Source of the DNA: Duganella dendranthematis
GTDB taxonomy: Bacteria > Pseudomonadota > Gammaproteobacteria > Burkholderiales > Burkholderiaceae_D
Assembly: GCF_012849375.1 (NCBI RefSeq)
Contig: NZ_CP051684.1
Coordinates: 2,232,001 to 2,296,000, forward strand
Direction of reading: 5' to 3'
DNA: 64,000 nt
In this document: one piece after another, positions 1-64,000 of the stretch
How the letters are laid out: each line of letters begins with the position of its first letter
Position numbering within the stretch: the stretch's first letter is position 1
The notes under the pieces: model-generated
Told to the model about the DNA's origin: nothing
Databases searched by the model: none
What the model saw: only the letters and a program-made list of their open reading frames with translations
Position numbers and translations under genes: made by a program

Positions 1-109
1 CCAACCTGCCTTTACCCACCACATCTCCCAAAAGTAAGAACCTGCCACGTCACGGACGCGATCGCCACGCATTGTGGTCCAAATCGCTGCCCGCGACAAC
101 CGCGTCGGC

Positions 110-556
110 TTATTCGCGAATTTCCGGCTCGGTCAGTTGCGCCAGCAGCTGCAGGGATTCCTGCCAGCCGAGGTAGCAGGCCTCGACCGGGATCACCGCT
201 GGAATGCCTTCCTGCACCACCTTCATGTCGACGCCGCAAAATACCGCGCGCAGCGTGACGGTGGTTTGCATCTGGCCCGGCAGGTTGGGATCGTCGAACA
301 CCGCTGTGTAGCGCAGCTTTTCGCCCGGCACCAGCTCCAGATATTCGCCGCCGAACGAATGGCTGCCGCCAGTGGTGAAATTGGTGAACGACATGCGATA
401 CGCACCGCCGACCTTGGCGTCCAGCTGATGCACCTTGCCGATGAAGCCATGGGGCGGCAGCCACTTGGCCAGCGCATCCGGATCGAGAAAGGCGCGGTAG
501 ACGCGCTCGGCGCTGGCTTTGAGCACACGGTGCAGTTGTACGGTATTGGTGGTCAT
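110..556 (-). CDS. SRPBCC / AHSA1-like domain protein
   Basis: A 148-residue protein of the START/SRPBCC fold, closest in style to the AHSA1 (activator of Hsp90 ATPase homologue 1-like) group. The signs are an N-terminal RVLKASAERVYRAFLDPDAL segment, then KWLPPHGF and a GGxYRMSF strand. The fold makes a hydrophobic ligand cavity; the ligand is unknown. I chose ATG 556 because a GAGGG ribosome site on the minus strand lies about 8 bases upstream. ATG 562 is possible but too close to that site. The gene stands alone, divergent from the next gene. Function beyond the fold is not predictable. Confidence 0.8.
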   Translation of the reverse strand: MTTNTVQLHRVLKASAERVYRAFLDPDALAKWLPPHGFIGKVHQLDAKVGGAYRMSFTNFTTGGSHSFGGEYLELVPGEKLRYTAVFDDPNLPGQMQTTVTLRAVFCGVDMKVVQEGIPAVIPVEACYLGWQESLQLLAQLTEPEIRE

Positions 557-687
557 GGTCATTTCCCTCAAAAAGTGTGTCTGCCTGCACGACGAACCAC
601 GGTACAGGAAATCGACATCCACTGGCAAGATAGACAGATTATCTTTTTCTTAATAATATTCAGGACTTGCCCTCTATCTTGTCACTC

Positions 688-1878
688 ATGCGCCCCCTGG
701 TCCTCTTACTTTCGCTGCTTGCCATCTCCACCGCTAGCGCCGCCGACCTCAAAACAGTCGCGCTCGTCGATTTCAGCACCTGCTCCAAGCCTGAGTGGCC
801 CAAGGAAGCCCTGCGTACAGAAGTAACCGGCACGGTCCGGCTAAAATTCCTGATCGACGAAGACGGTAACATTCTCGATACCTTGCTACTGTCATCCAGC
901 GGCTCCACGTTGCTGGATGATGCCGCCATGGCGGGAATACAGCGGTGCAAGTTCAAGCCTTCCACCGTCAACGGCTTAGCCGTCAGAGGCTGGACCAAAC
1001 TGGAATACCGCTGGACGCTGGATACCGACGAAATCACCAGGCAAACGGTGGCCGATGCGCAGAAATACCGCGCCGCCGCACTGGCCGGCGACGCTGGCGC
1101 ACTGTACAAGTTGGCACGCATTTTTCGCGACGGTGCTGGTGTGCCGTTCAACAACGATAGCTACCTGAAATTGCTGCGCGCCTCGGCGCAGGTTGGCTAC
1201 GCCGAGGCCGAATTCGAAATGGCGGCCAACTATTACTACGGGCAGATTCTAGCCAAGGATCTGGAGCAAGCGATAGCATGGTACGAGCTCGCCGCCAAGC
1301 ATGGCAACGCACTGGCCCAAGTTCGCCTCGGTGACTTTTATGAATCCGGCAATGCCGTCATCGGGCAAGACCTTTCACAGGCCGCTTTCTGGTATAGCAA
1401 GGCCGCGGAGCAGGGCGACCATGATGCCGAGCTAGCGCTGGGACGACTGTACGACAACGGCAAAGGGGTGGCGCATGATGCCGCCCGGTCGGCCGTCTGG
1501 TATCGCAAGTCGGCCGAATCTGGTAACGCGGAAGCTTGTTACCGAATGGGGATGGTTTACCTGCACGGCAACGATCCAGTTCAGGCGGCACTGTGGCTCG
1601 TCAAGGCCAGCGAGCAGCGCCAGGAAATGGCGGAGGGCACGCTGGCCAATCTGTATTTCACTGGCGCCGGCGTACCGCAAAGCGATACTGAAGGATTCAA
1701 ATACCTGCGCCGTGCCGCCATGGCCGGCAACACCCGGTCAATGCGTCAGCTAGGACTAATGCTGTCGCAAGGCGTGCGGGTCACAGCGGACCGCAAGGAA
1801 GGCGAATTCTGGCTCGGCAAGGCGGCGCGTCTCGGTGTCCCGGCAAGCACGGGCGACGCCGTCAGCTTCGAGTTTTAA
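688..1878 (+). CDS. Secreted TonB C-terminal domain plus Sel1-repeat protein
   Basis: A 396-residue protein starting with a clear signal peptide (MRPLVLLLSLLAISTASA), so ATG 688 is preferred over a TTG at 667. Residues about 30-110 look like a TonB C-terminal domain (WPKEALRTEVTGTVRLKF, later IQRCKFKPSTVNG). The remainder is a solenoid of Sel1-like repeats with A/G-rich helices (LARIFRDGAGVP, LGRLYDNGKGVAHD, LANLYFTGAGVP). Sel1 repeats bind proteins; TonB-C domains usually contact outer-membrane receptors or peptidoglycan. There is no TonB transmembrane anchor or Pro-rich linker, so it is probably periplasmic and not a working energy transducer. No partner is visible nearby. Confidence 0.8.
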   Translation: MRPLVLLLSLLAISTASAADLKTVALVDFSTCSKPEWPKEALRTEVTGTVRLKFLIDEDGNILDTLLLSSSGSTLLDDAAMAGIQRCKFKPSTVNGLAVRGWTKLEYRWTLDTDEITRQTVADAQKYRAAALAGDAGALYKLARIFRDGAGVPFNNDSYLKLLRASAQVGYAEAEFEMAANYYYGQILAKDLEQAIAWYELAAKHGNALAQVRLGDFYESGNAVIGQDLSQAAFWYSKAAEQGDHDAELALGRLYDNGKGVAHDAARSAVWYRKSAESGNAEACYRMGMVYLHGNDPVQAALWLVKASEQRQEMAEGTLANLYFTGAGVPQSDTEGFKYLRRAAMAGNTRSMRQLGLMLSQGVRVTADRKEGEFWLGKAARLGVPASTGDAVSFEF

Positions 1879-1959
1879 GGCTGCACCAGCGTGGCATCCG
1901 TTGACTTTTCGTAAGGCAAAAGCCAAGCAAATCCCTATGATTCCTGATGGAAATACCGT

Positions 1960-1978
1960 CCTCCTTGCGGAGGTGATG
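1960..1978 (+). promoter_or_regulatory. Small hairpin and leader start upstream of the M48 protease
   Basis: CCTCC (1960-1964) and GGAGG (1969-1973) can pair around a TTGC loop. The 3' arm is itself a strong Shine-Dalgarno sequence placed just before ATG 1976, which opens a 20-codon frame that runs through the protease start at 2005 and ends at TGA 2036-2038. The protease has its own GAGGAG site at 1991-1996. This could be a translational control element or chance. Confidence 0.3.
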
Positions 1979-2004
1979 AAGTTAATTCTTGAGGAGTCTA
2001 ATTC

Positions 2005-2763
2005 ATGGGAATCAAACATTCTGTGGGCACGTTGCTGATGTGTTCCGCGCTGGCCTGCCACGCGGTACAACCCGTCGACCTGGGCGGGTTCGCCAATTCG
2101 GCCAGCCTGGCGATCAAGGCGGCCACCTTGACCGATGCCGAGGTGGTGGATTTGGCCAACAAATCCTGCGCGGAACTCGACAGTCAGAACAAAATCGCAG
2201 CGCCGGGCAGCAAGTACGCCAAGCGTCTGGCGGCGGCCTTGAAGCCGCTGAACATGCGCAAGTTCAATGGCAAGCAGCTGGATGCGAAGGTTTATCTCGT
2301 CACCGAGGTCAACGCGTTTGCCATGGATAACGGCTGCATCCGCGTATTTGCCGGCTTGATGGACATCATGAACGACGATGAAATTCGCGCCGTGGTCGGC
2401 CACGAAATTGGCCATGTGCTGCTCGGTCACTCCAAGAAGTCGATGCAGACAGCGTACAGCCTGCAAGCGGCGCGCTCGGCCGCTGGCGCCGCCGGCACCA
2501 CGGCGGCGACGTTGAGCCAGTCCGATCTCGGCGACCTGGGACAGAAATTTATCCAGGCGCAGTTTTCGCAAACCCAGGAAACCGCCGCCGATGATCAGTC
2601 CTACGGCATTCTGTATAAGGAAAAACTGTCGCGCCAGGGGCTGGTGACGCTGTTCCAGAAGCTGGCCACGCTCAACGGTTCCGAGCGCAGCATGTTCAGC
2701 TCCCACCCCTCCTCGCCCGATCGCGCGCAGCATATCCAGTCACGCATCGATAAAGATGGCTAA
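2005..2763 (+). CDS. LoiP/YggG-like M48 zinc metalloprotease, probable lipoprotein
   Basis: A 252-residue M48 peptidase very similar in layout to E. coli LoiP (YggG), an outer-membrane lipoprotein protease linked to osmotic stress. The HEIGH zinc motif is at about 133-137 and the third ligand Glu in QETAADD at about 192. Conserved NAFAMDNGCIRVFAGLMD precedes the active site and SSHPSSPDRAQHI ends the protein, as in LoiP. The N terminus is a signal peptide with Cys18 after SALA, a slightly unusual lipobox. GAGGAG lies 8 bases before ATG 2005. It converges with the GGDEF gene. Confidence 0.88.
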   Translation: MGIKHSVGTLLMCSALACHAVQPVDLGGFANSASLAIKAATLTDAEVVDLANKSCAELDSQNKIAAPGSKYAKRLAAALKPLNMRKFNGKQLDAKVYLVTEVNAFAMDNGCIRVFAGLMDIMNDDEIRAVVGHEIGHVLLGHSKKSMQTAYSLQAARSAAGAAGTTAATLSQSDLGDLGQKFIQAQFSQTQETAADDQSYGILYKEKLSRQGLVTLFQKLATLNGSERSMFSSHPSSPDRAQHIQSRIDKDG

Positions 2764-2769
2764 GCGCCC

Positions 2770-3933
2770 TCACATGCCCAGCGTCTGCTCATCCAGCGTG
2801 CGGTTGCGGCCCAGCAGCTTGGCGCTGTACAGCAGCGCATCGGCGCGGCGCAGCATGGCGTCCACCGTATCGCGACCATCCAGCACTTCGGCGATGCCGG
2901 CGCTGTAGCACAGCGCCACGCCCAGCTCGCGCGGTCCCGCTTCCGCCAGCCAGACACGCAGGCGCTGGTCGTAGGCGCGGATGGCGGCCAGGTCGGCGCC
3001 GCGCTTGAGCACGGCGAATTCTTCGCCGCCGTAGCGGCAGATCAAGTTGCGTTCGCCGCCCACCGCGTGCATGCCCTGCACGAACAGCTTGAGTGCGCGG
3101 TCGCCGGCTTCGTGGCCGTAGGTGTCGTTGATGTCCTTGAAAAAGTCCAGGTCCACCAGCATCAGGCACAAGGGCTGCTGCTGGGCGTGGCTGTCGGACA
3201 GGATGACGTGCCCCTGCTGCATCCAGGCGCGGCGGTTGAATGCGCCGGTGACGCCATCAGTATTGGCCAGCCACTCCAGTTCGCGGGCAGCTTCGTCGCG
3301 GTGCGCCAGCAGAATGCCCACCATCGACATCACCACCGTAACATTGGCGGCCAGCGCAAACAGCAGGTTGGCCGGATGTGGCGCAAAGAAGTTGGGGAAT
3401 TGATCGGTATAGAACGTGCCCAGCACGCCGCGCGCGGCGGTCACCGCCATTTGCACCAGCAGCGAGAACAGCAGCAACCAGCGCCAGCGGCCGACCGGCA
3501 CCTGCGGCTTGCGGCACAGCGCCGCCGCCACCATTGCCAGTTGCAGCGTCAACAGGCCGTTGGCCCAGCCGACGCGAAAGGCGTAGTTGTCGAAGCCGAT
3601 GCAGTAGCCCACGGTCATGACCAGCGCCGTCACCATCGGCGCCCGTGCCGCCGCCTCGCGGCCGCACCACAGGTCGAAGGCGATGGCACTGCAGGCCAGG
3701 CCGACGGCGATGCCGGCCATCGCCAGCGTCGACAGCAGCCGGTCGGCCCAGCCGCCCGCCGCCGCCAGCCCGGACGACAGCAGCAATACCCAGCCCAGCG
3801 CCTGCAGGCCGACGCCGAGCTGGGCCCGGCGCGCGGCCAGGTTGACCTTGCCCATCACGGCCAGCAATGCGGCGGCCATGGTCAGCAGGCTGAGCGTCAT
3901 GGCTATGAGCAAAGAGGCAACATCGATGTGCAT
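2770..3933 (-). CDS. Membrane-bound GGDEF diguanylate cyclase
   Basis: About 387 residues: an N-terminal membrane domain of roughly six to seven hydrophobic helices (residues 5-210), then a GGDEF domain. The active-site loop reads RYGGEEF (about 300-306), a catalytically competent variant. The Mg-binding region DLDFFKDINDTYGHEAGD is intact, so it should make cyclic di-GMP from two GTP. The position of the inhibitory RxxD site holds RNLI, so product inhibition through a canonical I-site is not expected. The start is uncertain: ATG 3933 keeps the first helix; a TTG at 3972 and ATG 3900 are alternatives, and none has a good ribosome site. A divergent promoter region is shared with the UPF0303 gene. 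Confidence 0.88.
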   Translation of the reverse strand: MHIDVASLLIAMTLSLLTMAAALLAVMGKVNLAARRAQLGVGLQALGWVLLLSSGLAAAGGWADRLLSTLAMAGIAVGLACSAIAFDLWCGREAAARAPMVTALVMTVGYCIGFDNYAFRVGWANGLLTLQLAMVAAALCRKPQVPVGRWRWLLLFSLLVQMAVTAARGVLGTFYTDQFPNFFAPHPANLLFALAANVTVVMSMVGILLAHRDEAARELEWLANTDGVTGAFNRRAWMQQGHVILSDSHAQQQPLCLMLVDLDFFKDINDTYGHEAGDRALKLFVQGMHAVGGERNLICRYGGEEFAVLKRGADLAAIRAYDQRLRVWLAEAGPRELGVALCYSAGIAEVLDGRDTVDAMLRRADALLYSAKLLGRNRTLDEQTLGM

Positions 3934-4024
3934 GGTGAGCAAAAGTGAGGGCGTAAGGAAGGAGTATATCAAGCCCGGCTGCGCTACACTGCGGGAATTA
4001 CATGGCCTAACAACAGGAAGACGA

Positions 4025-4492
4025 ATGGAAAACTATGCGGAACTGCTGGAAACGCTGACGCAGCAGGAAAAGGAATTGCAATTTACCGCCTTCAGCAGCG
4101 ATACCGCGCTGACGCTGGGCTTGAAGCTTGTAGACCTCGCCAAGGCGCGCGAGAAGAGCATCACGGTCAACATCACCGTCAACGGCAAGGTACTGTTCCA
4201 TCACGCGATGCAGGGTGCATCGGCCGACCAGGCTGACTGGATACGGCGCAAGAACAATGTGGTGGCGCGCTTCGGCCGCTGCTCGTTCTACATCGGCATC
4301 GACCACAAGCACCGTGGCGTGGTGTTTGAAGACATCAAGTACCTGAATCCGGAAGACCACGCGGCCAACGGCGGCGCATTCCCGATCACCATCAAGGACA
4401 CCGGCATCATCGGCACCGTCACCGTCTCCGGCCTGCGCCAGGCCGAAGACCACGCCTTGGTCATCGAAGCGCTGCGCGCCGTGCTGGCTTAA
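4025..4492 (+). CDS. UPF0303 / heme-degrading-domain (GlcG/HbpS-like) protein
   Basis: A 155-residue protein of the UPF0303 group, related to the GlcG/HbpS fold sometimes called heme-degrading. Typical features are an N-terminal helical stretch (EELQF-like), SITVNITVNGKVLFHHAM, a conserved WIRRKNNVVARF segment, and a Gly-rich C-terminal TGIIGTVTVSGL strand. It is cytosolic, with no signal peptide. The start has AGGA about 8 bases upstream. Its stop codon overlaps that of higA on the other strand, so the two transcripts converge tightly. Biochemical role in bacteria is not established. Confidence 0.82.
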   Translation: MENYAELLETLTQQEKELQFTAFSSDTALTLGLKLVDLAKAREKSITVNITVNGKVLFHHAMQGASADQADWIRRKNNVVARFGRCSFYIGIDHKHRGVVFEDIKYLNPEDHAANGGAFPITIKDTGIIGTVTVSGLRQAEDHALVIEALRAVLA

Positions 4493-4749
4493 GCCGTAAC
4501 CCAGTTATCGACGGCGTGCTGCATGCGCAGCCAGCTTTCCGGAGAAGTCTTAAGATAAACGGCGAGCTGCTGGGCCACGTCAGCAGTCAGCGGGCGCTGC
4601 TCCAGTAGCAGTTCCTGCAAACTCTGTACGCTGATGCCAAGATGTTCGGCAAACGCCGCTGGCGATATCTTCAGCTCAGGCAACACGTCTTCGCGCAGCA
4701 TGGCGCCCGGATGAGTAGGGCGTCTTTTGGCGTCTCGTAAGGTGTTCAT
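4489..4749 (-). CDS. higA: HigA-type antitoxin (HTH, addiction module)
   Basis: An 86-residue Xre-type helix-turn-helix protein with the HigA signature THPGAMLREDVLPEL followed by the HTH (FAEHLGISVQSLQELLLEQ). HigA neutralises HigB and represses the operon. The ATG at 4749 overlaps the higB stop in a TGATG arrangement, so translation is coupled. The toxin comes first, as is usual for higBA. Its 3' end overlaps the UPF0303 gene by three bases. Confidence 0.9.
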   Translation of the reverse strand: MNTLRDAKRRPTHPGAMLREDVLPELKISPAAFAEHLGISVQSLQELLLEQRPLTADVAQQLAVYLKTSPESWLRMQHAVDNWVTA

Positions 4750-5030
4750 CAGTGATAATCCTCCAGCCTGACATTGAATGCATTGCCGTTAGCAAAGCAA
4801 AATGTAATACGCCAGTTTCCTGATACCTGAACGCTATATGTCCCCTGACGGGATCCTTTTAAAGGATGAAACTTATAGCCGGGTAAATCCATATCGGCCG
4901 GTTCACAGCAACTGTTCAGCCGATCCAACATGCGGACTATGCGCGCGGCATGGGCACAAGGTATGCCAGCGTGAGCGCCATAAGCGTACAACCGGTACAG
5001 CCCCTTGTGCTTGAAGGAGGTAATCACCAT
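4749..5030 (-). CDS. higB: HigB-type toxin (RelE superfamily mRNA interferase)
   Basis: A 93-residue RelE/ParE-superfamily toxin of the HigB type: ITSFKHKGLYRLY at the N terminus, the conserved MDLPGYKFHPLKG segment, GNWRITFCF and a C-terminal EDYH. HigB toxins cut mRNA on the ribosome; the Arg in NWRITF and the terminal His belong to the family's active surface. The GGAG ribosome site on the minus strand is about 4 bases from ATG 5030. Directly upstream lies a palindrome that could be the autoregulatory operator. All family landmarks are present, so it looks intact. Confidence 0.9.
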   Translation of the reverse strand: MVITSFKHKGLYRLYAYGAHAGIPCAHAARIVRMLDRLNSCCEPADMDLPGYKFHPLKGSRQGTYSVQVSGNWRITFCFANGNAFNVRLEDYH

Positions 5031-5040
5031 GCACTCCGCG

Positions 5041-5059
5041 TAGATTAAGCTTCAATCTA
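5041..5059. promoter_or_regulatory. Candidate HigA operator / higBA promoter
   Basis: Near-perfect palindrome TAGATT-N7-AATCTA with a central AAGCTT, ten bases upstream of the higB start. On the minus strand a TTGCGA (-35-like) and TAATCT (weak -10-like) spaced by 17 bases would place the palindrome over the -10 region, as expected for an autorepressor. Binding by HigA is inferred. Confidence 0.5.
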
Positions 5060-5099
5060 GCGGTTCGCAAGCGCCGCGCGTTTGCGCTGGCGCAGATGA

Positions 5100-5306
5100 T
5101 CAATAGTGCGGCGGGCGCTCGTGGGGGAGTTGGCCGCCGCTGCTTTGGGAAGCGTTGCGCACGTGTTGCGCCAGCGAGGCGCATAGCTGCTCCAGCTTGT
5201 CGATCTGCTTTTGCTGTTCGTGGATGCGGTCGTTGAGCGAGTCCACCATGTCTTCGGCGTACGCCAGCTTGATTTCGATATTGATGAAGCGGTCTTCGGT
5301 GTTCAT
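5100..5306 (-). CDS. slyX: SlyX family protein
   Basis: A 68-residue protein of the SlyX family: an N-terminal amphipathic coiled coil (INIEIKLAYAEDMVDSLNDR, then HEQQKQIDKLEQ) and a short tail ending in PPHY, the usual SlyX ending. Function is unknown in any organism. Its ATG overlaps the rep stop by four bases (ATGA), so it is cotranslated with the helicase gene. Confidence 0.88.
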   Translation of the reverse strand: MNTEDRFINIEIKLAYAEDMVDSLNDRIHEQQKQIDKLEQLCASLAQHVRNASQSSGGQLPHERPPHY

Positions 5307-7381
5307 GGTTGTTCCTTGTCAGGTTTGGGCGTGGCCAGCAGTTCCTTCATGCGCGCCAGGCGTTCCTTGGGCGTGATCACTTCGGATTCCAGCGGCACAG
5401 CAGTGCCCTCATCCAACTTCATTTCTTTGATAAAGCGCGACGGGTCGCAGTGCACCTGCTCCCCCGCGCGTTTGCGTTTTTTGCACCACGTGACTTTCAG
5501 CGTGCGCTGCGCGCGCGTAATCCCCACATACATCAGGCGCCGTTCTTCCTGCACCCGCGCGGCGATCGACTCGGCCGGCGCGTCGGGGTCGCCCTTGTGC
5601 GGCAGGATGCCTTCTTCCACGCCGACCAGAAACACGTGCGGATATTCCAGCCCCTTCGACGCGTGCAGCGTCGACATGCGCACCGCATCCGGGTCTTCGT
5701 CCTGGCCTTCCAGCATCGACATCAGCGCCACCATCTGCGTCAGTTCCAGCACGTTTTTCTCTTCGCCGTCGCGGTCCTTGCCGCCGCGGCCCCGGTCCTT
5801 CAGCCAGTTGACGAATTCCAGCACGTTCTGCCACTTGCTCTGGGCCGCGCGCTCGTCGAACATATCGTATAAATAGTTTTCATAATTAATCGCCTCCAGA
5901 AGATCATCCAGCACCTGCGCCGCGTTGTCGCCACTGCCCGACGGGCCGGGACGGCTGGCGCGCGATTCCAGGTTGTTGATGAAGTTGCAGAAGTCGCGCA
6001 ACGGATTCAGTTGGCGGTCATTCAGCAAGCCTTCGATGCCGCCCTTGAACACCGCCTCGAACAGCGAACATTGCCACTGGCCAGAGAAGGTACCCAGCGT
6101 TTCCATGGTCGACTGGCCGACGCCACGGCGCGGCGTGGTCACCGCGCGGATGAAGGCCGGATCGTCGTCGGTATTGGCCAGCAGCCGCAGGTAGCTGATG
6201 ATGTCCTTGATCTCGGCCTTGTCGAAGAACGACTGGCCGCCGGAGATGGTGTACGGAATCCGCTCCTTGCGCAGCGCCTGCTCGATGATGCGCGCCTGGT
6301 GGTTGCCGCGATACAGGATGGCGTAGTCGGTCCACTTGTTCTTGCGCTGGAAGTGGTCGGCCGAAATCATGATCGCCACCTGCTCGGCTTCGGTATCGTC
6401 GTTCGGCATCGCCATCACCTGGATCGGCTCGCCCAGGCCGTGCTCGGACCACAGCGATTTCTCGAACAGCTTGGGATTGTTGCCGATCACCGCATTGGCC
6501 GCCTGCAGGATGCGGGTGGTGGAGCGGTAATTCTGCTCTAGCTTGATCACCGCCAGGTCGGGGAAGTCGGTTTGCAGCGTCTTCAGGTTTTCCACCGAGG
6601 CGCCGCGCCAGGCATAAATGGCTTGGTCGTCGTCGCCCACGGCGGTAAACATCGGCTTCTTGCCGACGCCGGTCACCATCAGCTTGACCAGCTCGTACTG
6701 GCAGGTGTTGGTGTCCTGGTACTCGTCCATCAGCAGGTAGCGCAGGCGGCGCTGCCACTTGTCGCGCACCGGGTCGTTGTTGCGGAATAGTTCCACCGGC
6801 AGGCGGATCAGGTCGTCGAAATCCACCGCCTGGTAGGCCGACAGCGTCGCCACATAGCTGGCGTAGACGCGCGCCGACTGCGCCTCGTCCTCATCCTTGG
6901 CCTGGTTCAGCGCGATGATCGGATCGACCAGGCCGTTTTTCCACAGCGAGATGTCGGTCTGAATGCGCCGCACCACCTGCTTGTCGGTGGTGATGGCCAG
7001 ATCCTGGATCAGCGAACCGCAATCGTCGGCGTCCATGATCGAGAAACGGTCCTTGAGGCCGACGCCATTGGCTTCCTGCCGCAAGATCTTCACGCCCAGC
7101 GAGTGGAAGGTCGACACCGTCAGCTGCTTGGCCTGCTTGGGCTGCTTGAGCAGCTTGGCGATCCGTTCCTGCATCTCCAGCGCCGCCTTGTTGGTGAAGG
7201 TCAGCGCAGCGATGGTGCGCGGGTCGTAGCCGCGGTCCTCGATCAGGTGGGCGATCTTCTGCGTGATCACGCGCGTCTTGCCCGAGCCGGCGCCCGCCAG
7301 CACCAGGCAGGGACCGTCCAGATAGGTGACAGCCTGGCTCTGGGGCAAATTGAGGCCGAAAACGGGGACTTGGGTGGACAT
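5303..7381 (-). CDS. rep: ATP-dependent DNA helicase Rep (UvrD superfamily)
   Basis: A 692-residue SF1A 3'-5' helicase. Walker A GAGSGKT is at about 30-36, followed by LTFTNKAALEM; later come GDDDQAIYAWRGA (motif III), EQNYRST (motif IV), ASKGLEYPHVFLVG and VGITRAQ (motif VI). The C-terminal region (CDPSRFIKEM) matches Rep better than UvrD or PcrA, which carry a longer tail. Rep removes proteins ahead of the fork and aids restart. ATG 7381 begins the conserved N terminus; upstream codons in the same frame lack similarity. The 3' end overlaps slyX. priA, another restart helicase, is about 4 kb away. Confidence 0.93.
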   Translation of the reverse strand: MSTQVPVFGLNLPQSQAVTYLDGPCLVLAGAGSGKTRVITQKIAHLIEDRGYDPRTIAALTFTNKAALEMQERIAKLLKQPKQAKQLTVSTFHSLGVKILRQEANGVGLKDRFSIMDADDCGSLIQDLAITTDKQVVRRIQTDISLWKNGLVDPIIALNQAKDEDEAQSARVYASYVATLSAYQAVDFDDLIRLPVELFRNNDPVRDKWQRRLRYLLMDEYQDTNTCQYELVKLMVTGVGKKPMFTAVGDDDQAIYAWRGASVENLKTLQTDFPDLAVIKLEQNYRSTTRILQAANAVIGNNPKLFEKSLWSEHGLGEPIQVMAMPNDDTEAEQVAIMISADHFQRKNKWTDYAILYRGNHQARIIEQALRKERIPYTISGGQSFFDKAEIKDIISYLRLLANTDDDPAFIRAVTTPRRGVGQSTMETLGTFSGQWQCSLFEAVFKGGIEGLLNDRQLNPLRDFCNFINNLESRASRPGPSGSGDNAAQVLDDLLEAINYENYLYDMFDERAAQSKWQNVLEFVNWLKDRGRGGKDRDGEEKNVLELTQMVALMSMLEGQDEDPDAVRMSTLHASKGLEYPHVFLVGVEEGILPHKGDPDAPAESIAARVQEERRLMYVGITRAQRTLKVTWCKKRKRAGEQVHCDPSRFIKEMKLDEGTAVPLESEVITPKERLARMKELLATPKPDKEQP

Positions 7382-7525
7382 CGGATGGGGGCTAGGAAAA
7401 CGGAAAAGCAACCCCACATTGTAACAGTCCAAGCGGCCGCCACTGATATGCCGCAGGTAGCGTGGCTGACAATACGCTACCATGCGGGAATCGGGCCTCC
7501 GCCTCACCTTATATTGGTTGCAATC

Positions 7526-8008
7526 ATGAAATTTGAACACTTAATCGAAGTCAACGACCCACTCAATCCGCTGATCGATGCGCTGACCGTCAAGCAAGTC
7601 TGGGCCGGCCTGGTGCTGCGTGCCGAGTCGCCGAAACTGTTTGTGCCGCATCTGGACGAAGCCATCATCGATCAGCGTACCGAGTCCGGCTTCCGCCGCC
7701 GTCTGCGCTACGGCGAGCTGGTGGTGGAAGACCGCGTCGAGCTGGAACCGATGCGCCAGGTGCGCTACCGCGTGGCGGCGCAGCAGGATATCGCCGAATC
7801 CAGCCTGATCATGACGATCGAAACGCCGAGCGAAAACGCGCTGTTCGTGCGCTTCCAGTACGAGGACAGCCACGACGAAGCGACCGACCAGGCCAACGCC
7901 ATGTACGATGAGTTCCGCCGTTCGGCCTACGTGGAGTCGGACATCGACACCATCGGCATGATGCGCGAGCTGGCGCAGGAAGGCCGGCTGGACGCGACGC
8001 TGAACTAG
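7526..8008 (+). CDS. AtaL-like (DUF1857) SRPBCC protein
   Basis: A 160-residue protein of the AtaL-like/DUF1857 group (SRPBCC fold), recognisable by MKFEHLIEVNDPLNPLIDAL at the start, the VWAGLVLRAESPKLFVP segment and a C-terminal DTIGMMRELAQEGRL. Members are small cytosolic proteins; a hydrophobic pocket is expected but no substrate is known. It is transcribed divergently from rep, with about 145 bases between them, and converges on the HD-GYP-like gene. Confidence 0.82.
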   Translation: MKFEHLIEVNDPLNPLIDALTVKQVWAGLVLRAESPKLFVPHLDEAIIDQRTESGFRRRLRYGELVVEDRVELEPMRQVRYRVAAQQDIAESSLIMTIETPSENALFVRFQYEDSHDEATDQANAMYDEFRRSAYVESDIDTIGMMRELAQEGRLDATLN

Positions 8009-8017
8009 TCGTTCAAC

Positions 8018-9151
8018 TTAGTCCAGCGCGGCGCGGCCCCACACCTGCGCCATGCGCAGCGGCGGGGCATCCAGCGCCGCCACCTGGGCGTTGGTCAATA
8101 CTTCCCTGATGGTATGCAGTTCGTTGCGCGTATCGCGCTGGAGAAACACCTCCAGCGGCGCGCCGCGCGGACCGAGCACCGACTCCACATGCGGCGTGGT
8201 CGATTGCAGACCGCGCCGCGCCACCACGCCGGTCTCGCCGTTAATCAGCCGCACATAGGTGCCGATCGGATAAATGCCCAGTTCGCGTATCACCAGCGAC
8301 ACCAGGTTGGTGTCCAGCGTGGTGCGCGCTTCCAGCAGCATGTCGCGCAAGGCGCCGTTGGCCGTCATCACCGGACGGTAGCTGCGCTCGGACACGCGGG
8401 CGCAATAACGGTCGGCCAGCGCCACCAGCTTGGACAACAGCGGAATCTGCGCGCCGACCTTGCCGTGCGGATAGCCCGTGCCGTCTTCATTTTCGTGATG
8501 GTGCAGCACGCAGTCCAGCCAGGCTTCATCGTTGACGCCGGCGGCGCGCAGCAGCTGCACGCTCAGCGCCGGATGGGCCAGCATGCGGGCACGGTCGGCC
8601 TCATCCAGCACGGCGCTGCTGTCATGCCAGCGCTGGTGATGCTCCAGCATGCCTGTATTCATGGTCAGCGCGGCCAGCGTGACCGTCATGACATCGTTGC
8701 GTGAACGCTGGCGGGCGCGCGCCAGCAAGACCGCAATCACCGCCGTGTTGACGCTGTGGCGCGCCGCATACGACGCCGCCTGCTGGTTGTGCAGCACGGC
8801 GGCGGTGGCGATATCAACGTTCAGCTCGACGGCGCCATGCACCAGCGCGGCGATATCGTCCAGCCTGCGGCGGAAATCGGCCGGCGCCCGGCCCTGCGAC
8901 GCGGCTTGCAGCAGCGCGTGCAATTCCAGGCAGGCTGCGTTGAGTTTGCGCAGCACGGAAGGCGGTTCGGAAGCGGCTTCCGGCGGCACGCCATCCTCAA
9001 AAACGCCACGCTCCACCAGATACGCGATCTGGTTGGCACTGGCGATCATATGTCCTTTGCGAACCAGCAAAGCGCCATTTTCACCGTAGACGTCCCACGG
9101 CAGCAGCATGCCCAGTTTCAAATCGGCCGCTGTGACTTTGCGTATGTTCAT
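8018..9151 (-). CDS. HD-GYP-like protein with a degenerate HD dyad
   Basis: A 377-residue protein with an N-terminal domain (residues 1-50, LKLGMLLPWDVYGENGALLV) typical of HD-GYP phosphodiesterases, followed by the HD-GYP fold. The GYP part is recognisable (HHHENEDGTGYP, about 217-228), and RHSVNTAV (131-138) matches the first conserved His region. But the metal-binding HD of the family (LHDIGK) is replaced here by TMNTGM (163-168), and the later D-x-Y-DA element reads DRYCA. Hydrolysis of cyclic di-GMP is therefore doubtful; it may bind the nucleotide or act as a scaffold. A GGDEF enzyme lies 4 kb away. Confidence 0.82.
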   Translation of the reverse strand: MNIRKVTAADLKLGMLLPWDVYGENGALLVRKGHMIASANQIAYLVERGVFEDGVPPEAASEPPSVLRKLNAACLELHALLQAASQGRAPADFRRRLDDIAALVHGAVELNVDIATAAVLHNQQAASYAARHSVNTAVIAVLLARARQRSRNDVMTVTLAALTMNTGMLEHHQRWHDSSAVLDEADRARMLAHPALSVQLLRAAGVNDEAWLDCVLHHHENEDGTGYPHGKVGAQIPLLSKLVALADRYCARVSERSYRPVMTANGALRDMLLEARTTLDTNLVSLVIRELGIYPIGTYVRLINGETGVVARRGLQSTTPHVESVLGPRGAPLEVFLQRDTRNELHTIREVLTNAQVAALDAPPLRMAQVWGRAALD

Positions 9152-9241
9152 TGCATGATAAAGATGCTATCGACGCAACAGCATACGGCTTTTCAGACGC
9201 CAGTGTGTAAAATTTTTGTATCTTTGATTTAACAATAACAA

Positions 9242-10684
9242 TCACGGCCCTGGTGTGCAGTCGACGCAAGGACAATCATGCACAGGAGCATTTTTCAGGT
9301 GGTGCGCCAGGTCGCGCAAGGCGGTGCGCACGCCTTCCTCCACCACCGGATGGTAGAACGGCATGTCCAGCATGGCGTCCACCGTCAGCCCGGCCTGCAC
9401 CGCCCACGCCAGCAGATGGCCGATGTTTTCCGCGCGCGGACCGATCATCTCGGCGCCGAGGAAGCGGCCGCTCTGGTATTCCGCATACACGCGCAGCATG
9501 CCCTTGTTTTGCAACATCACGCGGCTGCGGCCCTGGTTCTCGAACGACACCTTGCCGACGGCAAAGCGGCCGGGATGCGTGATGCACAGCTGGCTATACC
9601 TGGCGCCCATGGTGGCGATCTGCGGCTCGGTGAACGAAATCGCCAGCGGCGTGCGGCGCAGGCCGGGTTGGACGTCCGGATAGCGCGCCGCGTTTTCGCC
9701 GGCGATGCGGCCATGGTCGGCCGCTTCCGGCAGCTGCGGCCGGTCGTTGTTGGCGTCGCCGGCGATGAAGATGGCGCTGTCGCCGCATTGCATCGTTTGT
9801 GGATTAAACAGGGGTATGCCGTGATGGTCGCGCTGCAAGCCGGTGTTCTCCAGTCCCAGCTGATGCACATTCGGCCGGCGGCCGACGGCCGACAGCAGGT
9901 AGTCGAAATGCTCGGTCTGCTGATCGCCATTGGTATCTTCGCTAGTGATCGCCAGGCCGTCGCCATGCGGCTCCACCTTGACCACGCGCGTCTTGAAGCG
10001 CACGTCCAGCTCGTCGAGCATGGCGCTACGGGCGACGTCCAGCACTGCCGGGTCGCTCAGTTGGGCGACACTGCCGCCGCGGCCGAAGATGGTCACGCGC
10101 ACGCCGAGGCGATGCAGCGACTGCCCCAGCTCCAGTCCGATCACGCCAGTGCCGGCCACCGCCACCGATGCCGGCAGGTCTTCCCAGTCGAACACGGCGT
10201 CGCTATGGATCACGCGCGGGCCAGCCGCGCGCCACTCGTCCGGCACGATGGGAGTGGAGCCGGTGGCGATGACGAAACGTTCCGCCTCCACCAGCGTGTG
10301 GTCGTCGATTTGCAGCTGGGTCGGGCTGAGGAAGCGGGCGTGGCCGTGCAGCTTGTCTTCGGCCGGGTAAGCGTCCACGCTCTCGACCACGAAGCCGACA
10401 AAGCGGTCGCGTTCGCTGCGCACGCGCGCCATCACCGCCTTGCCGTCGATGCTCACCTCGCCGGCATGCACGCCGAAATCGGCGGCGGCATGCAGCATGT
10501 GGGCCGCATCGGCAGCCGAAATCAGCAGCTTGCTGGGCATGCAGCCGACCCGCGCGCACGTTGTGCCATAGACGTTGCTTTCGATCAACAGCGCCTGCTT
10601 GCCGCCAGCCTTGGCGGCGCGATAGCCGGTCATGCCGGCCGTGCCTGCGCCGATGACGGCGACTTCAGTGCGTAAGGTTTTCAT
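9242..10684 (-). CDS. FAD-dependent pyridine nucleotide-disulfide oxidoreductase (Lpd-like) with Cys-rich tail
   Basis: A 480-residue class I flavoprotein disulfide reductase. The FAD-binding GAGTAG lies near residues 12-17; the redox pair is in TTCARVGCMPSK (Cys43, Cys48); the NAD(P) fold is at AGTGVIGLELGQSL; FIAGDAN closes the FAD site. The C-terminal dimer domain has FYHPVVEEG, equivalent to the His-Glu proton relay. Layout resembles dihydrolipoamide dehydrogenase, but there are no 2-oxoacid dehydrogenase genes nearby and the tail is unusual: HDCPCVDCTPGP with three cysteines. ATG 10684 is preferred to an upstream start since it opens the FAD fold directly. Substrate unknown. Confidence 0.85.
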   Translation of the reverse strand: MKTLRTEVAVIGAGTAGMTGYRAAKAGGKQALLIESNVYGTTCARVGCMPSKLLISAADAAHMLHAAADFGVHAGEVSIDGKAVMARVRSERDRFVGFVVESVDAYPAEDKLHGHARFLSPTQLQIDDHTLVEAERFVIATGSTPIVPDEWRAAGPRVIHSDAVFDWEDLPASVAVAGTGVIGLELGQSLHRLGVRVTIFGRGGSVAQLSDPAVLDVARSAMLDELDVRFKTRVVKVEPHGDGLAITSEDTNGDQQTEHFDYLLSAVGRRPNVHQLGLENTGLQRDHHGIPLFNPQTMQCGDSAIFIAGDANNDRPQLPEAADHGRIAGENAARYPDVQPGLRRTPLAISFTEPQIATMGARYSQLCITHPGRFAVGKVSFENQGRSRVMLQNKGMLRVYAEYQSGRFLGAEMIGPRAENIGHLLAWAVQAGLTVDAMLDMPFYHPVVEEGVRTALRDLAHHLKNAPVHDCPCVDCTPGP

Positions 10685-10749
10685 ATGCCACAAGTCTACT
10701 CCCAACTGCCAATCGTGTTTTACTTCAAAGCAAAACAGTATTAGTATGG

Positions 10750-10783
10750 CTTATCGTTTTCAAATTTTATAAGCTTGACTTAT
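10750..10783. promoter_or_regulatory. Three-arm palindromic operator candidate, oxidoreductase/argP intergenic
   Basis: Three related arms occur in the 97-base divergent gap: CTTAT (10750-10754), ATAAG (10769-10773) and CTTAT (10779-10783, overlapping the argP start codon). They form two nested inverted repeats with 14- and 5-base spacers. LysR regulators commonly bind such arrays upstream of their own gene. Use by the ArgP-like protein is inferred. Confidence 0.4.
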
Positions 10784-11666
10784 GGACAATCTGGACTATC
10801 GGGCGCTGGCCGTGCTGGATGCGGTGGTCAGCCAGGGCAGCTTTGAGAAGGCCGCGCTGGCGCTCGGCATCAGCCAATCGGCCGTGTCCCAGCGCATCAA
10901 GGCGCTGGAGGATGCTGCTGGCCGCCTGCTGATCGTGCGCGGGCAGCCGGCCGTGCCGACCGGACTGGGCCAGCGGCTGGTGTCCCATCACCGCAACGTC
11001 AAGCTGATGGAAGCGTCGCTGGATATCGACCTGGGCAACCAGGTCAGCATGCCGGAAATCGCGCTGGCGGTGGACGCGGCCAGCCTGGCGACATGGTTCC
11101 CGCTGAGTTTGCAGCCGCTGCTGTCGCCGCCGCGCTGCCAACTGAATGTGCAGGTGGCAACGCCGGAACTGGCGCTGCATCTGGTGCGCGAAGGCAGCGT
11201 ATTCGGCTGCGTCGCGGCCGGCGCGGCCGAGCCGCAGGCCAACGGCCCGCAAGTGACGCCGCTGGGCACCATGCGCTATGTCTGCGTGGCCACCAAGGCG
11301 TTTGCCAATCACTGGTTCGGCGACGGGTTTATCACCGATGCGGTGCAGCTGGCGCCAGCGGTGGTGTGCGACCGCGACATGATGGGCGGCTTCCTGCAGC
11401 AGGTGCTGGAGTGGCGCGGCGCGTATCCGCATCACACGCTGCCGCTGTCGGCGGCCAGCACCGAATGTGTGTTCGGCGGCCTGGCGTATGGCCTGCTGCC
11501 GCTGCAACAGGTGTCGGCGGCGCTGGCCGACGAGCGGCTGGTCGATCTGGCGCCCGGCCAGGTGGTCGACGTACCGCTGCACTGGCACGCGTGGAACCTG
11601 GACACGCCCTTCACCCGCGCGCTGTCCGAACAGATCGTGGCAACCGCCCGGCGCTATCTGCTTTAG
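10782..11666 (+). CDS. argP: ArgP/IciA-type LysR regulator
   Basis: A 294-residue LysR regulator of the ArgP (IciA) subgroup: DYRALAVLDAVVSQGSFEKA, then the HTH (LGISQSAVSQRIKALED), and a ligand domain with the ArgP-like ALAVDAASLATWF stretch and LHWHAWN near the end. In E. coli ArgP senses lysine/arginine and activates the argO exporter. Here no LysE/ArgO gene is adjacent; the neighbour is the flavin disulfide reductase on the opposite strand. E. coli IciA was also reported to bind oriC 13-mers, of interest given the DnaA-box region 2 kb away. Confidence 0.8.
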   Translation: MDNLDYRALAVLDAVVSQGSFEKAALALGISQSAVSQRIKALEDAAGRLLIVRGQPAVPTGLGQRLVSHHRNVKLMEASLDIDLGNQVSMPEIALAVDAASLATWFPLSLQPLLSPPRCQLNVQVATPELALHLVREGSVFGCVAAGAAEPQANGPQVTPLGTMRYVCVATKAFANHWFGDGFITDAVQLAPAVVCDRDMMGGFLQQVLEWRGAYPHHTLPLSAASTECVFGGLAYGLLPLQQVSAALADERLVDLAPGQVVDVPLHWHAWNLDTPFTRALSEQIVATARRYLL

Positions 11667-11738
11667 CGTCGCGCCGGCGAAAGCCGGCGCCCATACTGAG
11701 CGTGCGTTCCATGGACACCGGCGTCCGCCGGTGCGACG
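11667..11738. repeat. REP/BIME-like palindrome doublet
   Basis: Two hairpins in inverted order fill the gap between convergent argP and priA. The first has an 8-bp stem, GCGCCGGC (11671-11678) with GCCGGCGC (11683-11690), around GAAA. The second pairs CACCGGC (11716-11722) with GCCGGTG (11727-11733). The outer flanks CGTCGC and GCGACG are also complementary, as are CCAT and ATGG inside. It could act as a bidirectional terminator. Confidence 0.65.
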
Positions 11739-13754
11739 TCAAATATCCAGCGGGTCGACTTCCAGCGACCACTTCACGCGGCTTTTCATCTCGCGCAGGG
11801 TCAGCATCCACTCTTTGAGGAAGGCTTGCAGCGCCGGCCGTGACGGCGACTCGACCAGCAACTGCGCGCGGTCCACGTTGTGCACCCGCGTCATGGTCAT
11901 CGGAATCGGATCGTTGATGGTGATACCCGGATGCTGCATGCAATCGCGCGCCATGGTCAGGAACTCGATCGCCGTGGCCAGTTCGCGCGCCTCGGCCCGC
12001 AGCAGCGCCTGAAACAGATACGGCGGCAACGCCGCCTGCTCGCGCTCCTCCAGCAAGGCCGAGGCGAAGTGGTCGTAATCGTGGTGCACCACCGCGCCGT
12101 ACAACGGATGCTGCGGATAACGGGTCTGGATCAGCACCTCGCTCGGAATGCCAGCCCGTCCGGCGCGGCCGGATACCTGCATCAGCTGCGCAAACAGCCG
12201 TTCACTGGCGCGGTAGTCCTGCGAAAACAGTGCCGTATCCGGATTCATGATGCCCACCAGCGTCAGGCGCTTGAAGTCATGCCCCTTGGCGACCATCTGC
12301 GTGCCGACCAGGATATCCACCTCGCCGCGATGCACGGTATCGAAGGCTTCCTGCGCGCTGCCCTTCTTGCGGGTGGAATCGGCGTCGATGCGCAGGATGC
12401 GCGCATCGGGGAACAGCGCCTGCAAACCCTCCTCCACGCGCTGCGTGCCGCGTCCCAGCGGCTGGATGTCGATATTGCCGCAGGTCGGGCAATGGCGCGG
12501 AATGCGCAGCTCCAGGCTGCAATGGTGGCAGCGCAGGCGATGCTCGGGACGATGCAGCACCATGAACGAGGTGCAGCGCGTGCATTCGCTGATCCAGCCG
12601 CACGATTCGCAGCAGATCACCGGCGCATAGCCACGGCGGTTGAGGAACAGCAGCGACTGCTCGCCGCGCTCAAGCCGCTGCCTGATGGCCGCCACCAGGT
12701 GCGAAGTCAGGCCGTCGTTCGGCTTGTCGCGCTCCATGTCGATCAGCTTGACGGTCGGCAGCACGGCATTCTGCACCGCCCGTTCGCGCAGCTCCAGCTT
12801 GCGATAGCGGCCGGACTGCGCGTGGTGCCAGCTTTCCAGCGATGGCGTGGCCGAACCCAGCACAATCGGGATCTGCAACTGCCAGGCCCTCCATACGGCC
12901 AGGTCGCGCGCCGAATAGCGCAAGCCTTCCTGCTGCTTATATGACGGATCGTGTTCCTCGTCGATGACGATCAGCTTCAGGTGCGGCAGCGACGACAAAA
13001 TCGCCAGCCGCGTGCCCAGCACGATGCGCGCCTTGCCTTGGTGCGCCGCCAGCCAGTGCAGCATGCGTTCGCCCTCGGACAGGCTGCTGTGCAGCGTGGC
13101 CAGCATCACGCCGGGGAAGCGCGCGCGGATATTGCCTTCCAGCTGGGGCGTCAGGTTGATTTCGGGCACCAGGATCAGGATCTGGCCGTCCGGCTCGCGT
13201 GCCAGCACTTGCGCGCAGGCTTGCAGGTAGACCTCGGTCTTGCCGCTGCCGGTCACGCCGTACAGCAGGGTCGGCTTGAAGCCCTGGGCGCCACCGATGG
13301 CGTCGGCGGCGAGCTGCTGCTGCGGATTGAGCACCGGCATGTTGGACGGCGTGGGATCGTGTGGGGTCTCCAGCTTGGCCAGCTTCTTCAACGCCCGGTC
13401 CAGCGCCACCGTGGTCAGCACGCGCAGGTTCTTGGGCAGGCCGGGCAGCGCGACCTCGCCCAGCGGCCGCTGGTAATAATCGGCGGCAAAGCCGGCCAGC
13501 GCCAGCCATTGGGCCGACAACGGCGCCAGCTGGGTGCGCACGGCCAGCGCATCCTTCAACTTTTCCACAGGCACATCGGTCTCATCGACCACACCGACGA
13601 TCAGGCCCACCACCTCGCGCCGCGCGAAGGACACCAGCGCCAGCTGACCCACCTGGGGCCGCTCGGCCGGATCGCACTGCCAGCGGTAGTCAAACACCGC
13701 GTTGAGCGGCGTATCAATAGCGATTTGCAGGTAGCAAGGGCGTGGATTATTCAT
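11739..13754 (-). CDS. priA: Primosomal replication protein N' (PriA helicase)
   Basis: A 671-residue PriA. The N-terminal 3' DNA-binding domain begins at NNPRPCYLQIAIDTPLN; Walker A is in LLYGVTGSGKTEVYLQ; the DEAH-type box reads IDEEHDPSYKQ. Two zinc sites follow in CCESCGWISECTRC and LRCHHCS...CPTCG. GSATPSLES and the motif VI region VSGRAGRAG are intact. PriA reloads the replisome at stalled forks. ATG 13754 is at the family start; the longer frame upstream has no similarity. The gene lies directly beside the DnaA-box-rich region. Confidence 0.95.
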   Translation of the reverse strand: MNNPRPCYLQIAIDTPLNAVFDYRWQCDPAERPQVGQLALVSFARREVVGLIVGVVDETDVPVEKLKDALAVRTQLAPLSAQWLALAGFAADYYQRPLGEVALPGLPKNLRVLTTVALDRALKKLAKLETPHDPTPSNMPVLNPQQQLAADAIGGAQGFKPTLLYGVTGSGKTEVYLQACAQVLAREPDGQILILVPEINLTPQLEGNIRARFPGVMLATLHSSLSEGERMLHWLAAHQGKARIVLGTRLAILSSLPHLKLIVIDEEHDPSYKQQEGLRYSARDLAVWRAWQLQIPIVLGSATPSLESWHHAQSGRYRKLELRERAVQNAVLPTVKLIDMERDKPNDGLTSHLVAAIRQRLERGEQSLLFLNRRGYAPVICCESCGWISECTRCTSFMVLHRPEHRLRCHHCSLELRIPRHCPTCGNIDIQPLGRGTQRVEEGLQALFPDARILRIDADSTRKKGSAQEAFDTVHRGEVDILVGTQMVAKGHDFKRLTLVGIMNPDTALFSQDYRASERLFAQLMQVSGRAGRAGIPSEVLIQTRYPQHPLYGAVVHHDYDHFASALLEEREQAALPPYLFQALLRAEARELATAIEFLTMARDCMQHPGITINDPIPMTMTRVHNVDRAQLLVESPSRPALQAFLKEWMLTLREMKSRVKWSLEVDPLDI

Positions 13755-13789
13755 GCTGCACCTTGCAAAAATATCGATGCTGTATGTAT

Positions 13790-13822
13790 CCACAGTTTCT
13801 GTGGATAACTTTGTGGACAATG
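13790..13822 (+). repeat. DnaA-box repeat module, copy 1
   Basis: A 33-base module beginning CCACAGTTT and containing an exact TGTGGATAA box plus the imperfect TGTGGACAA. It differs from the copy at 14214-14246 at only two positions (13799 and 13818). Confidence 0.85.
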
Positions 13823-14213
13823 GAATCTTAATCCCCGGAAAGCACTGACATTCAAGTTGGCATCTTCCAAAACCGGGTAAAAAATCAAAATTTTATCTCT
13901 TTAAAATCAATGACTTGGAAAATGCTTCCTAGGGAGCAGAAATTCGCCGTCGGAAACGGCCAGCTGTGCATAAGTGAAGTATTTAGGAGCTTTTTTTCGG
14001 GGAAATCAAGCACTTTTTTGCACCGTTTCGGCACTTCGCAGTGCACCAATCCGCCAAATTTTATCCTTATGCTCACACCAAGCTTTGCGGCTTGATAACA
14101 AGCTTGGCAAGGGTGTCATTTTTGCCTAAAAATCGTGCAACGCAACATGAATCTCAGGTCAAACAGCAATATTATGGCTAAGTCACGGTTTACTAAGTCA
14201 TTTTATTTCTTGT

Positions 14214-14246
14214 CCACAGTTTTTGTGGATAACTTTGTGGAAAATG
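14214..14246 (+). repeat. DnaA-box repeat module, copy 2
   Basis: The second copy of the 33-base module, 424 bases downstream in the same orientation. It carries an exact TGTGGATAA box at 14224 and a TGTGGAAAA near-match at 14236. Confidence 0.85.
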
Positions 14247-14436
14247 AAGAAATAAACTACTTGAAGCTTAGCCACAGTGTTTACGGCTTGCTAAACATTG
14301 CCGTCTGCACCACAAATTTTATCGCTTTAAATCAATGAGTTAACTCATCATCAAGGGCTAGCCAAAAAGCACTGCCTATTATTTCCGCAGCAAAAAAAAT
14401 TGTGCATAAGTCGGTCTAGTCAGAGCGCGCGCGCAG

Positions 14437-14472
14437 AATAAAAAAGGGCACGTTTCTTTCGAAACGTGCCCC
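14437..14472 (-). terminator. Rho-independent terminator of hemE
   Basis: An 11-bp perfect stem, GGGCACGTTTC (14446-14456) with GAAACGTGCCC (14461-14471), closed by four bases. Read on the minus strand it is followed by a T run (complement of the A run at 14440-14445), as expected after hemE. It also shields the DnaA-box region from hemE transcription. Confidence 0.9.
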
Positions 14473-14487
14473 TCTACACGATCGAAA

Positions 14488-15573
14488 TCAAGCCGAGCGT
14501 TGGGCCTTGCTATAGGTGTGTACCGCTTCCACCATGGCCGCCACGCTTTCCGGCGGCGTGAACTGCGAAATGCCGTGGCCCAGGTTGAACACGTGGCCGC
14601 TGCCGCTAACGCCCGGCGGACCGAAAGCGTCCAGCACCTTGTGGACTTCAGCGGTAATCTGGTCCGGGCTGGCGAACAGGATGGCCGGGTCCAGATTGCC
14701 TTGCAGCGCGACCTTGTGGCCGACCTTGTGGCGCGCCTGGGTCAGGTTGGCGGTCCAGTCCAGGCCCAGCGCGTCGGCGCCGATGTCGGCGATTTCCTCG
14801 ATCCAGTGACCGCCGCCCTTGGTGAACACGATGGCCGGAATCTTGACGCCATCCTTTTCACGCTTCAGCAGCGCCACCACCTGGCGCATGTATTTGAGCG
14901 AGAACTCCTGATAGGCACCATCGGCCAGCGCGCCGCCCCACGAGTCGAAGATCATCACAGCTTGCGCGCCGGCGTCGATCTGGGCGTTCAGGTACTCGGC
15001 CACCGCCTTGGCGTTGGTATCGAGGATAAAGCGCATCAGGTCCGGGCGGTTGTACAGCATCTTCTTGATGTTGTGGAACTCGCGCGAGCCTTCGCCCTCC
15101 ACCATATAGCAGGCCAGCGTCCACGGACTGCCGGAGAAGCCGATCAGCGGCACGCGGCCATTCAGCTCGGTGCGGATCTGGGTCACAGCCTTGAAGACAT
15201 AGTCCAGCGAACCCGGTTCCGGCTGGCGCAGGGCCAGGACATCGGCCTCGGTTTTCAGCGGACGCTCGAATTTCGGGCCCTCGCCTTCGACGAAATGCAG
15301 GCCCAGGCCCATCGCATCCGGCACCGTCAGGATGTCGGAGAACAGGATGGCGGCGTCCAGCGGGAAGCGGTCCAGCGGCTGGATCGTCACCTCGGTGGCG
15401 TAATCGGGATTGGTGGCCAGGCCCATAAAGGAACCGGCCTTGGCACGGGTGGCGCGGTATTCCGGCAAATACCTTCCGGCCTGGCGCATCAGCCACACAG
15501 GGGTGTAGGTGGTGGGCTGGCGCAACAACGCGCGCAGGAAGGTGTCATTCTTGAGCGGAGCAAATTGTGGCAT
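14488..15573 (-). CDS. hemE: Uroporphyrinogen decarboxylase
   Basis: A 361-residue HemE, which removes four carboxyl groups from uroporphyrinogen III to give coproporphyrinogen III in heme synthesis. Signature 1 is the N-terminal [16 protein letters not shown]. Substrate-pocket segments [12 protein letters not shown] and [16 protein letters not shown], and the IFDSWGGAL region, are all intact. ATG 15573 opens the conserved [10 protein letters not shown] terminus; the TTG nine bases upstream is less likely. Length is normal. It is divergent from the S9 peptidase gene and ends at a strong terminator next to the candidate origin. Confidence 0.95.
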
Positions 15574-15679
15574 GGAAGGCAATAGAGAACAATCAAGCCG
15601 CTATTATCGCATCCCACGCCATTTTGCGAATTTTGCTCTATCATGCGGAGCACCGCGCACTGACCTTTTTGGAGCTTTT

Positions 15680-17599
15680 ATGACATCGCCTGCTTCCCCG
15701 AACATTGCCGCCTTTGGCGCCTGGCCTTCGACCATCAGCGCTGCGCGTGTGGCGGCGGGGGCGACGCCGCTGTCGTCGCTAATGCTGGGCGGGGCCGATG
15801 GCAGTGATATCTTCTGGCTGGCCGGCCGCGCGGCGGAGGCCGGCCGCAACACGCTGCTGCGCTACCACGGCGCCACCAGCGAAGAATTGACGCTGGCGCC
15901 GTTCAATGTACGCTCGCGGGTGCATGAATATGGCGGCGGGGCGTATGCGGTAGAGGGCGAGACGGTGTACTTCTCGCACTTTAAGGATAACTGCGTCTAT
16001 AGCGTTATTCCTGGCGACGCACCGGTGGCGGTAACGCAGGCCGGCAAGCAGCGCTTTGCCGATTTTGTGGTCGACCGCGCGCGCAATCGGCTGATCGGCG
16101 TGCGCGAGCTGCATGGCGACGATGAACATGCTCAGCCGACCAATACGATCTGCGCGATCGACATCGCCGGCGGCGTCGAGACTGTGCTGGTGCACGGTGC
16201 GGACTTTTATTCGTCGCCACGCCTGTCGCCTGACGGCCGTTCGCTGGTCTGGCTAAGCTGGGACCATCCGCGCATGCCGTGGCAAGGCACCACGCTATGG
16301 CTGGCCGATATCAACGCCGACGGCACGCTGGCCACGCCCAAACGCATCGCTGGCGGCGAAGAGGAATCCATCTGCCAGCCCGAATGGTCGCCCGACAATC
16401 TGCTGCACTTCGTCTCCGACCGCAGCGGATGGTGGAATCTGTACCGACTGTGCGCCGACCGCGTGCGCATCGAAGGCCTGTGCCCGATGGAAGCCGAATT
16501 CGCCTCCCCGCACTGGACCTTCGGTAACAGCATGTACGGCTTCCGCTCGGCCGGCGAAATCATTTGCACCTACATCGACAAGGGCGTGAGCCGCCTGGCG
16601 CGCCTGCTGCCGGGCAGCGGCAAGCTGGAAGCCATCGCCAATCCGTACGAGGAAATCCGCGAACTGCGCGTCGGTCCCGGCTACATCGCCATGCTGGCAG
16701 GCGGCCCGACCATCCCGATGGAACTGGCGCGCATCGACTTCACCGAGGAAGGCGTCGAAATCCTGGCACAGTCGATTGACGACCTGCCGGAGGAAGCCAA
16801 CCTGTCCGTCCCGACCAGCATCAGCTATCCGAGCGCCAACGGCCGTACCGCCCACGCCTTCTACTACCCGCCGCGCAACCAGGACGTGCAGGCGCCTGCA
16901 GGCAGCAAGCCGCCGGTGATCGTCATCAGTCATGGCGGCCCGACCGGCATGACCGTCAATACGCTCAACCTGAAGACCCAGTTCTGGACCAGCCGTGGTT
17001 TCGGCGTGCTGGATGTGAACTACGGCGGCAGCACCGGCTTTGGCCGCGCCTACCGCGACCTGCTCAAGGGTCAGTGGGGCGTCGTCGACGTGGAAGACTG
17101 TGTGGCCGGCGCCCAGGCGCTGGTGGAGCGCGGCCTGGCGGACGGTGAACGCCTGATCATCCGTGGCGGCAGCGCCGGCGGCCTGACCACGCTGTGCGCG
17201 CTGACCTTCCACGACGTCTTCAAGGCCGGCGCCAGCTACTACGGCGTCTCCGACCTGAAAGGCCTGGATCAGGATTCGCACAAGTTCGAGTCGCATTACA
17301 ATGAATACCTGATCGCGCCGAAAGCGCAGGCCGATGCGATCTACGCCCAACGCTCGCCGATCAACCACACCGACAAGCTGTCACGCCCGATGATCTTCTT
17401 CCAGGGCCTGGACGACAAGGTGGTGCCGCCGCAGCAATCGGAAATGATGGTCGACGCGCTGAAAAAGCGTGGCATCCCGGTCGAATACGTGCCGCTGGAA
17501 GGCGAAGGCCATGGCTTCCGCAAAGCCGAAAACATTATCCGCACGCTGGAAGCGGAGCTGGACTTCTATCAAAACATCTTTAAGCTGAATCACGCATGA
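15680..17599 (+). CDS. S9 family prolyl oligopeptidase-like peptidase
   Basis: A 639-residue two-domain serine peptidase: an N-terminal beta-propeller (WD-like blades such as LSPDGRSLVWLSWDHPRMPW and CQPEWSPDN) and a C-terminal alpha/beta hydrolase. The catalytic Ser is in RGGSAGG (about 498), the Asp in FQGLDDKVVPP (about 578), the His in GEGHGFRKAEN (about 611). No signal peptide, so it is cytosolic, acting on short peptides. GGAG lies 6 bases before ATG 15680. Its stop overlaps the start of the SNF2 gene by four bases (ATGA), implying coupled translation. Confidence 0.92.
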   Translation: MTSPASPNIAAFGAWPSTISAARVAAGATPLSSLMLGGADGSDIFWLAGRAAEAGRNTLLRYHGATSEELTLAPFNVRSRVHEYGGGAYAVEGETVYFSHFKDNCVYSVIPGDAPVAVTQAGKQRFADFVVDRARNRLIGVRELHGDDEHAQPTNTICAIDIAGGVETVLVHGADFYSSPRLSPDGRSLVWLSWDHPRMPWQGTTLWLADINADGTLATPKRIAGGEEESICQPEWSPDNLLHFVSDRSGWWNLYRLCADRVRIEGLCPMEAEFASPHWTFGNSMYGFRSAGEIICTYIDKGVSRLARLLPGSGKLEAIANPYEEIRELRVGPGYIAMLAGGPTIPMELARIDFTEEGVEILAQSIDDLPEEANLSVPTSISYPSANGRTAHAFYYPPRNQDVQAPAGSKPPVIVISHGGPTGMTVNTLNLKTQFWTSRGFGVLDVNYGGSTGFGRAYRDLLKGQWGVVDVEDCVAGAQALVERGLADGERLIIRGGSAGGLTTLCALTFHDVFKAGASYYGVSDLKGLDQDSHKFESHYNEYLIAPKAQADAIYAQRSPINHTDKLSRPMIFFQGLDDKVVPPQQSEMMVDALKKRGIPVEYVPLEGEGHGFRKAENIIRTLEAELDFYQNIFKLNHA

Positions 17600-20500
17600 C
17601 CGATCCCAAGCTGCTCGTCGAATTCGATGCGCTGCCATTTAACGAAAAAGCCATCCTCGCCCTGCTCGCCCTGATCGGCGAGCCGACGGGACGCACCGCC
17701 ATCCTCGATCACCTGAACCATGCGCGCATCGAGCAGGATAACGACGGCAATCTGTACACCGTAGCTACGCTGGACGACTCCATGTCGCGGCTGGAGCGGC
17801 TGGCTTTCATCAGCGTGGTGACGGGACGCGGCTTTATCTGCAATCCCAAGCTGCGCTGGCCGGCGATCCGCTCCGCCATCGGCACCCACGCGCTGGAAGA
17901 CCTATGCGCCGCCTACGCGGAGCTGGTGCCGATGCGCCAGACCTGGAACAGCATGGAGCCGCGCAGCTACCGCGCCGGCATGGCGCGCCTGCGCATGGGC
18001 CTTCTGCGTGGCCACGGCCCGCAACAGGTCCAGCAGGTGCTGGCGTTCTGCTTGGGCAGCTACGAGGCGGCGCAGCTGCATCCGATCGTCGATATCTTCG
18101 GCCGCCCATTCGAGCCGGGCATGCTCGCGCTGGTCCACCCGCTGTTGCAAGACGATGTGCTGGCGGTTCTGCTGCAAAACGCCCAGCATGAACCGCCCAC
18201 CGCGCCGGCCATCCGCGAATTCTGCGACATGCATATGCAGCGCCGTCACGGCGACGTCAACGCCGAACTGCGCATGGCGATGGCGGAAGACGCGCTGCTG
18301 TGCGGCCGCCTGGACGACGCCAAGCGCTATCTGGAACGCACGGTGGGGCCGCAAAGCCAGTACCTCGCCAGCGTGGTGGTGCTGCTGCGCGGCGCCGCCA
18401 GCGCCGCCATCATCGGCTTTGACGCCGCGCTGAAAGCCCTGCGCCGCGATACCGGCAAACGCAAGCAGCTGTTCACCGGCATGGGCGCGCAGCTGTACCT
18501 GTTGTCGGCACTGCGCAGCGCCGACGCCAAACACCTGAAGGCGGCCGAAGCCTACCTGGAAATCGCCGTCAAGCTGCCGAGAAATCACGACAGCGCGGTG
18601 CACCAGCAGATCGACATGCTGCGCCAGATCCGCGCCGGCGTCATGCAGGTGGACGCGGTGTCTGCGCTGCCGTGGGAACCGTCGCTGCAAACCCAGATGT
18701 TCCAGTACCTGCTGTACTTCTGGCTGTCGCTGCCGCAACTGCAGGAGCGCAAGGAGCAGTTGCAGGAAATGGTGAAGAACGCCGAACGCGCCGGTTATAT
18801 GTTCATCGCCAGCCAGGGCGCCGCGCTGCTGGGCCAGATGGGCGACGCCGCGATGCAGACGCACGCGCAAGCCTTGCGTTCGCGCTTCGGCTTCCCGGAC
18901 CTGAGCACCTGGTTCGAGCGGCAGGAAGGCTGGCAGCGCCAGCTCACCGCGCTGATCAACCTGCACCAGCCGACTGCCCCTGATGCGGCGGGCAGTTCAC
19001 GCCTGGTCTGGTTGCTGACCTACGATCCGCGCCACGGCCTGACCGACATCGCGCCGGTGGAGCAGAAACGCGATGCACGCGGCCTGTGGAGCAAGGGCCG
19101 CGCCGTGGGCCTGAAGCGTCTGCGCTTCGAGTCCGAGCAGTTCGACTTTCTGACGCCGCAGGATATCCGCGCGGCGGAGGCCATTACGGTGGCGCATCGC
19201 GGCTACCAGTCCACTGGCCTGACTTACGAGATCGACCCGCAGCGTGCCGCGCCGATGCTGGTGAATCACCCGCTGTTGTACTGGTCCGACCTGCCGGACA
19301 TGCGGGTGGAGATGCTGTCCGGCGAACCGGAGCTGCTGGTCAAGCGCAGCCCCGGCAACCTGGAATTGCGCTTGCAGCCACCGATCCCGGACGACAACTC
19401 CTCGGTGGTCATCACCCGCGAGACGCCAACGCGCCTGCGCGTGGTCAGCATCCTTGATGAGCACCGTAAGATCGCCTCCATCGTCGGCGATGCGCTCAAC
19501 GTGCCGTCGCATGCGGAGCAGCAGGTGCTGTCGGCCATCAGCGCCATCTCGTCGCTGGTGACGGTGCAGTCGGACATCGGCGGCGCCGCGCCGGACATGG
19601 AGCAGATGGACGCGGACATGCGCCTGCATCTGCACCTGCTGCCCTACCAGCACGGCCTGAAGATGCAGATCCTGGTGCGCCCGCTGGTCAACGGCGCCTA
19701 CTACAAGCCGGGCGACGGCGCCGACAGCGTACTCGCCGACATCGGCGGCAAGCCGGTACAAGCGCGCCGCCAGCTGATCGACGAACGCGATGCCGAGCGC
19801 GACCTGATCGCCAAATGTCCGGTGCTGGAATCGGCCGAGCAGGAACATGGCGAGTGGCTGCTGGGCCAACCGGCCCTGTGCCTGCAACTGCTGGTGGAAT
19901 TGCAGGCGCTGGACCCGGCCAGCATCGTCATCGCCTGGCCGGAGGGCGAGAGCTTCCGCGTCACCAACAAGGTCGAGACCAAGCAACTGCGCCTGGCCAT
20001 CAAGAGCAACAAGGACTGGTTTGCCGCCAGCGGCGAACTGCAGGTGGACGAGGGCAAGGTCATCGACCTGCGCACGCTGCTTGAGATGATGGAGAAGAGC
20101 CACGGCCGCTTCGTCGAATTGGGCGAAAACCGCTACCTGGCGCTGACCGAGGAACTGCATCGCCGCCTGCAGGAAGTATCGGCTTACGGCGAGCTTACCG
20201 CCGACGGCGTGCGCCTGCATCCGCTGGCGTCGTTCGCGCTGGAGGAACTGGCCGACGATGTCGGCGGGCTCAAAGCCGACAAGCTGTGGAAAGCGCATCT
20301 GTCGCGCATGCAGGAACAGACCATCTTCGAGCCGCAGCTGCCAAGTACCTTGCAGGCGGAATTACGCGACTATCAGCTGGAAGGCTACAACTGGCTGTCG
20401 CGCCTTGCCCATTGGGGCGTGGGCGCCTGCTTGGCCGACGATATGGGGCTTGGCAAAACGCTGCAGGCACTGGCGCTGATGCTGTCGCGCGCGCCGCAAG

Positions 20501-21753
20501 GCCCGACGCTGGTAATCGCGCCGACTTCTGTCTGCATGAACTGGATGAGCGAAGCCGCGCGCTTCGCGCCGACGCTGAACGTGCAATTGTTCGGCGCCGG
20601 CGATCGCGCGGAGCAGCTGAACAATCTGCACGCTTACGACGTGGTGGTGACCAGCTACGGCCTGCTGCAACTGGAGTCGGCGCTGTTTGCCGGCGTGCAG
20701 TGGAATACCATCGTGCTGGATGAAGCGCAGGCCATCAAGAACGCCGCCACCAAGCGCTCCGCCGCCGTGATGGCGCTCAAGGGCGAGTTCCGCATCGCCG
20801 TCACCGGCACGCCGCTGGAAAATCATCTGGGCGAGTTGTGGAACCTGTTCCGCTTCATCAATCCCGGCCTGTTGGGCAGCATCGAACAATTCAACCTGCG
20901 CTTCGCCGCGCCGATCGAGAAACCGCAAGACCATCGCGCCGAACTGGGTGCGCGCAAGCGCCTGCGCCATTTGATCCAGCCCTTCATCCTGCGCCGCACC
21001 AAGTCGCAGGTACTGACCGAGCTACCGTCGCGCACCGAGATCACGCTGGAAGTCGACCTGTCGGCCGACGAGACGGCGCTGTACGAATCGCTGCGCCGCG
21101 CCGCGCTGGAGAATCTGGAAAAGGTCGAAGGACCGGCCGAGAAGAAATCGATCCAGATCCTGGCCGAGATCATGAAGCTGCGCCGGGCCTGCTGCAATCC
21201 GAATCTGATTGCGCCGGAACTGGGACTGGCCAGCAGCAAGCTGGCCGCTTTCGCGCATCTACTGGAAGGCCTGCTGGAGAACAAGCACAAGGTGCTGGTA
21301 TTCAGCCAGTTCGTCGACCATCTGGCGCTGATCCGTGCGCATCTGGATGAACAAGGTGTCAGCTATCAGTACCTCGATGGCTCGACCTCGATGGCCGATC
21401 GCAAGAAGCGCGTGGATGCCTTCCAGGCCGGCGTCGGCGATGTGTTCCTGATCTCGCTGAAGGCGGGCGGGGTCGGCATCAACCTGACGGCGGCCGACTA
21501 CGTGATCCATATGGACCCGTGGTGGAATCCGGCGGTGGAAGACCAGGCCTCGGATCGCGCGCACCGCATGGGCCAGCTGCGGCCGGTGACCATCTATCGC
21601 CTGGTGGCGCGGCACACCATCGAGGAAGGCATCGTCGACCTGCACCAGCACAAGCGCGACCTGGCCGACAGCCTGCTGGAGGGCAGCGATGTCAGCGGCC
21701 GCATGTCGTCGTCCGAGATGTTGGCGATGCTGCAAGAGGGCTTGAAAAAGTAA
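17596..21753 (+). CDS. Large SNF2-family DEAD/DEAH-like ATPase (1385 aa)
   Basis: The last third (from about 915) is a SNF2/Swi2 ATPase: LRDYQLEGYNWLSRLA, DDMGLGKT (about 948), VLDEAQAIKN (about 1041), TGTPLENHLGELWNLF, FSQFVDHLALI, and SDRAHRMGQLRPV (about 1320). The first 900 residues are unusual. An N-terminal winged-helix-like segment (1-120) precedes a largely helical, TPR-like stretch (to about 450) and a beta-rich middle part resembling the region before SNF2 motors in bacterial HepA-like proteins. It should translocate on double-stranded DNA or nucleoprotein; its role is unknown. It is coupled to the S9 peptidase by an ATGA overlap. A second, shorter SNF2 protein is encoded at 50.5-53.6 kb. 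Confidence 0.88.
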   Translation: MTDPKLLVEFDALPFNEKAILALLALIGEPTGRTAILDHLNHARIEQDNDGNLYTVATLDDSMSRLERLAFISVVTGRGFICNPKLRWPAIRSAIGTHALEDLCAAYAELVPMRQTWNSMEPRSYRAGMARLRMGLLRGHGPQQVQQVLAFCLGSYEAAQLHPIVDIFGRPFEPGMLALVHPLLQDDVLAVLLQNAQHEPPTAPAIREFCDMHMQRRHGDVNAELRMAMAEDALLCGRLDDAKRYLERTVGPQSQYLASVVVLLRGAASAAIIGFDAALKALRRDTGKRKQLFTGMGAQLYLLSALRSADAKHLKAAEAYLEIAVKLPRNHDSAVHQQIDMLRQIRAGVMQVDAVSALPWEPSLQTQMFQYLLYFWLSLPQLQERKEQLQEMVKNAERAGYMFIASQGAALLGQMGDAAMQTHAQALRSRFGFPDLSTWFERQEGWQRQLTALINLHQPTAPDAAGSSRLVWLLTYDPRHGLTDIAPVEQKRDARGLWSKGRAVGLKRLRFESEQFDFLTPQDIRAAEAITVAHRGYQSTGLTYEIDPQRAAPMLVNHPLLYWSDLPDMRVEMLSGEPELLVKRSPGNLELRLQPPIPDDNSSVVITRETPTRLRVVSILDEHRKIASIVGDALNVPSHAEQQVLSAISAISSLVTVQSDIGGAAPDMEQMDADMRLHLHLLPYQHGLKMQILVRPLVNGAYYKPGDGADSVLADIGGKPVQARRQLIDERDAERDLIAKCPVLESAEQEHGEWLLGQPALCLQLLVELQALDPASIVIAWPEGESFRVTNKVETKQLRLAIKSNKDWFAASGELQVDEGKVIDLRTLLEMMEKSHGRFVELGENRYLALTEELHRRLQEVSAYGELTADGVRLHPLASFALEELADDVGGLKADKLWKAHLSRMQEQTIFEPQLPSTLQAELRDYQLEGYNWLSRLAHWGVGACLADDMGLGKTLQALALMLSRAPQGPTLVIAPTSVCMNWMSEAARFAPTLNVQLFGAGDRAEQLNNLHAYDVVVTSYGLLQLESALFAGVQWNTIVLDEAQAIKNAATKRSAAVMALKGEFRIAVTGTPLENHLGELWNLFRFINPGLLGSIEQFNLRFAAPIEKPQDHRAELGARKRLRHLIQPFILRRTKSQVLTELPSRTEITLEVDLSADETALYESLRRAALENLEKVEGPAEKKSIQILAEIMKLRRACCNPNLIAPELGLASSKLAAFAHLLEGLLENKHKVLVFSQFVDHLALIRAHLDEQGVSYQYLDGSTSMADRKKRVDAFQAGVGDVFLISLKAGGVGINLTAADYVIHMDPWWNPAVEDQASDRAHRMGQLRPVTIYRLVARHTIEEGIVDLHQHKRDLADSLLEGSDVSGRMSSSEMLAMLQEGLKK

Positions 21754-21826
21754 TTCGACTTGTATCGTACGCTCTCAAGCGGCCAGATTAGTGATAATCT
21801 CCTCCGCTTCAGATACAAGGCTGCAT

Positions 21827-23752
21827 ATGATGATTAAGACAAGATTCGCACTGGCTGCGTTGATGGCGGCTCTGGCCGCCGCGCCAGCCGGCGCCGCTAC
21901 CCACCACAAAGCCACACCGGCCAAGAAAAGCAACGCCAAGGCCAGCAGCAGTTCCAGCAAGGCCAAACACACCAGCAAATCCACCAAGGGCAAGGCTGCC
22001 GCCAAGTCGTCCGGCAAGGCCCGCGCTGGCGCAGCCGTTGCAGCAGCGGCCGCCGTGCCGGCGCTGAAGGTATCGTCCGAACGCTGGGCCGACCGCCAGT
22101 TCGACAACCTGAGCAACCAGTTCCTCAACGCGCTGTGGCGCATCGATTCGGAAAGCGCGATCTACGCCGGCAAGTACGATACCGCCGCCGTGCTGACCGT
22201 GCCGACCAAGGAAGAGCAAGCCAAGGAACTGGCCTTCATCGGCGACTGGCTGCAACGCTTTGGCGCCATCAAGGTAGCGCAACTGTCACCCAAGCAGCGT
22301 ACCGATCTGGCGCTGCTGGTCAACAAGCTGGAAGGCGACCGCTGGCGCCTGACCACGCTGCGCGAGTGGGAGTGGAATCCGGCCAGCTACAACGTCGCCG
22401 GTCCGATCGACCTGGTGCTGAACACTGAATACGCGGCCCAGCCGCAGCGCCTGCGCACGCTGCTCAAGCGCATCGCCAGCATTCCGGCCTACTACGATGC
22501 GGCGCGCGCCAACATCGTCAATCCAACCCGTGAACATACGCGCCTGGCGATCGCCCAGGCGCCCGGCGTGCAGTCGCTGCTGACCGAGGTGAACAAGGTG
22601 GCGCAGGCGTCGATCCTGACGCCGGTGGAGAAGCAGCAGTACGCGCAGCGGATCGACGCCGCGCTGACGGCGGTCGACAACTACGTGGCCTTCCTGCAAG
22701 AGAAGGACAAGTTGATGGACACCAAGGGCCGTCGCACCTTCCGCCTCGGCAAGGAACTGTATGAGCAGAAGTTTGCCTACGACATTCAGTCCGGCAGCAC
22801 GGCCGAGCAGACCTATCAGAAAGCGCTGGCGGCGCGCGAAGAACTGCTGGCGAATATGGATAAGCTGTCGGATGAGCTGTGGGACAAGACCATGGGCAGC
22901 ACCGCCAAGCCGGCAGACCGCTTTGCCAAGATCGGCATGGTGATCGACAAGCTATCGGCCCGCCATGTGGCGCGCGAGGATTTCGTCAACGAGATCAAGC
23001 GCCAGATTCCGGCGTTGCAGGAATACGTGATCAGCCATAACCTGCTGACGCTGGACCCGAACAAGCAGCTGGAAGTACGCGCCACGCCGGCCTATGCGGC
23101 AGGTGTCGCCGGCGCCAGCATCGATGCGCCAGGACCGTATCGCCCGCAGGACCGCACCTTCTACAATGTCACGCCGCTGGATGGCGCCACGCCGGAAGCG
23201 GCCGAGAGCAGCCTGCGCGAGTACAACTACTGGATCTTGCAGATCCTGAATATCCACGAGGCGATTCCGGGCCATTACGCGCAGCTGGTGTATGCCAACC
23301 GTTCGCCATCGATCGTGAAGTCGATCTTCGGCAATGGCGCGATGGTGGAAGGCTGGGCGGTGTACGGCGAACGCATGATGCTGGAGTCCGGCTACGGCGA
23401 CAATGCGCCGGAGATGTGGCTGATGTGGTCGAAGTGGAATCTGCGCAGCGTGACCAATACGATTCTCGATTACAGCGTGCATGTGCTGGGCATGACAGAA
23501 GAGCAGGCCATCGATCTGCTGACGCGCCAGGCGTTCCAGACGCGCAGCGAGGCGGTGGAGAAATGGCATCGGGTGCAGGTGTCGTCGGTGCAGCTGACCA
23601 GCTACTTCAGCGGCTACAGCGAGATCATGGAGTTGCGCGAGCAGCGCAAGCAGCAGCAGGGCGCCAGCTTCAACCTGAAGCAGTTCCACGAGCAATTCCT
23701 CAGCTACGGCAGCGCGCCGGTACGGGTGATCAAGGGATTGATGATGCAGTAG
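21827..23752 (+). CDS. DUF885 family secreted protein (HEAIPGH metalloprotease-like)
   Basis: A 641-residue exported protein. The signal peptide ends near AAPAGAA, followed by about 50 residues of low complexity rich in Ala, Lys and Ser. The remainder is DUF885: LREWEWNPASYN, ARANIVNPTREHTRLAI, then the HExxH-like NIHEAIPGHYAQLVYAN, and MVEGWAVYGERMMLESGYGD, where the Glu is a likely third zinc ligand. DUF885 proteins are thought to be zinc peptidases. ATG 21827 was chosen as AAGG lies 6 bases upstream; a GTG at 21791 would spoil the signal peptide. The cationic linker may bind the cell envelope. Confidence 0.87.
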   Translation: MMIKTRFALAALMAALAAAPAGAATHHKATPAKKSNAKASSSSSKAKHTSKSTKGKAAAKSSGKARAGAAVAAAAAVPALKVSSERWADRQFDNLSNQFLNALWRIDSESAIYAGKYDTAAVLTVPTKEEQAKELAFIGDWLQRFGAIKVAQLSPKQRTDLALLVNKLEGDRWRLTTLREWEWNPASYNVAGPIDLVLNTEYAAQPQRLRTLLKRIASIPAYYDAARANIVNPTREHTRLAIAQAPGVQSLLTEVNKVAQASILTPVEKQQYAQRIDAALTAVDNYVAFLQEKDKLMDTKGRRTFRLGKELYEQKFAYDIQSGSTAEQTYQKALAAREELLANMDKLSDELWDKTMGSTAKPADRFAKIGMVIDKLSARHVAREDFVNEIKRQIPALQEYVISHNLLTLDPNKQLEVRATPAYAAGVAGASIDAPGPYRPQDRTFYNVTPLDGATPEAAESSLREYNYWILQILNIHEAIPGHYAQLVYANRSPSIVKSIFGNGAMVEGWAVYGERMMLESGYGDNAPEMWLMWSKWNLRSVTNTILDYSVHVLGMTEEQAIDLLTRQAFQTRSEAVEKWHRVQVSSVQLTSYFSGYSEIMELREQRKQQQGASFNLKQFHEQFLSYGSAPVRVIKGLMMQ

Positions 23753-23849
23753 TCCTGCGTTCGCTCAAATAGATGGGCAGGTGATTCGATACGATGGGGA
23801 ACGGCTGTGCGTCAGCCGTTTTCTGCTACGATCAAATCGGGGAGGTATC

Positions 23850-24278
23850 ATGAATATGCCTATCAAATTCGACACCCTTGAATACACCAGAAGCCTGATT
23901 GAAGCCGGCATCCCGGCGGCGCAGGCCGAAGCACAAGCCCTGGCGCTCCGTCAGGCAATGGCGGAAGCAACCGTCTCGCCCAGCGAGATGGTGCTGCTGC
24001 GAACCGATATGATCGCGCGAATAGAAATGTTACGTGCGGATATCTATGCCAAGCTTGAAGCGCTGGAAGAACGCTTTAACGCTAAGCTTGACGATCTGAG
24101 GAAAGAATTCAACGCCAAGCTCGAGGCTCTGGAGCAGCGGTTTGATGCCAAGCTGGCAGCGCTGGAGCAACGTTTAAAAGCCAGATTCGTCACGATGTAC
24201 TGGCTGTTCGGCGTGTCATTGACTTTGCATGCCGTCACGATCGGCATGCTGATGCGCTTGTTTGAACGGCTGCCTTAG
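23850..24278 (+). CDS. Small coiled-coil protein with C-terminal membrane anchor (DUF1640-like)
   Basis: A 142-residue protein with a DUF1640/CCDC90-like N terminus (FDTLEYTRSLIEAGIPAAQA) where the coiled coil is followed by a single C-terminal transmembrane helix (MYWLFGVSLTLHAVTIGML). Residues about 67-110 are four consecutive 11-residue units of the type AKLEALEQRF, encoded by 33-base DNA repeats. GGGGAGG precedes ATG 23850. Such proteins are often multicopy in proteobacterial genomes. No function is known. It converges on tatC with only one base between stops. Confidence 0.75.
   Translation: MNMPIKFDTLEYTRSLIEAGIPAAQAEAQALALRQAMAEATVSPSEMVLLRTDMIARIEMLRADIYAKLEALEERFNAKLDDLRKEFNAKLEALEQRFDAKLAALEQRLKARFVTMYWLFGVSLTLHAVTIGMLMRLFERLP
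24048..24179 (+). repeat. Four 33-base in-frame tandem repeats
   Basis: Units start at 24048, 24081, 24114 and 24147, each beginning GC(C/T)AAGCT. They encode hendecads A-K-L-x-x-L-x-x-x-(F/L)-x, giving a long right-handed or mixed coiled coil. Unit number could vary between strains. Confidence 0.8.
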
Positions 24279-24279
24279 A

Positions 24280-25035
24280 TCAGGCTTTTTCTTCCGGCGC
24301 CGTCGACATGCGGACGAACAGCGGCGCCACCAGCAGGCCCAGCTCGAACAGCAGGCACATCGGAATGGCCAGCGAGAACATCGACACCGCATCCGGCGGC
24401 GTCACAATCGCCGCGATCACAAACGCGCCGACAATCGCATACGGACGAATCTCCTTCAGCTTGGCCACCGACACCAGGCCCATGCGCACCAGGATCACCA
24501 CCACCACCGGCACCTCGAAGGTCGCGCCAAACGCCAGGCACATCGACATCACGAAATCCAGGTAGTTTTCAATATCCGGCGTGACCGCAATCGACTGCGG
24601 CGAAAACTCGGCAATGAACTGGAACACCCGGCCGAACACCAGGAAGTAGCAGAACGCCACGCCCGACATGAACAGCACCGACGACGAAATCACCAGCGGC
24701 GCAATCAGCCGCTTCTCATGCGCATACAGGCCCGGCGCCACAAACGCCCACAGCTGATATAGCACCCACGGCAGCGAAAGGATGATGGAAATCACCAGCG
24801 TCACCTTCATCGGCACCAGGAACGGCGAAATCACGCCGGTCGCAATCATCTTCGAGCCCACCGGCAGCGACCGGATCATCGGCTCGGCGATGATGTCGTA
24901 GATGTGCGAAGGGCCCGGCCAGATCATCAGCCCGATGCAGACCAGCGCAATGCCGATCGAGGCCTTGACCAAACGATCCCGCAGTTCGATCAGGTGAGAG
25001 ATAAAGGTCTCTTCGCCCTGGGTAGGTGTAGTCAT
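24280..25035 (-). CDS. tatC: Sec-independent protein translocase TatC
   Basis: A 251-residue TatC with six predicted membrane helices. The family markers are FISHLIELRDRL at the N terminus, the SPFLVPMKVT region after helix 1, LPWVLYQLWAFVAPGLY, and FGATFEVPVVVVIL. TatC with TatB recognises the twin-arginine signal peptide. It is the last gene of tatABC and ends next to the coiled-coil gene on the other strand. The tatB stop is immediately upstream of ATG 25035. Confidence 0.95.
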   Translation of the reverse strand: MTTPTQGEETFISHLIELRDRLVKASIGIALVCIGLMIWPGPSHIYDIIAEPMIRSLPVGSKMIATGVISPFLVPMKVTLVISIILSLPWVLYQLWAFVAPGLYAHEKRLIAPLVISSSVLFMSGVAFCYFLVFGRVFQFIAEFSPQSIAVTPDIENYLDFVMSMCLAFGATFEVPVVVVILVRMGLVSVAKLKEIRPYAIVGAFVIAAIVTPPDAVSMFSLAIPMCLLFELGLLVAPLFVRMSTAPEEKA

Positions 25036-25566
25036 TTAATAGAAGGAGCTGTTGGTAGGGCCGCGTGGACGGAAGCGGGCCACCCGCGCCGCGCCCGAGG
25101 TCACGTGCTGCTTGCCGCCATTGCGCTGCTTGTACCAGTTGGGAATGGCCGAGTTGCGCACCAGCTTCTTGCGGCGGAACTCGCGCGCCTTGCGTGCCAG
25201 GTCGTCCGTGGTCACGCTGCCGAAGGCGTTCGTGCCGTACGACGCGTTATTGTCGGCAAACGACGTCGACTCCAGCGCCTGCGTATCACGGAAAGCATTC
25301 TCGACCTCCGTCATATTCTGCGCAATCGAGTTTTCCACATCCGTCTTGACGGCGTGGGCGGCGTCTTGCACTTCCTTTTGCAGGTTGCGCAATTCTTCCA
25401 GTTCGATTTCGCGCGTGACTTCCGACTTGACGTCGTTCAGGTAGCGCTGCGCGCGGCCATACAGCGTCCCGGCCATGCGCGCCACCTTGGGCAGCTTTTC
25501 GGGACCGATGACGACCAGCGCAATCACGCCGATGACAGCAAGTTTGGTAAGACCGAGATCGATCAT
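25036..25566 (-). CDS. tatB: Sec-independent protein translocase TatB
   Basis: A 176-residue TatB: a single N-terminal membrane helix (MIDLGLTKLAVIGVIALVVI), the GPEKLPKVARMAG hinge, and a long amphipathic helix rich in Glu and Lys (EVTREIELEELRNLQKEV). The C-terminal region is variable, as usual, and ends in a basic stretch. TatB bridges TatC and the substrate. It sits between tatA and tatC, thirteen bases after tatA. Confidence 0.93.
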   Translation of the reverse strand: MIDLGLTKLAVIGVIALVVIGPEKLPKVARMAGTLYGRAQRYLNDVKSEVTREIELEELRNLQKEVQDAAHAVKTDVENSIAQNMTEVENAFRDTQALESTSFADNNASYGTNAFGSVTTDDLARKAREFRRKKLVRNSAIPNWYKQRNGGKQHVTSGAARVARFRPRGPTNSSFY

Positions 25567-25579
25567 AAGAAGGCGCTAC

Positions 25580-25783
25580 TTACTTCTTCTCTTTCGCATC
25601 GACATCGATGGTGCCCGGGGCAACCGGCGTGGTCGGCTTCTCTTCGTCGCCCTTGACGCCATCCTTGAAGCCTTTAACGGCCTTGCCGATATCCGAACCC
25701 ATATTGCCCAGTTTCTTGGTGCCGAACACCAGCATCACGATAACCAGAACGATCAGCCAGTGCCAAATGCTAAATGAACCCAT
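25580..25783 (-). CDS. tatA: Sec-independent protein translocase TatA
   Basis: A 67-residue Tat[21 protein letters not shown] membrane segment, then the [20 protein letters not shown] hinge and amphipathic helix, and a short acidic-basic tail. TatA oligomers form the translocation path. Two ATGs are adjacent (25786 and 25783); the second has the better distance to AAGGGG. The gene follows the HIT-family gene, continuing the his-HIT-tat run. Confidence 0.93.
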
Positions 25784-25899
25784 CATATTCCCCTTGCGAA
25801 GCGCATGCGCTCCAGATTTATTCGTTGATTCCCAGAACTGCTGCGACAGTATACGCCAAGCATCAGTCTCTGAGGTAAATGTGGCCGTTTAGCGCTAAA

Positions 25900-26268
25900 T
25901 CAACGCTGACCGCGCCATGGATGCGCGCCGCCGATCACATGCAGATGTAGATGGTACACCTCTTGACCACCATCCGGCCCACTGTTGATCAGCGTCTTGT
26001 AGCCAGCGGATGGTGTGCCGTCCGCATCATAGCCGACTGCGACACCGAATTCCTCTGCCAGTCGGGGGGCCAGCGCCAGCATTTTGCCCAGCAGCGCCGG
26101 TTCGCCGGCCGCTTCCTGCAGCGTGGCGTAATGTTTTTTCGGAATCACCAGCAGGTGCACCGGCGCGGCCGGGTTGATGTCTTTAAAAGCCAGCAACTCC
26201 TCGTCCTCATAGACGGTGGTCGAAGGAATTTTCTTTTCGGCTATTTTGCAAAAAATGCAGTTGTCCAC
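25900..26268 (-). CDS. HIT family (HinT-like) nucleotide hydrolase
   Basis: A 122-residue histidine triad protein: NCIFCKIAEKKIPS at the N terminus and the triad HLHLHVIGG near the C terminus, with the last His the expected nucleotide-binding nucleophile. HinT enzymes hydrolyse adenosine phosphoramidates. No ATG fits the conserved N terminus; GTG 26268 with GGAG 8 bases upstream does. It lies after hisE in the same direction, an arrangement common in betaproteobacteria. Between this gene and tatA lie about 116 bases containing the palindrome TTTAGCGCTAAA (25888-25899). Confidence 0.9.
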   Translation of the reverse strand: MDNCIFCKIAEKKIPSTTVYEDEELLAFKDINPAAPVHLLVIPKKHYATLQEAAGEPALLGKMLALAPRLAEEFGVAVGYDADGTPSAGYKTLINSGPDGGQEVYHLHLHVIGGAHPWRGQR

Positions 26269-26281
26269 GCGGGGGCTCCGG

Positions 26282-26620
26282 TTATTCTTTACGGGATGCT
26301 TTTTCCTCGATACCGGACACGCCTTCGCGGCGCGCCAGCTCATCGAGTACCTGCTGCGGCTTCAGATCGAACTGGGCCAGCAGCACCAGCGTATGGAACC
26401 ACAAGTCGGCCACTTCGTACAGCACCTTGCCGCTGTCGGCGCCGGCGCGGGCGTCCTTGGCCGCCATCACGGTTTCGGTGGCTTCCTCGCCGATCTTCTT
26501 CAGAATGGCGTCGTCGCCCTTGGCGAACAGCTTGGAGGTGTAGGAGGTGGCGGGGTCGCCGCCGTTGGCCGGCTTGCGCGATTCGATCACGTCGGCCAGG
26601 CGGTCAAGAATGGTGCTCAT
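26282..26620 (-). CDS. hisE: Phosphoribosyl-ATP pyrophosphatase
   Basis: A 112-residue HisE, catalysing step 2 of histidine synthesis (PR-ATP to PR-AMP). The MazG-like active site appears as [15 protein letters not shown] followed by [13 protein letters not shown]. Unlike in enterobacteria it is not fused to HisI. The ATG overlaps the hisI stop by four bases (ATGA). It is the last biosynthetic gene of the operon. Confidence 0.95.
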
Positions 26621-27045
26621 TTGCCTGCCTTGTAAATATCGGATGGATCTTTCAGCACCGGCTCGGTGTTCTGCCAGTCGCCTTCGTGGGCATCGCCCTC
26701 GAACTTCTGGAAGAAGCACGAATGGCGGCCGGTATGGCAGGCGATGCCGCCGGCCTGCTCGATCTTCAGCAGGATCACGTCTTCGTCGCAGTCCAGCCGC
26801 ACTTCCAGCACCTTCTGCACGTGGCCGGATTCTTCGCCCTTGTGCCACAGCTTCTTGCGCGAACGGCTCCAGTACACGGCTTCGCCCAGCTCGACCGTCT
26901 TGGCCAGCGCCTCGCGGTTCATCCAGGCGAACATCAGCACATCATTGCTGCCGGCCTCCTGGGCGATCACCGGCACCAGACCGTGTTCGTCCCACTTTAC
27001 TTTTTTCAGCCAGGCTGCCTTCGGCTGGATCGGTGCATTCATCAT
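26617..27045 (-). CDS. hisI: Phosphoribosyl-AMP cyclohydrolase
   Basis: A 142-residue HisI, step 3 of the pathway. Zinc and substrate motifs are intact: [29 protein letters not shown] and [10 protein letters not shown]...[10 protein letters not shown]. The initial ATG (27045) overlaps the hisF stop in ATGA; a second Met at 27042 is possible. A longer upstream reading frame is just the wrong frame of hisF. Confidence 0.95.
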
Positions 27046-27812
27046 GCCGCTCCATCCAGACGCATCGGAATGCCCTGCTGCGCCATGAAGCGCTTGGCTT
27101 CCTGCACCGAATATTGGCCGAAGTGGAAGATGCTGGCGGCCAGCACCGCATCGGCCTTGCCTAGCTTGATGCCGTCGGCCAGATCCTGCAGGCCGCCGAC
27201 GCCGCCCGAGGCGATCACCGGAATGCCGACCGCGTCGGACACGCCGCGCGTCAGGCCGAGGTCGAAGCCGGACTTGGTGCCGTCCTTGTCCATGCTGGTC
27301 AGCAGGATTTCGCCGGCGCCCAGCTGTTCCATTTTCCTGGCCCACTCGATGGCGTCGATGCCGGTGGCCTTGCGGCCGCCATGCGTGAACACTTCCCACT
27401 TGCCGGGCGAGGTCTGCTTGGCGTCGATCGCCACCACGATGCACTGCGACCCGTGCTTCTGCGAGGCGTCGAACACCAGCTGCGGATTGGACACCGCCGA
27501 CGAATTCATGCTGACCTTGTCGGCGCCGGCGTTCAGCAGGCGGCGCACATCGGCCACCTCGCGCACGCCGCCACCGACGGTCAGCGGAATGAACACCTGC
27601 GACGCCACCGCCTCGATGATGTCGAGGATCAGGCCACGGTTGTCGCTGGTGGCGGTGATGTCGAGGAAGGTCAGCTCATCGGCGCCCTGCTCGTCGTAGC
27701 GGCGGGCGATTTCCACCGGGTCGCCGGCATCGCGCAGCTCGGTGAAATTGACGCCTTTGACGACGCGGCCATCGGTCACGTCGAGGCAGGGGATGATGCG
27801 TTTAGCGAGCAT
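27042..27812 (-). CDS. hisF: Imidazole glycerol phosphate synthase, cyclase subunit
   Basis: A 256-residue TIM barrel that with HisH makes IGP and AICAR. It starts with the family's [19 protein letters not shown] and contains the two catalytic Asp in CLDV and [13 protein letters not shown]. The phosphate site is in VGGGVRE and IASGGVGG. Start overlaps the hisA stop by one base. Confidence 0.96.
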
Positions 27813-28603
27813 TATTCTTCCGTGTCTTCTTCAATCAAGTCACCGCTCAACTCGTCGGCGCGCAGCTGAGCCGATTCCAGGTCGATGGTGCCTTCGTAAA
27901 TCGAGCGGCCGCAGATCACGCCCTCGATGCCTTCGTCCTGCACCGCGCACAGCGCTTCGACGTCGGCCAGGTTGTGCAGGCCGCCGGAGGCGATCACCGG
28001 AATCTTGACGGCTTGCGCCAGCTTGACGGTGGCTTCGATATTGACGCCGCCCATCATGCCGTCGCGGCCGATGTCGGTGTAGATGATCGATTCCACGCCG
28101 TAGGCTTCGAACTTCTTGGCCAGGTCGATCACTTCGTGGCCGGACATCTTGCTCCAGCCGTCGGTGGCGACCTTGCCGTCCTTGGCGTCCAGGCCGACGA
28201 TGATGTGGCCCGGGAAGGCGCCGCAGGCGTCATGCAGGAAGCCCGGTTCCTTGACCGCGGCGGTGCCGATGATCACGTAGGTGATGCCGGCGTCGAGGTA
28301 GCGTTCGATGGTATCGAGGTCGCGGATGCCGCCGCCCAGCTGCACCGGAATTTCTTCCAGGTCGTTTTCTTCCGCAAAGTCCTGCACCGCCGCCAGGATG
28401 GCCTTGATGGCGGCCTCGTTCTTCGGCTTGCCGGCGAAAGCGCCGTTCAGGTCGACCAGGTGCAGGCGGCGCGCGCCTTGCTTTAGCCAATGCAGGGCCA
28501 TCTCGGCCGGATCTTCGGAAAATACGGTGGCGAGTTCCATATCACCTTGTTTCAGGCGAACGCAGTGACCGTCTTTGAGGTCGATGGCAGGAATAAGCAG
28601 CAT
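27812..28603 (-). CDS. hisA: Phosphoribosylformimino-AICAR-P isomerase
   Basis: A 263-residue TIM barrel, paralogue of HisF, doing the Amadori rearrangement of Pro[23 protein letters not shown] opens it; the catalytic Asp pair lies in AIDLKDG and [22 protein letters not shown] and [10 protein letters not shown] hold phosphate. The C-terminal tail is short and acidic (EEDTEE). It is followed after zero spacing by hisF. Confidence 0.95.
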
Positions 28604-28633
28604 GATGGTGTCAGTTAGATGAGAGAGTAGAAA

Positions 28634-29272
28634 TCAAGGGTTCCAGTGAACAAAGTTCTTGTACAGCTGCAGTCCGGCTGCGGCGCTTTTCTCCGGGTGG
28701 AACTGGGTCGCAAAAATATTATCACGGGCGACGGCACAACTGAACGGCGCACCGTAGACTGTTTGGCCGACGGTGTGCGCTGCCTGCTCCGGCTGCGCGA
28801 AATAGCTGTGCACGAAATAGAAATACGCGTTGTCCGCAATATCCTGCCACATCGGATGAGACGCCGTTTGCGTCACTTGGTTCCAGCCCATTTGCGGCAC
28901 CTTGAAGCGCGAGCCGTCTTCCTGGGTCTGGCCGTCGAGTTGGAAGCGCACCACCTTGCCGGGCAACAGGCCGAGGCCGGCGGCGTCGCCTTCCTCGCTG
29001 CCATCAAACAGCATTTGCTCGCCGATGCACACTCCCATCAGGGGGATGTTCTTCGACGCCTGCACCAATGCTTCCTGCACGCCGGACTCGCGCAGGCTGC
29101 GCATGCAGTCCGGCATGGCGCCCTGGCCGGGCAGCACGATGCGGTCGGCGCTCTGGATATCGGCCACCTCGCCCGAGATCAGCACATTGGCTTCTGGCGC
29201 CACCGCGCGCAGCGCTTGCGCGACCGAGCGCAGATTACCCATGCCGTAATCAACTACTACGATTTTTTTCAT
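28634..29272 (-). CDS. hisH: Imidazole glycerol phosphate synthase, glutaminase subunit
   Basis: A 212-residue class I glutamine amidotransferase giving ammonia to HisF. The nucleophile is in GVCIGEQML (about Cys82) and the His-Glu pair in TQFHPEKS near the C terminus. [13 protein letters not shown] and [12 protein letters not shown] are the usual HisH segments. It is spaced 30 bases before hisA. Confidence 0.95.
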
Positions 29273-29281
29273 GGTGTCTTC

Positions 29282-29872
29282 TTACAGAGTGCCTTTGGTC
29301 GACGGGATGGTGCCGGCGGCGCGTGGATCGAGTTCCGACGCCATGCGCAGCGCGCGGCCAAATGCCTTGAAGACCGTCTCGCACTGGTGGTGGGCGTTGG
29401 TGCCGCGCAGGTTGTCGATATGCAGCGTGACCAGCGCATGATTGACGAAGCCGCGGAAGAATTCCAGCGTCAGGTCGACGTCAAAGGTGCCGATCATCGC
29501 GCGCGTGAACGGGATGTGATATTCGATGCCCGGGCGGCCGGAATAGTCCAGCACCACGCGCGACAGCGCTTCGTCCAGCGGCACATACGAGTGGCCGTAG
29601 CGGACGATGCCCTTGCGGTCGCCGATGGCCTTGGCCACCGCCATGCCCAGCGTGATGCCGACGTCTTCCACCGTGTGGTGGTTGTCGATATGGATGTCGC
29701 CGGTGGCTTCCACTTCCAGGTCGAACAGGCCGTGGCGGGCGATCTGGTCCAGCATGTGGTCGAGGAAGGGCACGCCGGTGTTCAGCTTCTGCTTGCCGGT
29801 GCCGTCCAGGTTGATGGAAACGCGGACTTGCGTCTCGTTGGTATTGCGGATGATTTCTGCGGTGCGGTTCAT
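29282..29872 (-). CDS. hisB: Imidazoleglycerol-phosphate dehydratase
   Basis: A 196-residue monofunctional HisB: dehydrates IGP to imidazole acetol phosphate using two manganese ions. The repeated metal-binding signatures are visible as [13 protein letters not shown]...[12 protein letters not shown] and [11 protein letters not shown]...[14 protein letters not shown]. There is no histidinol-phosphatase domain, so that enzyme must be elsewhere. It lies between hisC and hisH. Confidence 0.95.
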
Positions 29873-29890
29873 GAAAAGCTCGCGATGGTG

Positions 29891-30985
29891 TCAGGCTGCC
29901 TGCGATGCGGCGAAGGCATCGAGGAAGGTGGAATTTTCTTCCGGGGTGCTCACGGTGATCCGTAAACAATTGGTCAGCACACTGTGCATTTTACTCACAT
30001 TTTTGACTAATACCTTGCGGGACAGTAGTTTCGCATAGGCATCGTCGGAATTCGGCACACGAATCAAGATAAAATTCGCCGCCGACGGGAAAACCTCGAC
30101 ACCGGGCAGACGGGCCAATGCAGCCATCAAATCGCCGCGTGCGGCGCGCAAATCGGCCGCCTGCTGGTTCAGCACCTCCAGGTGGTCGAGCGCGAATTCA
30201 GCCGCAACCTGGGTCAGCACATTGATGTTGTAAGGAGGCCGCACTTTGTCCAGTTCCGCCAGCAATCGCGGCGCCGCCGACAGGTAGCCGAGGCGGATGC
30301 CGGCCAGGCCCAGCTTCGACACGGTGCGCATCACCACCAGGTTCTCAAATTCCGGCAAGCGGTGCATAAAGGTCTGCTGCGCAAACGGCTCGTAGGCTTC
30401 ATCGACGACTGCCAGGCCGAAACCATCCAATGCCTTGATGATGGCGACGATGTCGTCTTCGGCAAACAGGTTGCCGGTCGGGTTGTTAGGGTAGGACAGG
30501 AACACCAGCGACGGCTTGTGCTGTGCGATAGCGTCCAGCATGGCCGGCAGGTCGAGCGTCAGGTCGGCCTTGAGCGGCACGCCGACATAATCCATGCCAG
30601 CGAATTGCGTCGAGCGCTGGTACATCACGAACGACGGCGTCGGCGCCAGCGCGGTGGCGCGGCGGTCCTGCGTGGCGCAGGCCATGCAAAGGATCGAGAT
30701 CAGTTCATCCGAGCCATTGCCGAGGATGACGTCATAGCCGGCCGGCACGCCCAGCTTGTCGACGATGCGCTGCTTGAGCGTGCTGTAGGAAGCCACCGGG
30801 TAGCGGTTCAGCGCCACGTCGGCCAGGCGCTGCGCCAGGTCGTCGCGCAGATGATGCGGCAGCTGGTAAGGGTTCTCCATCGCATCCAGCTTGATAAAGC
30901 CACTCGCATCGGCAACGTGGTAGCCGGCTGCGGCGCGCACGTCTGAGCGGATGGTGCTGTTAATCAGGGTGTCGATGGCGGACAT
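29891..30985 (-). CDS. hisC: Histidinol-phosphate aminotransferase
   Basis: A 364-residue fold-type I PLP aminotransferase. Key features: KLDAMENPYQLP at the N terminus, NGSDELISI, SYPNNPTGNLF, the Asp in VVDEAY, and the PLP Lys in TVSKLGLAGIRLGYL. RITVSTPEEN near the C terminus includes the substrate carboxylate Arg. The ATG at 30985 lies only 13 bases after the methyltransferase stop; a longer open frame upstream is the wrong frame of that gene. Confidence 0.95.
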   Translation of the reverse strand: MSAIDTLINSTIRSDVRAAAGYHVADASGFIKLDAMENPYQLPHHLRDDLAQRLADVALNRYPVASYSTLKQRIVDKLGVPAGYDVILGNGSDELISILCMACATQDRRATALAPTPSFVMYQRSTQFAGMDYVGVPLKADLTLDLPAMLDAIAQHKPSLVFLSYPNNPTGNLFAEDDIVAIIKALDGFGLAVVDEAYEPFAQQTFMHRLPEFENLVVMRTVSKLGLAGIRLGYLSAAPRLLAELDKVRPPYNINVLTQVAAEFALDHLEVLNQQAADLRAARGDLMAALARLPGVEVFPSAANFILIRVPNSDDAYAKLLSRKVLVKNVSKMHSVLTNCLRITVSTPEENSTFLDAFAASQAA

Positions 30986-30998
30986 CTTACTGGGGCTC

Positions 30999-31811
30999 CT
31001 ATGAGTTGACGGTACTTCGGGGTTTCTTGGGTTTCTTCGGCGGCGGCGCCGGCACTTCGGGCATGGCCAGGCGTTCGGCGATAATCGCGCAGTAGTCCGG
31101 ATTGAGCTCGAAGCCGACGAAATGGCGGCCGGTGCGCTTGGCCGCAATCGCCGTGGTGCCGCTGCCCATGAACAGGTCCAGCACCACGCCGTCCGGCGGG
31201 CAGGAGGCCTTGACCATGCGTTCGATGATTTCCAGCGGCTTCTGGGTCGGATGGTCGGCACGCTCGGGATGCTCACGGTGCAGGCGCGACACGCTCCACA
31301 AATCCTTCGGGTTGTAGCCCACTTCCAGCCACTTGGCGCCGATAAAGATGGAGCGCGAGCGGGCCTTCTTGGTGGCGGCGTCGTAGGGGATGCGCACCGC
31401 GTCCAGATCGAAGTAGTAGTCCTTGCGGCCGACGAAGAAGCCGATGGTGTCATGCACCGACGAGAAGCTGCGCACGCTGCCGCCCATCGACGGTACGCGG
31501 CGGTCCCAGATAATCTCGTTCATCATCGTCATGCGCTTTTTGAGCATAACGAAAATTTCCGGCGAAAACCGCCAGGTCAGGAAAATGTACAAGCTGCCGT
31601 TGGGCTTGAGCTTGGGCAGGGCGGCGTCGATCCACTGCTCGGTCCAGCGCAGGTATTCGTCCACCGTCTGCTGGTCCGAGGCATTGCCATAGTCCTTGCC
31701 GAGGTTATACGGCGGGTCGGTCAGTATCAGATCGATGGAACCATCCGGGATGCGCGCCAACCCGGCCAGCGCATCCTCGCAGAAAACCTGATTGATCCAC
31801 GTATCTGTCAT
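30999..31811 (-). CDS. Orphan-type site-specific DNA adenine methyltransferase inside the his operon
   Basis: A 270-residue DNA methyltransferase. The catalytic motif IV TDPPYN is at 31-36, and the AdoMet-binding motif I (LDLFMGSGTT, about 211-220) comes after it. HPTQKP (187-192) lies just before motif I. This order, with the target-recognition part between, is that of beta-class N6-adenine enzymes. There is no endonuclease partner, so it is likely an orphan regulator of methylation. A basic tail (PPPKKPKKPR) may add DNA contact. Its ATG overlaps the hisD stop (TAATG) and hisC follows 13 bases later, so it is embedded in the histidine operon. The recognition sequence is not predictable. Confidence 0.9.
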   Translation of the reverse strand: MTDTWINQVFCEDALAGLARIPDGSIDLILTDPPYNLGKDYGNASDQQTVDEYLRWTEQWIDAALPKLKPNGSLYIFLTWRFSPEIFVMLKKRMTMMNEIIWDRRVPSMGGSVRSFSSVHDTIGFFVGRKDYYFDLDAVRIPYDAATKKARSRSIFIGAKWLEVGYNPKDLWSVSRLHREHPERADHPTQKPLEIIERMVKASCPPDGVVLDLFMGSGTTAIAAKRTGRHFVGFELNPDYCAIIAERLAMPEVPAPPPKKPKKPRSTVNS

Positions 31812-33118
31812 TACTTGATACGCAGTTCCGCGCTGCGGGCGTGCGCCTGCAGGCCTTCGCCGTACGCCAGTTCGGCCGCGACCTTGCCCAGCGTTTGCGC
31901 GCCGGCTTCGCTGACGTGAATGATCGACGAGCGTTTCTGGAAGTCGTACACGCCCAGCGGCGACGAGAAGCGCGCGGTGCGCGAGGTCGGCAGCACGTGG
32001 TTGGGACCGCAGCAGTAGTCGCCCAGCGACTCGGACGAGAAGCGGCCGAGGAACATGGCGCCGGCGTGGCGGATCTTGTCGGCCCATTGCTGCGGCTCGA
32101 CGGCGGAGATTTCCAGGTGCTCGGCGGCGATGCTGTTGGCGATGGCGCAGGCTTCGTCCATGTCGCGCACCTTGATCAGCGCGCCGCGGTCGCCCAGCGA
32201 GGTGCGGATCACTTCCTGGCGCGGCATCGTCGGCAGCAGCTTGGCGATGCTGGCTTCCACCTTGGCGATGTAGTCGGCGTCTGGGCACAGCAGGATGGCT
32301 TGCGCCAGCTCGTCGTGCTCCGCCTGTGAGAACAGGTCCATCGCGACCCAGTCAGGATCGGTGGTGCCGTCGGCAACAATCAGGATTTCCGACGGACCGG
32401 CAATCATGTCGATGCCGACCACGCCGAACACGCGGCGCTTGGCCGAGGCCACGTAGGCATTGCCAGGGCCGACGATCTTGTCGACGGCCTGGATGGTTTC
32501 GGTGCCATGCGCCAGCGCGGCCACGGCTTGCGCGCCACCGATGGTGATCACGCGGGTGACGCCGGCAATCGCGGCGGCGGCCAGCACCATCTGGTTCTTC
32601 ACGCCGTCCGGCGTTGGCACCACCATGATGATTTCTTCGACGCCGGCGACGTGCGCCGGGATCGCGTTCATCAGCACCGACGATGGGTAAGCGGCTTTAC
32701 CGCCCGGGACGTAGATGCCGACGCGGTCCAGCGGCGTGACGCGCTGACCGAGTACCGTGCCATCCGGCTCGGTGTAGGTGAAGCCGTTCAGTTCCTGCTT
32801 CTGGCGTTCGTGGAACACGCGCACGCGGTGCGCGGCGACTTCCAGAGCCTTGCGCTGCGCGTCCGGAATCGCGGCCAGTGCGGCCTGCATTTCTTCCTGC
32901 GAGATTTCCAGCGCAGCCATGCTGGTGGCGCCGCCGTTCGGAATGCGGTCGAAGCGGTTGGTGTATTCGAGGACGGCGGCATCGCCGCGCTGTTTGACGT
33001 CGGCCAGAATGCCGGAGACGGCGCTCTCGATGGCGTCGTCCGTGCTGGCTTCAAACGCCAGCAGCGTGTCCAGACGCTGCTTGAAATCGGCCTGGCTGGA
33101 ATCGAGCTTGGTAATCAT
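31811..33118 (-). CDS. hisD: Histidinol dehydrogenase
   Basis: A 435-residue NAD-dependent enzyme catalysing the last two oxidations to histidine. [24 protein letters not shown], the metal-site [26 protein letters not shown] and AEHLEI motifs are intact. ATG 33118 ([11 protein letters not shown]) is chosen; a GTG at 33127 that overlaps the hisG stop in GTGA is a plausible alternative, neither having a clear ribosome site. The stop overlaps the methyltransferase start. Confidence 0.95.
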
Positions 33119-33123
33119 GGCGT

Positions 33124-33789
33124 TCACTTGTTGGAGGCGCGTTCAAACGCTTCGAGAATAGGTTGCAGACGCTCGCGTTTCATCTTCAGCGCGGCCTGGT
33201 TGACGATCAGGCGCGACGAAATATCCATGATGGCCTCGACCTCTTTCAAGTCGTTGGCGCGCAGCGTGTTGCCGGTGCTGACCACGTCGACGATGGCGTC
33301 CGACAGGCCCACCAGCGGCGCCAGCTCCATCGAGCCATACAGCTTGATCAGATCGACGTGCACGCCCTTCTTGGCGAAGTGCGCGCGCGCCGTCTCGACG
33401 AATTTGGTGGCCACGCGCAGGCGCGCACCCTGGCGCACGGCGGTCTCGTAATCGAAACCATTGCGCACCGCGACCGACATGCGGCACTCGGCGATATGCA
33501 GGTCGATCGGCTGGTACAGGCCTTCGCCGCCGTGCTCCAGCAGCACATCCTTGCCGGCCACGCCGAAATCCGCCGCGCCATGCTGCACATAGGTCGGCAC
33601 ATCGGTGGCGCGCACGATCAGCACGCGCACGTTCGGGTCATTGGTCGGCAGGATCAGCTTGCGCGAAGTCTCCGGATTCTCGGTGACGGTGATGCCGGCT
33701 GCCGCCAGTAGCGGCAAGGTGTCCTCGAAAATACGGCCCTTCGACAGCGCAAGGATCAGCTGCTGGGAGTCGGCTTGAAAGGTACTCAT
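33124..33789 (-). CDS. hisG: ATP phosphoribosyltransferase, short form
   Basis: A 221-residue HisG of the short type, lacking the C-terminal regulatory ACT-like domain. It therefore needs HisZ for activity and feedback control; hisZ is not in this window. [38 protein letters not shown] and the PRPP loop [12 protein letters not shown] are present. It begins the his part of the run, five bases after murA's stop. Confidence 0.95.
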
Positions 33790-33794
33790 GATGA

Positions 33795-35045
33795 TTATTT
33801 GATTCGCTGGATGTTGGCGCCTACGGCGGAGAGTTTGACTTCCATCTGATCGTAGCCGCGGTCCAGGTGATAGATGCGGTCGATCAGCGTTTCACCGCGC
33901 GCGGCCAGGCCGGCGATCACCAGCGAAGCGGAGGCACGCAGGTCGGTCGCCATCACAGGCGCGCCAACCAGCTGTTCCACGCCTTTGATAAAGGCTGTGT
34001 TGCCATCGGTTTCAATTTGCGCGCCCAGGCGGTTCATCTCCTGGACGTGCATGAAGCGGTTTTCAAAAATGGTTTCCGTCACGCGGCTGGCGCCGTCGGC
34101 GATGGTGTTCACCGCCATGAACTGCGCCTGCATGTCGGTCGGGAAGCCAGGGTATTCGGTGGTGCGGAAGGTGACGGCGGTCGGACGCTTGTCCATCTGC
34201 GCGCGGATCCAGTTGTCGCCGATGGTCAGTTTCAGGCCGATCTCGCGCAGCTTGTCCAGCGCCGCATCCATGATGTCGACGCGGGTGTTGCGGATGGTGA
34301 TGTCGCCACCGGTGGCGGCCACCGCGCACAGGAAGGTCGCCGCTTCGATGCGGTCTGAGACCACCGTGTGTTTGGCGCCGTGCAGTTCGGCCACGCCCTG
34401 GATCACCAGACGGTTGGTGCCGATGCCTTCGATCTTGGCGCCCATGGCTACCAGCAGATGCGCCAGGTCGGTCACTTCCGGCTCGCAGGCGGCGTTTTCC
34501 AGCACGGTCTCGCCTTCGGCCAGGGTCGCCGCCATCAGCAGGTTCTCGGTGCCGGTGACGGTGATCATGTCGGTGACGATGCGCGCGCCTTTCAGCTTGG
34601 CGCACTTGGCGTAAATGTAGCCGCCTTCGATGGTGATGTCGGCGCCCATCGCCTGCAGACCCTTGATGTGCTGGTCGACCGGACGCGAACCGATGTTGCA
34701 GCCGCCCGGCAGCGAGACCTTGGCTTCGCCGAAGCGCGCCAGCAGTGGGCCCAGCACCAGGATCGAGGCGCGCATGGTTTTCACCATTTCATACGGCGCT
34801 TCCAGCTTGGTGATGGCGCTGCCGTTGAGCGTGACCTTGTCGTTGTCCTGCGTGACTTTCAGGCCGGTTTCGCCCAGCAGCTTGAGGATGGTGGCGACGT
34901 CGTGCAGGTGCGGCACGTTGGACAATTCCAGATCGCCGGCGGTCAGCAGACCCGCGCACAGGATAGGCAGGGCGGCGTTCTTCGCGCCGGAGATCGTGAT
35001 GTCACCTTGCAGGCGGTTACCGCCTTGAATCAGAAGCTTGTCCAT
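33795..35045 (-). CDS. murA: UDP-N-acetylglucosamine 1-carboxyvinyltransferase
   Basis: A 416-residue MurA, first committed step of peptidoglycan synthesis. The N-terminal [20 protein letters not shown] and the active loop [18 protein letters not shown] (catalytic Cys, fosfomycin target) are intact. [14 protein letters not shown] and the C-terminal [11 protein letters not shown] complete the family pattern. It lies two bases after ibaG, as in E. coli. Confidence 0.96.
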
Positions 35046-35047
35046 GC

Positions 35048-35284
35048 TTATCCTTGGTATTCTTCAGGGGTGAGGGTTTTCATCGACAGCGCGTGGATTT
35101 CTTCGCGCATGCGGTCGCCCAGCGCGGCGTACACCAGCTGGTGGCGCTGGATCGGGCGCTTGCCGGCAAACGCCGGCGAGACGATCACCGCCTGGAAGTG
35201 CTGGCCGTCGCCTTCCACCTGGAGGTGGGTGCATTCGAGACCGGCCGAGATATAGCCGTGGATGAGTTCTGGAGTAGTAGGCAT
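35048..35284 (-). CDS. ibaG: BolA family protein IbaG
   Basis: A 78-residue BolA-fold protein: [21 protein letters not shown], then [18 protein letters not shown] and [14 protein letters not shown]. The conserved His in QRHQLVY is the usual [2Fe-2S] ligand with monothiol glutaredoxins; a CGFS glutaredoxin (grxD) is encoded elsewhere in the window. In E. coli ibaG also sits between mlaB and murA. Confidence 0.92.
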
Positions 35285-35299
35285 GATAGTCCTTGAATA

Positions 35300-36067
35300 T
35301 TAGTGGCGCAGGCGGTAACCGCTGCGCAGCAAACGAATCGCCAGGAACGACAGCACCACCAGGAAGGCCGAAACAATGGCCAGGCTCACCAGCGGGCTGA
35401 CGTCGGACTGGCCGAAGAAACCATAACGGAAGCCGTCGATCATGTAGAAGAACGGATTCAGGTGCGACACCGCCTGCCATACCGGCGGCAGCGAGTGGAT
35501 CGAGTAGAACACGCCGGCCAGGAAGGTCAGCGGCACGATCAGGAAGTTCTGGAACGCCGCCAGCTGGTCGAACTTTTCAGCCCAGACGCCGGCGATCAGC
35601 CCCATGGTGCCGAGGATGGCGGCGCCCAGCAACGCAAACGCCAGGATCCACAGCGGCGCCGCGAACGACAGATGGGCAAACCAGGCGGTCACCAGGAACA
35701 CGCCCAGGCCCACCATGATGCCGCGCACCATGGCGGCGATCACGTAGGCCGAGAAGATCTCCCAGTGCGACAAGGGCGTCAGCAGCACAAACACCAGGTT
35801 GCCGGTGATCTTGGACTGGATCAGCGACGACGAGGCGTTGGCGAAGGCGTTCTGCAGCACGCTCATCATCACCAGGCCCGGAATCAGGAACGAGGTGTAG
35901 TTGACGTCCTGGTACACGGTGACGCGGCCTTCCAGCACATGGCCGAAGATCATCAGGTACAGCATGGCGGTCAGGATCGGCGCGGCGATGGTTTGCGTGG
36001 CGACTTTCCAGAAACGCAGGATCTCCTTGAAGACCAGCGTACGGAATCCGGCGGAGAGGAAGTTCAT
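35300..36067 (-). CDS. ABC-2 type transporter permease (YadH-like)
   Basis: A 255-residue integral membrane protein of the ABC-2 family with about six helices: VFKEILRFWKVATQTIAAPIL at the cytosolic start, LIPGLVMMSVLQNAFANASSS, and NPFFYMIDGFRYGFFG before the last helix. This is the YadH pattern of an exporter permease; the cargo is unknown. Its ATG overlaps the ATPase gene by four bases. It lies between mlaB and ibaG. Confidence 0.88.
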   Translation of the reverse strand: MNFLSAGFRTLVFKEILRFWKVATQTIAAPILTAMLYLMIFGHVLEGRVTVYQDVNYTSFLIPGLVMMSVLQNAFANASSSLIQSKITGNLVFVLLTPLSHWEIFSAYVIAAMVRGIMVGLGVFLVTAWFAHLSFAAPLWILAFALLGAAILGTMGLIAGVWAEKFDQLAAFQNFLIVPLTFLAGVFYSIHSLPPVWQAVSHLNPFFYMIDGFRYGFFGQSDVSPLVSLAIVSAFLVVLSFLAIRLLRSGYRLRH

Positions 36068-36978
36068 ACGGTACCTTTGTCCATGATCTGCAAGAAGATA
36101 TCTTCCAGATCCGCTTGTTGCAGTTGCATGTCGTCGATGATGGCGCCCGATTCGCGCAGGCGCGCCAGGATTTGCTCGACTTCCGCATATTCATTGATGC
36201 GCAGGCTGTACTTCTTGCCGTGCTCGGACGCTTCCGGATGCGTGATCAGGTGGCGTAAATCGTCCGGCAGGTCGCCATGCTTCATGTTGACGATCAGCTG
36301 CGAGCCGGAGATGCGGCGGATCAGCGACGCCATGCTGTCCAGCGCCACCACCTGCCCCAGTTTGAGCATGGCGACCCGCTTGCACATGGCCTGCGCTTCT
36401 TCCAGATAGTGGGTGGTTAGCACCACGGTGTGGCCTTCGCGATTCAGGCGCGAGATGAACTTCCACAGCGTCTGGCGCAGTTCGACGTCGACACCGGCGG
36501 TCGGCTCATCGAGCACGATCACCGGCGGCTTGTGCACCAGCGCCTGCGCCACCAGCACGCGGCGCTTCATGCCGCCCGACAGCGCGCGCATATTGGTGTC
36601 GGCCTTGTTGGTCAGGTTGAGGTTGTGCATCACCTCGTCGATCCAGGCGTCGTTGTTTTTCAGGCCGAAGTAGCCTGATTGCAAACGCAGCGTCTCGCGC
36701 ACGGTGAAGAACGGGTCGAACACCAGTTCCTGCGGCACCACGCCGAGCTTCTTGCGCGCTTCGCGGAAATCGCTGACCACGTCGTGGCCGTGGATCTTGA
36801 CCGAACCGGCGTCTGGCCGGATCAGGCCGGCGATGATGGAAATCAGGGTGGTCTTGCCGGCGCCATTCGGCCCCAGCAGGCCAAAGAATTCGCCCTCTTC
36901 AATGCTGAGGGACACGCCGCCCAGTGCCTGGAGCGCCTTGTAGCGCTTCTCGACATTGCTAATTTGGATCGCTGTCAT
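36064..36978 (-). CDS. ABC transporter ATP-binding protein (YadG-like)
   Basis: A 304-residue ATPase: Walker A LGPNGAGKTT, ABC signature LSGGMKRRVLVAQAL, Walker B VIVLDEPTAGVD and switch His in TTHYLEEA. The last 80 residues form the C-terminal domain seen in drug/antibiotic-type ABC-2 ATPases. Pairs with the permease downstream. ATG 36978 starts the conserved IQISNVEKRY; an upstream in-frame extension is not similar to anything. Confidence 0.92.
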   Translation of the reverse strand: MTAIQISNVEKRYKALQALGGVSLSIEEGEFFGLLGPNGAGKTTLISIIAGLIRPDAGSVKIHGHDVVSDFREARKKLGVVPQELVFDPFFTVRETLRLQSGYFGLKNNDAWIDEVMHNLNLTNKADTNMRALSGGMKRRVLVAQALVHKPPVIVLDEPTAGVDVELRQTLWKFISRLNREGHTVVLTTHYLEEAQAMCKRVAMLKLGQVVALDSMASLIRRISGSQLIVNMKHGDLPDDLRHLITHPEASEHGKKYSLRINEYAEVEQILARLRESGAIIDDMQLQQADLEDIFLQIMDKGTV

Positions 36979-37067
36979 GCTTGACTTATCAATAAGGTTG
37001 CGGCGGCCGATGCGGCGCGCGCGAAGATGCTGCGGACGCCACAGCGCTGCGACTGTGGCAACGTTCA

Positions 37068-37073
37068 ATTATA
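37068..37073 (-). promoter_or_regulatory. Candidate -10 element upstream of the yadGH-like pair
   Basis: An exact TATAAT on the minus strand in the 158-base gap after mlaB, 90 bases before the ATPase start. No good -35 is visible at 17 bases, so an extended or activated promoter would be required. The gap also holds a 7-bp hairpin, CGGTCCG/CGGACCG (37087-37103), without a U run. Confidence 0.3.
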
Positions 37074-37136
37074 GGGGAAATTCAGTCGGTCCGAGCCGGA
37101 CCGGGGTTTACTGCAGGCGGCGGGGTGGGGCGGAGG

Positions 37137-37559
37137 TCAATGATGATGGTGGTTGGCCGAGTCGGCGGCCACGGCGGTCTTCTTGGCGAAGACCGTCTCC
37201 GGCGCCTTCACAGGCGCAAATTCATCGTGCGCCGGGTTGCGCGCCAGTGTCGGATCCTGCTCCAGCGGGACGTCCGGCGGGAACAGCAGCGAGCACACGC
37301 CGTACAGCTTGGTCAGGCTTTGCAGCGCCGGCGGCAGGTTTTTCAGTTCCAGCTTGATGCCGGCGTCGTGCGCGGCGCGCTGCCATGCCAGCATCACCGA
37401 CACCGACACCGAATCCACCGTCAACACATGGCGCAGGTCGAACGCGGTCTGGCCGGCCTTGATGGCGGCATAGCCACGCTGCAACGCCGCAGTGGCGTTG
37501 AGCACGGTCAGGGACGTGAGCGATTGCAGGTTGTCGATGGGATCGGTAACGGCGTTCAT
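37137..37559 (-). CDS. mlaB: STAS-domain protein MlaB
   Basis: A 140-residue STAS protein, the regulatory cytosolic subunit of the MlaFEDB complex. The core LTVLNATAALQRG...FDLRHVLTVDSVSVSVMLAWQRAA follows the STAS pattern, with D-S-V-S-V-S at the phosphorylation-like loop. A C-terminal extension of about 40 residues, ending in four His, goes beyond the domain. It follows mlaC after nine bases. Confidence 0.85.
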   Translation of the reverse strand: MNAVTDPIDNLQSLTSLTVLNATAALQRGYAAIKAGQTAFDLRHVLTVDSVSVSVMLAWQRAAHDAGIKLELKNLPPALQSLTKLYGVCSLLFPPDVPLEQDPTLARNPAHDEFAPVKAPETVFAKKTAVAADSANHHHH

Positions 37560-37568
37560 GGCGTCAGC

Positions 37569-38210
37569 TTATTTTTTTGGTGCAGCAGTGTTGAGGGGCT
37601 TGGCGGCCAGCGACTTGTTCTTCTCGGTCAGCGCCTTGATCAGGCCGTCGATGCCACCCTTCGAGATTTCCGAAGCGAAAGTGCCTTTGTAGGTCTCGAC
37701 CAGCCACGCGCCCAGCACGTTGATGTCGTAGATCTTCCAGCCGTTCGGGCCCTTGGCGACGCGGTAGTTCAGCGGAATCGGTTCGCCACGGGCCTGGTTG
37801 ACCTGCGAGCGCACTTCAACGTCGGTATCGGCCGGGTCAGCGCGCAGCGGCTTGAACTCAACGGTCTGGTCCTTCACCTGCGACAGCGCACCGGAGTAGG
37901 TGTACACCAGCAACTGGCGGAACTGCTCGGTCAGCGCTTTCTGCTGGTCCGGGCTGGCGTCGCGCCAGAAGCGGCCCGAGGCCAGCGAGGTCATGCGCTG
38001 GAAGTCGACGTACGGCAGGATCTTGGTTTCCACCAGGTCGATGACTTTTTTGGTGTCGCCGGCCTGGATGGCCTTGTCGCTCTTAGCGGTGTTGAGCACG
38101 TCCGAGCTGATGCGTTTGACCAGCGCGTCCGGCGCTTCGTCAGCAGCGTGGGCGGCGTTGAACGCCAATGCAACGGTAGCCAGAGCGATAAATTGTTTGA
38201 TGAAGTTCAT
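37569..38210 (-). CDS. mlaC: Periplasmic phospholipid-binding protein MlaC
   Basis: A 213-residue protein with signal peptide (MNFIKQFIALATVALAFNAAHA) and the MlaC/Ttg2D domain: PYVDFQRMTSLASGRFWRDA, FRQLLVYTYSGAL, and GWKIYDINVLGAWLVETYKG. It shuttles phospholipid between MlaA at the outer membrane and MlaD at the inner membrane. The C-terminal tail is rich in Lys, Ala and Pro. Confidence 0.94.
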   Translation of the reverse strand: MNFIKQFIALATVALAFNAAHAADEAPDALVKRISSDVLNTAKSDKAIQAGDTKKVIDLVETKILPYVDFQRMTSLASGRFWRDASPDQQKALTEQFRQLLVYTYSGALSQVKDQTVEFKPLRADPADTDVEVRSQVNQARGEPIPLNYRVAKGPNGWKIYDINVLGAWLVETYKGTFASEISKGGIDGLIKALTEKNKSLAAKPLNTAAPKK

Positions 38211-38239
38211 TGTCTATGCCTTATGAGTGGTTCTTCAGG

Positions 38240-39046
38240 TCACTGGCTGTCAGGTTTTGCAGCCGGTGTGCCGGAGTTTAACTCTTTTGCCGCCGGTTCG
38301 GATGACACGGGGGCAGAAGTTTCAGCAGTATCATCTTTTTCCACTTTACGTGGCGCATAGTCGGCATCCGGATGAATCTGGCTCTCGCGGCGCTGCAGAT
38401 AACCGTCGCGCAGGAACTCGTAGCGGTCCAGCGACGCGGCTTCCAGCAGGGTCGAGGCGTCCAGCAGGCCGGCGCGGGTGTCGACCACGCGCAGCACGGC
38501 GCCCATGTTACGCACATTGGTCGGATCCTTGTAGCGCCAGATGTCGCCGGCGAAATCGGCCGGCAGCGCCACCGTGTCACGCACGGTGGACGGTCCCAGC
38601 AGCGGCAGCACCAGGTACGGACCGGAACTCACGCCCCATACGCCCAGCGTCTGGCCAAAGTCTTCCTTGTGCTTCGGCAGACCGGCTTCCGAGGCGATGT
38701 CGAACAGGCCGAGGATACCCAGCGTCGAGTTCAGCGCGAAGCGGGTGACGTCGGTCATGCCGGCTTCGCCGTTACCTTGCAAGAACTGATTGACGGCGGT
38801 CCAGGCATCGCCCAGATTGCCGAAGAAGTTGCCCACGCCGGTCTGCACAAAGCTCGGGGTGATGTTTTTATAGCCGGTGGCCACTGGTTTCAGCGCATAT
38901 TCGTCAACTTTATCGTTGAAATTGAACATGGCGCGGTTGTAGCCTTCGTACGGATCGCGCGGATTCGGGCCGGCGCAACCGGCCACCAGCATGGTGACGC
39001 CCAGCGCCAGCGCAACCTGACGGAATTGTTTTACGGTACGGCTCAT
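38240..39046 (-). CDS. mlaA: Outer-membrane lipoprotein MlaA (VacJ)
   Basis: A 268-residue lipoprotein; lipobox VAGC at about residue 24. The MlaA core is clear: DPYEGYNRAMFNFNDKVDEY, NFFGNLGDAWTAVNQFLQG, RFALNSTLGILGLFDIASEAGL, and GPYLVLPLLGPSTVRDTV. MlaA removes mislocalised phospholipid from the outer leaflet. In E. coli mlaA is unlinked; here it is within the operon, starting at the mlaD stop (TAATG). The C-terminal 40 residues are acidic and Ser/Pro-rich. Confidence 0.95.
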   Translation of the reverse strand: MSRTVKQFRQVALALGVTMLVAGCAGPNPRDPYEGYNRAMFNFNDKVDEYALKPVATGYKNITPSFVQTGVGNFFGNLGDAWTAVNQFLQGNGEAGMTDVTRFALNSTLGILGLFDIASEAGLPKHKEDFGQTLGVWGVSSGPYLVLPLLGPSTVRDTVALPADFAGDIWRYKDPTNVRNMGAVLRVVDTRAGLLDASTLLEAASLDRYEFLRDGYLQRRESQIHPDADYAPRKVEKDDTAETSAPVSSEPAAKELNSGTPAAKPDSQ

Positions 39047-39516
39047 TATTTATTGTCCTTTCCTTCGGCAGCCTTGCTATAGATGAACTGATTGATCAGG
39101 TCTTCCAGCACGGTTGCCGATTGGGTCCGGGCGATCTTGTCGCCGGCCACCAGATTGTTAGTATCGCCACCGGCATCAATGCCGACATATTGTTCGCCCA
39201 GCAGGCCGGCCGTCAAAATCTTCGCCGAGCTATCCTTAGGGAATTTGTAATTCTCTTCCATATTTAAGGTTACCAGCGCCTGATAGCTCTTGTCATCAAA
39301 CTTGATCTCTCCCACACGGCCGACCACCACGCCGGCGGCCTTGACCGCTGCTTGCGGACGCAGGCTGCCGATATTGTCGAATTTGGCGCTGATGGCGTAG
39401 GTTTTGCCCCAGGACAGCGAACTGGTATTGCCGGCCTTGAGCGCCAGGAACATCAATGCGGCCACGCCGATGACGATAAACAGACCGACCCAGACATCCA
39501 GAGATTTACGTTGCAT
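39046..39516 (-). CDS. mlaD: MlaD, MCE-domain phospholipid transport protein
   Basis: A 156-residue inner-membrane protein: cytoplasmic start (KSLDVWVGLFIVIGVAALMF) leading into a single helix, then one MCE domain (ISAKFDNIGSLRPQAAVKAAGVVVGRV, YKFPKDSSAKILTAGLLGEQYVGI). MlaD hexamers make the hydrophobic channel over MlaFE. Length is typical of the single-MCE type. Confidence 0.94.
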   Translation of the reverse strand: MQRKSLDVWVGLFIVIGVAALMFLALKAGNTSSLSWGKTYAISAKFDNIGSLRPQAAVKAAGVVVGRVGEIKFDDKSYQALVTLNMEENYKFPKDSSAKILTAGLLGEQYVGIDAGGDTNNLVAGDKIARTQSATVLEDLINQFIYSKAAEGKDNK

Positions 39517-39540
39517 AATTATTCCTCAGTTCTAATCTTT

Positions 39541-40326
39541 TTATTTGCTAAACATCAGCGCCGTCATCATGAAGTCCAGCCACCAGATCATCAGCGACGA
39601 GATCACGACGGTGCGGGTGGTGGCGCGCGCCACATCTTCCGGCGTCGGCTGCGCTTCGTAGCCCTGGTACAGGGCGATGAAGGTGATCGCCACGCCAAAC
39701 ACCACGCTCTTGGCAAAGCCGTTAATAATATCTTTCCAGAAGTCGACCCCGCCCTGCATCTGCGACCAGAAGGCGCCGTCGTCGACGCCGATCAGCTGCA
39801 CGCCGACCAGCCAGCCGCCCAGCACGCCGACGGCGCTGAACATCGACGCCAGCAGCGGTACCGACAGCGCGCCGGCCCAGAAACGCGGCGCCAGCACGCG
39901 CTGGATCGGATTGACGGCCATCATTTCCATGGCGGACAGTTGCTCGCCGGCCTTCATCAGGCCGATTTCGGCGGTCAGCGAGGTGCCGGCGCGGCCTGCG
40001 AACAGCAGCGCGGTGATGACCGGGCCCAGTTCACGGGTCAGGCCCAGCGCCACCAGCAGGCCCAGCGATTGCTCAGCACCGTATTTATTCAGCGTGTAAT
40101 AACCCTGCAGGCCGAGCACCATGCCGACGAACAGGCCGGACAGGGTGATGATCAGCACCGAATAATTGCCGATGAAATGCAGCTGCTCGATTACCAGCCC
40201 CGGCCGGCGCAACAAGCCGGGCGACACGCCCAGCATATTGGCGAAGGTACGGAAACCATAGCCGATGCTTTCCACATAGTCGCGCAGCGGCGCGCCCAGG
40301 CGGGACAACCAATTCTTTACACTCAT
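39541..40326 (-). CDS. mlaE: MlaE, phospholipid ABC transporter permease
   Basis: A 261-residue permease of the MlaE family with about five to six helices. Motifs: QLHFIGNYSVLIITLSGLFVGMVL, ELGPVITALLFAGRAGTSLTAEIGLMK, and EQLSAMEMMAVNPIQRVLAPR, the coupling segment that contacts MlaF. ATG 40326 overlaps the mlaF stop by four bases. Confidence 0.95.
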   Translation of the reverse strand: MSVKNWLSRLGAPLRDYVESIGYGFRTFANMLGVSPGLLRRPGLVIEQLHFIGNYSVLIITLSGLFVGMVLGLQGYYTLNKYGAEQSLGLLVALGLTRELGPVITALLFAGRAGTSLTAEIGLMKAGEQLSAMEMMAVNPIQRVLAPRFWAGALSVPLLASMFSAVGVLGGWLVGVQLIGVDDGAFWSQMQGGVDFWKDIINGFAKSVVFGVAITFIALYQGYEAQPTPEDVARATTRTVVISSLMIWWLDFMMTALMFSK

Positions 40327-41138
40327 ACATGCACTCCCAGGCCCAGATCGTCGGCCAGGGACTTGCCTGGATAGTGGAACGGCACCGGGCCGTCGGCTTC
40401 TGCGTTGACGAACTGCTTCACATACGGATCGGTGGACACGCTCATTTCAGCCGGCGTGCCATGCGCAACAATTTTGCCCTGCGACAGGAAATACACATAG
40501 TCGGCAATGGCAAAGCTTTCCTTGACGTCGTGCGACACCAGGATGGTGGTCGAGCCCAGCGCCGTGTTCAGGTTGCGAATCAGGTTGGCGGTGACGCCCA
40601 TCGAGATCGGATCCAGGCCGGCGAACGGCTCGTCATACATAATCAGTTCCGGGTCCAGCGCGATCGAACGCGCGAGCGCCACGCGGCGCGCCATGCCGCC
40701 GGAGATTTCACCCGGTTTCAGCTTGGCGGCGTTGCGCAGGCCCACGGCTTGCAACTTCATCAACACCAGGTTGCGGATCAGCTCTTCCGGCAGGTCGGTA
40801 TGCTCGCGCAGCGGGAAGGCGACGTTCTCGAACACGGTCAGGTCGGTAAACAGTGCGCCGTGCTGGAACAGCATGCCCATCTTGCGGCGCAATAGGTACA
40901 GGCCGGCGGTATTGAGCTTGTGCACCACCTGGCCCTGCACCTTGACCTGGCCGCGCTGCGGGCGCAACTGGCCGCCGATCAGGCGCAACACGGTGGTCTT
41001 GCCACTGCCGGAGCCGCCCATGATTGCAACCACCTTCCCGCGCGGGAAGTCCATGTTCAAGCCGGTCAGGATCGCGCGCTTGCCATAGGAAAAGTGTAAA
41101 TCACGGATTTCGACTAGATTTGGCACGACTGAACTCAT
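40323..41138 (-). CDS. mlaF: MlaF, phospholipid ABC transporter ATPase
   Basis: A 271-residue ATPase with Walker A MGGSGSGKTT, signature ISGGMARRVALARS, Walker B LIMYDEPFAGLDP and switch His in LVSHDVKE. The FQHGALFTDLTVFENVAFPL segment is characteristic of MlaF. First gene of the mlaFED-A-CB operon; its promoter should lie in the 41.14-41.3 kb gap. Confidence 0.95.
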   Translation of the reverse strand: MSSVVPNLVEIRDLHFSYGKRAILTGLNMDFPRGKVVAIMGGSGSGKTTVLRLIGGQLRPQRGQVKVQGQVVHKLNTAGLYLLRRKMGMLFQHGALFTDLTVFENVAFPLREHTDLPEELIRNLVLMKLQAVGLRNAAKLKPGEISGGMARRVALARSIALDPELIMYDEPFAGLDPISMGVTANLIRNLNTALGSTTILVSHDVKESFAIADYVYFLSQGKIVAHGTPAEMSVSTDPYVKQFVNAEADGPVPFHYPGKSLADDLGLGVHV

Positions 41139-41303
41139 TTTTTGGAATGGCCGTATTGTAGTGCAGAAACGTCAATCTCTGCTGAGGGCCCCTCCGGAGC
41201 GGGGCAAAAAGTCGGATAACAATACAGATAATACAACACTACTGAACCCAAAGTCAGCAATTTACACCGGGAACGAAATGTTACATTCAGTACAGTCTTA
41301 CAT

Positions 41304-41345
41304 AAAAAAACCGGACACGGTCGGGGATCGCCCGTCCGTATCCGG
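41304..41345 (-). terminator. Rho-independent terminator of gltBD
   Basis: Imperfect long stem between CCGGACACGG (41311-41320) and CCGTATCCGG (41336-41345), extended inward by CGGGG/CCCG pairs. On the minus strand it is followed by seven T (complement of 41304-41310). It lies just after gltD. The rest of the 41.14-41.38 kb gap, which should hold the mlaF promoter, shows no coding sequence. Confidence 0.85.
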
Positions 41346-41382
41346 CAGAGAATCAGGCCGAACCTGATTACCGCGTCAGGGA

Positions 41383-42846
41383 TTACCGCGGCAACTCGGA
41401 ACTGCCCATCAGGAACTCATCGACCGCGCGCGCGCACTGGCGGCCTTCGCGGATCGCCCACACCACCAGCGACTGGCCACGGCGCATGTCGCCGGCGGCA
41501 AAGACTTTGGCTGCGGAAGTTTTGTAGCAGCCCTCACCATCGGTGCTGGCCTTGGCGTTGCCGCGTGCATCTTTGTCCACTGCGAACGCATCCAGGATGG
41601 TGGCGACCGGCGACACGAAGCCCATGGCCAGGAACACCAGATCGGCTTTCATTTCGAATTCCGAGTTCGGCACTTCCGCCATCTTGCCGTCTTTCCACTC
41701 GACGCGGCAGGCGATCAGCTTCTCGACCTTGCCGCCCTTGCCCTCCAGGCGCTTGGTGGCCACCGCCCAGTCGCGCTCGCAACCCTCTTCGTGCGACGAC
41801 GAAGTGCGCAGCTTGGTCGGCCAGTATGGCCAGACCAGCGGCTTGTTTTCTTGTTCCGGCGGCATCGGCATCAGTTCAAACTGGGTCACCGACGCGGCGC
41901 CGTGGCGGTTGGAGGTGCCGACACAGTCGGAACCGGTATCGCCGCCGCCGATCACCACCACGTGCTTGCCGGTGGCCTTGATCTGGTCTTTCACCTTGTC
42001 GCCGGCGTTAACCTTGTTTTGCTGCGGCAGGAAATCCATGGCGAAATGCACGCCTTTCAGCTCACGGCCCGGCACCGGCAGGTCGCGCGGCGATTCGGAA
42101 CCACCGGCCAGCACCACGGCGTCGAAGTCTTTTTGCAGGTCTTCCGGGAAAATGGTTTCCTTGGCCCAGTTATTGACGTTGGCCGGGAAGTCTTTGCCGA
42201 TCAGCACGCTGGTGCGGAAGGTCACGCCTTCGGCTTCCATCTGCTTGACGCGACGGTCGATGTGCGACTTTTCCATCTTGAAGTCGGGAATGCCGTAGCG
42301 CAGCAGGCCGCCGACGCGGTCGGCTTTTTCAAACACGGTGACGGCGTGGCCGGCGCGCGCCAGCTGCTGGGCGGCGGCCAGGCCGGCAGGACCGGAACCG
42401 ACCACGGCGACTTTCTTGCCGGTCTGCTTGCTTGGCGGCTGAGGGACGACCCAGCCGTGTTCCCAGCCCTCGTCGATGATCTTGTGCTCGATAGACTTGA
42501 TGCCGACCGGATCTTCGCTGATGCCCAGGGTACAGGCCGATTCGCACGGCGCCGGGCAGATGCGGCCGGTGAATTCCGGGAAGTTGTTGGTCGAATGCAG
42601 CGTGTCCAGCGCTTCGCGGTAGTTGCCGCGATAGACCAGATCGTTCCAGTCCGGAATGATGTTGTTGACCGGGCAGCCGTTGTTGCAGAACGGGATGCCG
42701 CAGTCCATGCAGCGCGCGCCCTGGATCTTGGCTTGCTCGTTAGTCAGCGGAATGACGAACTCCGCGTAGTTTTTCAGGCGCGTTGCTGGCGGCAGATAGC
42801 TTTCTTCCTGACGCTGGAATTCCATGAAGCCGGTGATTTTACCCAC
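41383..42846 (-). CDS. gltD: Glutamate synthase (NADPH) small subunit
   Basis: A 487-residue flavoprotein: N-terminal iron-sulfur cysteines ([14 protein letters not shown] at about 46-59 and CPAPCESAC at about 97-105), FAD-binding [19 protein letters not shown], and NADPH-binding [11 protein letters not shown]. It passes electrons from NADPH to GltB. GTG 42846 is the start, with AAGGAA about 8 bases upstream, 33 bases after gltB. Confidence 0.95.
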
Positions 42847-42879
42847 GATATTTTTCCTTCGTAATCTTGTGACGCTGGC

Positions 42880-47604
<4,725 letters not shown>

Positions 47605-47721
47605 GGCTAAACTCCAAAACTGATTGGCTTGAGGGACAAGATTAGTGCAACGCAGCGTAAACCTCAAGCATAACAATTAGGGTCGGAGTCGGATTAAATT
47701 TTCCTCAGAAGCTTATTTATT

Positions 47722-48512
47722 TAAATGGGGACAGAGTGGAGCGCTATTCGGCGGAAGGCTTTATTTTGAATGGCCGGCCCCGTTTTGCCGGCAATACCTG
47801 GCGTTTCATCTTCTTCTGCAGGGCGGTCTGGAACTGCTGCGAGCCCAGCGGCCAGCCTTTGAGCAAGGCGTTACTAATTAAAGTGATTTCATCGGCGCTC
47901 AGAGCCGGCTCTGACAGCGCGCTGTAGGCCGCCTCCCGCTGGAATGGCGTGTTGCCCAGTTCCCAGACCTTGGCATGGTCAGTCACCAGTCCGTCCGGAC
48001 GGATGCCGGCGTGGTGACAATAGCTCGACCAAGGATAATCCTCGGCGCGCGCGACCAGGCCGTTGCGCACCGGGTTGAACTCGATATAACGGCTGCACAA
48101 CATAAAGTAGGCGTCGGCATCAATCAGCGAAGTTTTGTATCTTCCGTTCCACAAAGTTCCACTGCGGACATACTTTTGATTGAAATAGGGCACGTAATAG
48201 CGGCCGACCCACTGCATCATCTGGCCCAAACCGTTGTCGTCGGACGGCGTCAGCAGCAAATGCAGGTGATTCGGCATCAGGCAATAGGCGTGGATGGCGA
48301 CTCTGTAGGTCTTGGCGGCGGTGCGCAGCCAGCCGAGAAAGGTTTGATAGTCTTCGGCGTCGAGGAACACATCCTGGTTGTTGAGGCCGGTCTGGATGAC
48401 GTGGTGGGGCTGATTCGGAACGATTAAGCGGGGCAGGCGAGCCATACAGATAACAAAAAAGGGTAGATCGAAATACGATTCTACCCTTGTTGCTTGACTC
48501 TGTCCCTATTTA
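47722..48512. mobile_element. RAYT element with inverted flanking repeats
   Basis: A transposase-like gene bounded by near-identical inverted repeats: TAAATGGGGACAGAGT (47722-47737) and, inverted, TAAATAGGGACAGAGT (48497-48512), one mismatch in 16. Between the gene start and the right repeat is an imperfect hairpin (48461-48486, arms GGGTAG and CTACCC with inner TCG/CGA). The unit lies between gltB and the response-regulator gene. No target duplication is evident. RAYTs are usually single-copy domesticated genes, so it may not move as a unit. Confidence 0.65.
47744..48445 (-). CDS. REP-associated tyrosine transposase (RAYT, Y1/HUH)
   Basis: A 233-residue Y1-transposase-family protein. It starts MARLPRLIVPNQPHHVIQTG; the HUH motif is in MPNHLHLLL (His60, His62); the catalytic Tyr is among GRYYVPYFNQKY (about 83-91), followed by the RAYT hallmark SGTLWNGRYK. 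A C-terminal basic segment (KKMKRQVLPAKRGRPFK) probably binds DNA. RAYTs bind and cleave REP palindromes in single-stranded form. The gene looks intact. Confidence 0.88.
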   Translation of the reverse strand: MARLPRLIVPNQPHHVIQTGLNNQDVFLDAEDYQTFLGWLRTAAKTYRVAIHAYCLMPNHLHLLLTPSDDNGLGQMMQWVGRYYVPYFNQKYVRSGTLWNGRYKTSLIDADAYFMLCSRYIEFNPVRNGLVARAEDYPWSSYCHHAGIRPDGLVTDHAKVWELGNTPFQREAAYSALSEPALSADEITLISNALLKGWPLGSQQFQTALQKKMKRQVLPAKRGRPFKIKPSAE

Positions 48513-48535
48513 GCACCCCGCACTGCGCGAACCCC

Positions 48536-48565
48536 GGGGTCTGACCCCGTACGGGGTCAGACCCC
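48536..48565. repeat. 30-base perfect palindrome (REP-like), copy 1
   Basis: A perfect 15+15 palindrome whose left arm is GGGGTCTGACCCCGT. Its core GGGTCTGACCCC-NN-GGGGTCAGACCC is shared with 62724-62749. Each arm contains its own smaller palindrome (GGGGTCTGACCCC), so alternative folds are possible. It lies 24 bases outside the RAYT right repeat and just after the response-regulator stop. Confidence 0.85.
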
Positions 48566-48583
48566 TCTGCCGCCTTGCGGGTT

Positions 48584-49264
48584 TCAGGACAGGTTGAAAC
48601 TGGCCGACAGGCTGTAGCCTTCGCCGTAGGCGCTGCGCAGCGGCAGGTCTTGGCCGAGGCCGGTACGGGCTTTCTTGCGCAGGCGATACACCAACATATC
48701 GACCCGGCGGCCGGCGTCCGGATCGTCGCCGCCAATACCGGCCACGATGACCTGGCGCGGCACCGGCCGGGTGTTAATCGTCAACAGATGCAGGAAATTG
48801 CATTCCTTTTCGGTCAGCGTGATGGCCATGCCCTGCAACTCCAATTGGCGCGCGCTTACTTTCAGCGTCCACTTGCTTGGCAGCGGGATCGTCTCCTGCG
48901 GGCCGACGCGACGGTCGAGCGCCTCAATGTGCGCCGCCAGTTCCGGGAATTTGATAGGCTTGGTCAGGTAGTGGTCCGCGCCAAGGCGCAGGCCCAGGAT
49001 GCGATTGTCGAACGCCACCCGGCCGGTCAGCACCAGCAAGCCGATCTGCGGATACAGCTGGCGCATGCGGGGGATGACGTTGAAACCATCCTCGTCCGGC
49101 AGGCCCAGGTCCAGCACGACCACGCCAACGTTGCCCTGGCTCAAAGCCGACCACATGTCGCTGGCGTTGTTGGTGATGTGCACTTCGTGTTCAAGTTCAG
49201 TCAGGAACTCCGCCATCTCCTCGGCGTAGTCCAGATTGTCTTCCACGATGAGTATTTGCGTCAT
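48584..49264 (-). CDS. OmpR-type response regulator
   Basis: A 226-residue response regulator: receiver domain with phospho-acceptor Asp in VVVLDLGLPDEDG (about 52), Thr80 and Lys102 (TKPIKF), followed by a winged-helix DNA-binding domain (LTEKECNFLHLL, then VDMLVYRLRKKA and SAYGEGYSL). ATG 49264 starts MTQILIVEDN. It follows the kinase gene by 54 bases on the same strand and should be its partner. Targets unknown. Confidence 0.9.
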   Translation of the reverse strand: MTQILIVEDNLDYAEEMAEFLTELEHEVHITNNASDMWSALSQGNVGVVVLDLGLPDEDGFNVIPRMRQLYPQIGLLVLTGRVAFDNRILGLRLGADHYLTKPIKFPELAAHIEALDRRVGPQETIPLPSKWTLKVSARQLELQGMAITLTEKECNFLHLLTINTRPVPRQVIVAGIGGDDPDAGRRVDMLVYRLRKKARTGLGQDLPLRSAYGEGYSLSASFNLS

Positions 49265-49318
49265 TGATGCGCCACTTCGTTCAATTGTTGAGCAAATTGT
49301 GCCCAAAACTTGGGACAA

Positions 49319-50455
49319 TCAGCTTGCGTCTAGGGAATTATCACTGCTGGCCCCGGCCCGCGCAAGGCTTTTCCCGGCATTGACGGCCACAGGCAGCCAA
49401 ATCCGAAATTCCGTGCCGCTTTCAGAAACATTTCTCGCAGTAACAGTACCACCGTGCACATCAACAATGGAACGCGCCATATAAAGGCCCAGGCCCGATC
49501 CCGCCACACTGGCGGCATTGCTACCCCTGAACGCTTTGTCGAACACCTGGGGCAGATCCGCCTCCGGTATGCCGGCGCCGTGATCGCGCACCAGCAGCTC
49601 GACGCCACCTTCCGTTGCAATTCTCCCCACCAATTCTAGCGGAATATTATCCTCTGTGTACTTTATTGCATTGTCTATTAATATTTCCAAACATAAACGC
49701 ACACCTGCCGGATCGCACCGCATCCATTGCGGCAGGTTTTCAGTGCGCACCGATACCTGCGGCCGGCGCCGGCGCGCCTGTTCGGCCACGCTTTGCAACA
49801 GATCGGCGGGATTGACTTCATCGGGCTGGCGTTCGCGGCCGATGCTGGCCATGCGCTCCGGCGACAGGTATTCGTCTAGCATCGCCAGCATGCGGTCGAC
49901 GGCGGTCTGGATCTTGCGGTAGCGCTTGCGCGTGCCTTCGTCGTGGTGGGCGCCGGTCATTTCCAGCCGCTGTACGGCGCCGTCGATGGTCGACAGCGGC
50001 GTGCGGAATTCGTGCGACAGCATGGACGCGAACTTTTTCTGCTGCGCCGCCAGCTCGCGCCTGGCGCTGAGGTCGCGCACCACGCCAACCACGCTGGCCG
50101 GCACACCGTGCGCGTCGAGGATCAAGGTCGATTCGATTTCCACCGGTACCAGATGACCGTCGGCATGCGCCAACTCGGTTTCACGCAGCAAGCGACGACG
50201 GCTCAGATCGCCATCGGCGTAGCGCGCCAGCCGCGCCTGCAAGTCCTTGAGCAGGCCGTGGGCCAGCGTTTTGGCGGTGTCCAGCGTGTAGCCGAACTGC
50301 CGTTCGGCCGCCGGACTCAGCCAGGTCAGCTGCAGCGTGGCGCAATCGGCCATCCAGCTGATCTCGCTGCTGTGTTCCAGCAGCAGCCGGTAGCGGGCCT
50401 CGTTGGCTTGCGACTGCTGGAGTGCCGCCTGGAGTTCCGCTAGCGTCTGCGTCAT
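49319..50455 (-). CDS. PAS-containing sensor histidine kinase, cytosolic
   Basis: A 378-residue kinase without membrane segments: coiled N terminus, PAS/PAC domain (about 22-130, SSEISWMADCATLQLTWLSP), HisKA with SHEFRTPLSTIDGA (His148), and HATPase with N box LIDNAIKYTED (Asn262), G1 DHGAGIPEADL and GSGLGLYMA. The signal must be intracellular. It starts three bases after the SNF2 gene stop, suggesting one transcript: SNF2, kinase, regulator. ATG 50455 is in the correct frame and begins the helical linker. Confidence 0.9.
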   Translation of the reverse strand: MTQTLAELQAALQQSQANEARYRLLLEHSSEISWMADCATLQLTWLSPAAERQFGYTLDTAKTLAHGLLKDLQARLARYADGDLSRRRLLRETELAHADGHLVPVEIESTLILDAHGVPASVVGVVRDLSARRELAAQQKKFASMLSHEFRTPLSTIDGAVQRLEMTGAHHDEGTRKRYRKIQTAVDRMLAMLDEYLSPERMASIGRERQPDEVNPADLLQSVAEQARRRRPQVSVRTENLPQWMRCDPAGVRLCLEILIDNAIKYTEDNIPLELVGRIATEGGVELLVRDHGAGIPEADLPQVFDKAFRGSNAASVAGSGLGLYMARSIVDVHGGTVTARNVSESGTEFRIWLPVAVNAGKSLARAGASSDNSLDAS

Positions 50456-50458
50456 GAT

Positions 50459-53400
50459 TTACTCCACCAAAGGTGCGAAGATCTGTTGCAGGTCTTCCTG
50501 GGTCAAGGCCATCTTCTGCGATTCGCCTTCGGCCAGGATCGATTGCGCCAGGTCCGATTTCTTTTGTTGCAGGACCTGGATCTTCTCTTCCAGCGTGCCC
50601 TTGGCGATCAGCTTGTACACGAACACCGGCTTGTCCTGACCGATACGCCAGGCGCGGTCGGTGGCCTGATTTTCCGCCGCCGGGTTCCACCACGGATCAT
50701 AGTGGATAACCGTATCGGCCGCCGTCAGGTTGAGTCCGACACCGCCGGCCTTCAGCGAGATCAGGAAAATCGGCACCGCGCCTTGCTGGAAGGCCGCCAC
50801 CTGGGCGCTGCGGTCCTTGGTCTCGCCGGTCAGCAGCGCATACGGAATGTCGCGCGACTCCAGTTCTTCCTGGATCAGCTCGAGCATACTGGTGAACTGC
50901 GAAAACACCAGGATCTTGCGCTTTTCTTCCAGCAAGTCTTCGATCATCTGCATCAGATCAATCAGCTTGGCCGAACCGGCCGCCTGTTGTTTCTTGGTGG
51001 TGGATTTGACCAGCCGCGGATCGCAGCACACCTGGCGCAGCTTGAGCAGCGCTTCCAGGATGACGATCTGGCTGCGCGCCACGCCCTTGCGGTCGATTTC
51101 GTCGCGCACTTTCTGGTCCATTGCGAGACGCACGGTTTCGTACAGGTCGCGCTGAGCGCCGGTCAGTTCGACCTTGCGCACCATCTCTGTCTTCGGCGGC
51201 AACTCCTTGGCCACGTTGTCCTTGGTCCGGCGCAGCAGGAACGGCTTGATGCGGCGGTTCAACAGCGCGCGCCGCAGCGGATCGTCGGCCCGCTCGATCG
51301 GGTGGCGGAACACCGTGTTGAAGCCCTTCTCGTCGCCCAGCAGGCCAGGCAGCAGGAAATGGAATTGCGACCACAGTTCGCCCAGGTGATTTTCCAGCGG
51401 CGTGCCGGACAGGCACAGCCGATGACGGGCGCGCAGCAGGCCGGCGCTCTGGGCCGCCTTGGAGCGGGTGTTCTTGATGTAGTGCGACTCGTCCAGGATC
51501 ACCAGATGGAAATCGTGCTCGCGCAATTTTTCCTCGTCGCGCGGCAGCAGCGCGTAGGTGGTCAGCACCAGGTCGGCTTCTTCGATCTGGTCGAACTGGC
51601 CCATGCGGTCCTTGCCTTGCAGCAGCAGCACTTTCAGGCCGGGCGCGAAGCGCGCCGCTTCTTCCTGCCAGTTGCCCATCAGGCTGGTGGGGGCGATGAC
51701 CAGCGCCGGCGCCGTCAAGCGGCCGGCTTCCTTCTCGACCAGAATATGCGCCAGGGTTTGCACGGTCTTGCCCAGGCCCATGTCGTCGGCCAGGATGCCG
51801 GCAAAGCCGTATTCGCGCAGGAACTGCATCCACGACAGGCCATCGGTTTGATAGTCACGCAGCGTGGCTTGCAAGCCGGCCGGGGTAGCGACCCGCGTGA
51901 CCGAACCGAACTGGTTGAGGCGCGCGCCCATGTCGCGCAATTCCTCGCCGCCGGTCCACTGCAGCTCGACATTGCGGGCCAGCTCGTCCAGGCGGGCCGC
52001 GTCCAGCGTGGCCATGTGCACCGAGTTCTTGATTTTGTCGCTGAAATACAACTCGCCCAGCGTATTCAGGATTGGACGCACGCGGCCCCACGGCAGCGCC
52101 ACGCGTGAACCGTCCGCCAGCGTGGCCAGCATCTGGTCTTCGGCGCCATGCTGGGCGATGACTTTCGGATTGAAATCGTTGGGGGCATTGCGGATCAGCT
52201 GCACCAGCACCGGCAGCAGCGGCACCCGTTCCTGGTTGACCATGATGCCCAGTTCCAGGTCGAACCAGGCGTGGCCGCCGTCGGCCGGATCTTCCACCAC
52301 GTCGGCATACCAGTCGCCGACTTCCACCGTGTCATAGCGGTATTTGGCGGTTTTCTCGATTTTCCAGCCGGCTTCCTTCAGCGCGGCGATGCCGTCGCGG
52401 GCGAAGCGTATCCACTCGGCTTGGCTCGGCAGCAATACGGCGCCCTTCAGGCTGCTCAGCGGCAGCGTGGTCGGCGCGATGAAGTGGCGCTCGGTCAGCA
52501 ACGCCAGCGCGGCCTGCTCGGCCTCACTATCGCGCTGGATGATTTCGGTGACCTCGCCCTTTTGGCGGACCACGCGCTGCGACGGATCGAACGACACCCG
52601 TTCGCCGTCGTAGTCGTACGACAGTACGGCGAAATCGTGCCAGCGTTGCAGCGAGCCGTCGGCCAGCATCGCCGCTTCCAGCGTCAGCACCGGACGCGGC
52701 TTGACGTCGTCGCGCATGCGCTGCGGCAACGGTTGCGGCAGCGGCATCAGCCCTTGCAGACCGTGCGCCAGCAGCAGTTGCGAGACCCGCATCTTGTCGT
52801 TGTTGGTCAGCAACGGCGCCTGCGCCACCAGGGCCTGCAAATCGGCCAGCGGAATCGTGGCGCCGCCCTGGTTCAATTGCAGCACGCCGCACGACAGGTT
52901 ATCGATGTACCACGGCGGATCGGTTGGCAGCATGTAGTCGACCTGGTCGGCGCCGACATGCTTGGCGCCCGGCGGCGGCGCCACCTGCCAGCCGAGCCGC
53001 AGGCCCTTGCCTTCTTCGCGCCAGGCCAGGTTGGCCTCGCGCAACACGCCGCCCTTGAGCGGATACACCAGGCCGTTGCCGACGTCGGCCCAGGAGTTCG
53101 CCCACAGCAATTTGTCCTGTTCGGCCAGCATATTCAGCAGCGCCGCGCCGATCTTGCCGCGCGGTTCGGTGGCCGAGCCGGTCTGCGAATTCTGGCCGCT
53201 GCGCATGGCGACGAAGAAACGGATCAGGTCTTCGTCGTTCGGCGTCATGAACGTAGGGGGGGTCGACAGCAGCGAGAACACTTCGCTGACCGGGCTGGCC
53301 GCGGCCACGTCGCCGTTCGGCCGCAGGCGCGCCTTGTACAGGCACAGCGCCACATGGCGGCCGCCGCTGGTAGGCGCCAGCACATAAATCAGCTTGTATT

Positions 53401-53587
53401 GGGTCTGCTTGGGGTCGTTATCGACCGGCGGCGGCGCCAGCTTGGCTTTCGGGTGCGCTGCCGCATCCACACGCTGCAGCCAGGTGGCGACAGCGTACGA
53501 CAATTGATTCGCGGGCGGCGCAGGGCGCGTTGGGGCCGGTGCTGGAGCAGCAGGGGCGGCAGGGGCGTCGTCGCGGGTAAAATCCAT
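50459..53587 (-). CDS. SNF2-family helicase (1042 aa)
   Basis: A SNF2/HepA-type ATPase. After an Ala/Pro-rich start (residues 5-25) and a beta-rich N-terminal half comes the motor: LRDYQTDGLSWMQFLREYGF, DDMGLGKT (about 600), ILDESHYIKN (DESH, about 697), SGTPLENHLGELWSQF, VFSQFTSMLELIQ, and ATDRAWRIGQDKPV (about 975). It resembles the large SNF2 protein at 17.6-21.7 kb only in the motor. ATG 53587 (DFTRDDAP) or 53596 are both possible. It is the first gene of the likely SNF2-kinase-regulator operon. Confidence 0.9.
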   Translation of the reverse strand: MDFTRDDAPAAPAAPAPAPTRPAPPANQLSYAVATWLQRVDAAAHPKAKLAPPPVDNDPKQTQYKLIYVLAPTSGGRHVALCLYKARLRPNGDVAAASPVSEVFSLLSTPPTFMTPNDEDLIRFFVAMRSGQNSQTGSATEPRGKIGAALLNMLAEQDKLLWANSWADVGNGLVYPLKGGVLREANLAWREEGKGLRLGWQVAPPPGAKHVGADQVDYMLPTDPPWYIDNLSCGVLQLNQGGATIPLADLQALVAQAPLLTNNDKMRVSQLLLAHGLQGLMPLPQPLPQRMRDDVKPRPVLTLEAAMLADGSLQRWHDFAVLSYDYDGERVSFDPSQRVVRQKGEVTEIIQRDSEAEQAALALLTERHFIAPTTLPLSSLKGAVLLPSQAEWIRFARDGIAALKEAGWKIEKTAKYRYDTVEVGDWYADVVEDPADGGHAWFDLELGIMVNQERVPLLPVLVQLIRNAPNDFNPKVIAQHGAEDQMLATLADGSRVALPWGRVRPILNTLGELYFSDKIKNSVHMATLDAARLDELARNVELQWTGGEELRDMGARLNQFGSVTRVATPAGLQATLRDYQTDGLSWMQFLREYGFAGILADDMGLGKTVQTLAHILVEKEAGRLTAPALVIAPTSLMGNWQEEAARFAPGLKVLLLQGKDRMGQFDQIEEADLVLTTYALLPRDEEKLREHDFHLVILDESHYIKNTRSKAAQSAGLLRARHRLCLSGTPLENHLGELWSQFHFLLPGLLGDEKGFNTVFRHPIERADDPLRRALLNRRIKPFLLRRTKDNVAKELPPKTEMVRKVELTGAQRDLYETVRLAMDQKVRDEIDRKGVARSQIVILEALLKLRQVCCDPRLVKSTTKKQQAAGSAKLIDLMQMIEDLLEEKRKILVFSQFTSMLELIQEELESRDIPYALLTGETKDRSAQVAAFQQGAVPIFLISLKAGGVGLNLTAADTVIHYDPWWNPAAENQATDRAWRIGQDKPVFVYKLIAKGTLEEKIQVLQQKKSDLAQSILAEGESQKMALTQEDLQQIFAPLVE

Positions 53588-53782
53588 AGGTCGCATTGTT
53601 GTTCAAAGATGGTTCAAAAACGGCAACAGGCAATATTATCCGCCATTGACGCGTTCGTGTTTACGTATTCTTGCTAAAAACCTGTCAATCAAAGTGGGCT
53701 TGCCCACGTTCCCATGGCAAAAGCATCGAAACCTGTGCCGATGTCGTATTATTCCGGGCTTGTCTGTCTAGGATTTCTCACC

Positions 53783-56131
53783 ATGTTGCCTTCCATTGAA
53801 CAACGTCTTGCCCTCGAACTGTCCGCCAAACCGGCCCAGGTAGTTGCCGCCGTCGCCCTGTTGGACGAAGGCGCCACCGTGCCCTTCATCGCCCGTTATC
53901 GCAAGGAAGTCACCGGCGGCCTGGATGACGTCCAACTGCGCCTGCTCGAAGAGCGCCTGCGTTACCTGCGCGAGCTGGAAGACCGCCGCGCCAGCATCAT
54001 CGCCTCGATCACCGAGCAAAACAAAATGACACCGGTCTTATTAGATGCTGTCATGCACGCAGAAGACAAGACCCGGCTGGAAGACTTATATCTTCCCTAC
54101 AAGCAAAAACGCCGCACCAAGGCCCAAATCGCCATCGAAGCGGGCCTGGCGCCGCTGGCCGACGGCCTGCTGGGCAATCCCGAACTGAATCCGGAAGTCG
54201 AAGCCGCCAAGTTCCTGCGCGAAGCCTTTACCACCACCGACGGCAACAATCCGGGCGTGGCCGACACCAAGGCCGCGCTGGACGGCGCCCGCCAGATCCT
54301 GATGGAGCGTTTTGCCGAAGATGCTACCCTGCTTCAGTCGCTGCGTGAATATGTCCAAGAGCATGGCATCGTCGAATCGAAGGTTATTGAAGGTAAGCAA
54401 GAAGAAGGTGAAAAGTTCGCCGACTACTTCGATTACAGCGAAAACCTGTCGTCGGTACCGTCGCACCGCGCACTGGCGCTGATGCGCGGTCGCCGCGAAG
54501 GCGTGCTGGACGTTACCCTGCGGCTGGACTCCGAACCGGAAAAACCAAAGTGGGACGCGCCGCACAATCCGTGCGAAAGCCGCATCGCCGCCCGTTTCGG
54601 CATCAAGAGCAGCGGCCGCCCGGCCGACAAATGGCTGTCCGACACCGCACGCTGGACCTGGCGCGTGAAAAGTTTTATGCACCTGGAAACCGAGCTGATG
54701 GGCGCGTTGCGCGAAAAATCCGAGCTGGATGCCATCACCGTCTTCGCTACCAACTTGAAAGCCTTGCTGCTGGCGGCCCCGGCCGGCCAGCGCGCCACCA
54801 TGGGCCTGGACCCGGGCCTGCGCACCGGCGTTAAAGTTGCCGTGGTGGACGCCACCGGCAAGGTGATGGACACCGCCGTCATCTACCCGCACCAGCCGAA
54901 AAACGACTGGGAAGGCTCGCTGCACACGCTGGGCAAGCTGGCCGCCAAGCACAATGTATCGCTGATTTCGATCGGCAACGGCACCGCCTCGCGCGAGACC
55001 GACAAGCTGGCGCAAGACCTGCTCAAGCGCTTCCCCGAGCAAAAAATGCACAAGATCGTCGTCTCCGAAGCGGGCGCGTCGGTGTACTCCGCCTCGGAAT
55101 ACGCGTCGCGCGAACTGCCGGACATGGATGTTTCGCTGCGCGGCGCGGTGTCGATCGCCCGCCGCCTGCAAGATCCGCTGGCCGAGCTGGTCAAGATCGA
55201 TCCGAAATCGATCGGCGTCGGCCAGTACCAGCACGATGTGTCGCAAACCCAGCTGGCGCGCACGCTGGATGCGGTGGTCGAGGATTGCGTGAATGCGGTC
55301 GGCGTCGACGTCAACACCGCCTCGGCGCCGCTGCTGGCACGCGTGTCCGGCCTGTCGTCATCGGTGGCGACGGCGATTGTCAGCTACCGCGACGTCAAAG
55401 GCGCGTTCACCTCGCGCGCCGCGCTGAAATCGGTGCCGCGCTTGGGCGACAAAACGTTTGAACAGGCCGCCGGCTTCCTGCGCGTGATGGGCGGCGACAA
55501 TCCGCTGGACGCATCGGCGGTACACCCGGAATCGTATCCGCTGGTGGAAAAAATCCTCGGCGATATCCAGAAGGACATCAAGGCGGTGATCGGCGACAGC
55601 GCGCTGATCAAGCGTTTGCAGCCGGCCAAGTATGCCGATGAGAAATTCGGCGTGCCGACCATCACCGACATCCTGAAGGAGCTGGAAAAGCCGGGCCGCG
55701 ATCCGCGTCCTGAATTTACCACCGCCACCTTCAAGGAAGGCGTGGAGGAAATCCGCGACCTGCGTCCCGACATGATCCTGGAAGGCGTGGTGACCAATGT
55801 CGCCGCGTTTGGCGCGTTTGTCGACATCGGCGTGCATCAGGATGGGCTGGTGCACATCTCGGCGCTGTCCAACACCTTCGTCAAAGATCCGCACACGGTG
55901 GTGAAAGCCGGCCAGGTGGTCAAGGTCAAAGTGCTGGAAGTGGACGAGAAGCGCAAGCGCATTGCCCTGACCATGCGCCTGTCCGACAGCGCGCCGCAAG
56001 CCGGTGCGCAGCCGCAGCAGCGCGGCGACCGTAACGATCGCCGCGCCATGGGCCAGCAGCAGAAGCAGCAGACCCGCGAACCGGCGGCCAGCGGCAGCAT
56101 GGCGGCCGCCTTCGCCAAGCTGCGCGGCTAA
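53783..56131 (+). CDS. tex: Tex family RNA-binding transcription accessory protein
   Basis: A 782-residue Tex (YhgF). Domains in order: N-terminal helical region ([24 protein letters not shown]), YqgF/RNase-H-like ([20 protein letters not shown], about 338), helix-hairpin-helix (about 500-570, [21 protein letters not shown]) and S1 domain ([21 protein letters not shown], about 668-735). The Gln-rich tail is variable. Tex binds nucleic acid and acts in transcription. ATG 53783 has AGGA 9 bases upstream; a longer frame to 53714 lacks similarity. Confidence 0.95.
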
Positions 56132-56140
56132 GCCGCAGAA

Positions 56141-56167
56141 TTCAGGGCGTCGCTCAGGCGCCCTGAA
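56141..56167. terminator. Convergent hairpin after tex
   Basis: A 9-bp stem TTCAGGGCG (56141-56149) with CGCCCTGAA (56159-56167) around a 9-base loop. It lies after the tex stop and overlaps the last codons of the DUF2812 gene. No U run follows on either strand, so efficiency is unsure. Confidence 0.4.
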
Positions 56168-56669
56168 CCTCCTTCATGCGCTTGGACAGCTTGGCCAGCG
56201 AGATCAAGCCGACCACGGCGGTACCGACAAACATACCCCACGCCAGGCCTTCAGCGTATTCCTGCCGGGCCGGAATCAGCCAGTAAGCCAGCGCCTCGGC
56301 CGCCACAACCAGCGCAAACAGACGGATCACGCGCAGGTATTTGGCGGCGTTGTCGGCGCGCTGGGTGAAAATCTCGGTGCTGGCGCCGGCCGTGCGCGCC
56401 TTGCGCCAGCAATGCCAGCCCACCGTCGAGGTCACCAGCTCCCAGCCGGCATCCTGGAACAGCTGCTTGTACTCAGCCTTCGGGCCGAAGTAGCGCACAT
56501 CCCAGCGATACGCCACATCGGCCGGCGCGCCACGCTCGAACGTGTGGACGCAGCAAACGTTGGTGCTGCGCAGATGCAGGCCTTGCGCCGCCATCTCCTG
56601 CAGCCACTGCTGATGTTCTTCATCCTGCCACACGTACCAGATCTTGAATTTCCGTACCAGCTTGCCCAT
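56154..56669 (-). CDS. DUF2812 membrane protein
   Basis: A 171-residue protein: an N-terminal soluble DUF2812 part (KFKIWYVWQDEEHQQWLQEM...GLHL, then YRWDVRYFGPKAEYKQLFQDAGWELV) and two C-terminal membrane helices (LFALVVAAEALAYWLIP and GMFVGTAVVGLISLA). DUF2812 genes are usually controlled by a PadR gene next to them; that is seen here, fifteen bases upstream. Such pairs respond to membrane-active compounds in Firmicutes; here no data. Occurrence in a betaproteobacterium is not common in my knowledge. Confidence 0.8.
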   Translation of the reverse strand: MGKLVRKFKIWYVWQDEEHQQWLQEMAAQGLHLRSTNVCCVHTFERGAPADVAYRWDVRYFGPKAEYKQLFQDAGWELVTSTVGWHCWRKARTAGASTEIFTQRADNAAKYLRVIRLFALVVAAEALAYWLIPARQEYAEGLAWGMFVGTAVVGLISLAKLSKRMKEVQGA

Positions 56670-56684
56670 GACTGCTCCTTAAAA

Positions 56685-57005
56685 TTAAGCCGCGTGCTGC
56701 AACGCCCGCGCATTGCCCAGCATGATTTCCAGCCGGCGCACCTGCTCCGCCAGCACCACCTTGCCCAGTTCCGTCAGCGCGTAAACCTTGCGCCGCTCCT
56801 CTTCCGCCACCTTGACGATCAGCGCCTGTTTTTCCAGCGTGCCGAACACCCCGTACAAGGTGCCCGGCCCCAGCGTGACGCTGCCGGCGCTCATGCTGTC
56901 CACCTTCTGCATGAGGGCGTAGCCGTGCATCGGCTGGGTCAGCGCCAGCATCACGTAAAACGTCGCTTCCGATAGGGGCAGGTATTTACTGTAGTTAATA
57001 TCCAT
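56685..57005 (-). CDS. PadR family transcriptional regulator
   Basis: A 106-residue PadR winged helix: LSEATFYVMLALTQPMHGYALMQKV and LGPGTLYGVFGTLEKQALIV are the HTH and wing, with a short C-terminal dimer helix (EQVRRLEIML). ATG 57005 begins MDINYSKYLPLSE. The family represses itself and its neighbour, the DUF2812 gene, with which it forms an operon. A perfect inverted repeat lies 19 bases upstream of the start. Confidence 0.9.
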   Translation of the reverse strand: MDINYSKYLPLSEATFYVMLALTQPMHGYALMQKVDSMSAGSVTLGPGTLYGVFGTLEKQALIVKVAEEERRKVYALTELGKVVLAEQVRRLEIMLGNARALQHAA

Positions 57006-57023
57006 CTCTGTATCGCCTTTCGC

Positions 57024-57042
57024 TATATCGAGTCCCGATATA
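57024..57042. promoter_or_regulatory. Candidate PadR operator
   Basis: Perfect inverted repeat TATATCG (57024-57030) and CGATATA (57036-57042) with five bases between, just upstream of the padR-like start. Placement and size suit a dimeric winged-helix repressor. Binding is inferred. Confidence 0.55.
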
Positions 57043-57133
57043 CATAATACATAGATTTTTTTGGACGTCAACACGCCAGCGGCACATTTCTTATAAAATG
57101 TCGGCATCCGATATTTAATTCACCGAGGCAGCT

Positions 57134-57445
57134 ATGAGCGACGTACAAACCTGGATCAAAGAAACCGTGACCAACACCCCGGTGGTGCTGTTCATGAAGG
57201 GCACCGCCCAGTTCCCACAATGCGGCTTCTCCGGCCGCGCCATCCAGATCCTGAAAGCCTGCGGCGTCGAGAACATTGCTACCGTCAACGTGCTGGAAGA
57301 TCCGGAAGTCCGTCAGGGCATCAAGGACTACTCGAACTGGCCAACCATCCCTCAGCTGTACGTGAAGGGTGAGTTCGTCGGCGGTTCGGACATCATGAAC
57401 GAGATGTTTGAGTCGGGCGAGCTGAAGGCCCTGCTGGATGCCTGA
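57134..57445 (+). CDS. grxD: Monothiol glutaredoxin Grx4
   Basis: A 103-residue monothiol glutaredoxin with active site PQCGFS and the [21 protein letters not shown] and CD-like segment SDIMNEM. It carries [2Fe-2S] clusters, often with BolA proteins such as IbaG. GAGG precedes ATG 57134. Its end overlaps ubiX by eight bases, so the two are probably cotranscribed. Confidence 0.95.
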
Positions 57446-58037
57446 TCGGCCTCAGCGGATTGTTATCGCCATCACCGGCGCCACCGGTGCGGTGTATGGC
57501 GTGCGTCTGCTGCAGCATTTGCAACATCTTGACGGCATCGAGACGCATCTGATCGTCTCTGAAGCCGCCGTCCTCACGCTGCACCAGGAAACTGGCTTGC
57601 AGCGGCGCGAGGTCGAATCCCTGGCCCATGTGGTGCACAAGGTGCGCGACGTCGGCGCCTCGATCGCCAGCGGCTCGTTCCAGAGCGACGGCATGATCAT
57701 TGCGCCCTGCTCGATGAAAACCCTGGCGTCGGTGGCCCATGGCCTGTCCGACAACCTGATCGCGCGCGCGGCCGACGTCGTGCTCAAGGAGCGCCGTCGG
57801 CTGGTGTTGATGGTAAGGGAGACCCCGTTCAATCTGGCGCACTTGCGCAACATGACAGCGGTCACGGAAATGGGCGGCATCATCTTCCCGCCGCTGCCGA
57901 GCTTCTATCACAACCCGCAGAGCATTGAGGAGATGGTCGACCACACGGTGGCCCGCGTGATCGATTTATTCGGCATTGAACATGCGTTGGCGCCGCGCTG
58001 GGCCGGTCTCAAGGGACAGGCCGCCGGCGGCATCTAA
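57438..58037 (+). CDS. ubiX: Flavin prenyltransferase UbiX
   Basis: A 199-residue UbiX, which prenylates FMN to supply the cofactor of UbiD decarboxylase in ubiquinone synthesis. [38 protein letters not shown] and [14 protein letters not shown] with [12 protein letters not shown] match the family. ATG 57438 lies within grxD and is the only one that fits the N terminus. ubiD is not in this window. Confidence 0.94.
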
Positions 58038-58061
58038 GAGCGTTAGCGCTTCCGCGCTGGT

Positions 58062-58232
58062 TCAGCGAATATCGTAGTTCGAACTGCTGGCACGCTTCAA
58101 TTCCCGCGCTTCTTCCACCATGCGACGATGGGCGATACGTTTGCGCATCACTTCGGCATGCTGTTCGGCGGTCATCGGTGGGGCGGTCATTAAATCTTTC
58201 AGCTGTGCGACATTGCTGTAGTTGCTTTTCAT
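58062..58232 (-). CDS. Small hypothetical protein
   Basis: A 56-residue basic protein beginning KSNYSNVAQLKDLMTAPPMT and ending in ASSSNYDIR, mostly helical. No family recognised. ATG 58232 is preferred to a TTG at 58259; no strong ribosome site. It converges with ubiX. Coding status rests on the balanced amino-acid composition only. Confidence 0.45.
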   Translation of the reverse strand: MKSNYSNVAQLKDLMTAPPMTAEQHAEVMRKRIAHRRMVEEARELKRASSSNYDIR

Positions 58233-58318
58233 AAGACGGCTCAAAGCATGACTCCCCAAAAAATAGGTACTGCCCTATTGTGCCTTAAATCCGTGTCGCA
58301 ACCATGACAAATCGCAAA

Positions 58319-58385
58319 CGTAGCGAAAATAAAAAGCGTTTTGCTACGCCCGAACAAAAACCGGTCGATTGTGAAACTGGTTTCA
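58319..58385. other. Non-coding gap with hairpin and small palindrome
   Basis: Within the 58.23-58.45 kb gap: CGTAGC (58319-58324) pairs with GCTACG (58343-58348), extended by AAAA/TTTT, terminator-like. The palindrome TGAAAC-TG-GTTTCA is at 58372-58385, close after the HTH gene. No reading frame of note. Confidence 0.35.
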
Positions 58386-58450
58386 TGGTCATGGGGAGCA
58401 GGCAGCCATCCCGCCGGTTCCTCTATTTCCGTAGTAATACGTAAAAATAA

Positions 58451-58858
58451 CTACTTTTGGTAGTTGACACGCACCAGCATTCGGATAAATTCCCGCGCAA
58501 TCTGGCGATGATGCTCGTCCAGACGCTGCAAATCGGCGATCAGCTTGACGTCGGCCGACTCGAAGCGCGACAGGTTGGCACCGTTGTCGCCGTTCGGTGC
58601 GCCTTCTTCCGGGCCGCCAAAGCGCAACCACTCGGCGGGCACGCCCAGCCATTGGGCGATCATGCGCAGCTTCTCCTGTGTAGGAATAGCCTCGCCAACC
58701 AGCCATTTGCGGGCGGCGTGCACGGTAATCGGTCGACCATCGAAACGAATATTGAATTCGCGCGCCAGCCGGGTCGGGCTGTCGGGCGAATAATGGGCGT
58801 TCTTGAGAGCCTGTTGGAGTCGCTGGCTAAAGCTTTCGCGTTCATTAGAGGAATTCAT
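58451..58858 (-). CDS. Small helix-turn-helix regulator-like protein
   Basis: A 135-residue protein with an Xre/CI-like HTH: FSQRLQQALKNAHYSPDSPT, then RPITVHAARKWLVGEAIPTQ and LRMIAQWLGVPAEWLRFG. The C-terminal part is helical (DVKLIADLQRLDEHHRQIAREFI). It looks like a cytosolic DNA-binding regulator with unknown targets. ATG 58858 is clear. A small open frame lies immediately upstream in the same direction. Confidence 0.75.
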   Translation of the reverse strand: MNSSNERESFSQRLQQALKNAHYSPDSPTRLAREFNIRFDGRPITVHAARKWLVGEAIPTQEKLRMIAQWLGVPAEWLRFGGPEEGAPNGDNGANLSRFESADVKLIADLQRLDEHHRQIAREFIRMLVRVNYQK

Positions 58859-58870
58859 ATTGACACTATT

Positions 58871-59023
58871 TCACGTTGCTTCATGAAAGTCAGTCTCTTC
58901 GAGAACAGCCTCGACTGTGACTTTATGGGATTTTATAATTAACATTTCATCCTCTGCCAGTACCAACGTCAGTGGAATAACCAGGCGAATTTTATTCGGT
59001 CCAGAAGCGCGGATGAATATCAT
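58871..59023 (-). CDS. Possible small protein upstream of the HTH gene
   Basis: A 50-residue frame, MIFIRASGPNKIRLVIPLTL to ETDFHEAT, ending 12 bases before the HTH gene. It has alternating hydrophobic strands like a small beta-fold. It may be the first gene of a two-gene unit. No family recognised and no good ribosome site seen. Otherwise the stretch 58859-59131 appears empty. Confidence 0.35.
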   Translation of the reverse strand: MIFIRASGPNKIRLVIPLTLVLAEDEMLIIKSHKVTVEAVLEETDFHEAT

Positions 59024-59131
59024 CCTGCCGCGCTGCCTTTCACGTCGCACGATACCATTCCGCATGCTGGCGGTCACGCTGAGTCCGCTGCTGGATGCGG
59101 GAACGGTGTTTTTCGCGCTACAATCACTTTG

Positions 59132-59147
59132 CCGTTGACGTAAACGG
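59132..59147. promoter_or_regulatory. Candidate LiuR operator upstream of liuR
   Basis: CCGTT-N6-AACGG inverted repeat 19 bases before the liuR start. It contains GACGTAAACG, similar to the site before liuA, and both have a six-base spacer. Confidence 0.5.
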
Positions 59148-59165
59148 AAACCACTTAGACCAGCT

Positions 59166-59555
59166 ATGTCCACCTACACCATTACCGAACTGGCGCGCGA
59201 ATTCGACATCACTGCGCGTGCAATCCGCTTTTACGAAGACCAGGGCCTGTTGAGCCCGTCGCGTGAAGGCGCCGGCGGCCGCAACCGCGTCTACACGCCG
59301 CGCGACCGCACCCGCCTCAAGCTGACTCTGCGCGGCAAGCGCCTCGGCCTGTCGCTGGCGGAAATCAAGAGCCTGGTCGACATGTACGAGACGCCCAAGG
59401 ATTCGGCGGCGCAGATGCACCGCTTCCTGACCGTGCTGGCGCAGCACCGCGAAACGCTGGAACAGCAGCGCGAAGACATCGAAATGTCGCTGGCCGAGAT
59501 TCAGGCGCACGAAGACGAATGCAAACGCATGCTGGAAGCCCATGCCGTGACGTGA
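59166..59555 (+). CDS. liuR: MerR-family regulator LiuR
   Basis: A 129-residue MerR regulator: YTITELAREFDITARAIRFYEDQGLLSP is the HTH, NRVYTPRDRTRLKLTLRGKRLGLSLAEIK the wing and hinge, then a dimer coiled coil (HRETLEQQREDIEMSLAEI). Cysteines needed for metal sensing are absent apart from one near the end. This matches LiuR, regulator of leucine/isovalerate degradation genes in proteobacteria. It precedes liuA by 77 bases. Confidence 0.88.
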   Translation: MSTYTITELAREFDITARAIRFYEDQGLLSPSREGAGGRNRVYTPRDRTRLKLTLRGKRLGLSLAEIKSLVDMYETPKDSAAQMHRFLTVLAQHRETLEQQREDIEMSLAEIQAHEDECKRMLEAHAVT

Positions 59556-59563
59556 TCACTGCT

Positions 59564-59583
59564 TGACGTTTACGTTAACGTCA
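59564..59583. promoter_or_regulatory. Candidate LiuR operator upstream of liuA
   Basis: TGACGTT (59564-59570), six bases, then AACGTCA (59577-59583): a perfect 7-bp inverted repeat in the liuR-liuA gap, 50 bases before the liuA start. TTGACG at its left edge may be a -35 element. Confidence 0.6.
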
Positions 59584-59632
59584 CATCGGCGTATCATGGC
59601 CGCTCCGGACCCAAAACAGAATAGAGGAAGAC

Positions 59633-60817
59633 ATGCTCCATCTCCCAGGCCTGACCTTTGACCATGGCGAGGATATCGCCGCGCTGCGCGAGGCCGTGCA
59701 GCAATTCGCCGCCGCCGAGATCGCCCCGCGCGCGGCCGAAATCGACCGCAGCGACCAGTTCCCCATGGACCTGTGGCGCAAGATGGGCGAACTGGGCGTG
59801 CTCGGCATCACCGTACCGGAAGAGTACGGCGGCGCCAACATGGGCTATCTGGCCCACATCGTGGCGATGGAGGAAATCTCGCGCGCCTCGGCTTCGGTCG
59901 GCCTGTCCTACGGCGCCCACTCGAATCTGTGCGTCAACCAGATCAAGCGCAACGGCACCGAAGAACAAAAACAGAAATACCTGCCCAAGCTGATTTCCGG
60001 CGAATACATCGGCGCGCTCGCCATGTCCGAACCGAACGCCGGTTCCGATGTGGTCAGCATGAAGCTGCGCGCCGAGTTCAAGGGCGACCGCTGGGTGCTG
60101 AACGGCACCAAGATGTGGATCACCAACGGCCCCGACGCCGACGTGCTGGTGGTCTACGCCAAGAACGACCTGGAAGCCGGCCCGAAAGGCATGACCGCCT
60201 TCCTGATCGAAAAAGGCTTCAAGGGCTTCTCGATCGCGCAGAAGCTCGACAAGCTGGGCATGCGCGGCTCCCACACCGGCGAGCTGGTGTTCGAGGATTG
60301 CGAAGTGCCGGCCGAAAACGTGCTGGGCGGCCTGGGCAAGGGCGTCAACGTGCTGATGTCCGGCCTCGACTTCGAGCGCACCGTGCTGTCCGGCGGCCCG
60401 CTGGGCATCATGCAGGCCTGCATGGACGTGGTGGTGCCCTACATCCACGACCGCAAGCAGTTCGGCCAGCCGATCGGCGAGTTCCAGCTGATGCAGGGCA
60501 AAATCGCCGACATGTACTCGACCATGATGGCGTCCAAGGCTTATGTCTACGCCGTCGGCCAGGCCTGCGACCGCGCCACCTCGCCGGAACAGATCCGCAA
60601 CCTGCGCAAGGACGCCGCCGGCGCCATCCTGTACAGCGCCGAGAAGGCGACCTGGATGGCCGGCGAAGCGATTCAAACGCTGGGCGGCAATGGCTACATC
60701 AACGAATATCCGGTCGGCCGCCTGTGGCGCGACGCCAAGCTGTATGAAATCGGCGCCGGCACCAGCGAGATCCGCCGCATGCTGATCGGCCGCGAACTGT
60801 TCGCCGAAACCCGTTAA
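59633..60817 (+). CDS. liuA: Isovaleryl-CoA dehydrogenase
   Basis: A 394-residue acyl-CoA dehydrogenase. [20 protein letters not shown] starts it; FAD region [14 protein letters not shown], then [16 protein letters not shown]; the catalytic Glu is in [15 protein letters not shown], the position typical for isovaleryl-CoA dehydrogenases and not the usual C-terminal one. [17 protein letters not shown] ends it. Oxidises isovaleryl-CoA from leucine. GAGGAAG before ATG 59633; a LiuR-like operator upstream. Confidence 0.93.
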
Positions 60818-60830
60818 TGGAGATTTGAAC

Positions 60831-62030
60831 ATGCATGATCCTATCGTCATCGTGGGCGCAGCCCGCACCCCCATGGGCGCCTTCCAGGGCGACTTCTCGG
60901 CCAAGGCCGCACACGACCTCGGCGCCGTCGCCATCCAGGCCGCCGTCGAACGCTCCGGCATCGACGGCAAGCTGGTGGAGCACGTCTACTTCGGCAACTG
61001 CCTGATGGCGGGCCAGGGCCAGGCGCCGGCACGCCAGGCGCTGTTGAAAGCCGGCCTGCCGACGTCCACCGGCGCCGTCACGCTGTCCAAAATGTGCGGT
61101 TCGGCCATGCAGGCCGCGATCTTCGCGCACGACCAGCTGATCGCCGGCAGCGCCGACGTCGTGATCGCCGGCGGCATGGAGTCGATGACCAACGCGCCGT
61201 ACCTGGTGCCGAAGGCGCGCGGCGGCTACCGCATCGGCCACGGCATGCTGTTCGATCACATGATGTACGACGGCCTGGAAGACGCCTACTCGCGCAACGA
61301 GAAAACCGGCGAAGGCCGCTCGATGGGCACCTTTGCCGAAGACTGCTCGGCCAAGTACGCATTCACGCGCGAGGCGCAGGACAACTTCGCCATCGAATCG
61401 GTGAAGCGCGCGCAGGTCGCCACCAGCGAAGGCTATTTCAAGTGGGAAATCGCGCCGGTCACCGTGACCTCGCGCGCCGGCGACACCGTCATCGACAAAG
61501 ACGAAGGTCCGCTGAAAGCCAAAGTGGAAAAGATCCCGACACTGCGCGCCGCCTTCAAGAAAGACGGCACCATTACCGCCGCCTCGTCGTCGTCGATCAA
61601 CGACGGCGCCGCAGCGCTGGTGATGATGCGCGAATCGAAAGCCAAGGAACTGGGCCTGTCGCCGATCGCCCGCATTCACGGCCACGCCACCTTTGCGCAG
61701 GAACCGAACTGGTTCACCACCGCACCGATCGGCGCCATCGAAAAACTGTACAAGAAAATCGGCTGGAGCACCAAGGACGTCGACCTGTTCGAGATTAACG
61801 AAGCCTTCGCCGCCGTGCCGATGGCGGCGATGCACGATCTGGCTATCCCGCACGACAAGGTCAACATCCACGGCGGCGCCTGCGCGCTGGGCCACCCGAT
61901 CGGCGCTTCCGGCGCGCGCATCATCGTCACGCTGCTGGGCGCCTTGAAACGCACCGGCGGCAAAAAGGGCGTGGCGGCACTGTGCATCGGCGGCGGCGAA
62001 GCGACTGCGATGGCCGTGGAGCTGGTGTAA
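60831..62030 (+). CDS. Acetyl-CoA C-acyltransferase (thiolase)
   Basis: A 399-residue thiolase: IVIVGAARTPMGAF at the start, active Cys in LSKMCGSAMQAA, His in VNIHGGACALGHPIGASGAR, second Cys in CIGGGEA. It probably cleaves acetoacetyl-CoA, the end product of leucine breakdown, to two acetyl-CoA. ATG 60831 has GGAG 8 bases upstream, thirteen bases after liuA. The SDR gene begins right after its TAA. Confidence 0.93.
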   Translation: MHDPIVIVGAARTPMGAFQGDFSAKAAHDLGAVAIQAAVERSGIDGKLVEHVYFGNCLMAGQGQAPARQALLKAGLPTSTGAVTLSKMCGSAMQAAIFAHDQLIAGSADVVIAGGMESMTNAPYLVPKARGGYRIGHGMLFDHMMYDGLEDAYSRNEKTGEGRSMGTFAEDCSAKYAFTREAQDNFAIESVKRAQVATSEGYFKWEIAPVTVTSRAGDTVIDKDEGPLKAKVEKIPTLRAAFKKDGTITAASSSSINDGAAALVMMRESKAKELGLSPIARIHGHATFAQEPNWFTTAPIGAIEKLYKKIGWSTKDVDLFEINEAFAAVPMAAMHDLAIPHDKVNIHGGACALGHPIGASGARIIVTLLGALKRTGGKKGVAALCIGGGEATAMAVELV

Positions 62031-62705
62031 ATGGCGACTGCACTGATTATCGGCGCCTCGCGCGGCATCGGGCTGGAACTGGTCAAGCAATACCGCAACG
62101 ATGGCTGGCGCGTGATCGCCACCGCGCGCAAGCAGGAAGACTGCGACGCGCTGGCCGCGCTGGGCGCCGAGCCGCACAAGCTGGATGTGACCAATCTGGA
62201 AGCGGTGGCGGGCATCGGCTGGAAGCTCGATGGCGAAGAACTGGATGTCGCTATTCTGAACGCGGGCGTGTACGGCCCGCGTCACGACGGTTTTCCGGCG
62301 CAGGCGGACTTTGACGCGGTGATGCACACCAACGTGCTGGCGGCGATGCGCTTGCTGCCGGTGCTGGCGCCGCTGGTGTGCGCGTCGCGTGGCGACGGCA
62401 AGCTGGCGGTGCTGTCGTCGCGTATGGGATCGCTGAGCGAGCGCACCTCGCCGTCAGGCTCGCTGTACCGCGCCAGCAAGGCCGCGCTGAATTCGGTGTT
62501 GATCGACACCGCGCTGGTGTTCGGCAAGCAGGGCGCGACTTGTGTAGCCTTCCATCCGGGCTGGGTGCAGACCGACATGGGCGGCGCCGGTGCCGACATC
62601 ACGGTAGAACAAAGCGCCAGCGGCATCCGCGCCACGCTGGCCGGGTTGGCCGCCTCCGAAGTCGCCGTCTACCGCAGCTACGACGGCACGGAAATCGGCT
62701 GGTAA
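62031..62705 (+). CDS. Short-chain dehydrogenase/reductase
   Basis: A 224-residue [20 protein letters not shown] (nucleotide-binding), [12 protein letters not shown], and catalytic SS-N9-YRASK with the Ser in LSSRMG. It is of the short, classical sniffer/CsgA-like type. No spacing to the thiolase stop, so expression is coupled. Substrate unknown; perhaps a 3-hydroxyacyl or aldehyde. Confidence 0.88.
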
Positions 62706-62722
62706 ACCCCGCACAGCCACAT

Positions 62723-62750
62723 AGGGTCTGACCCCAAGGGGTCAGACCCT
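62723..62750. repeat. REP-like palindrome, copy 2
   Basis: Arms AGGGTCTGACCCC (62723-62735) and GGGGTCAGACCCT (62738-62750) around AA. It shares its 12-base core with the palindrome at 48536-48565. It occupies the gap between the SDR and acyl-CoA dehydrogenase genes and could fold in mRNA as a terminator or stabiliser. Confidence 0.85.
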
Positions 62751-62788
62751 GCGACGGATTTGCGGGGCAACTATAAACGAGACACGCA

Positions 62789-63916
62789 ATGATACTGAGC
62801 CAGGAACATGAAATGATCCGTGACGCCCTGCGCACCTTCGCGCAGGACCGTCTCGCCCCCAACGCCGCCCGCTGGGACAAGGAGCACCACTTCCCCAAGG
62901 AAGAATTGAAAGAGCTGGCGGCGCTGGGCGCCTTCGGCGTCGCGGTGCCGGAAGAACTGGGCGGCGCCGGCATGGATTACGTGTCGCTGGCCCTGGTGCT
63001 AGAAGAAATCGCCGCCGGTGATGGCGGCACCTCCACGATCATCTCCGTCAACAACTGCCCGGTATGCAGCATCGGCATGATGTACGCCAACGCGCAGCAA
63101 AAGGAACAGTGGCTGCGGCCCCTGGCGCAAGGCGACATGCTCGGCGCCTTCTGCCTCACCGAACCGCACACCGGCAGTGACGCCGCCGCCCTGCGCACCA
63201 CCGCCACGCGCGACGGCGACCACTATGTGCTGAACGGCGTAAAACAGTTCATCACCAGCGGCAAGCACGCCGACGTCGCCATCGTCATGGCCGTCACCGA
63301 CAAGAACGCCGGCAAGAAAGGCATCAGCGCCTTCTGGGTGCCGACCTCCACGCCGGGGTACATCGTTGCCGGCATCGAGCAGAAGATGGGCCAGCACTCG
63401 TCCGACACCGCGCAAATCGTGTTTGAACACTGCCGCATCCCGGCCGAGAACCTGATCGGCGAAGAAGGCCAGGGCTACAAGATTGCCTTGTCGGGACTGG
63501 AGGGCGGCCGCATCGGCATCGCCTCGCAATCGGTCGGCATGGCGCGTTCCGCCTACGAGGCCGCGCTGCGCTACGCGCGGGAACGCGAAAGCTTCGGCAA
63601 GCCGATTTTCGAGCACCAGTCGGTGCAATTCAAACTGGCGGAGATGGCGATGCAGATCGAAGCCGCGCGGCAGCTGATCCTGCACGCCGCGTCGATGAAA
63701 GACGCCGGCCTGCCATGCCTGAAGGAAGCCGCCATGGCCAAGCTGTTCGCCTCCGAAATGGCGGAGAAGGTGTGCTCCGACGCCATCCAGATCCACGGCG
63801 GCTACGGCTACGTCAGCGACTTCCCGGTAGAACGCATCTACCGCGACGCCCGCGTATGCCAGATCTACGAAGGCACCAGCGACATCCAGAAAATCCTGAT
63901 CGCCCGCGCGCTCTAG
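62789..63916 (+). CDS. Acyl-CoA dehydrogenase
   Basis: A 375-residue acyl-CoA dehydrogenase with conventional layout: LGAFGVAVPEELGGAGMDY, FCLTEPHTGSDAAALRT, FITSGKHADVAIVMAV, GGRIGIASQSVGMAR, and the catalytic Glu in YEGTSDIQKILIARAL. Resembles short/branched-chain types such as isobutyryl- or 2-methylbutyryl-CoA dehydrogenase, by context with liuA. Separated from the SDR gene by 83 bases with a palindrome. ATG 62789 is the only good start. Confidence 0.92.
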   Translation: MILSQEHEMIRDALRTFAQDRLAPNAARWDKEHHFPKEELKELAALGAFGVAVPEELGGAGMDYVSLALVLEEIAAGDGGTSTIISVNNCPVCSIGMMYANAQQKEQWLRPLAQGDMLGAFCLTEPHTGSDAAALRTTATRDGDHYVLNGVKQFITSGKHADVAIVMAVTDKNAGKKGISAFWVPTSTPGYIVAGIEQKMGQHSSDTAQIVFEHCRIPAENLIGEEGQGYKIALSGLEGGRIGIASQSVGMARSAYEAALRYARERESFGKPIFEHQSVQFKLAEMAMQIEAARQLILHAASMKDAGLPCLKEAAMAKLFASEMAEKVCSDAIQIHGGYGYVSDFPVERIYRDARVCQIYEGTSDIQKILIARAL

Positions 63917-64000
63917 GTCTTGGCGACCACCGCTTCGCCGATGGCGTAGAAATTGCCGCCGGCGATGTAGTGCAGGCTGCGCCACTGCGGATCGGCGTTT
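63913..64000 (-). CDS. C-terminal end of an unidentified gene (partial)
   Basis: The minus-strand frame from the window edge reads NADPQWRSLHYIAGGNFY then AIGEAVVAKT and ends with TAG at 63915-63913, overlapping the acyl-CoA dehydrogenase stop by three bases. It looks coding (balanced, no stops). The family cannot be named from 29 residues. Confidence 0.6.
   Translation of the reverse strand, partial: NADPQWRSLHYIAGGNFYAIGEAVVAKT

Follow-up and report, generated by a model that had tools for sequence, protein, structure and literature searches.

The DNA analysed here, referred to as the window, comprises 64 kb (bases 2232001-2296000) of the single-contig chromosome of Duganella dendranthematis (6,532,782 bases, ~6.53 Mb; genome G000). 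It contains the genes priA and hemE in neighbouring positions on the minus strand (Table 1), and the HemE protein shares 98% identity with HemE of Duganella aquatilis. The gap between both genes harbours a DnaA-box element around position 2246100 of the chromosome, directly upstream of priA, which we call locus A. On the hemE side, the gap contains the intrinsic terminator described in the first-pass annotation, with a stem of 15 pairs followed by T-rich sequence. Because the terminator scan yielded one candidate versus a mean of 1.3 in shuffled sequences, the claim rests on the 15-pair stem. Screening the 64 kb window against Rfam gave no matches at gathering scores.

All four exact TTATNCACA DnaA boxes of the window are located within 13800-14409, in agreement with the four boxes noted earlier, while the four one-mismatch boxes of the earlier count increased to six in the range 13755-14436 (at 13786, 13812, 14067, 14210, 14236 and 14268). 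With up to one mismatch, the whole window contains 33 boxes, whereas shuffled sequences average 19.1 and do not exceed 30. Locus A also ranked highest in a 700-bp sliding score applied to 2.0 Mb of the chromosome (18, versus 16 for the next cluster), with the remaining 4.5 Mb covered through the list of exact boxes only. The duplicated module previously given as 33 bases was recovered as 34 nt with 94% identity, its copies at 13789 and 14213 being spaced by 424 bp, and the AT-rich repeat was confirmed as AAATTTTATCnCTTTAAA at 13888 and 14314, with a TTnAAATCAATGAnTT repeat at 13901 and 14326. Because two repeats beyond the 34-nt module recur at a spacing of 425-426 bp, the whole unit is duplicated rather than 33 bases alone. 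In each unit, box I faces boxes II and III, and the core they form is followed by an IHF consensus site at 118-119 bp and a distal TTATGCACA box at 178-190 bp. The exact IHF consensus occurs three times in the window, always inside locus A (shuffle mean 0.58; three sites were reached in 3 of 100 shuffles). The additional site of unit 1 at +96 has no counterpart at that offset in the hemE-priA gaps of relatives. No Fis consensus GNNYANNNNNTRNNC was found in 13701-14490.

Table 1. Features of the hemE-priA region (positions in the window) and of related loci on the chromosome of D. dendranthematis (chromosomal positions).
Feature	Position	Strand	Characteristics
Window positions
priA	11739..13754	-	TIGR00595, 563.6 bits, above cut-off; ATG 13752-13754
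DARS-like core 1	13786..13820	+	box I (+) 13786, box II (-) 13800, box III (-) 13812
IHF consensus WATCAANNNNTTR	13883..13895	+	+96 from core 1
AT-rich repeat copy 1	13888..13905	+	repeat scan
IHF consensus	13905..13917	+	+118 from core 1
Distal DnaA box TTATGCACA	13965..13973	-	+178 from core 1
Isolated one-mismatch DnaA box	14067..14075	+	box scan
DARS-like core 2	14210..14244	+	box I (+) 14210, box II (-) 14224, box III (-) 14236
One-mismatch DnaA box	14268..14276	+	box scan
AT-rich repeat copy 2	14314..14331	+	repeat scan
IHF consensus	14330..14342	+	+119 from core 2
Distal DnaA box TTATGCACA	14401..14409	-	+190 from core 2
Candidate hemE intrinsic terminator	14442..14475 (read 14475-14442)	-	15 pairs, then T-rich sequence
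hemE	14488..15582	-	TIGR01464, 426.5 bits, above cut-off
Chromosomal positions
Locus B (candidate oriC)	2448845-2449013 and 2451067-2451234		inward TGTGGATAA...TTAT-CACA pair ~159 bp apart, twice
Locus E	4204187-4204999 (4.204 Mb)	opposite strand reading	array of loose DARS-like cores
Locus F	6233772-6235220 (units 6.2338, 6.2350 Mb)		two units, +118 IHF offset as in locus A, TTATGCACA box

Both cores of locus A show the box positions +0/+14/+26 with box I opposed to boxes II and III, and an identical scan returned the same geometry, including the steps of 14 and 12 bp, for DARS1 and DARS2 of E. coli; box orientation and a common spacing of this kind are given as the definition of a DARS core in PMC5742627. 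A core pattern composed from the two E. coli cores, TATNCACNNNNNCTGTGGATANNNNTGTG, matches core 1 exactly and core 2 with 2 mismatches, occurs in the window only at locus A and was absent from 100 window shuffles at up to 3 mismatches. E. coli DARS1, located downstream of bioD, shares the geometry and an exact match to TATNCACNNNNNCTGTGGATANNNNTGTG with locus A, but contains a single core and lacks an exact IHF consensus in the scanned stretch. The similarity to E. coli DARS2 in the rppH-mutH gap goes further, since orientation and 14/12 spacing of the three-box core are accompanied by IHF or IHF-like sites ~90-120 bp beyond the core in non-coding DNA. The scanned DARS2 region contains no exact IHF consensus and four sites with one mismatch, two of which lie at +92 and +108 and are 3 bp apart. 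This fits the 3-bp gap between IBS1 and IBS2 reported in PMC4245941, where shifts by 5 or 10 bp reduce activity. Compared to +108 in DARS2, the IHF offset of +118 at locus A is about one helical turn further out, and locus A further differs by its two tandem units, its distal TTATGCACA box, its other neighbours and its place near the probable origin. DARS2 is described as being stimulated by IHF and Fis (PMC8682772, PMC5742627) and as requiring the Fis sites FBS2-3 in E. coli (PMC4245941). Because a Fis consensus is absent from locus A, we do not class it as a strict DARS2.

The element is conserved among relatives. Locus A DNA was matched in all 36 examined genomes of the genus (own genome included) and in 7 of 24 others. 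Counting matches anywhere in the genome, TATNCACNNNNNCTGTGGATANNNNTGTG was present at up to 1 mismatch in 88 of 100 related genomes, namely in 60/60 of the same genus (own included) and 28/40 of the others, while the reversed control gave 0/100. For a view of the gap itself, we used the best 80 hemE loci of 581 confirmed relatives, in 74 of which priA adjoins hemE; the six loci left out either reach contig ends (L135 and L162) or are without a PriA match (L153, L168, L173 and L175), and only L135 among them contains a core. At least one core with up to 3 mismatches was found in 62 of the 74 gaps, adding up to 89 cores, versus an average of 0.00 of 74 gaps in 20 mononucleotide shuffles; 56 gaps contain a core at up to 1 mismatch and 26 contain two or more cores. 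Scanning 300 bases downstream of each of the 89 cores yielded 68 exact IHF sites, all placed at +117, +118 or +119. The distal box TGTGCATAA (up to 1 mismatch) is present at 165-205 in 82 of the 89 units, mainly at 178, 188-191 and 197-200, these position classes being roughly one helical turn apart. The IHF consensus as such is found in 63/74 real gaps versus 3.2/74 on average in shuffled ones, and it is retained in 9 of the 12 gaps without a recognisable core. Outside of the hemE-priA gaps, no cores with up to 2 mismatches were detected in the 0.97 Mb of the 80 loci (using a shorter gap definition). Six loci from other families showed three cores inside the hemE-priA gap and three elsewhere, the core-like sites away from priA belonging to G040, G048 and G049. 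In the literature searched, which included few subscription papers, we found no report of a DARS between hemE and priA.

Judged by its sequence and conservation, locus A is a genuine locus of the DARS type, conserved and composed of DnaA boxes and IHF consensus sites. Beyond this, we consider it somewhat more probable than its alternatives combined that locus A acts as a tandem DARS2-like, IHF-dependent DnaA-reactivating locus. In the DARS mechanism, as described in PMC8682772 and PMC5742627, ADP-DnaA binds boxes I and II head to head, ADP leaves and apo-DnaA takes up ATP. At locus A, ADP-DnaA would likewise dock head-to-head on boxes I and II of each unit, and bending of the DNA by IHF would reshape the core complex, perhaps aided by the distal box; ADP would then be released and apo-DnaA would reload with ATP. 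The phased distal box may replace Fis in this process. Locus A would thereby help to time initiation at an oriC located elsewhere, most likely at locus B at 2.449-2.451 Mb. The first-pass annotation had named a DnaA-titration site as its fallback, which was close in kind, but the three-box geometry points more specifically to a DARS. The distance between loci A and B amounts to 6% of the half-chromosome, and this place of locus A near the probable origin differs from the positions of DARS1 and DARS2 in E. coli. The missing Fis consensus, the 12 of 74 gaps devoid of a recognisable core, the lack of an exact IHF consensus in E. coli DARS2 itself and the box-IHF-box layout, which resembles datA too, also weigh against the DARS2-like reading. 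DARS have been described for E. coli and Vibrio cholerae (PMC6090056) as well as for related gamma-proteobacteria (PMC4245941), and PMC4245941 restricts conservation of the DARS2 core to gamma-proteobacteria that are related to E. coli, which argues against its presence here. The review PMC5742627 refers to E. coli-proximal beta- or gamma-proteobacteria.

The main rival to IHF-driven reactivation is a datA-like function, in which boxes of one direction flank an IHF bend and either promote hydrolysis of DnaA-bound ATP or simply titrate DnaA near the origin. Boxes II, III and TTATGCACA indeed face one way around the IHF site at locus A, and unit 1, if read on the minus strand, shows boxes at 0, 153 and 165, IHF at 56 and, at 179, a box of opposed orientation. 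E. coli datA is similarly arranged, its boxes lying at 0 and 162 with IHF at 65 between them, and it has an opposed box at 174 and one more box at -67. Moreover, E. coli datA is located near oriC according to PMC5742627, as would be locus A if locus B is the origin. However, the pattern kept in relatives includes box I, opposed and spaced exactly as in DARS, whereas the datA boxes called essential in PMC5742627 all point one way. In addition, the scanned E. coli datA region contains no TATNCACNNNNNCTGTGGATANNNNTGTG match with up to 2 mismatches, and the unit of locus A recurs at 6.23 Mb, a position remote from the origin candidates. We regard a datA-like function as rather improbable.

In a further alternative, which corresponds to the main proposal of the first-pass annotation, DnaA would oligomerise on the boxes of locus A as the chromosomal oriC and melt the AT-rich repeats. 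If the origin were located here, the DARS2-like reading would lose much ground. The top rank of the box cluster in the 2.0 Mb scored and the presence of AT-rich repeats fit an oriC, and box cluster, AT-rich repeats and IHF consensus together resemble an oriC of the E. coli type; however, an inward pair like R1-R4 is lacking at locus A and present at locus B. A betaproteobacterial box group away from dnaA is also described for CHR1 of Cupriavidus metallidurans, where it lies at the GC-skew transition ~90 kb from dnaA (PMC2864759). The D. dendranthematis chromosome has a weak GC skew. Windows sampled from 5.70 Mb through zero to ~2.39 Mb gave mainly negative values and those between 2.39 and 5.66 Mb mainly positive ones; the values near zero around locus A (2.17-2.29 Mb) would be compatible with an origin there. 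The minimum sought in the contiguous range of 2.01-2.63 Mb was found in another place, at 2402516, which is 156 kb from locus A, and the corresponding distances are 196 kb in G022 and 146 kb in G031, where the minimum is about midway between loci A and B. The usual marker genes are similarly remote, with dnaA (2040290) at 205 kb and the exact parS sites (2462916 and 2462977), adjacent to mnmG (2463100) and the following atp genes, at 217 kb from locus A. Placing the origin exactly at the skew minimum was also considered and rejected, since no listed box cluster coincides with 2402516 and synteny does not place the minima of G000 and G031 at corresponding sites.

Polarity markers gave a divided picture. 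With the origin set at locus A, 21 KOPS were oriented correctly and 4 wrongly in G000, versus 20/5 for locus B; the counts were 19/6 for A versus 14/11 for B in G022 and 17/16 for A versus 25/8 for B in G031, the best split of which lies midway. Thus, one genome favours A, one favours B, and G000 leans slightly towards A. The best KOPS split and the GC-skew minimum are ~130-220 kb apart in both G000 and G022. Coding on the plus strand has a mean share of 0.33 between 2.09 and 2.29 Mb and of 0.60 between 2.29 and 2.45 Mb, the means of the two arms being 0.42 and 0.59. The switch near 2.29 Mb is 44 kb from locus A and 160 kb from locus B, which would rather suit an origin at locus A. The direction of the rRNA operons brackets the origin of G000 to 2.018-3.230 Mb only. 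The basal unwinding system is described as 3'-GAT-5' repeats beside a DnaA box (PMC8287927). No tandem TAG of this DnaA-trio-like kind, (TAG)2+, was found beside a box at locus A of G000, G022 and G031 by a strict test that also misses E. coli oriC and scores one positive at locus F. Further arguments against an origin at locus A are the recurrence of its unit at 6.23 Mb, far from all origin candidates, and its separation from the origin markers in G039, a genome from another family of the order (single contig of 3.63 Mb). In G039, the core lies in the hemE-priA gap at ~142.8 kb, and dnaA (1281 kb), mnmG (1576 kb) and parS (1719 kb) are 1.1-1.6 Mb away from it; the element goes with hemE-priA there, not with these putative origin markers. 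dnaA, mnmG and the only exact parS of G039 are up to 440 kb apart from each other, with parS 143 kb from mnmG, and G039 is the exception among eight relatives with an exact parS, as parS adjoins mnmG in the other seven. No exact parS was found in G020. Taking skew minimum, dnaA and parS together, locus A is probably not the oriC it was proposed to be, and we rate that proposal as unlikely, slightly below the datA-like function.

The origin of this chromosome is instead likely to be locus B, as we infer from its surroundings and box architecture. Locus B is 12-14 kb from parS-mnmG and lies between glmS and glmU (2430-2437 kb), which run left, and mnmG-rsmG-atp, which run right. Its two copies in G000 are split by ~2 kb that read by eye like a GGDEF-type gene. 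Doubled inward pairs at 11-13 kb from mnmG were found in at least four genomes listed (G019, G022, G027 and G031). TGTGGATAA and CCTGTGGATAT...TTAT-CACAG are common to all six B units found in G000, G022 and G031. The left flanks of these units have 33-53% GC, and five of the six carry a tandem TAG (two or more) upstream of a box. The surroundings of locus B are the region of G000 that is densest in exact DnaA boxes: 21 of the 73 exact boxes of the genome (4 of its own) lie within 100 kb of B, versus 4 within 100 kb of A, all of them its own. The 200 kb from 2345000 to 2545000 contain 22 of the 73, similar to the box-rich origin region that PMC12371093 describes for E. coli. Three same-strand box pairs 12 bp apart lie by glmU (2435757-2436000), with no box I partner at up to 1 mismatch. 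The case for locus B as origin is tempered by the KOPS counts, which are split among genomes, by the strand switch nearer to A and by the midway skew minimum of G031.

It appears very unlikely that locus A is a priA promoter region under DnaA and IHF control, tying replication restart to the DnaA level: its place directly upstream of priA, the occurrence of the element in the hemE-priA gap in several families and five promoter-like matches at the locus (three in the direction of priA; 1.3 expected on both strands) would suit this, but the unit at 6.23 Mb adjoins other genes, and G040, G048 and G049 contain core-like sites off priA.

In the 2.0 Mb of G000 scanned, cores with up to 2 mismatches occur only at loci A, E and F. 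Measured from locus B, locus F is 84% of the way along the half-chromosome and remote from all origin candidates. Locus E is found at 54% of the arm; if up to 3 mismatches are allowed, it contains six looser cores, four of which are accompanied, at +51 on the other strand, by an IHF-like site with no more than 1 mismatch. Taken further, these loci may represent a Fis-free, IHF-dependent DnaA switch of the Burkholderiales, in which a DARS core and a datA-like box-IHF-box arm are joined in a single rigid, helically phased unit. Such a unit would be present here at three loci: in doubled form next to priA, close to the probable origin, again in doubled form at 84% of the arm, and at 54% as a variant array. 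We put this forward tentatively and with considerable doubt. Because DARS core and datA-like arm would be combined in one unit, the same DNA could either recharge or discharge DnaA, depending on IHF. A doubled DARS conserved across many Burkholderiales would provide a second lineage for testing replication timing, and an IHF site without an adjoining Fis consensus would separate the roles of IHF and Fis. The case of locus A would also illustrate that the strongest DnaA-box cluster of a genome need not be its origin. Inspected by eye, the two units of locus F, 1.25 kb apart, flank an ORF resembling a response regulator, and locus E lies between an xseA-like ORF and a TolQ/ExbB-like ORF.
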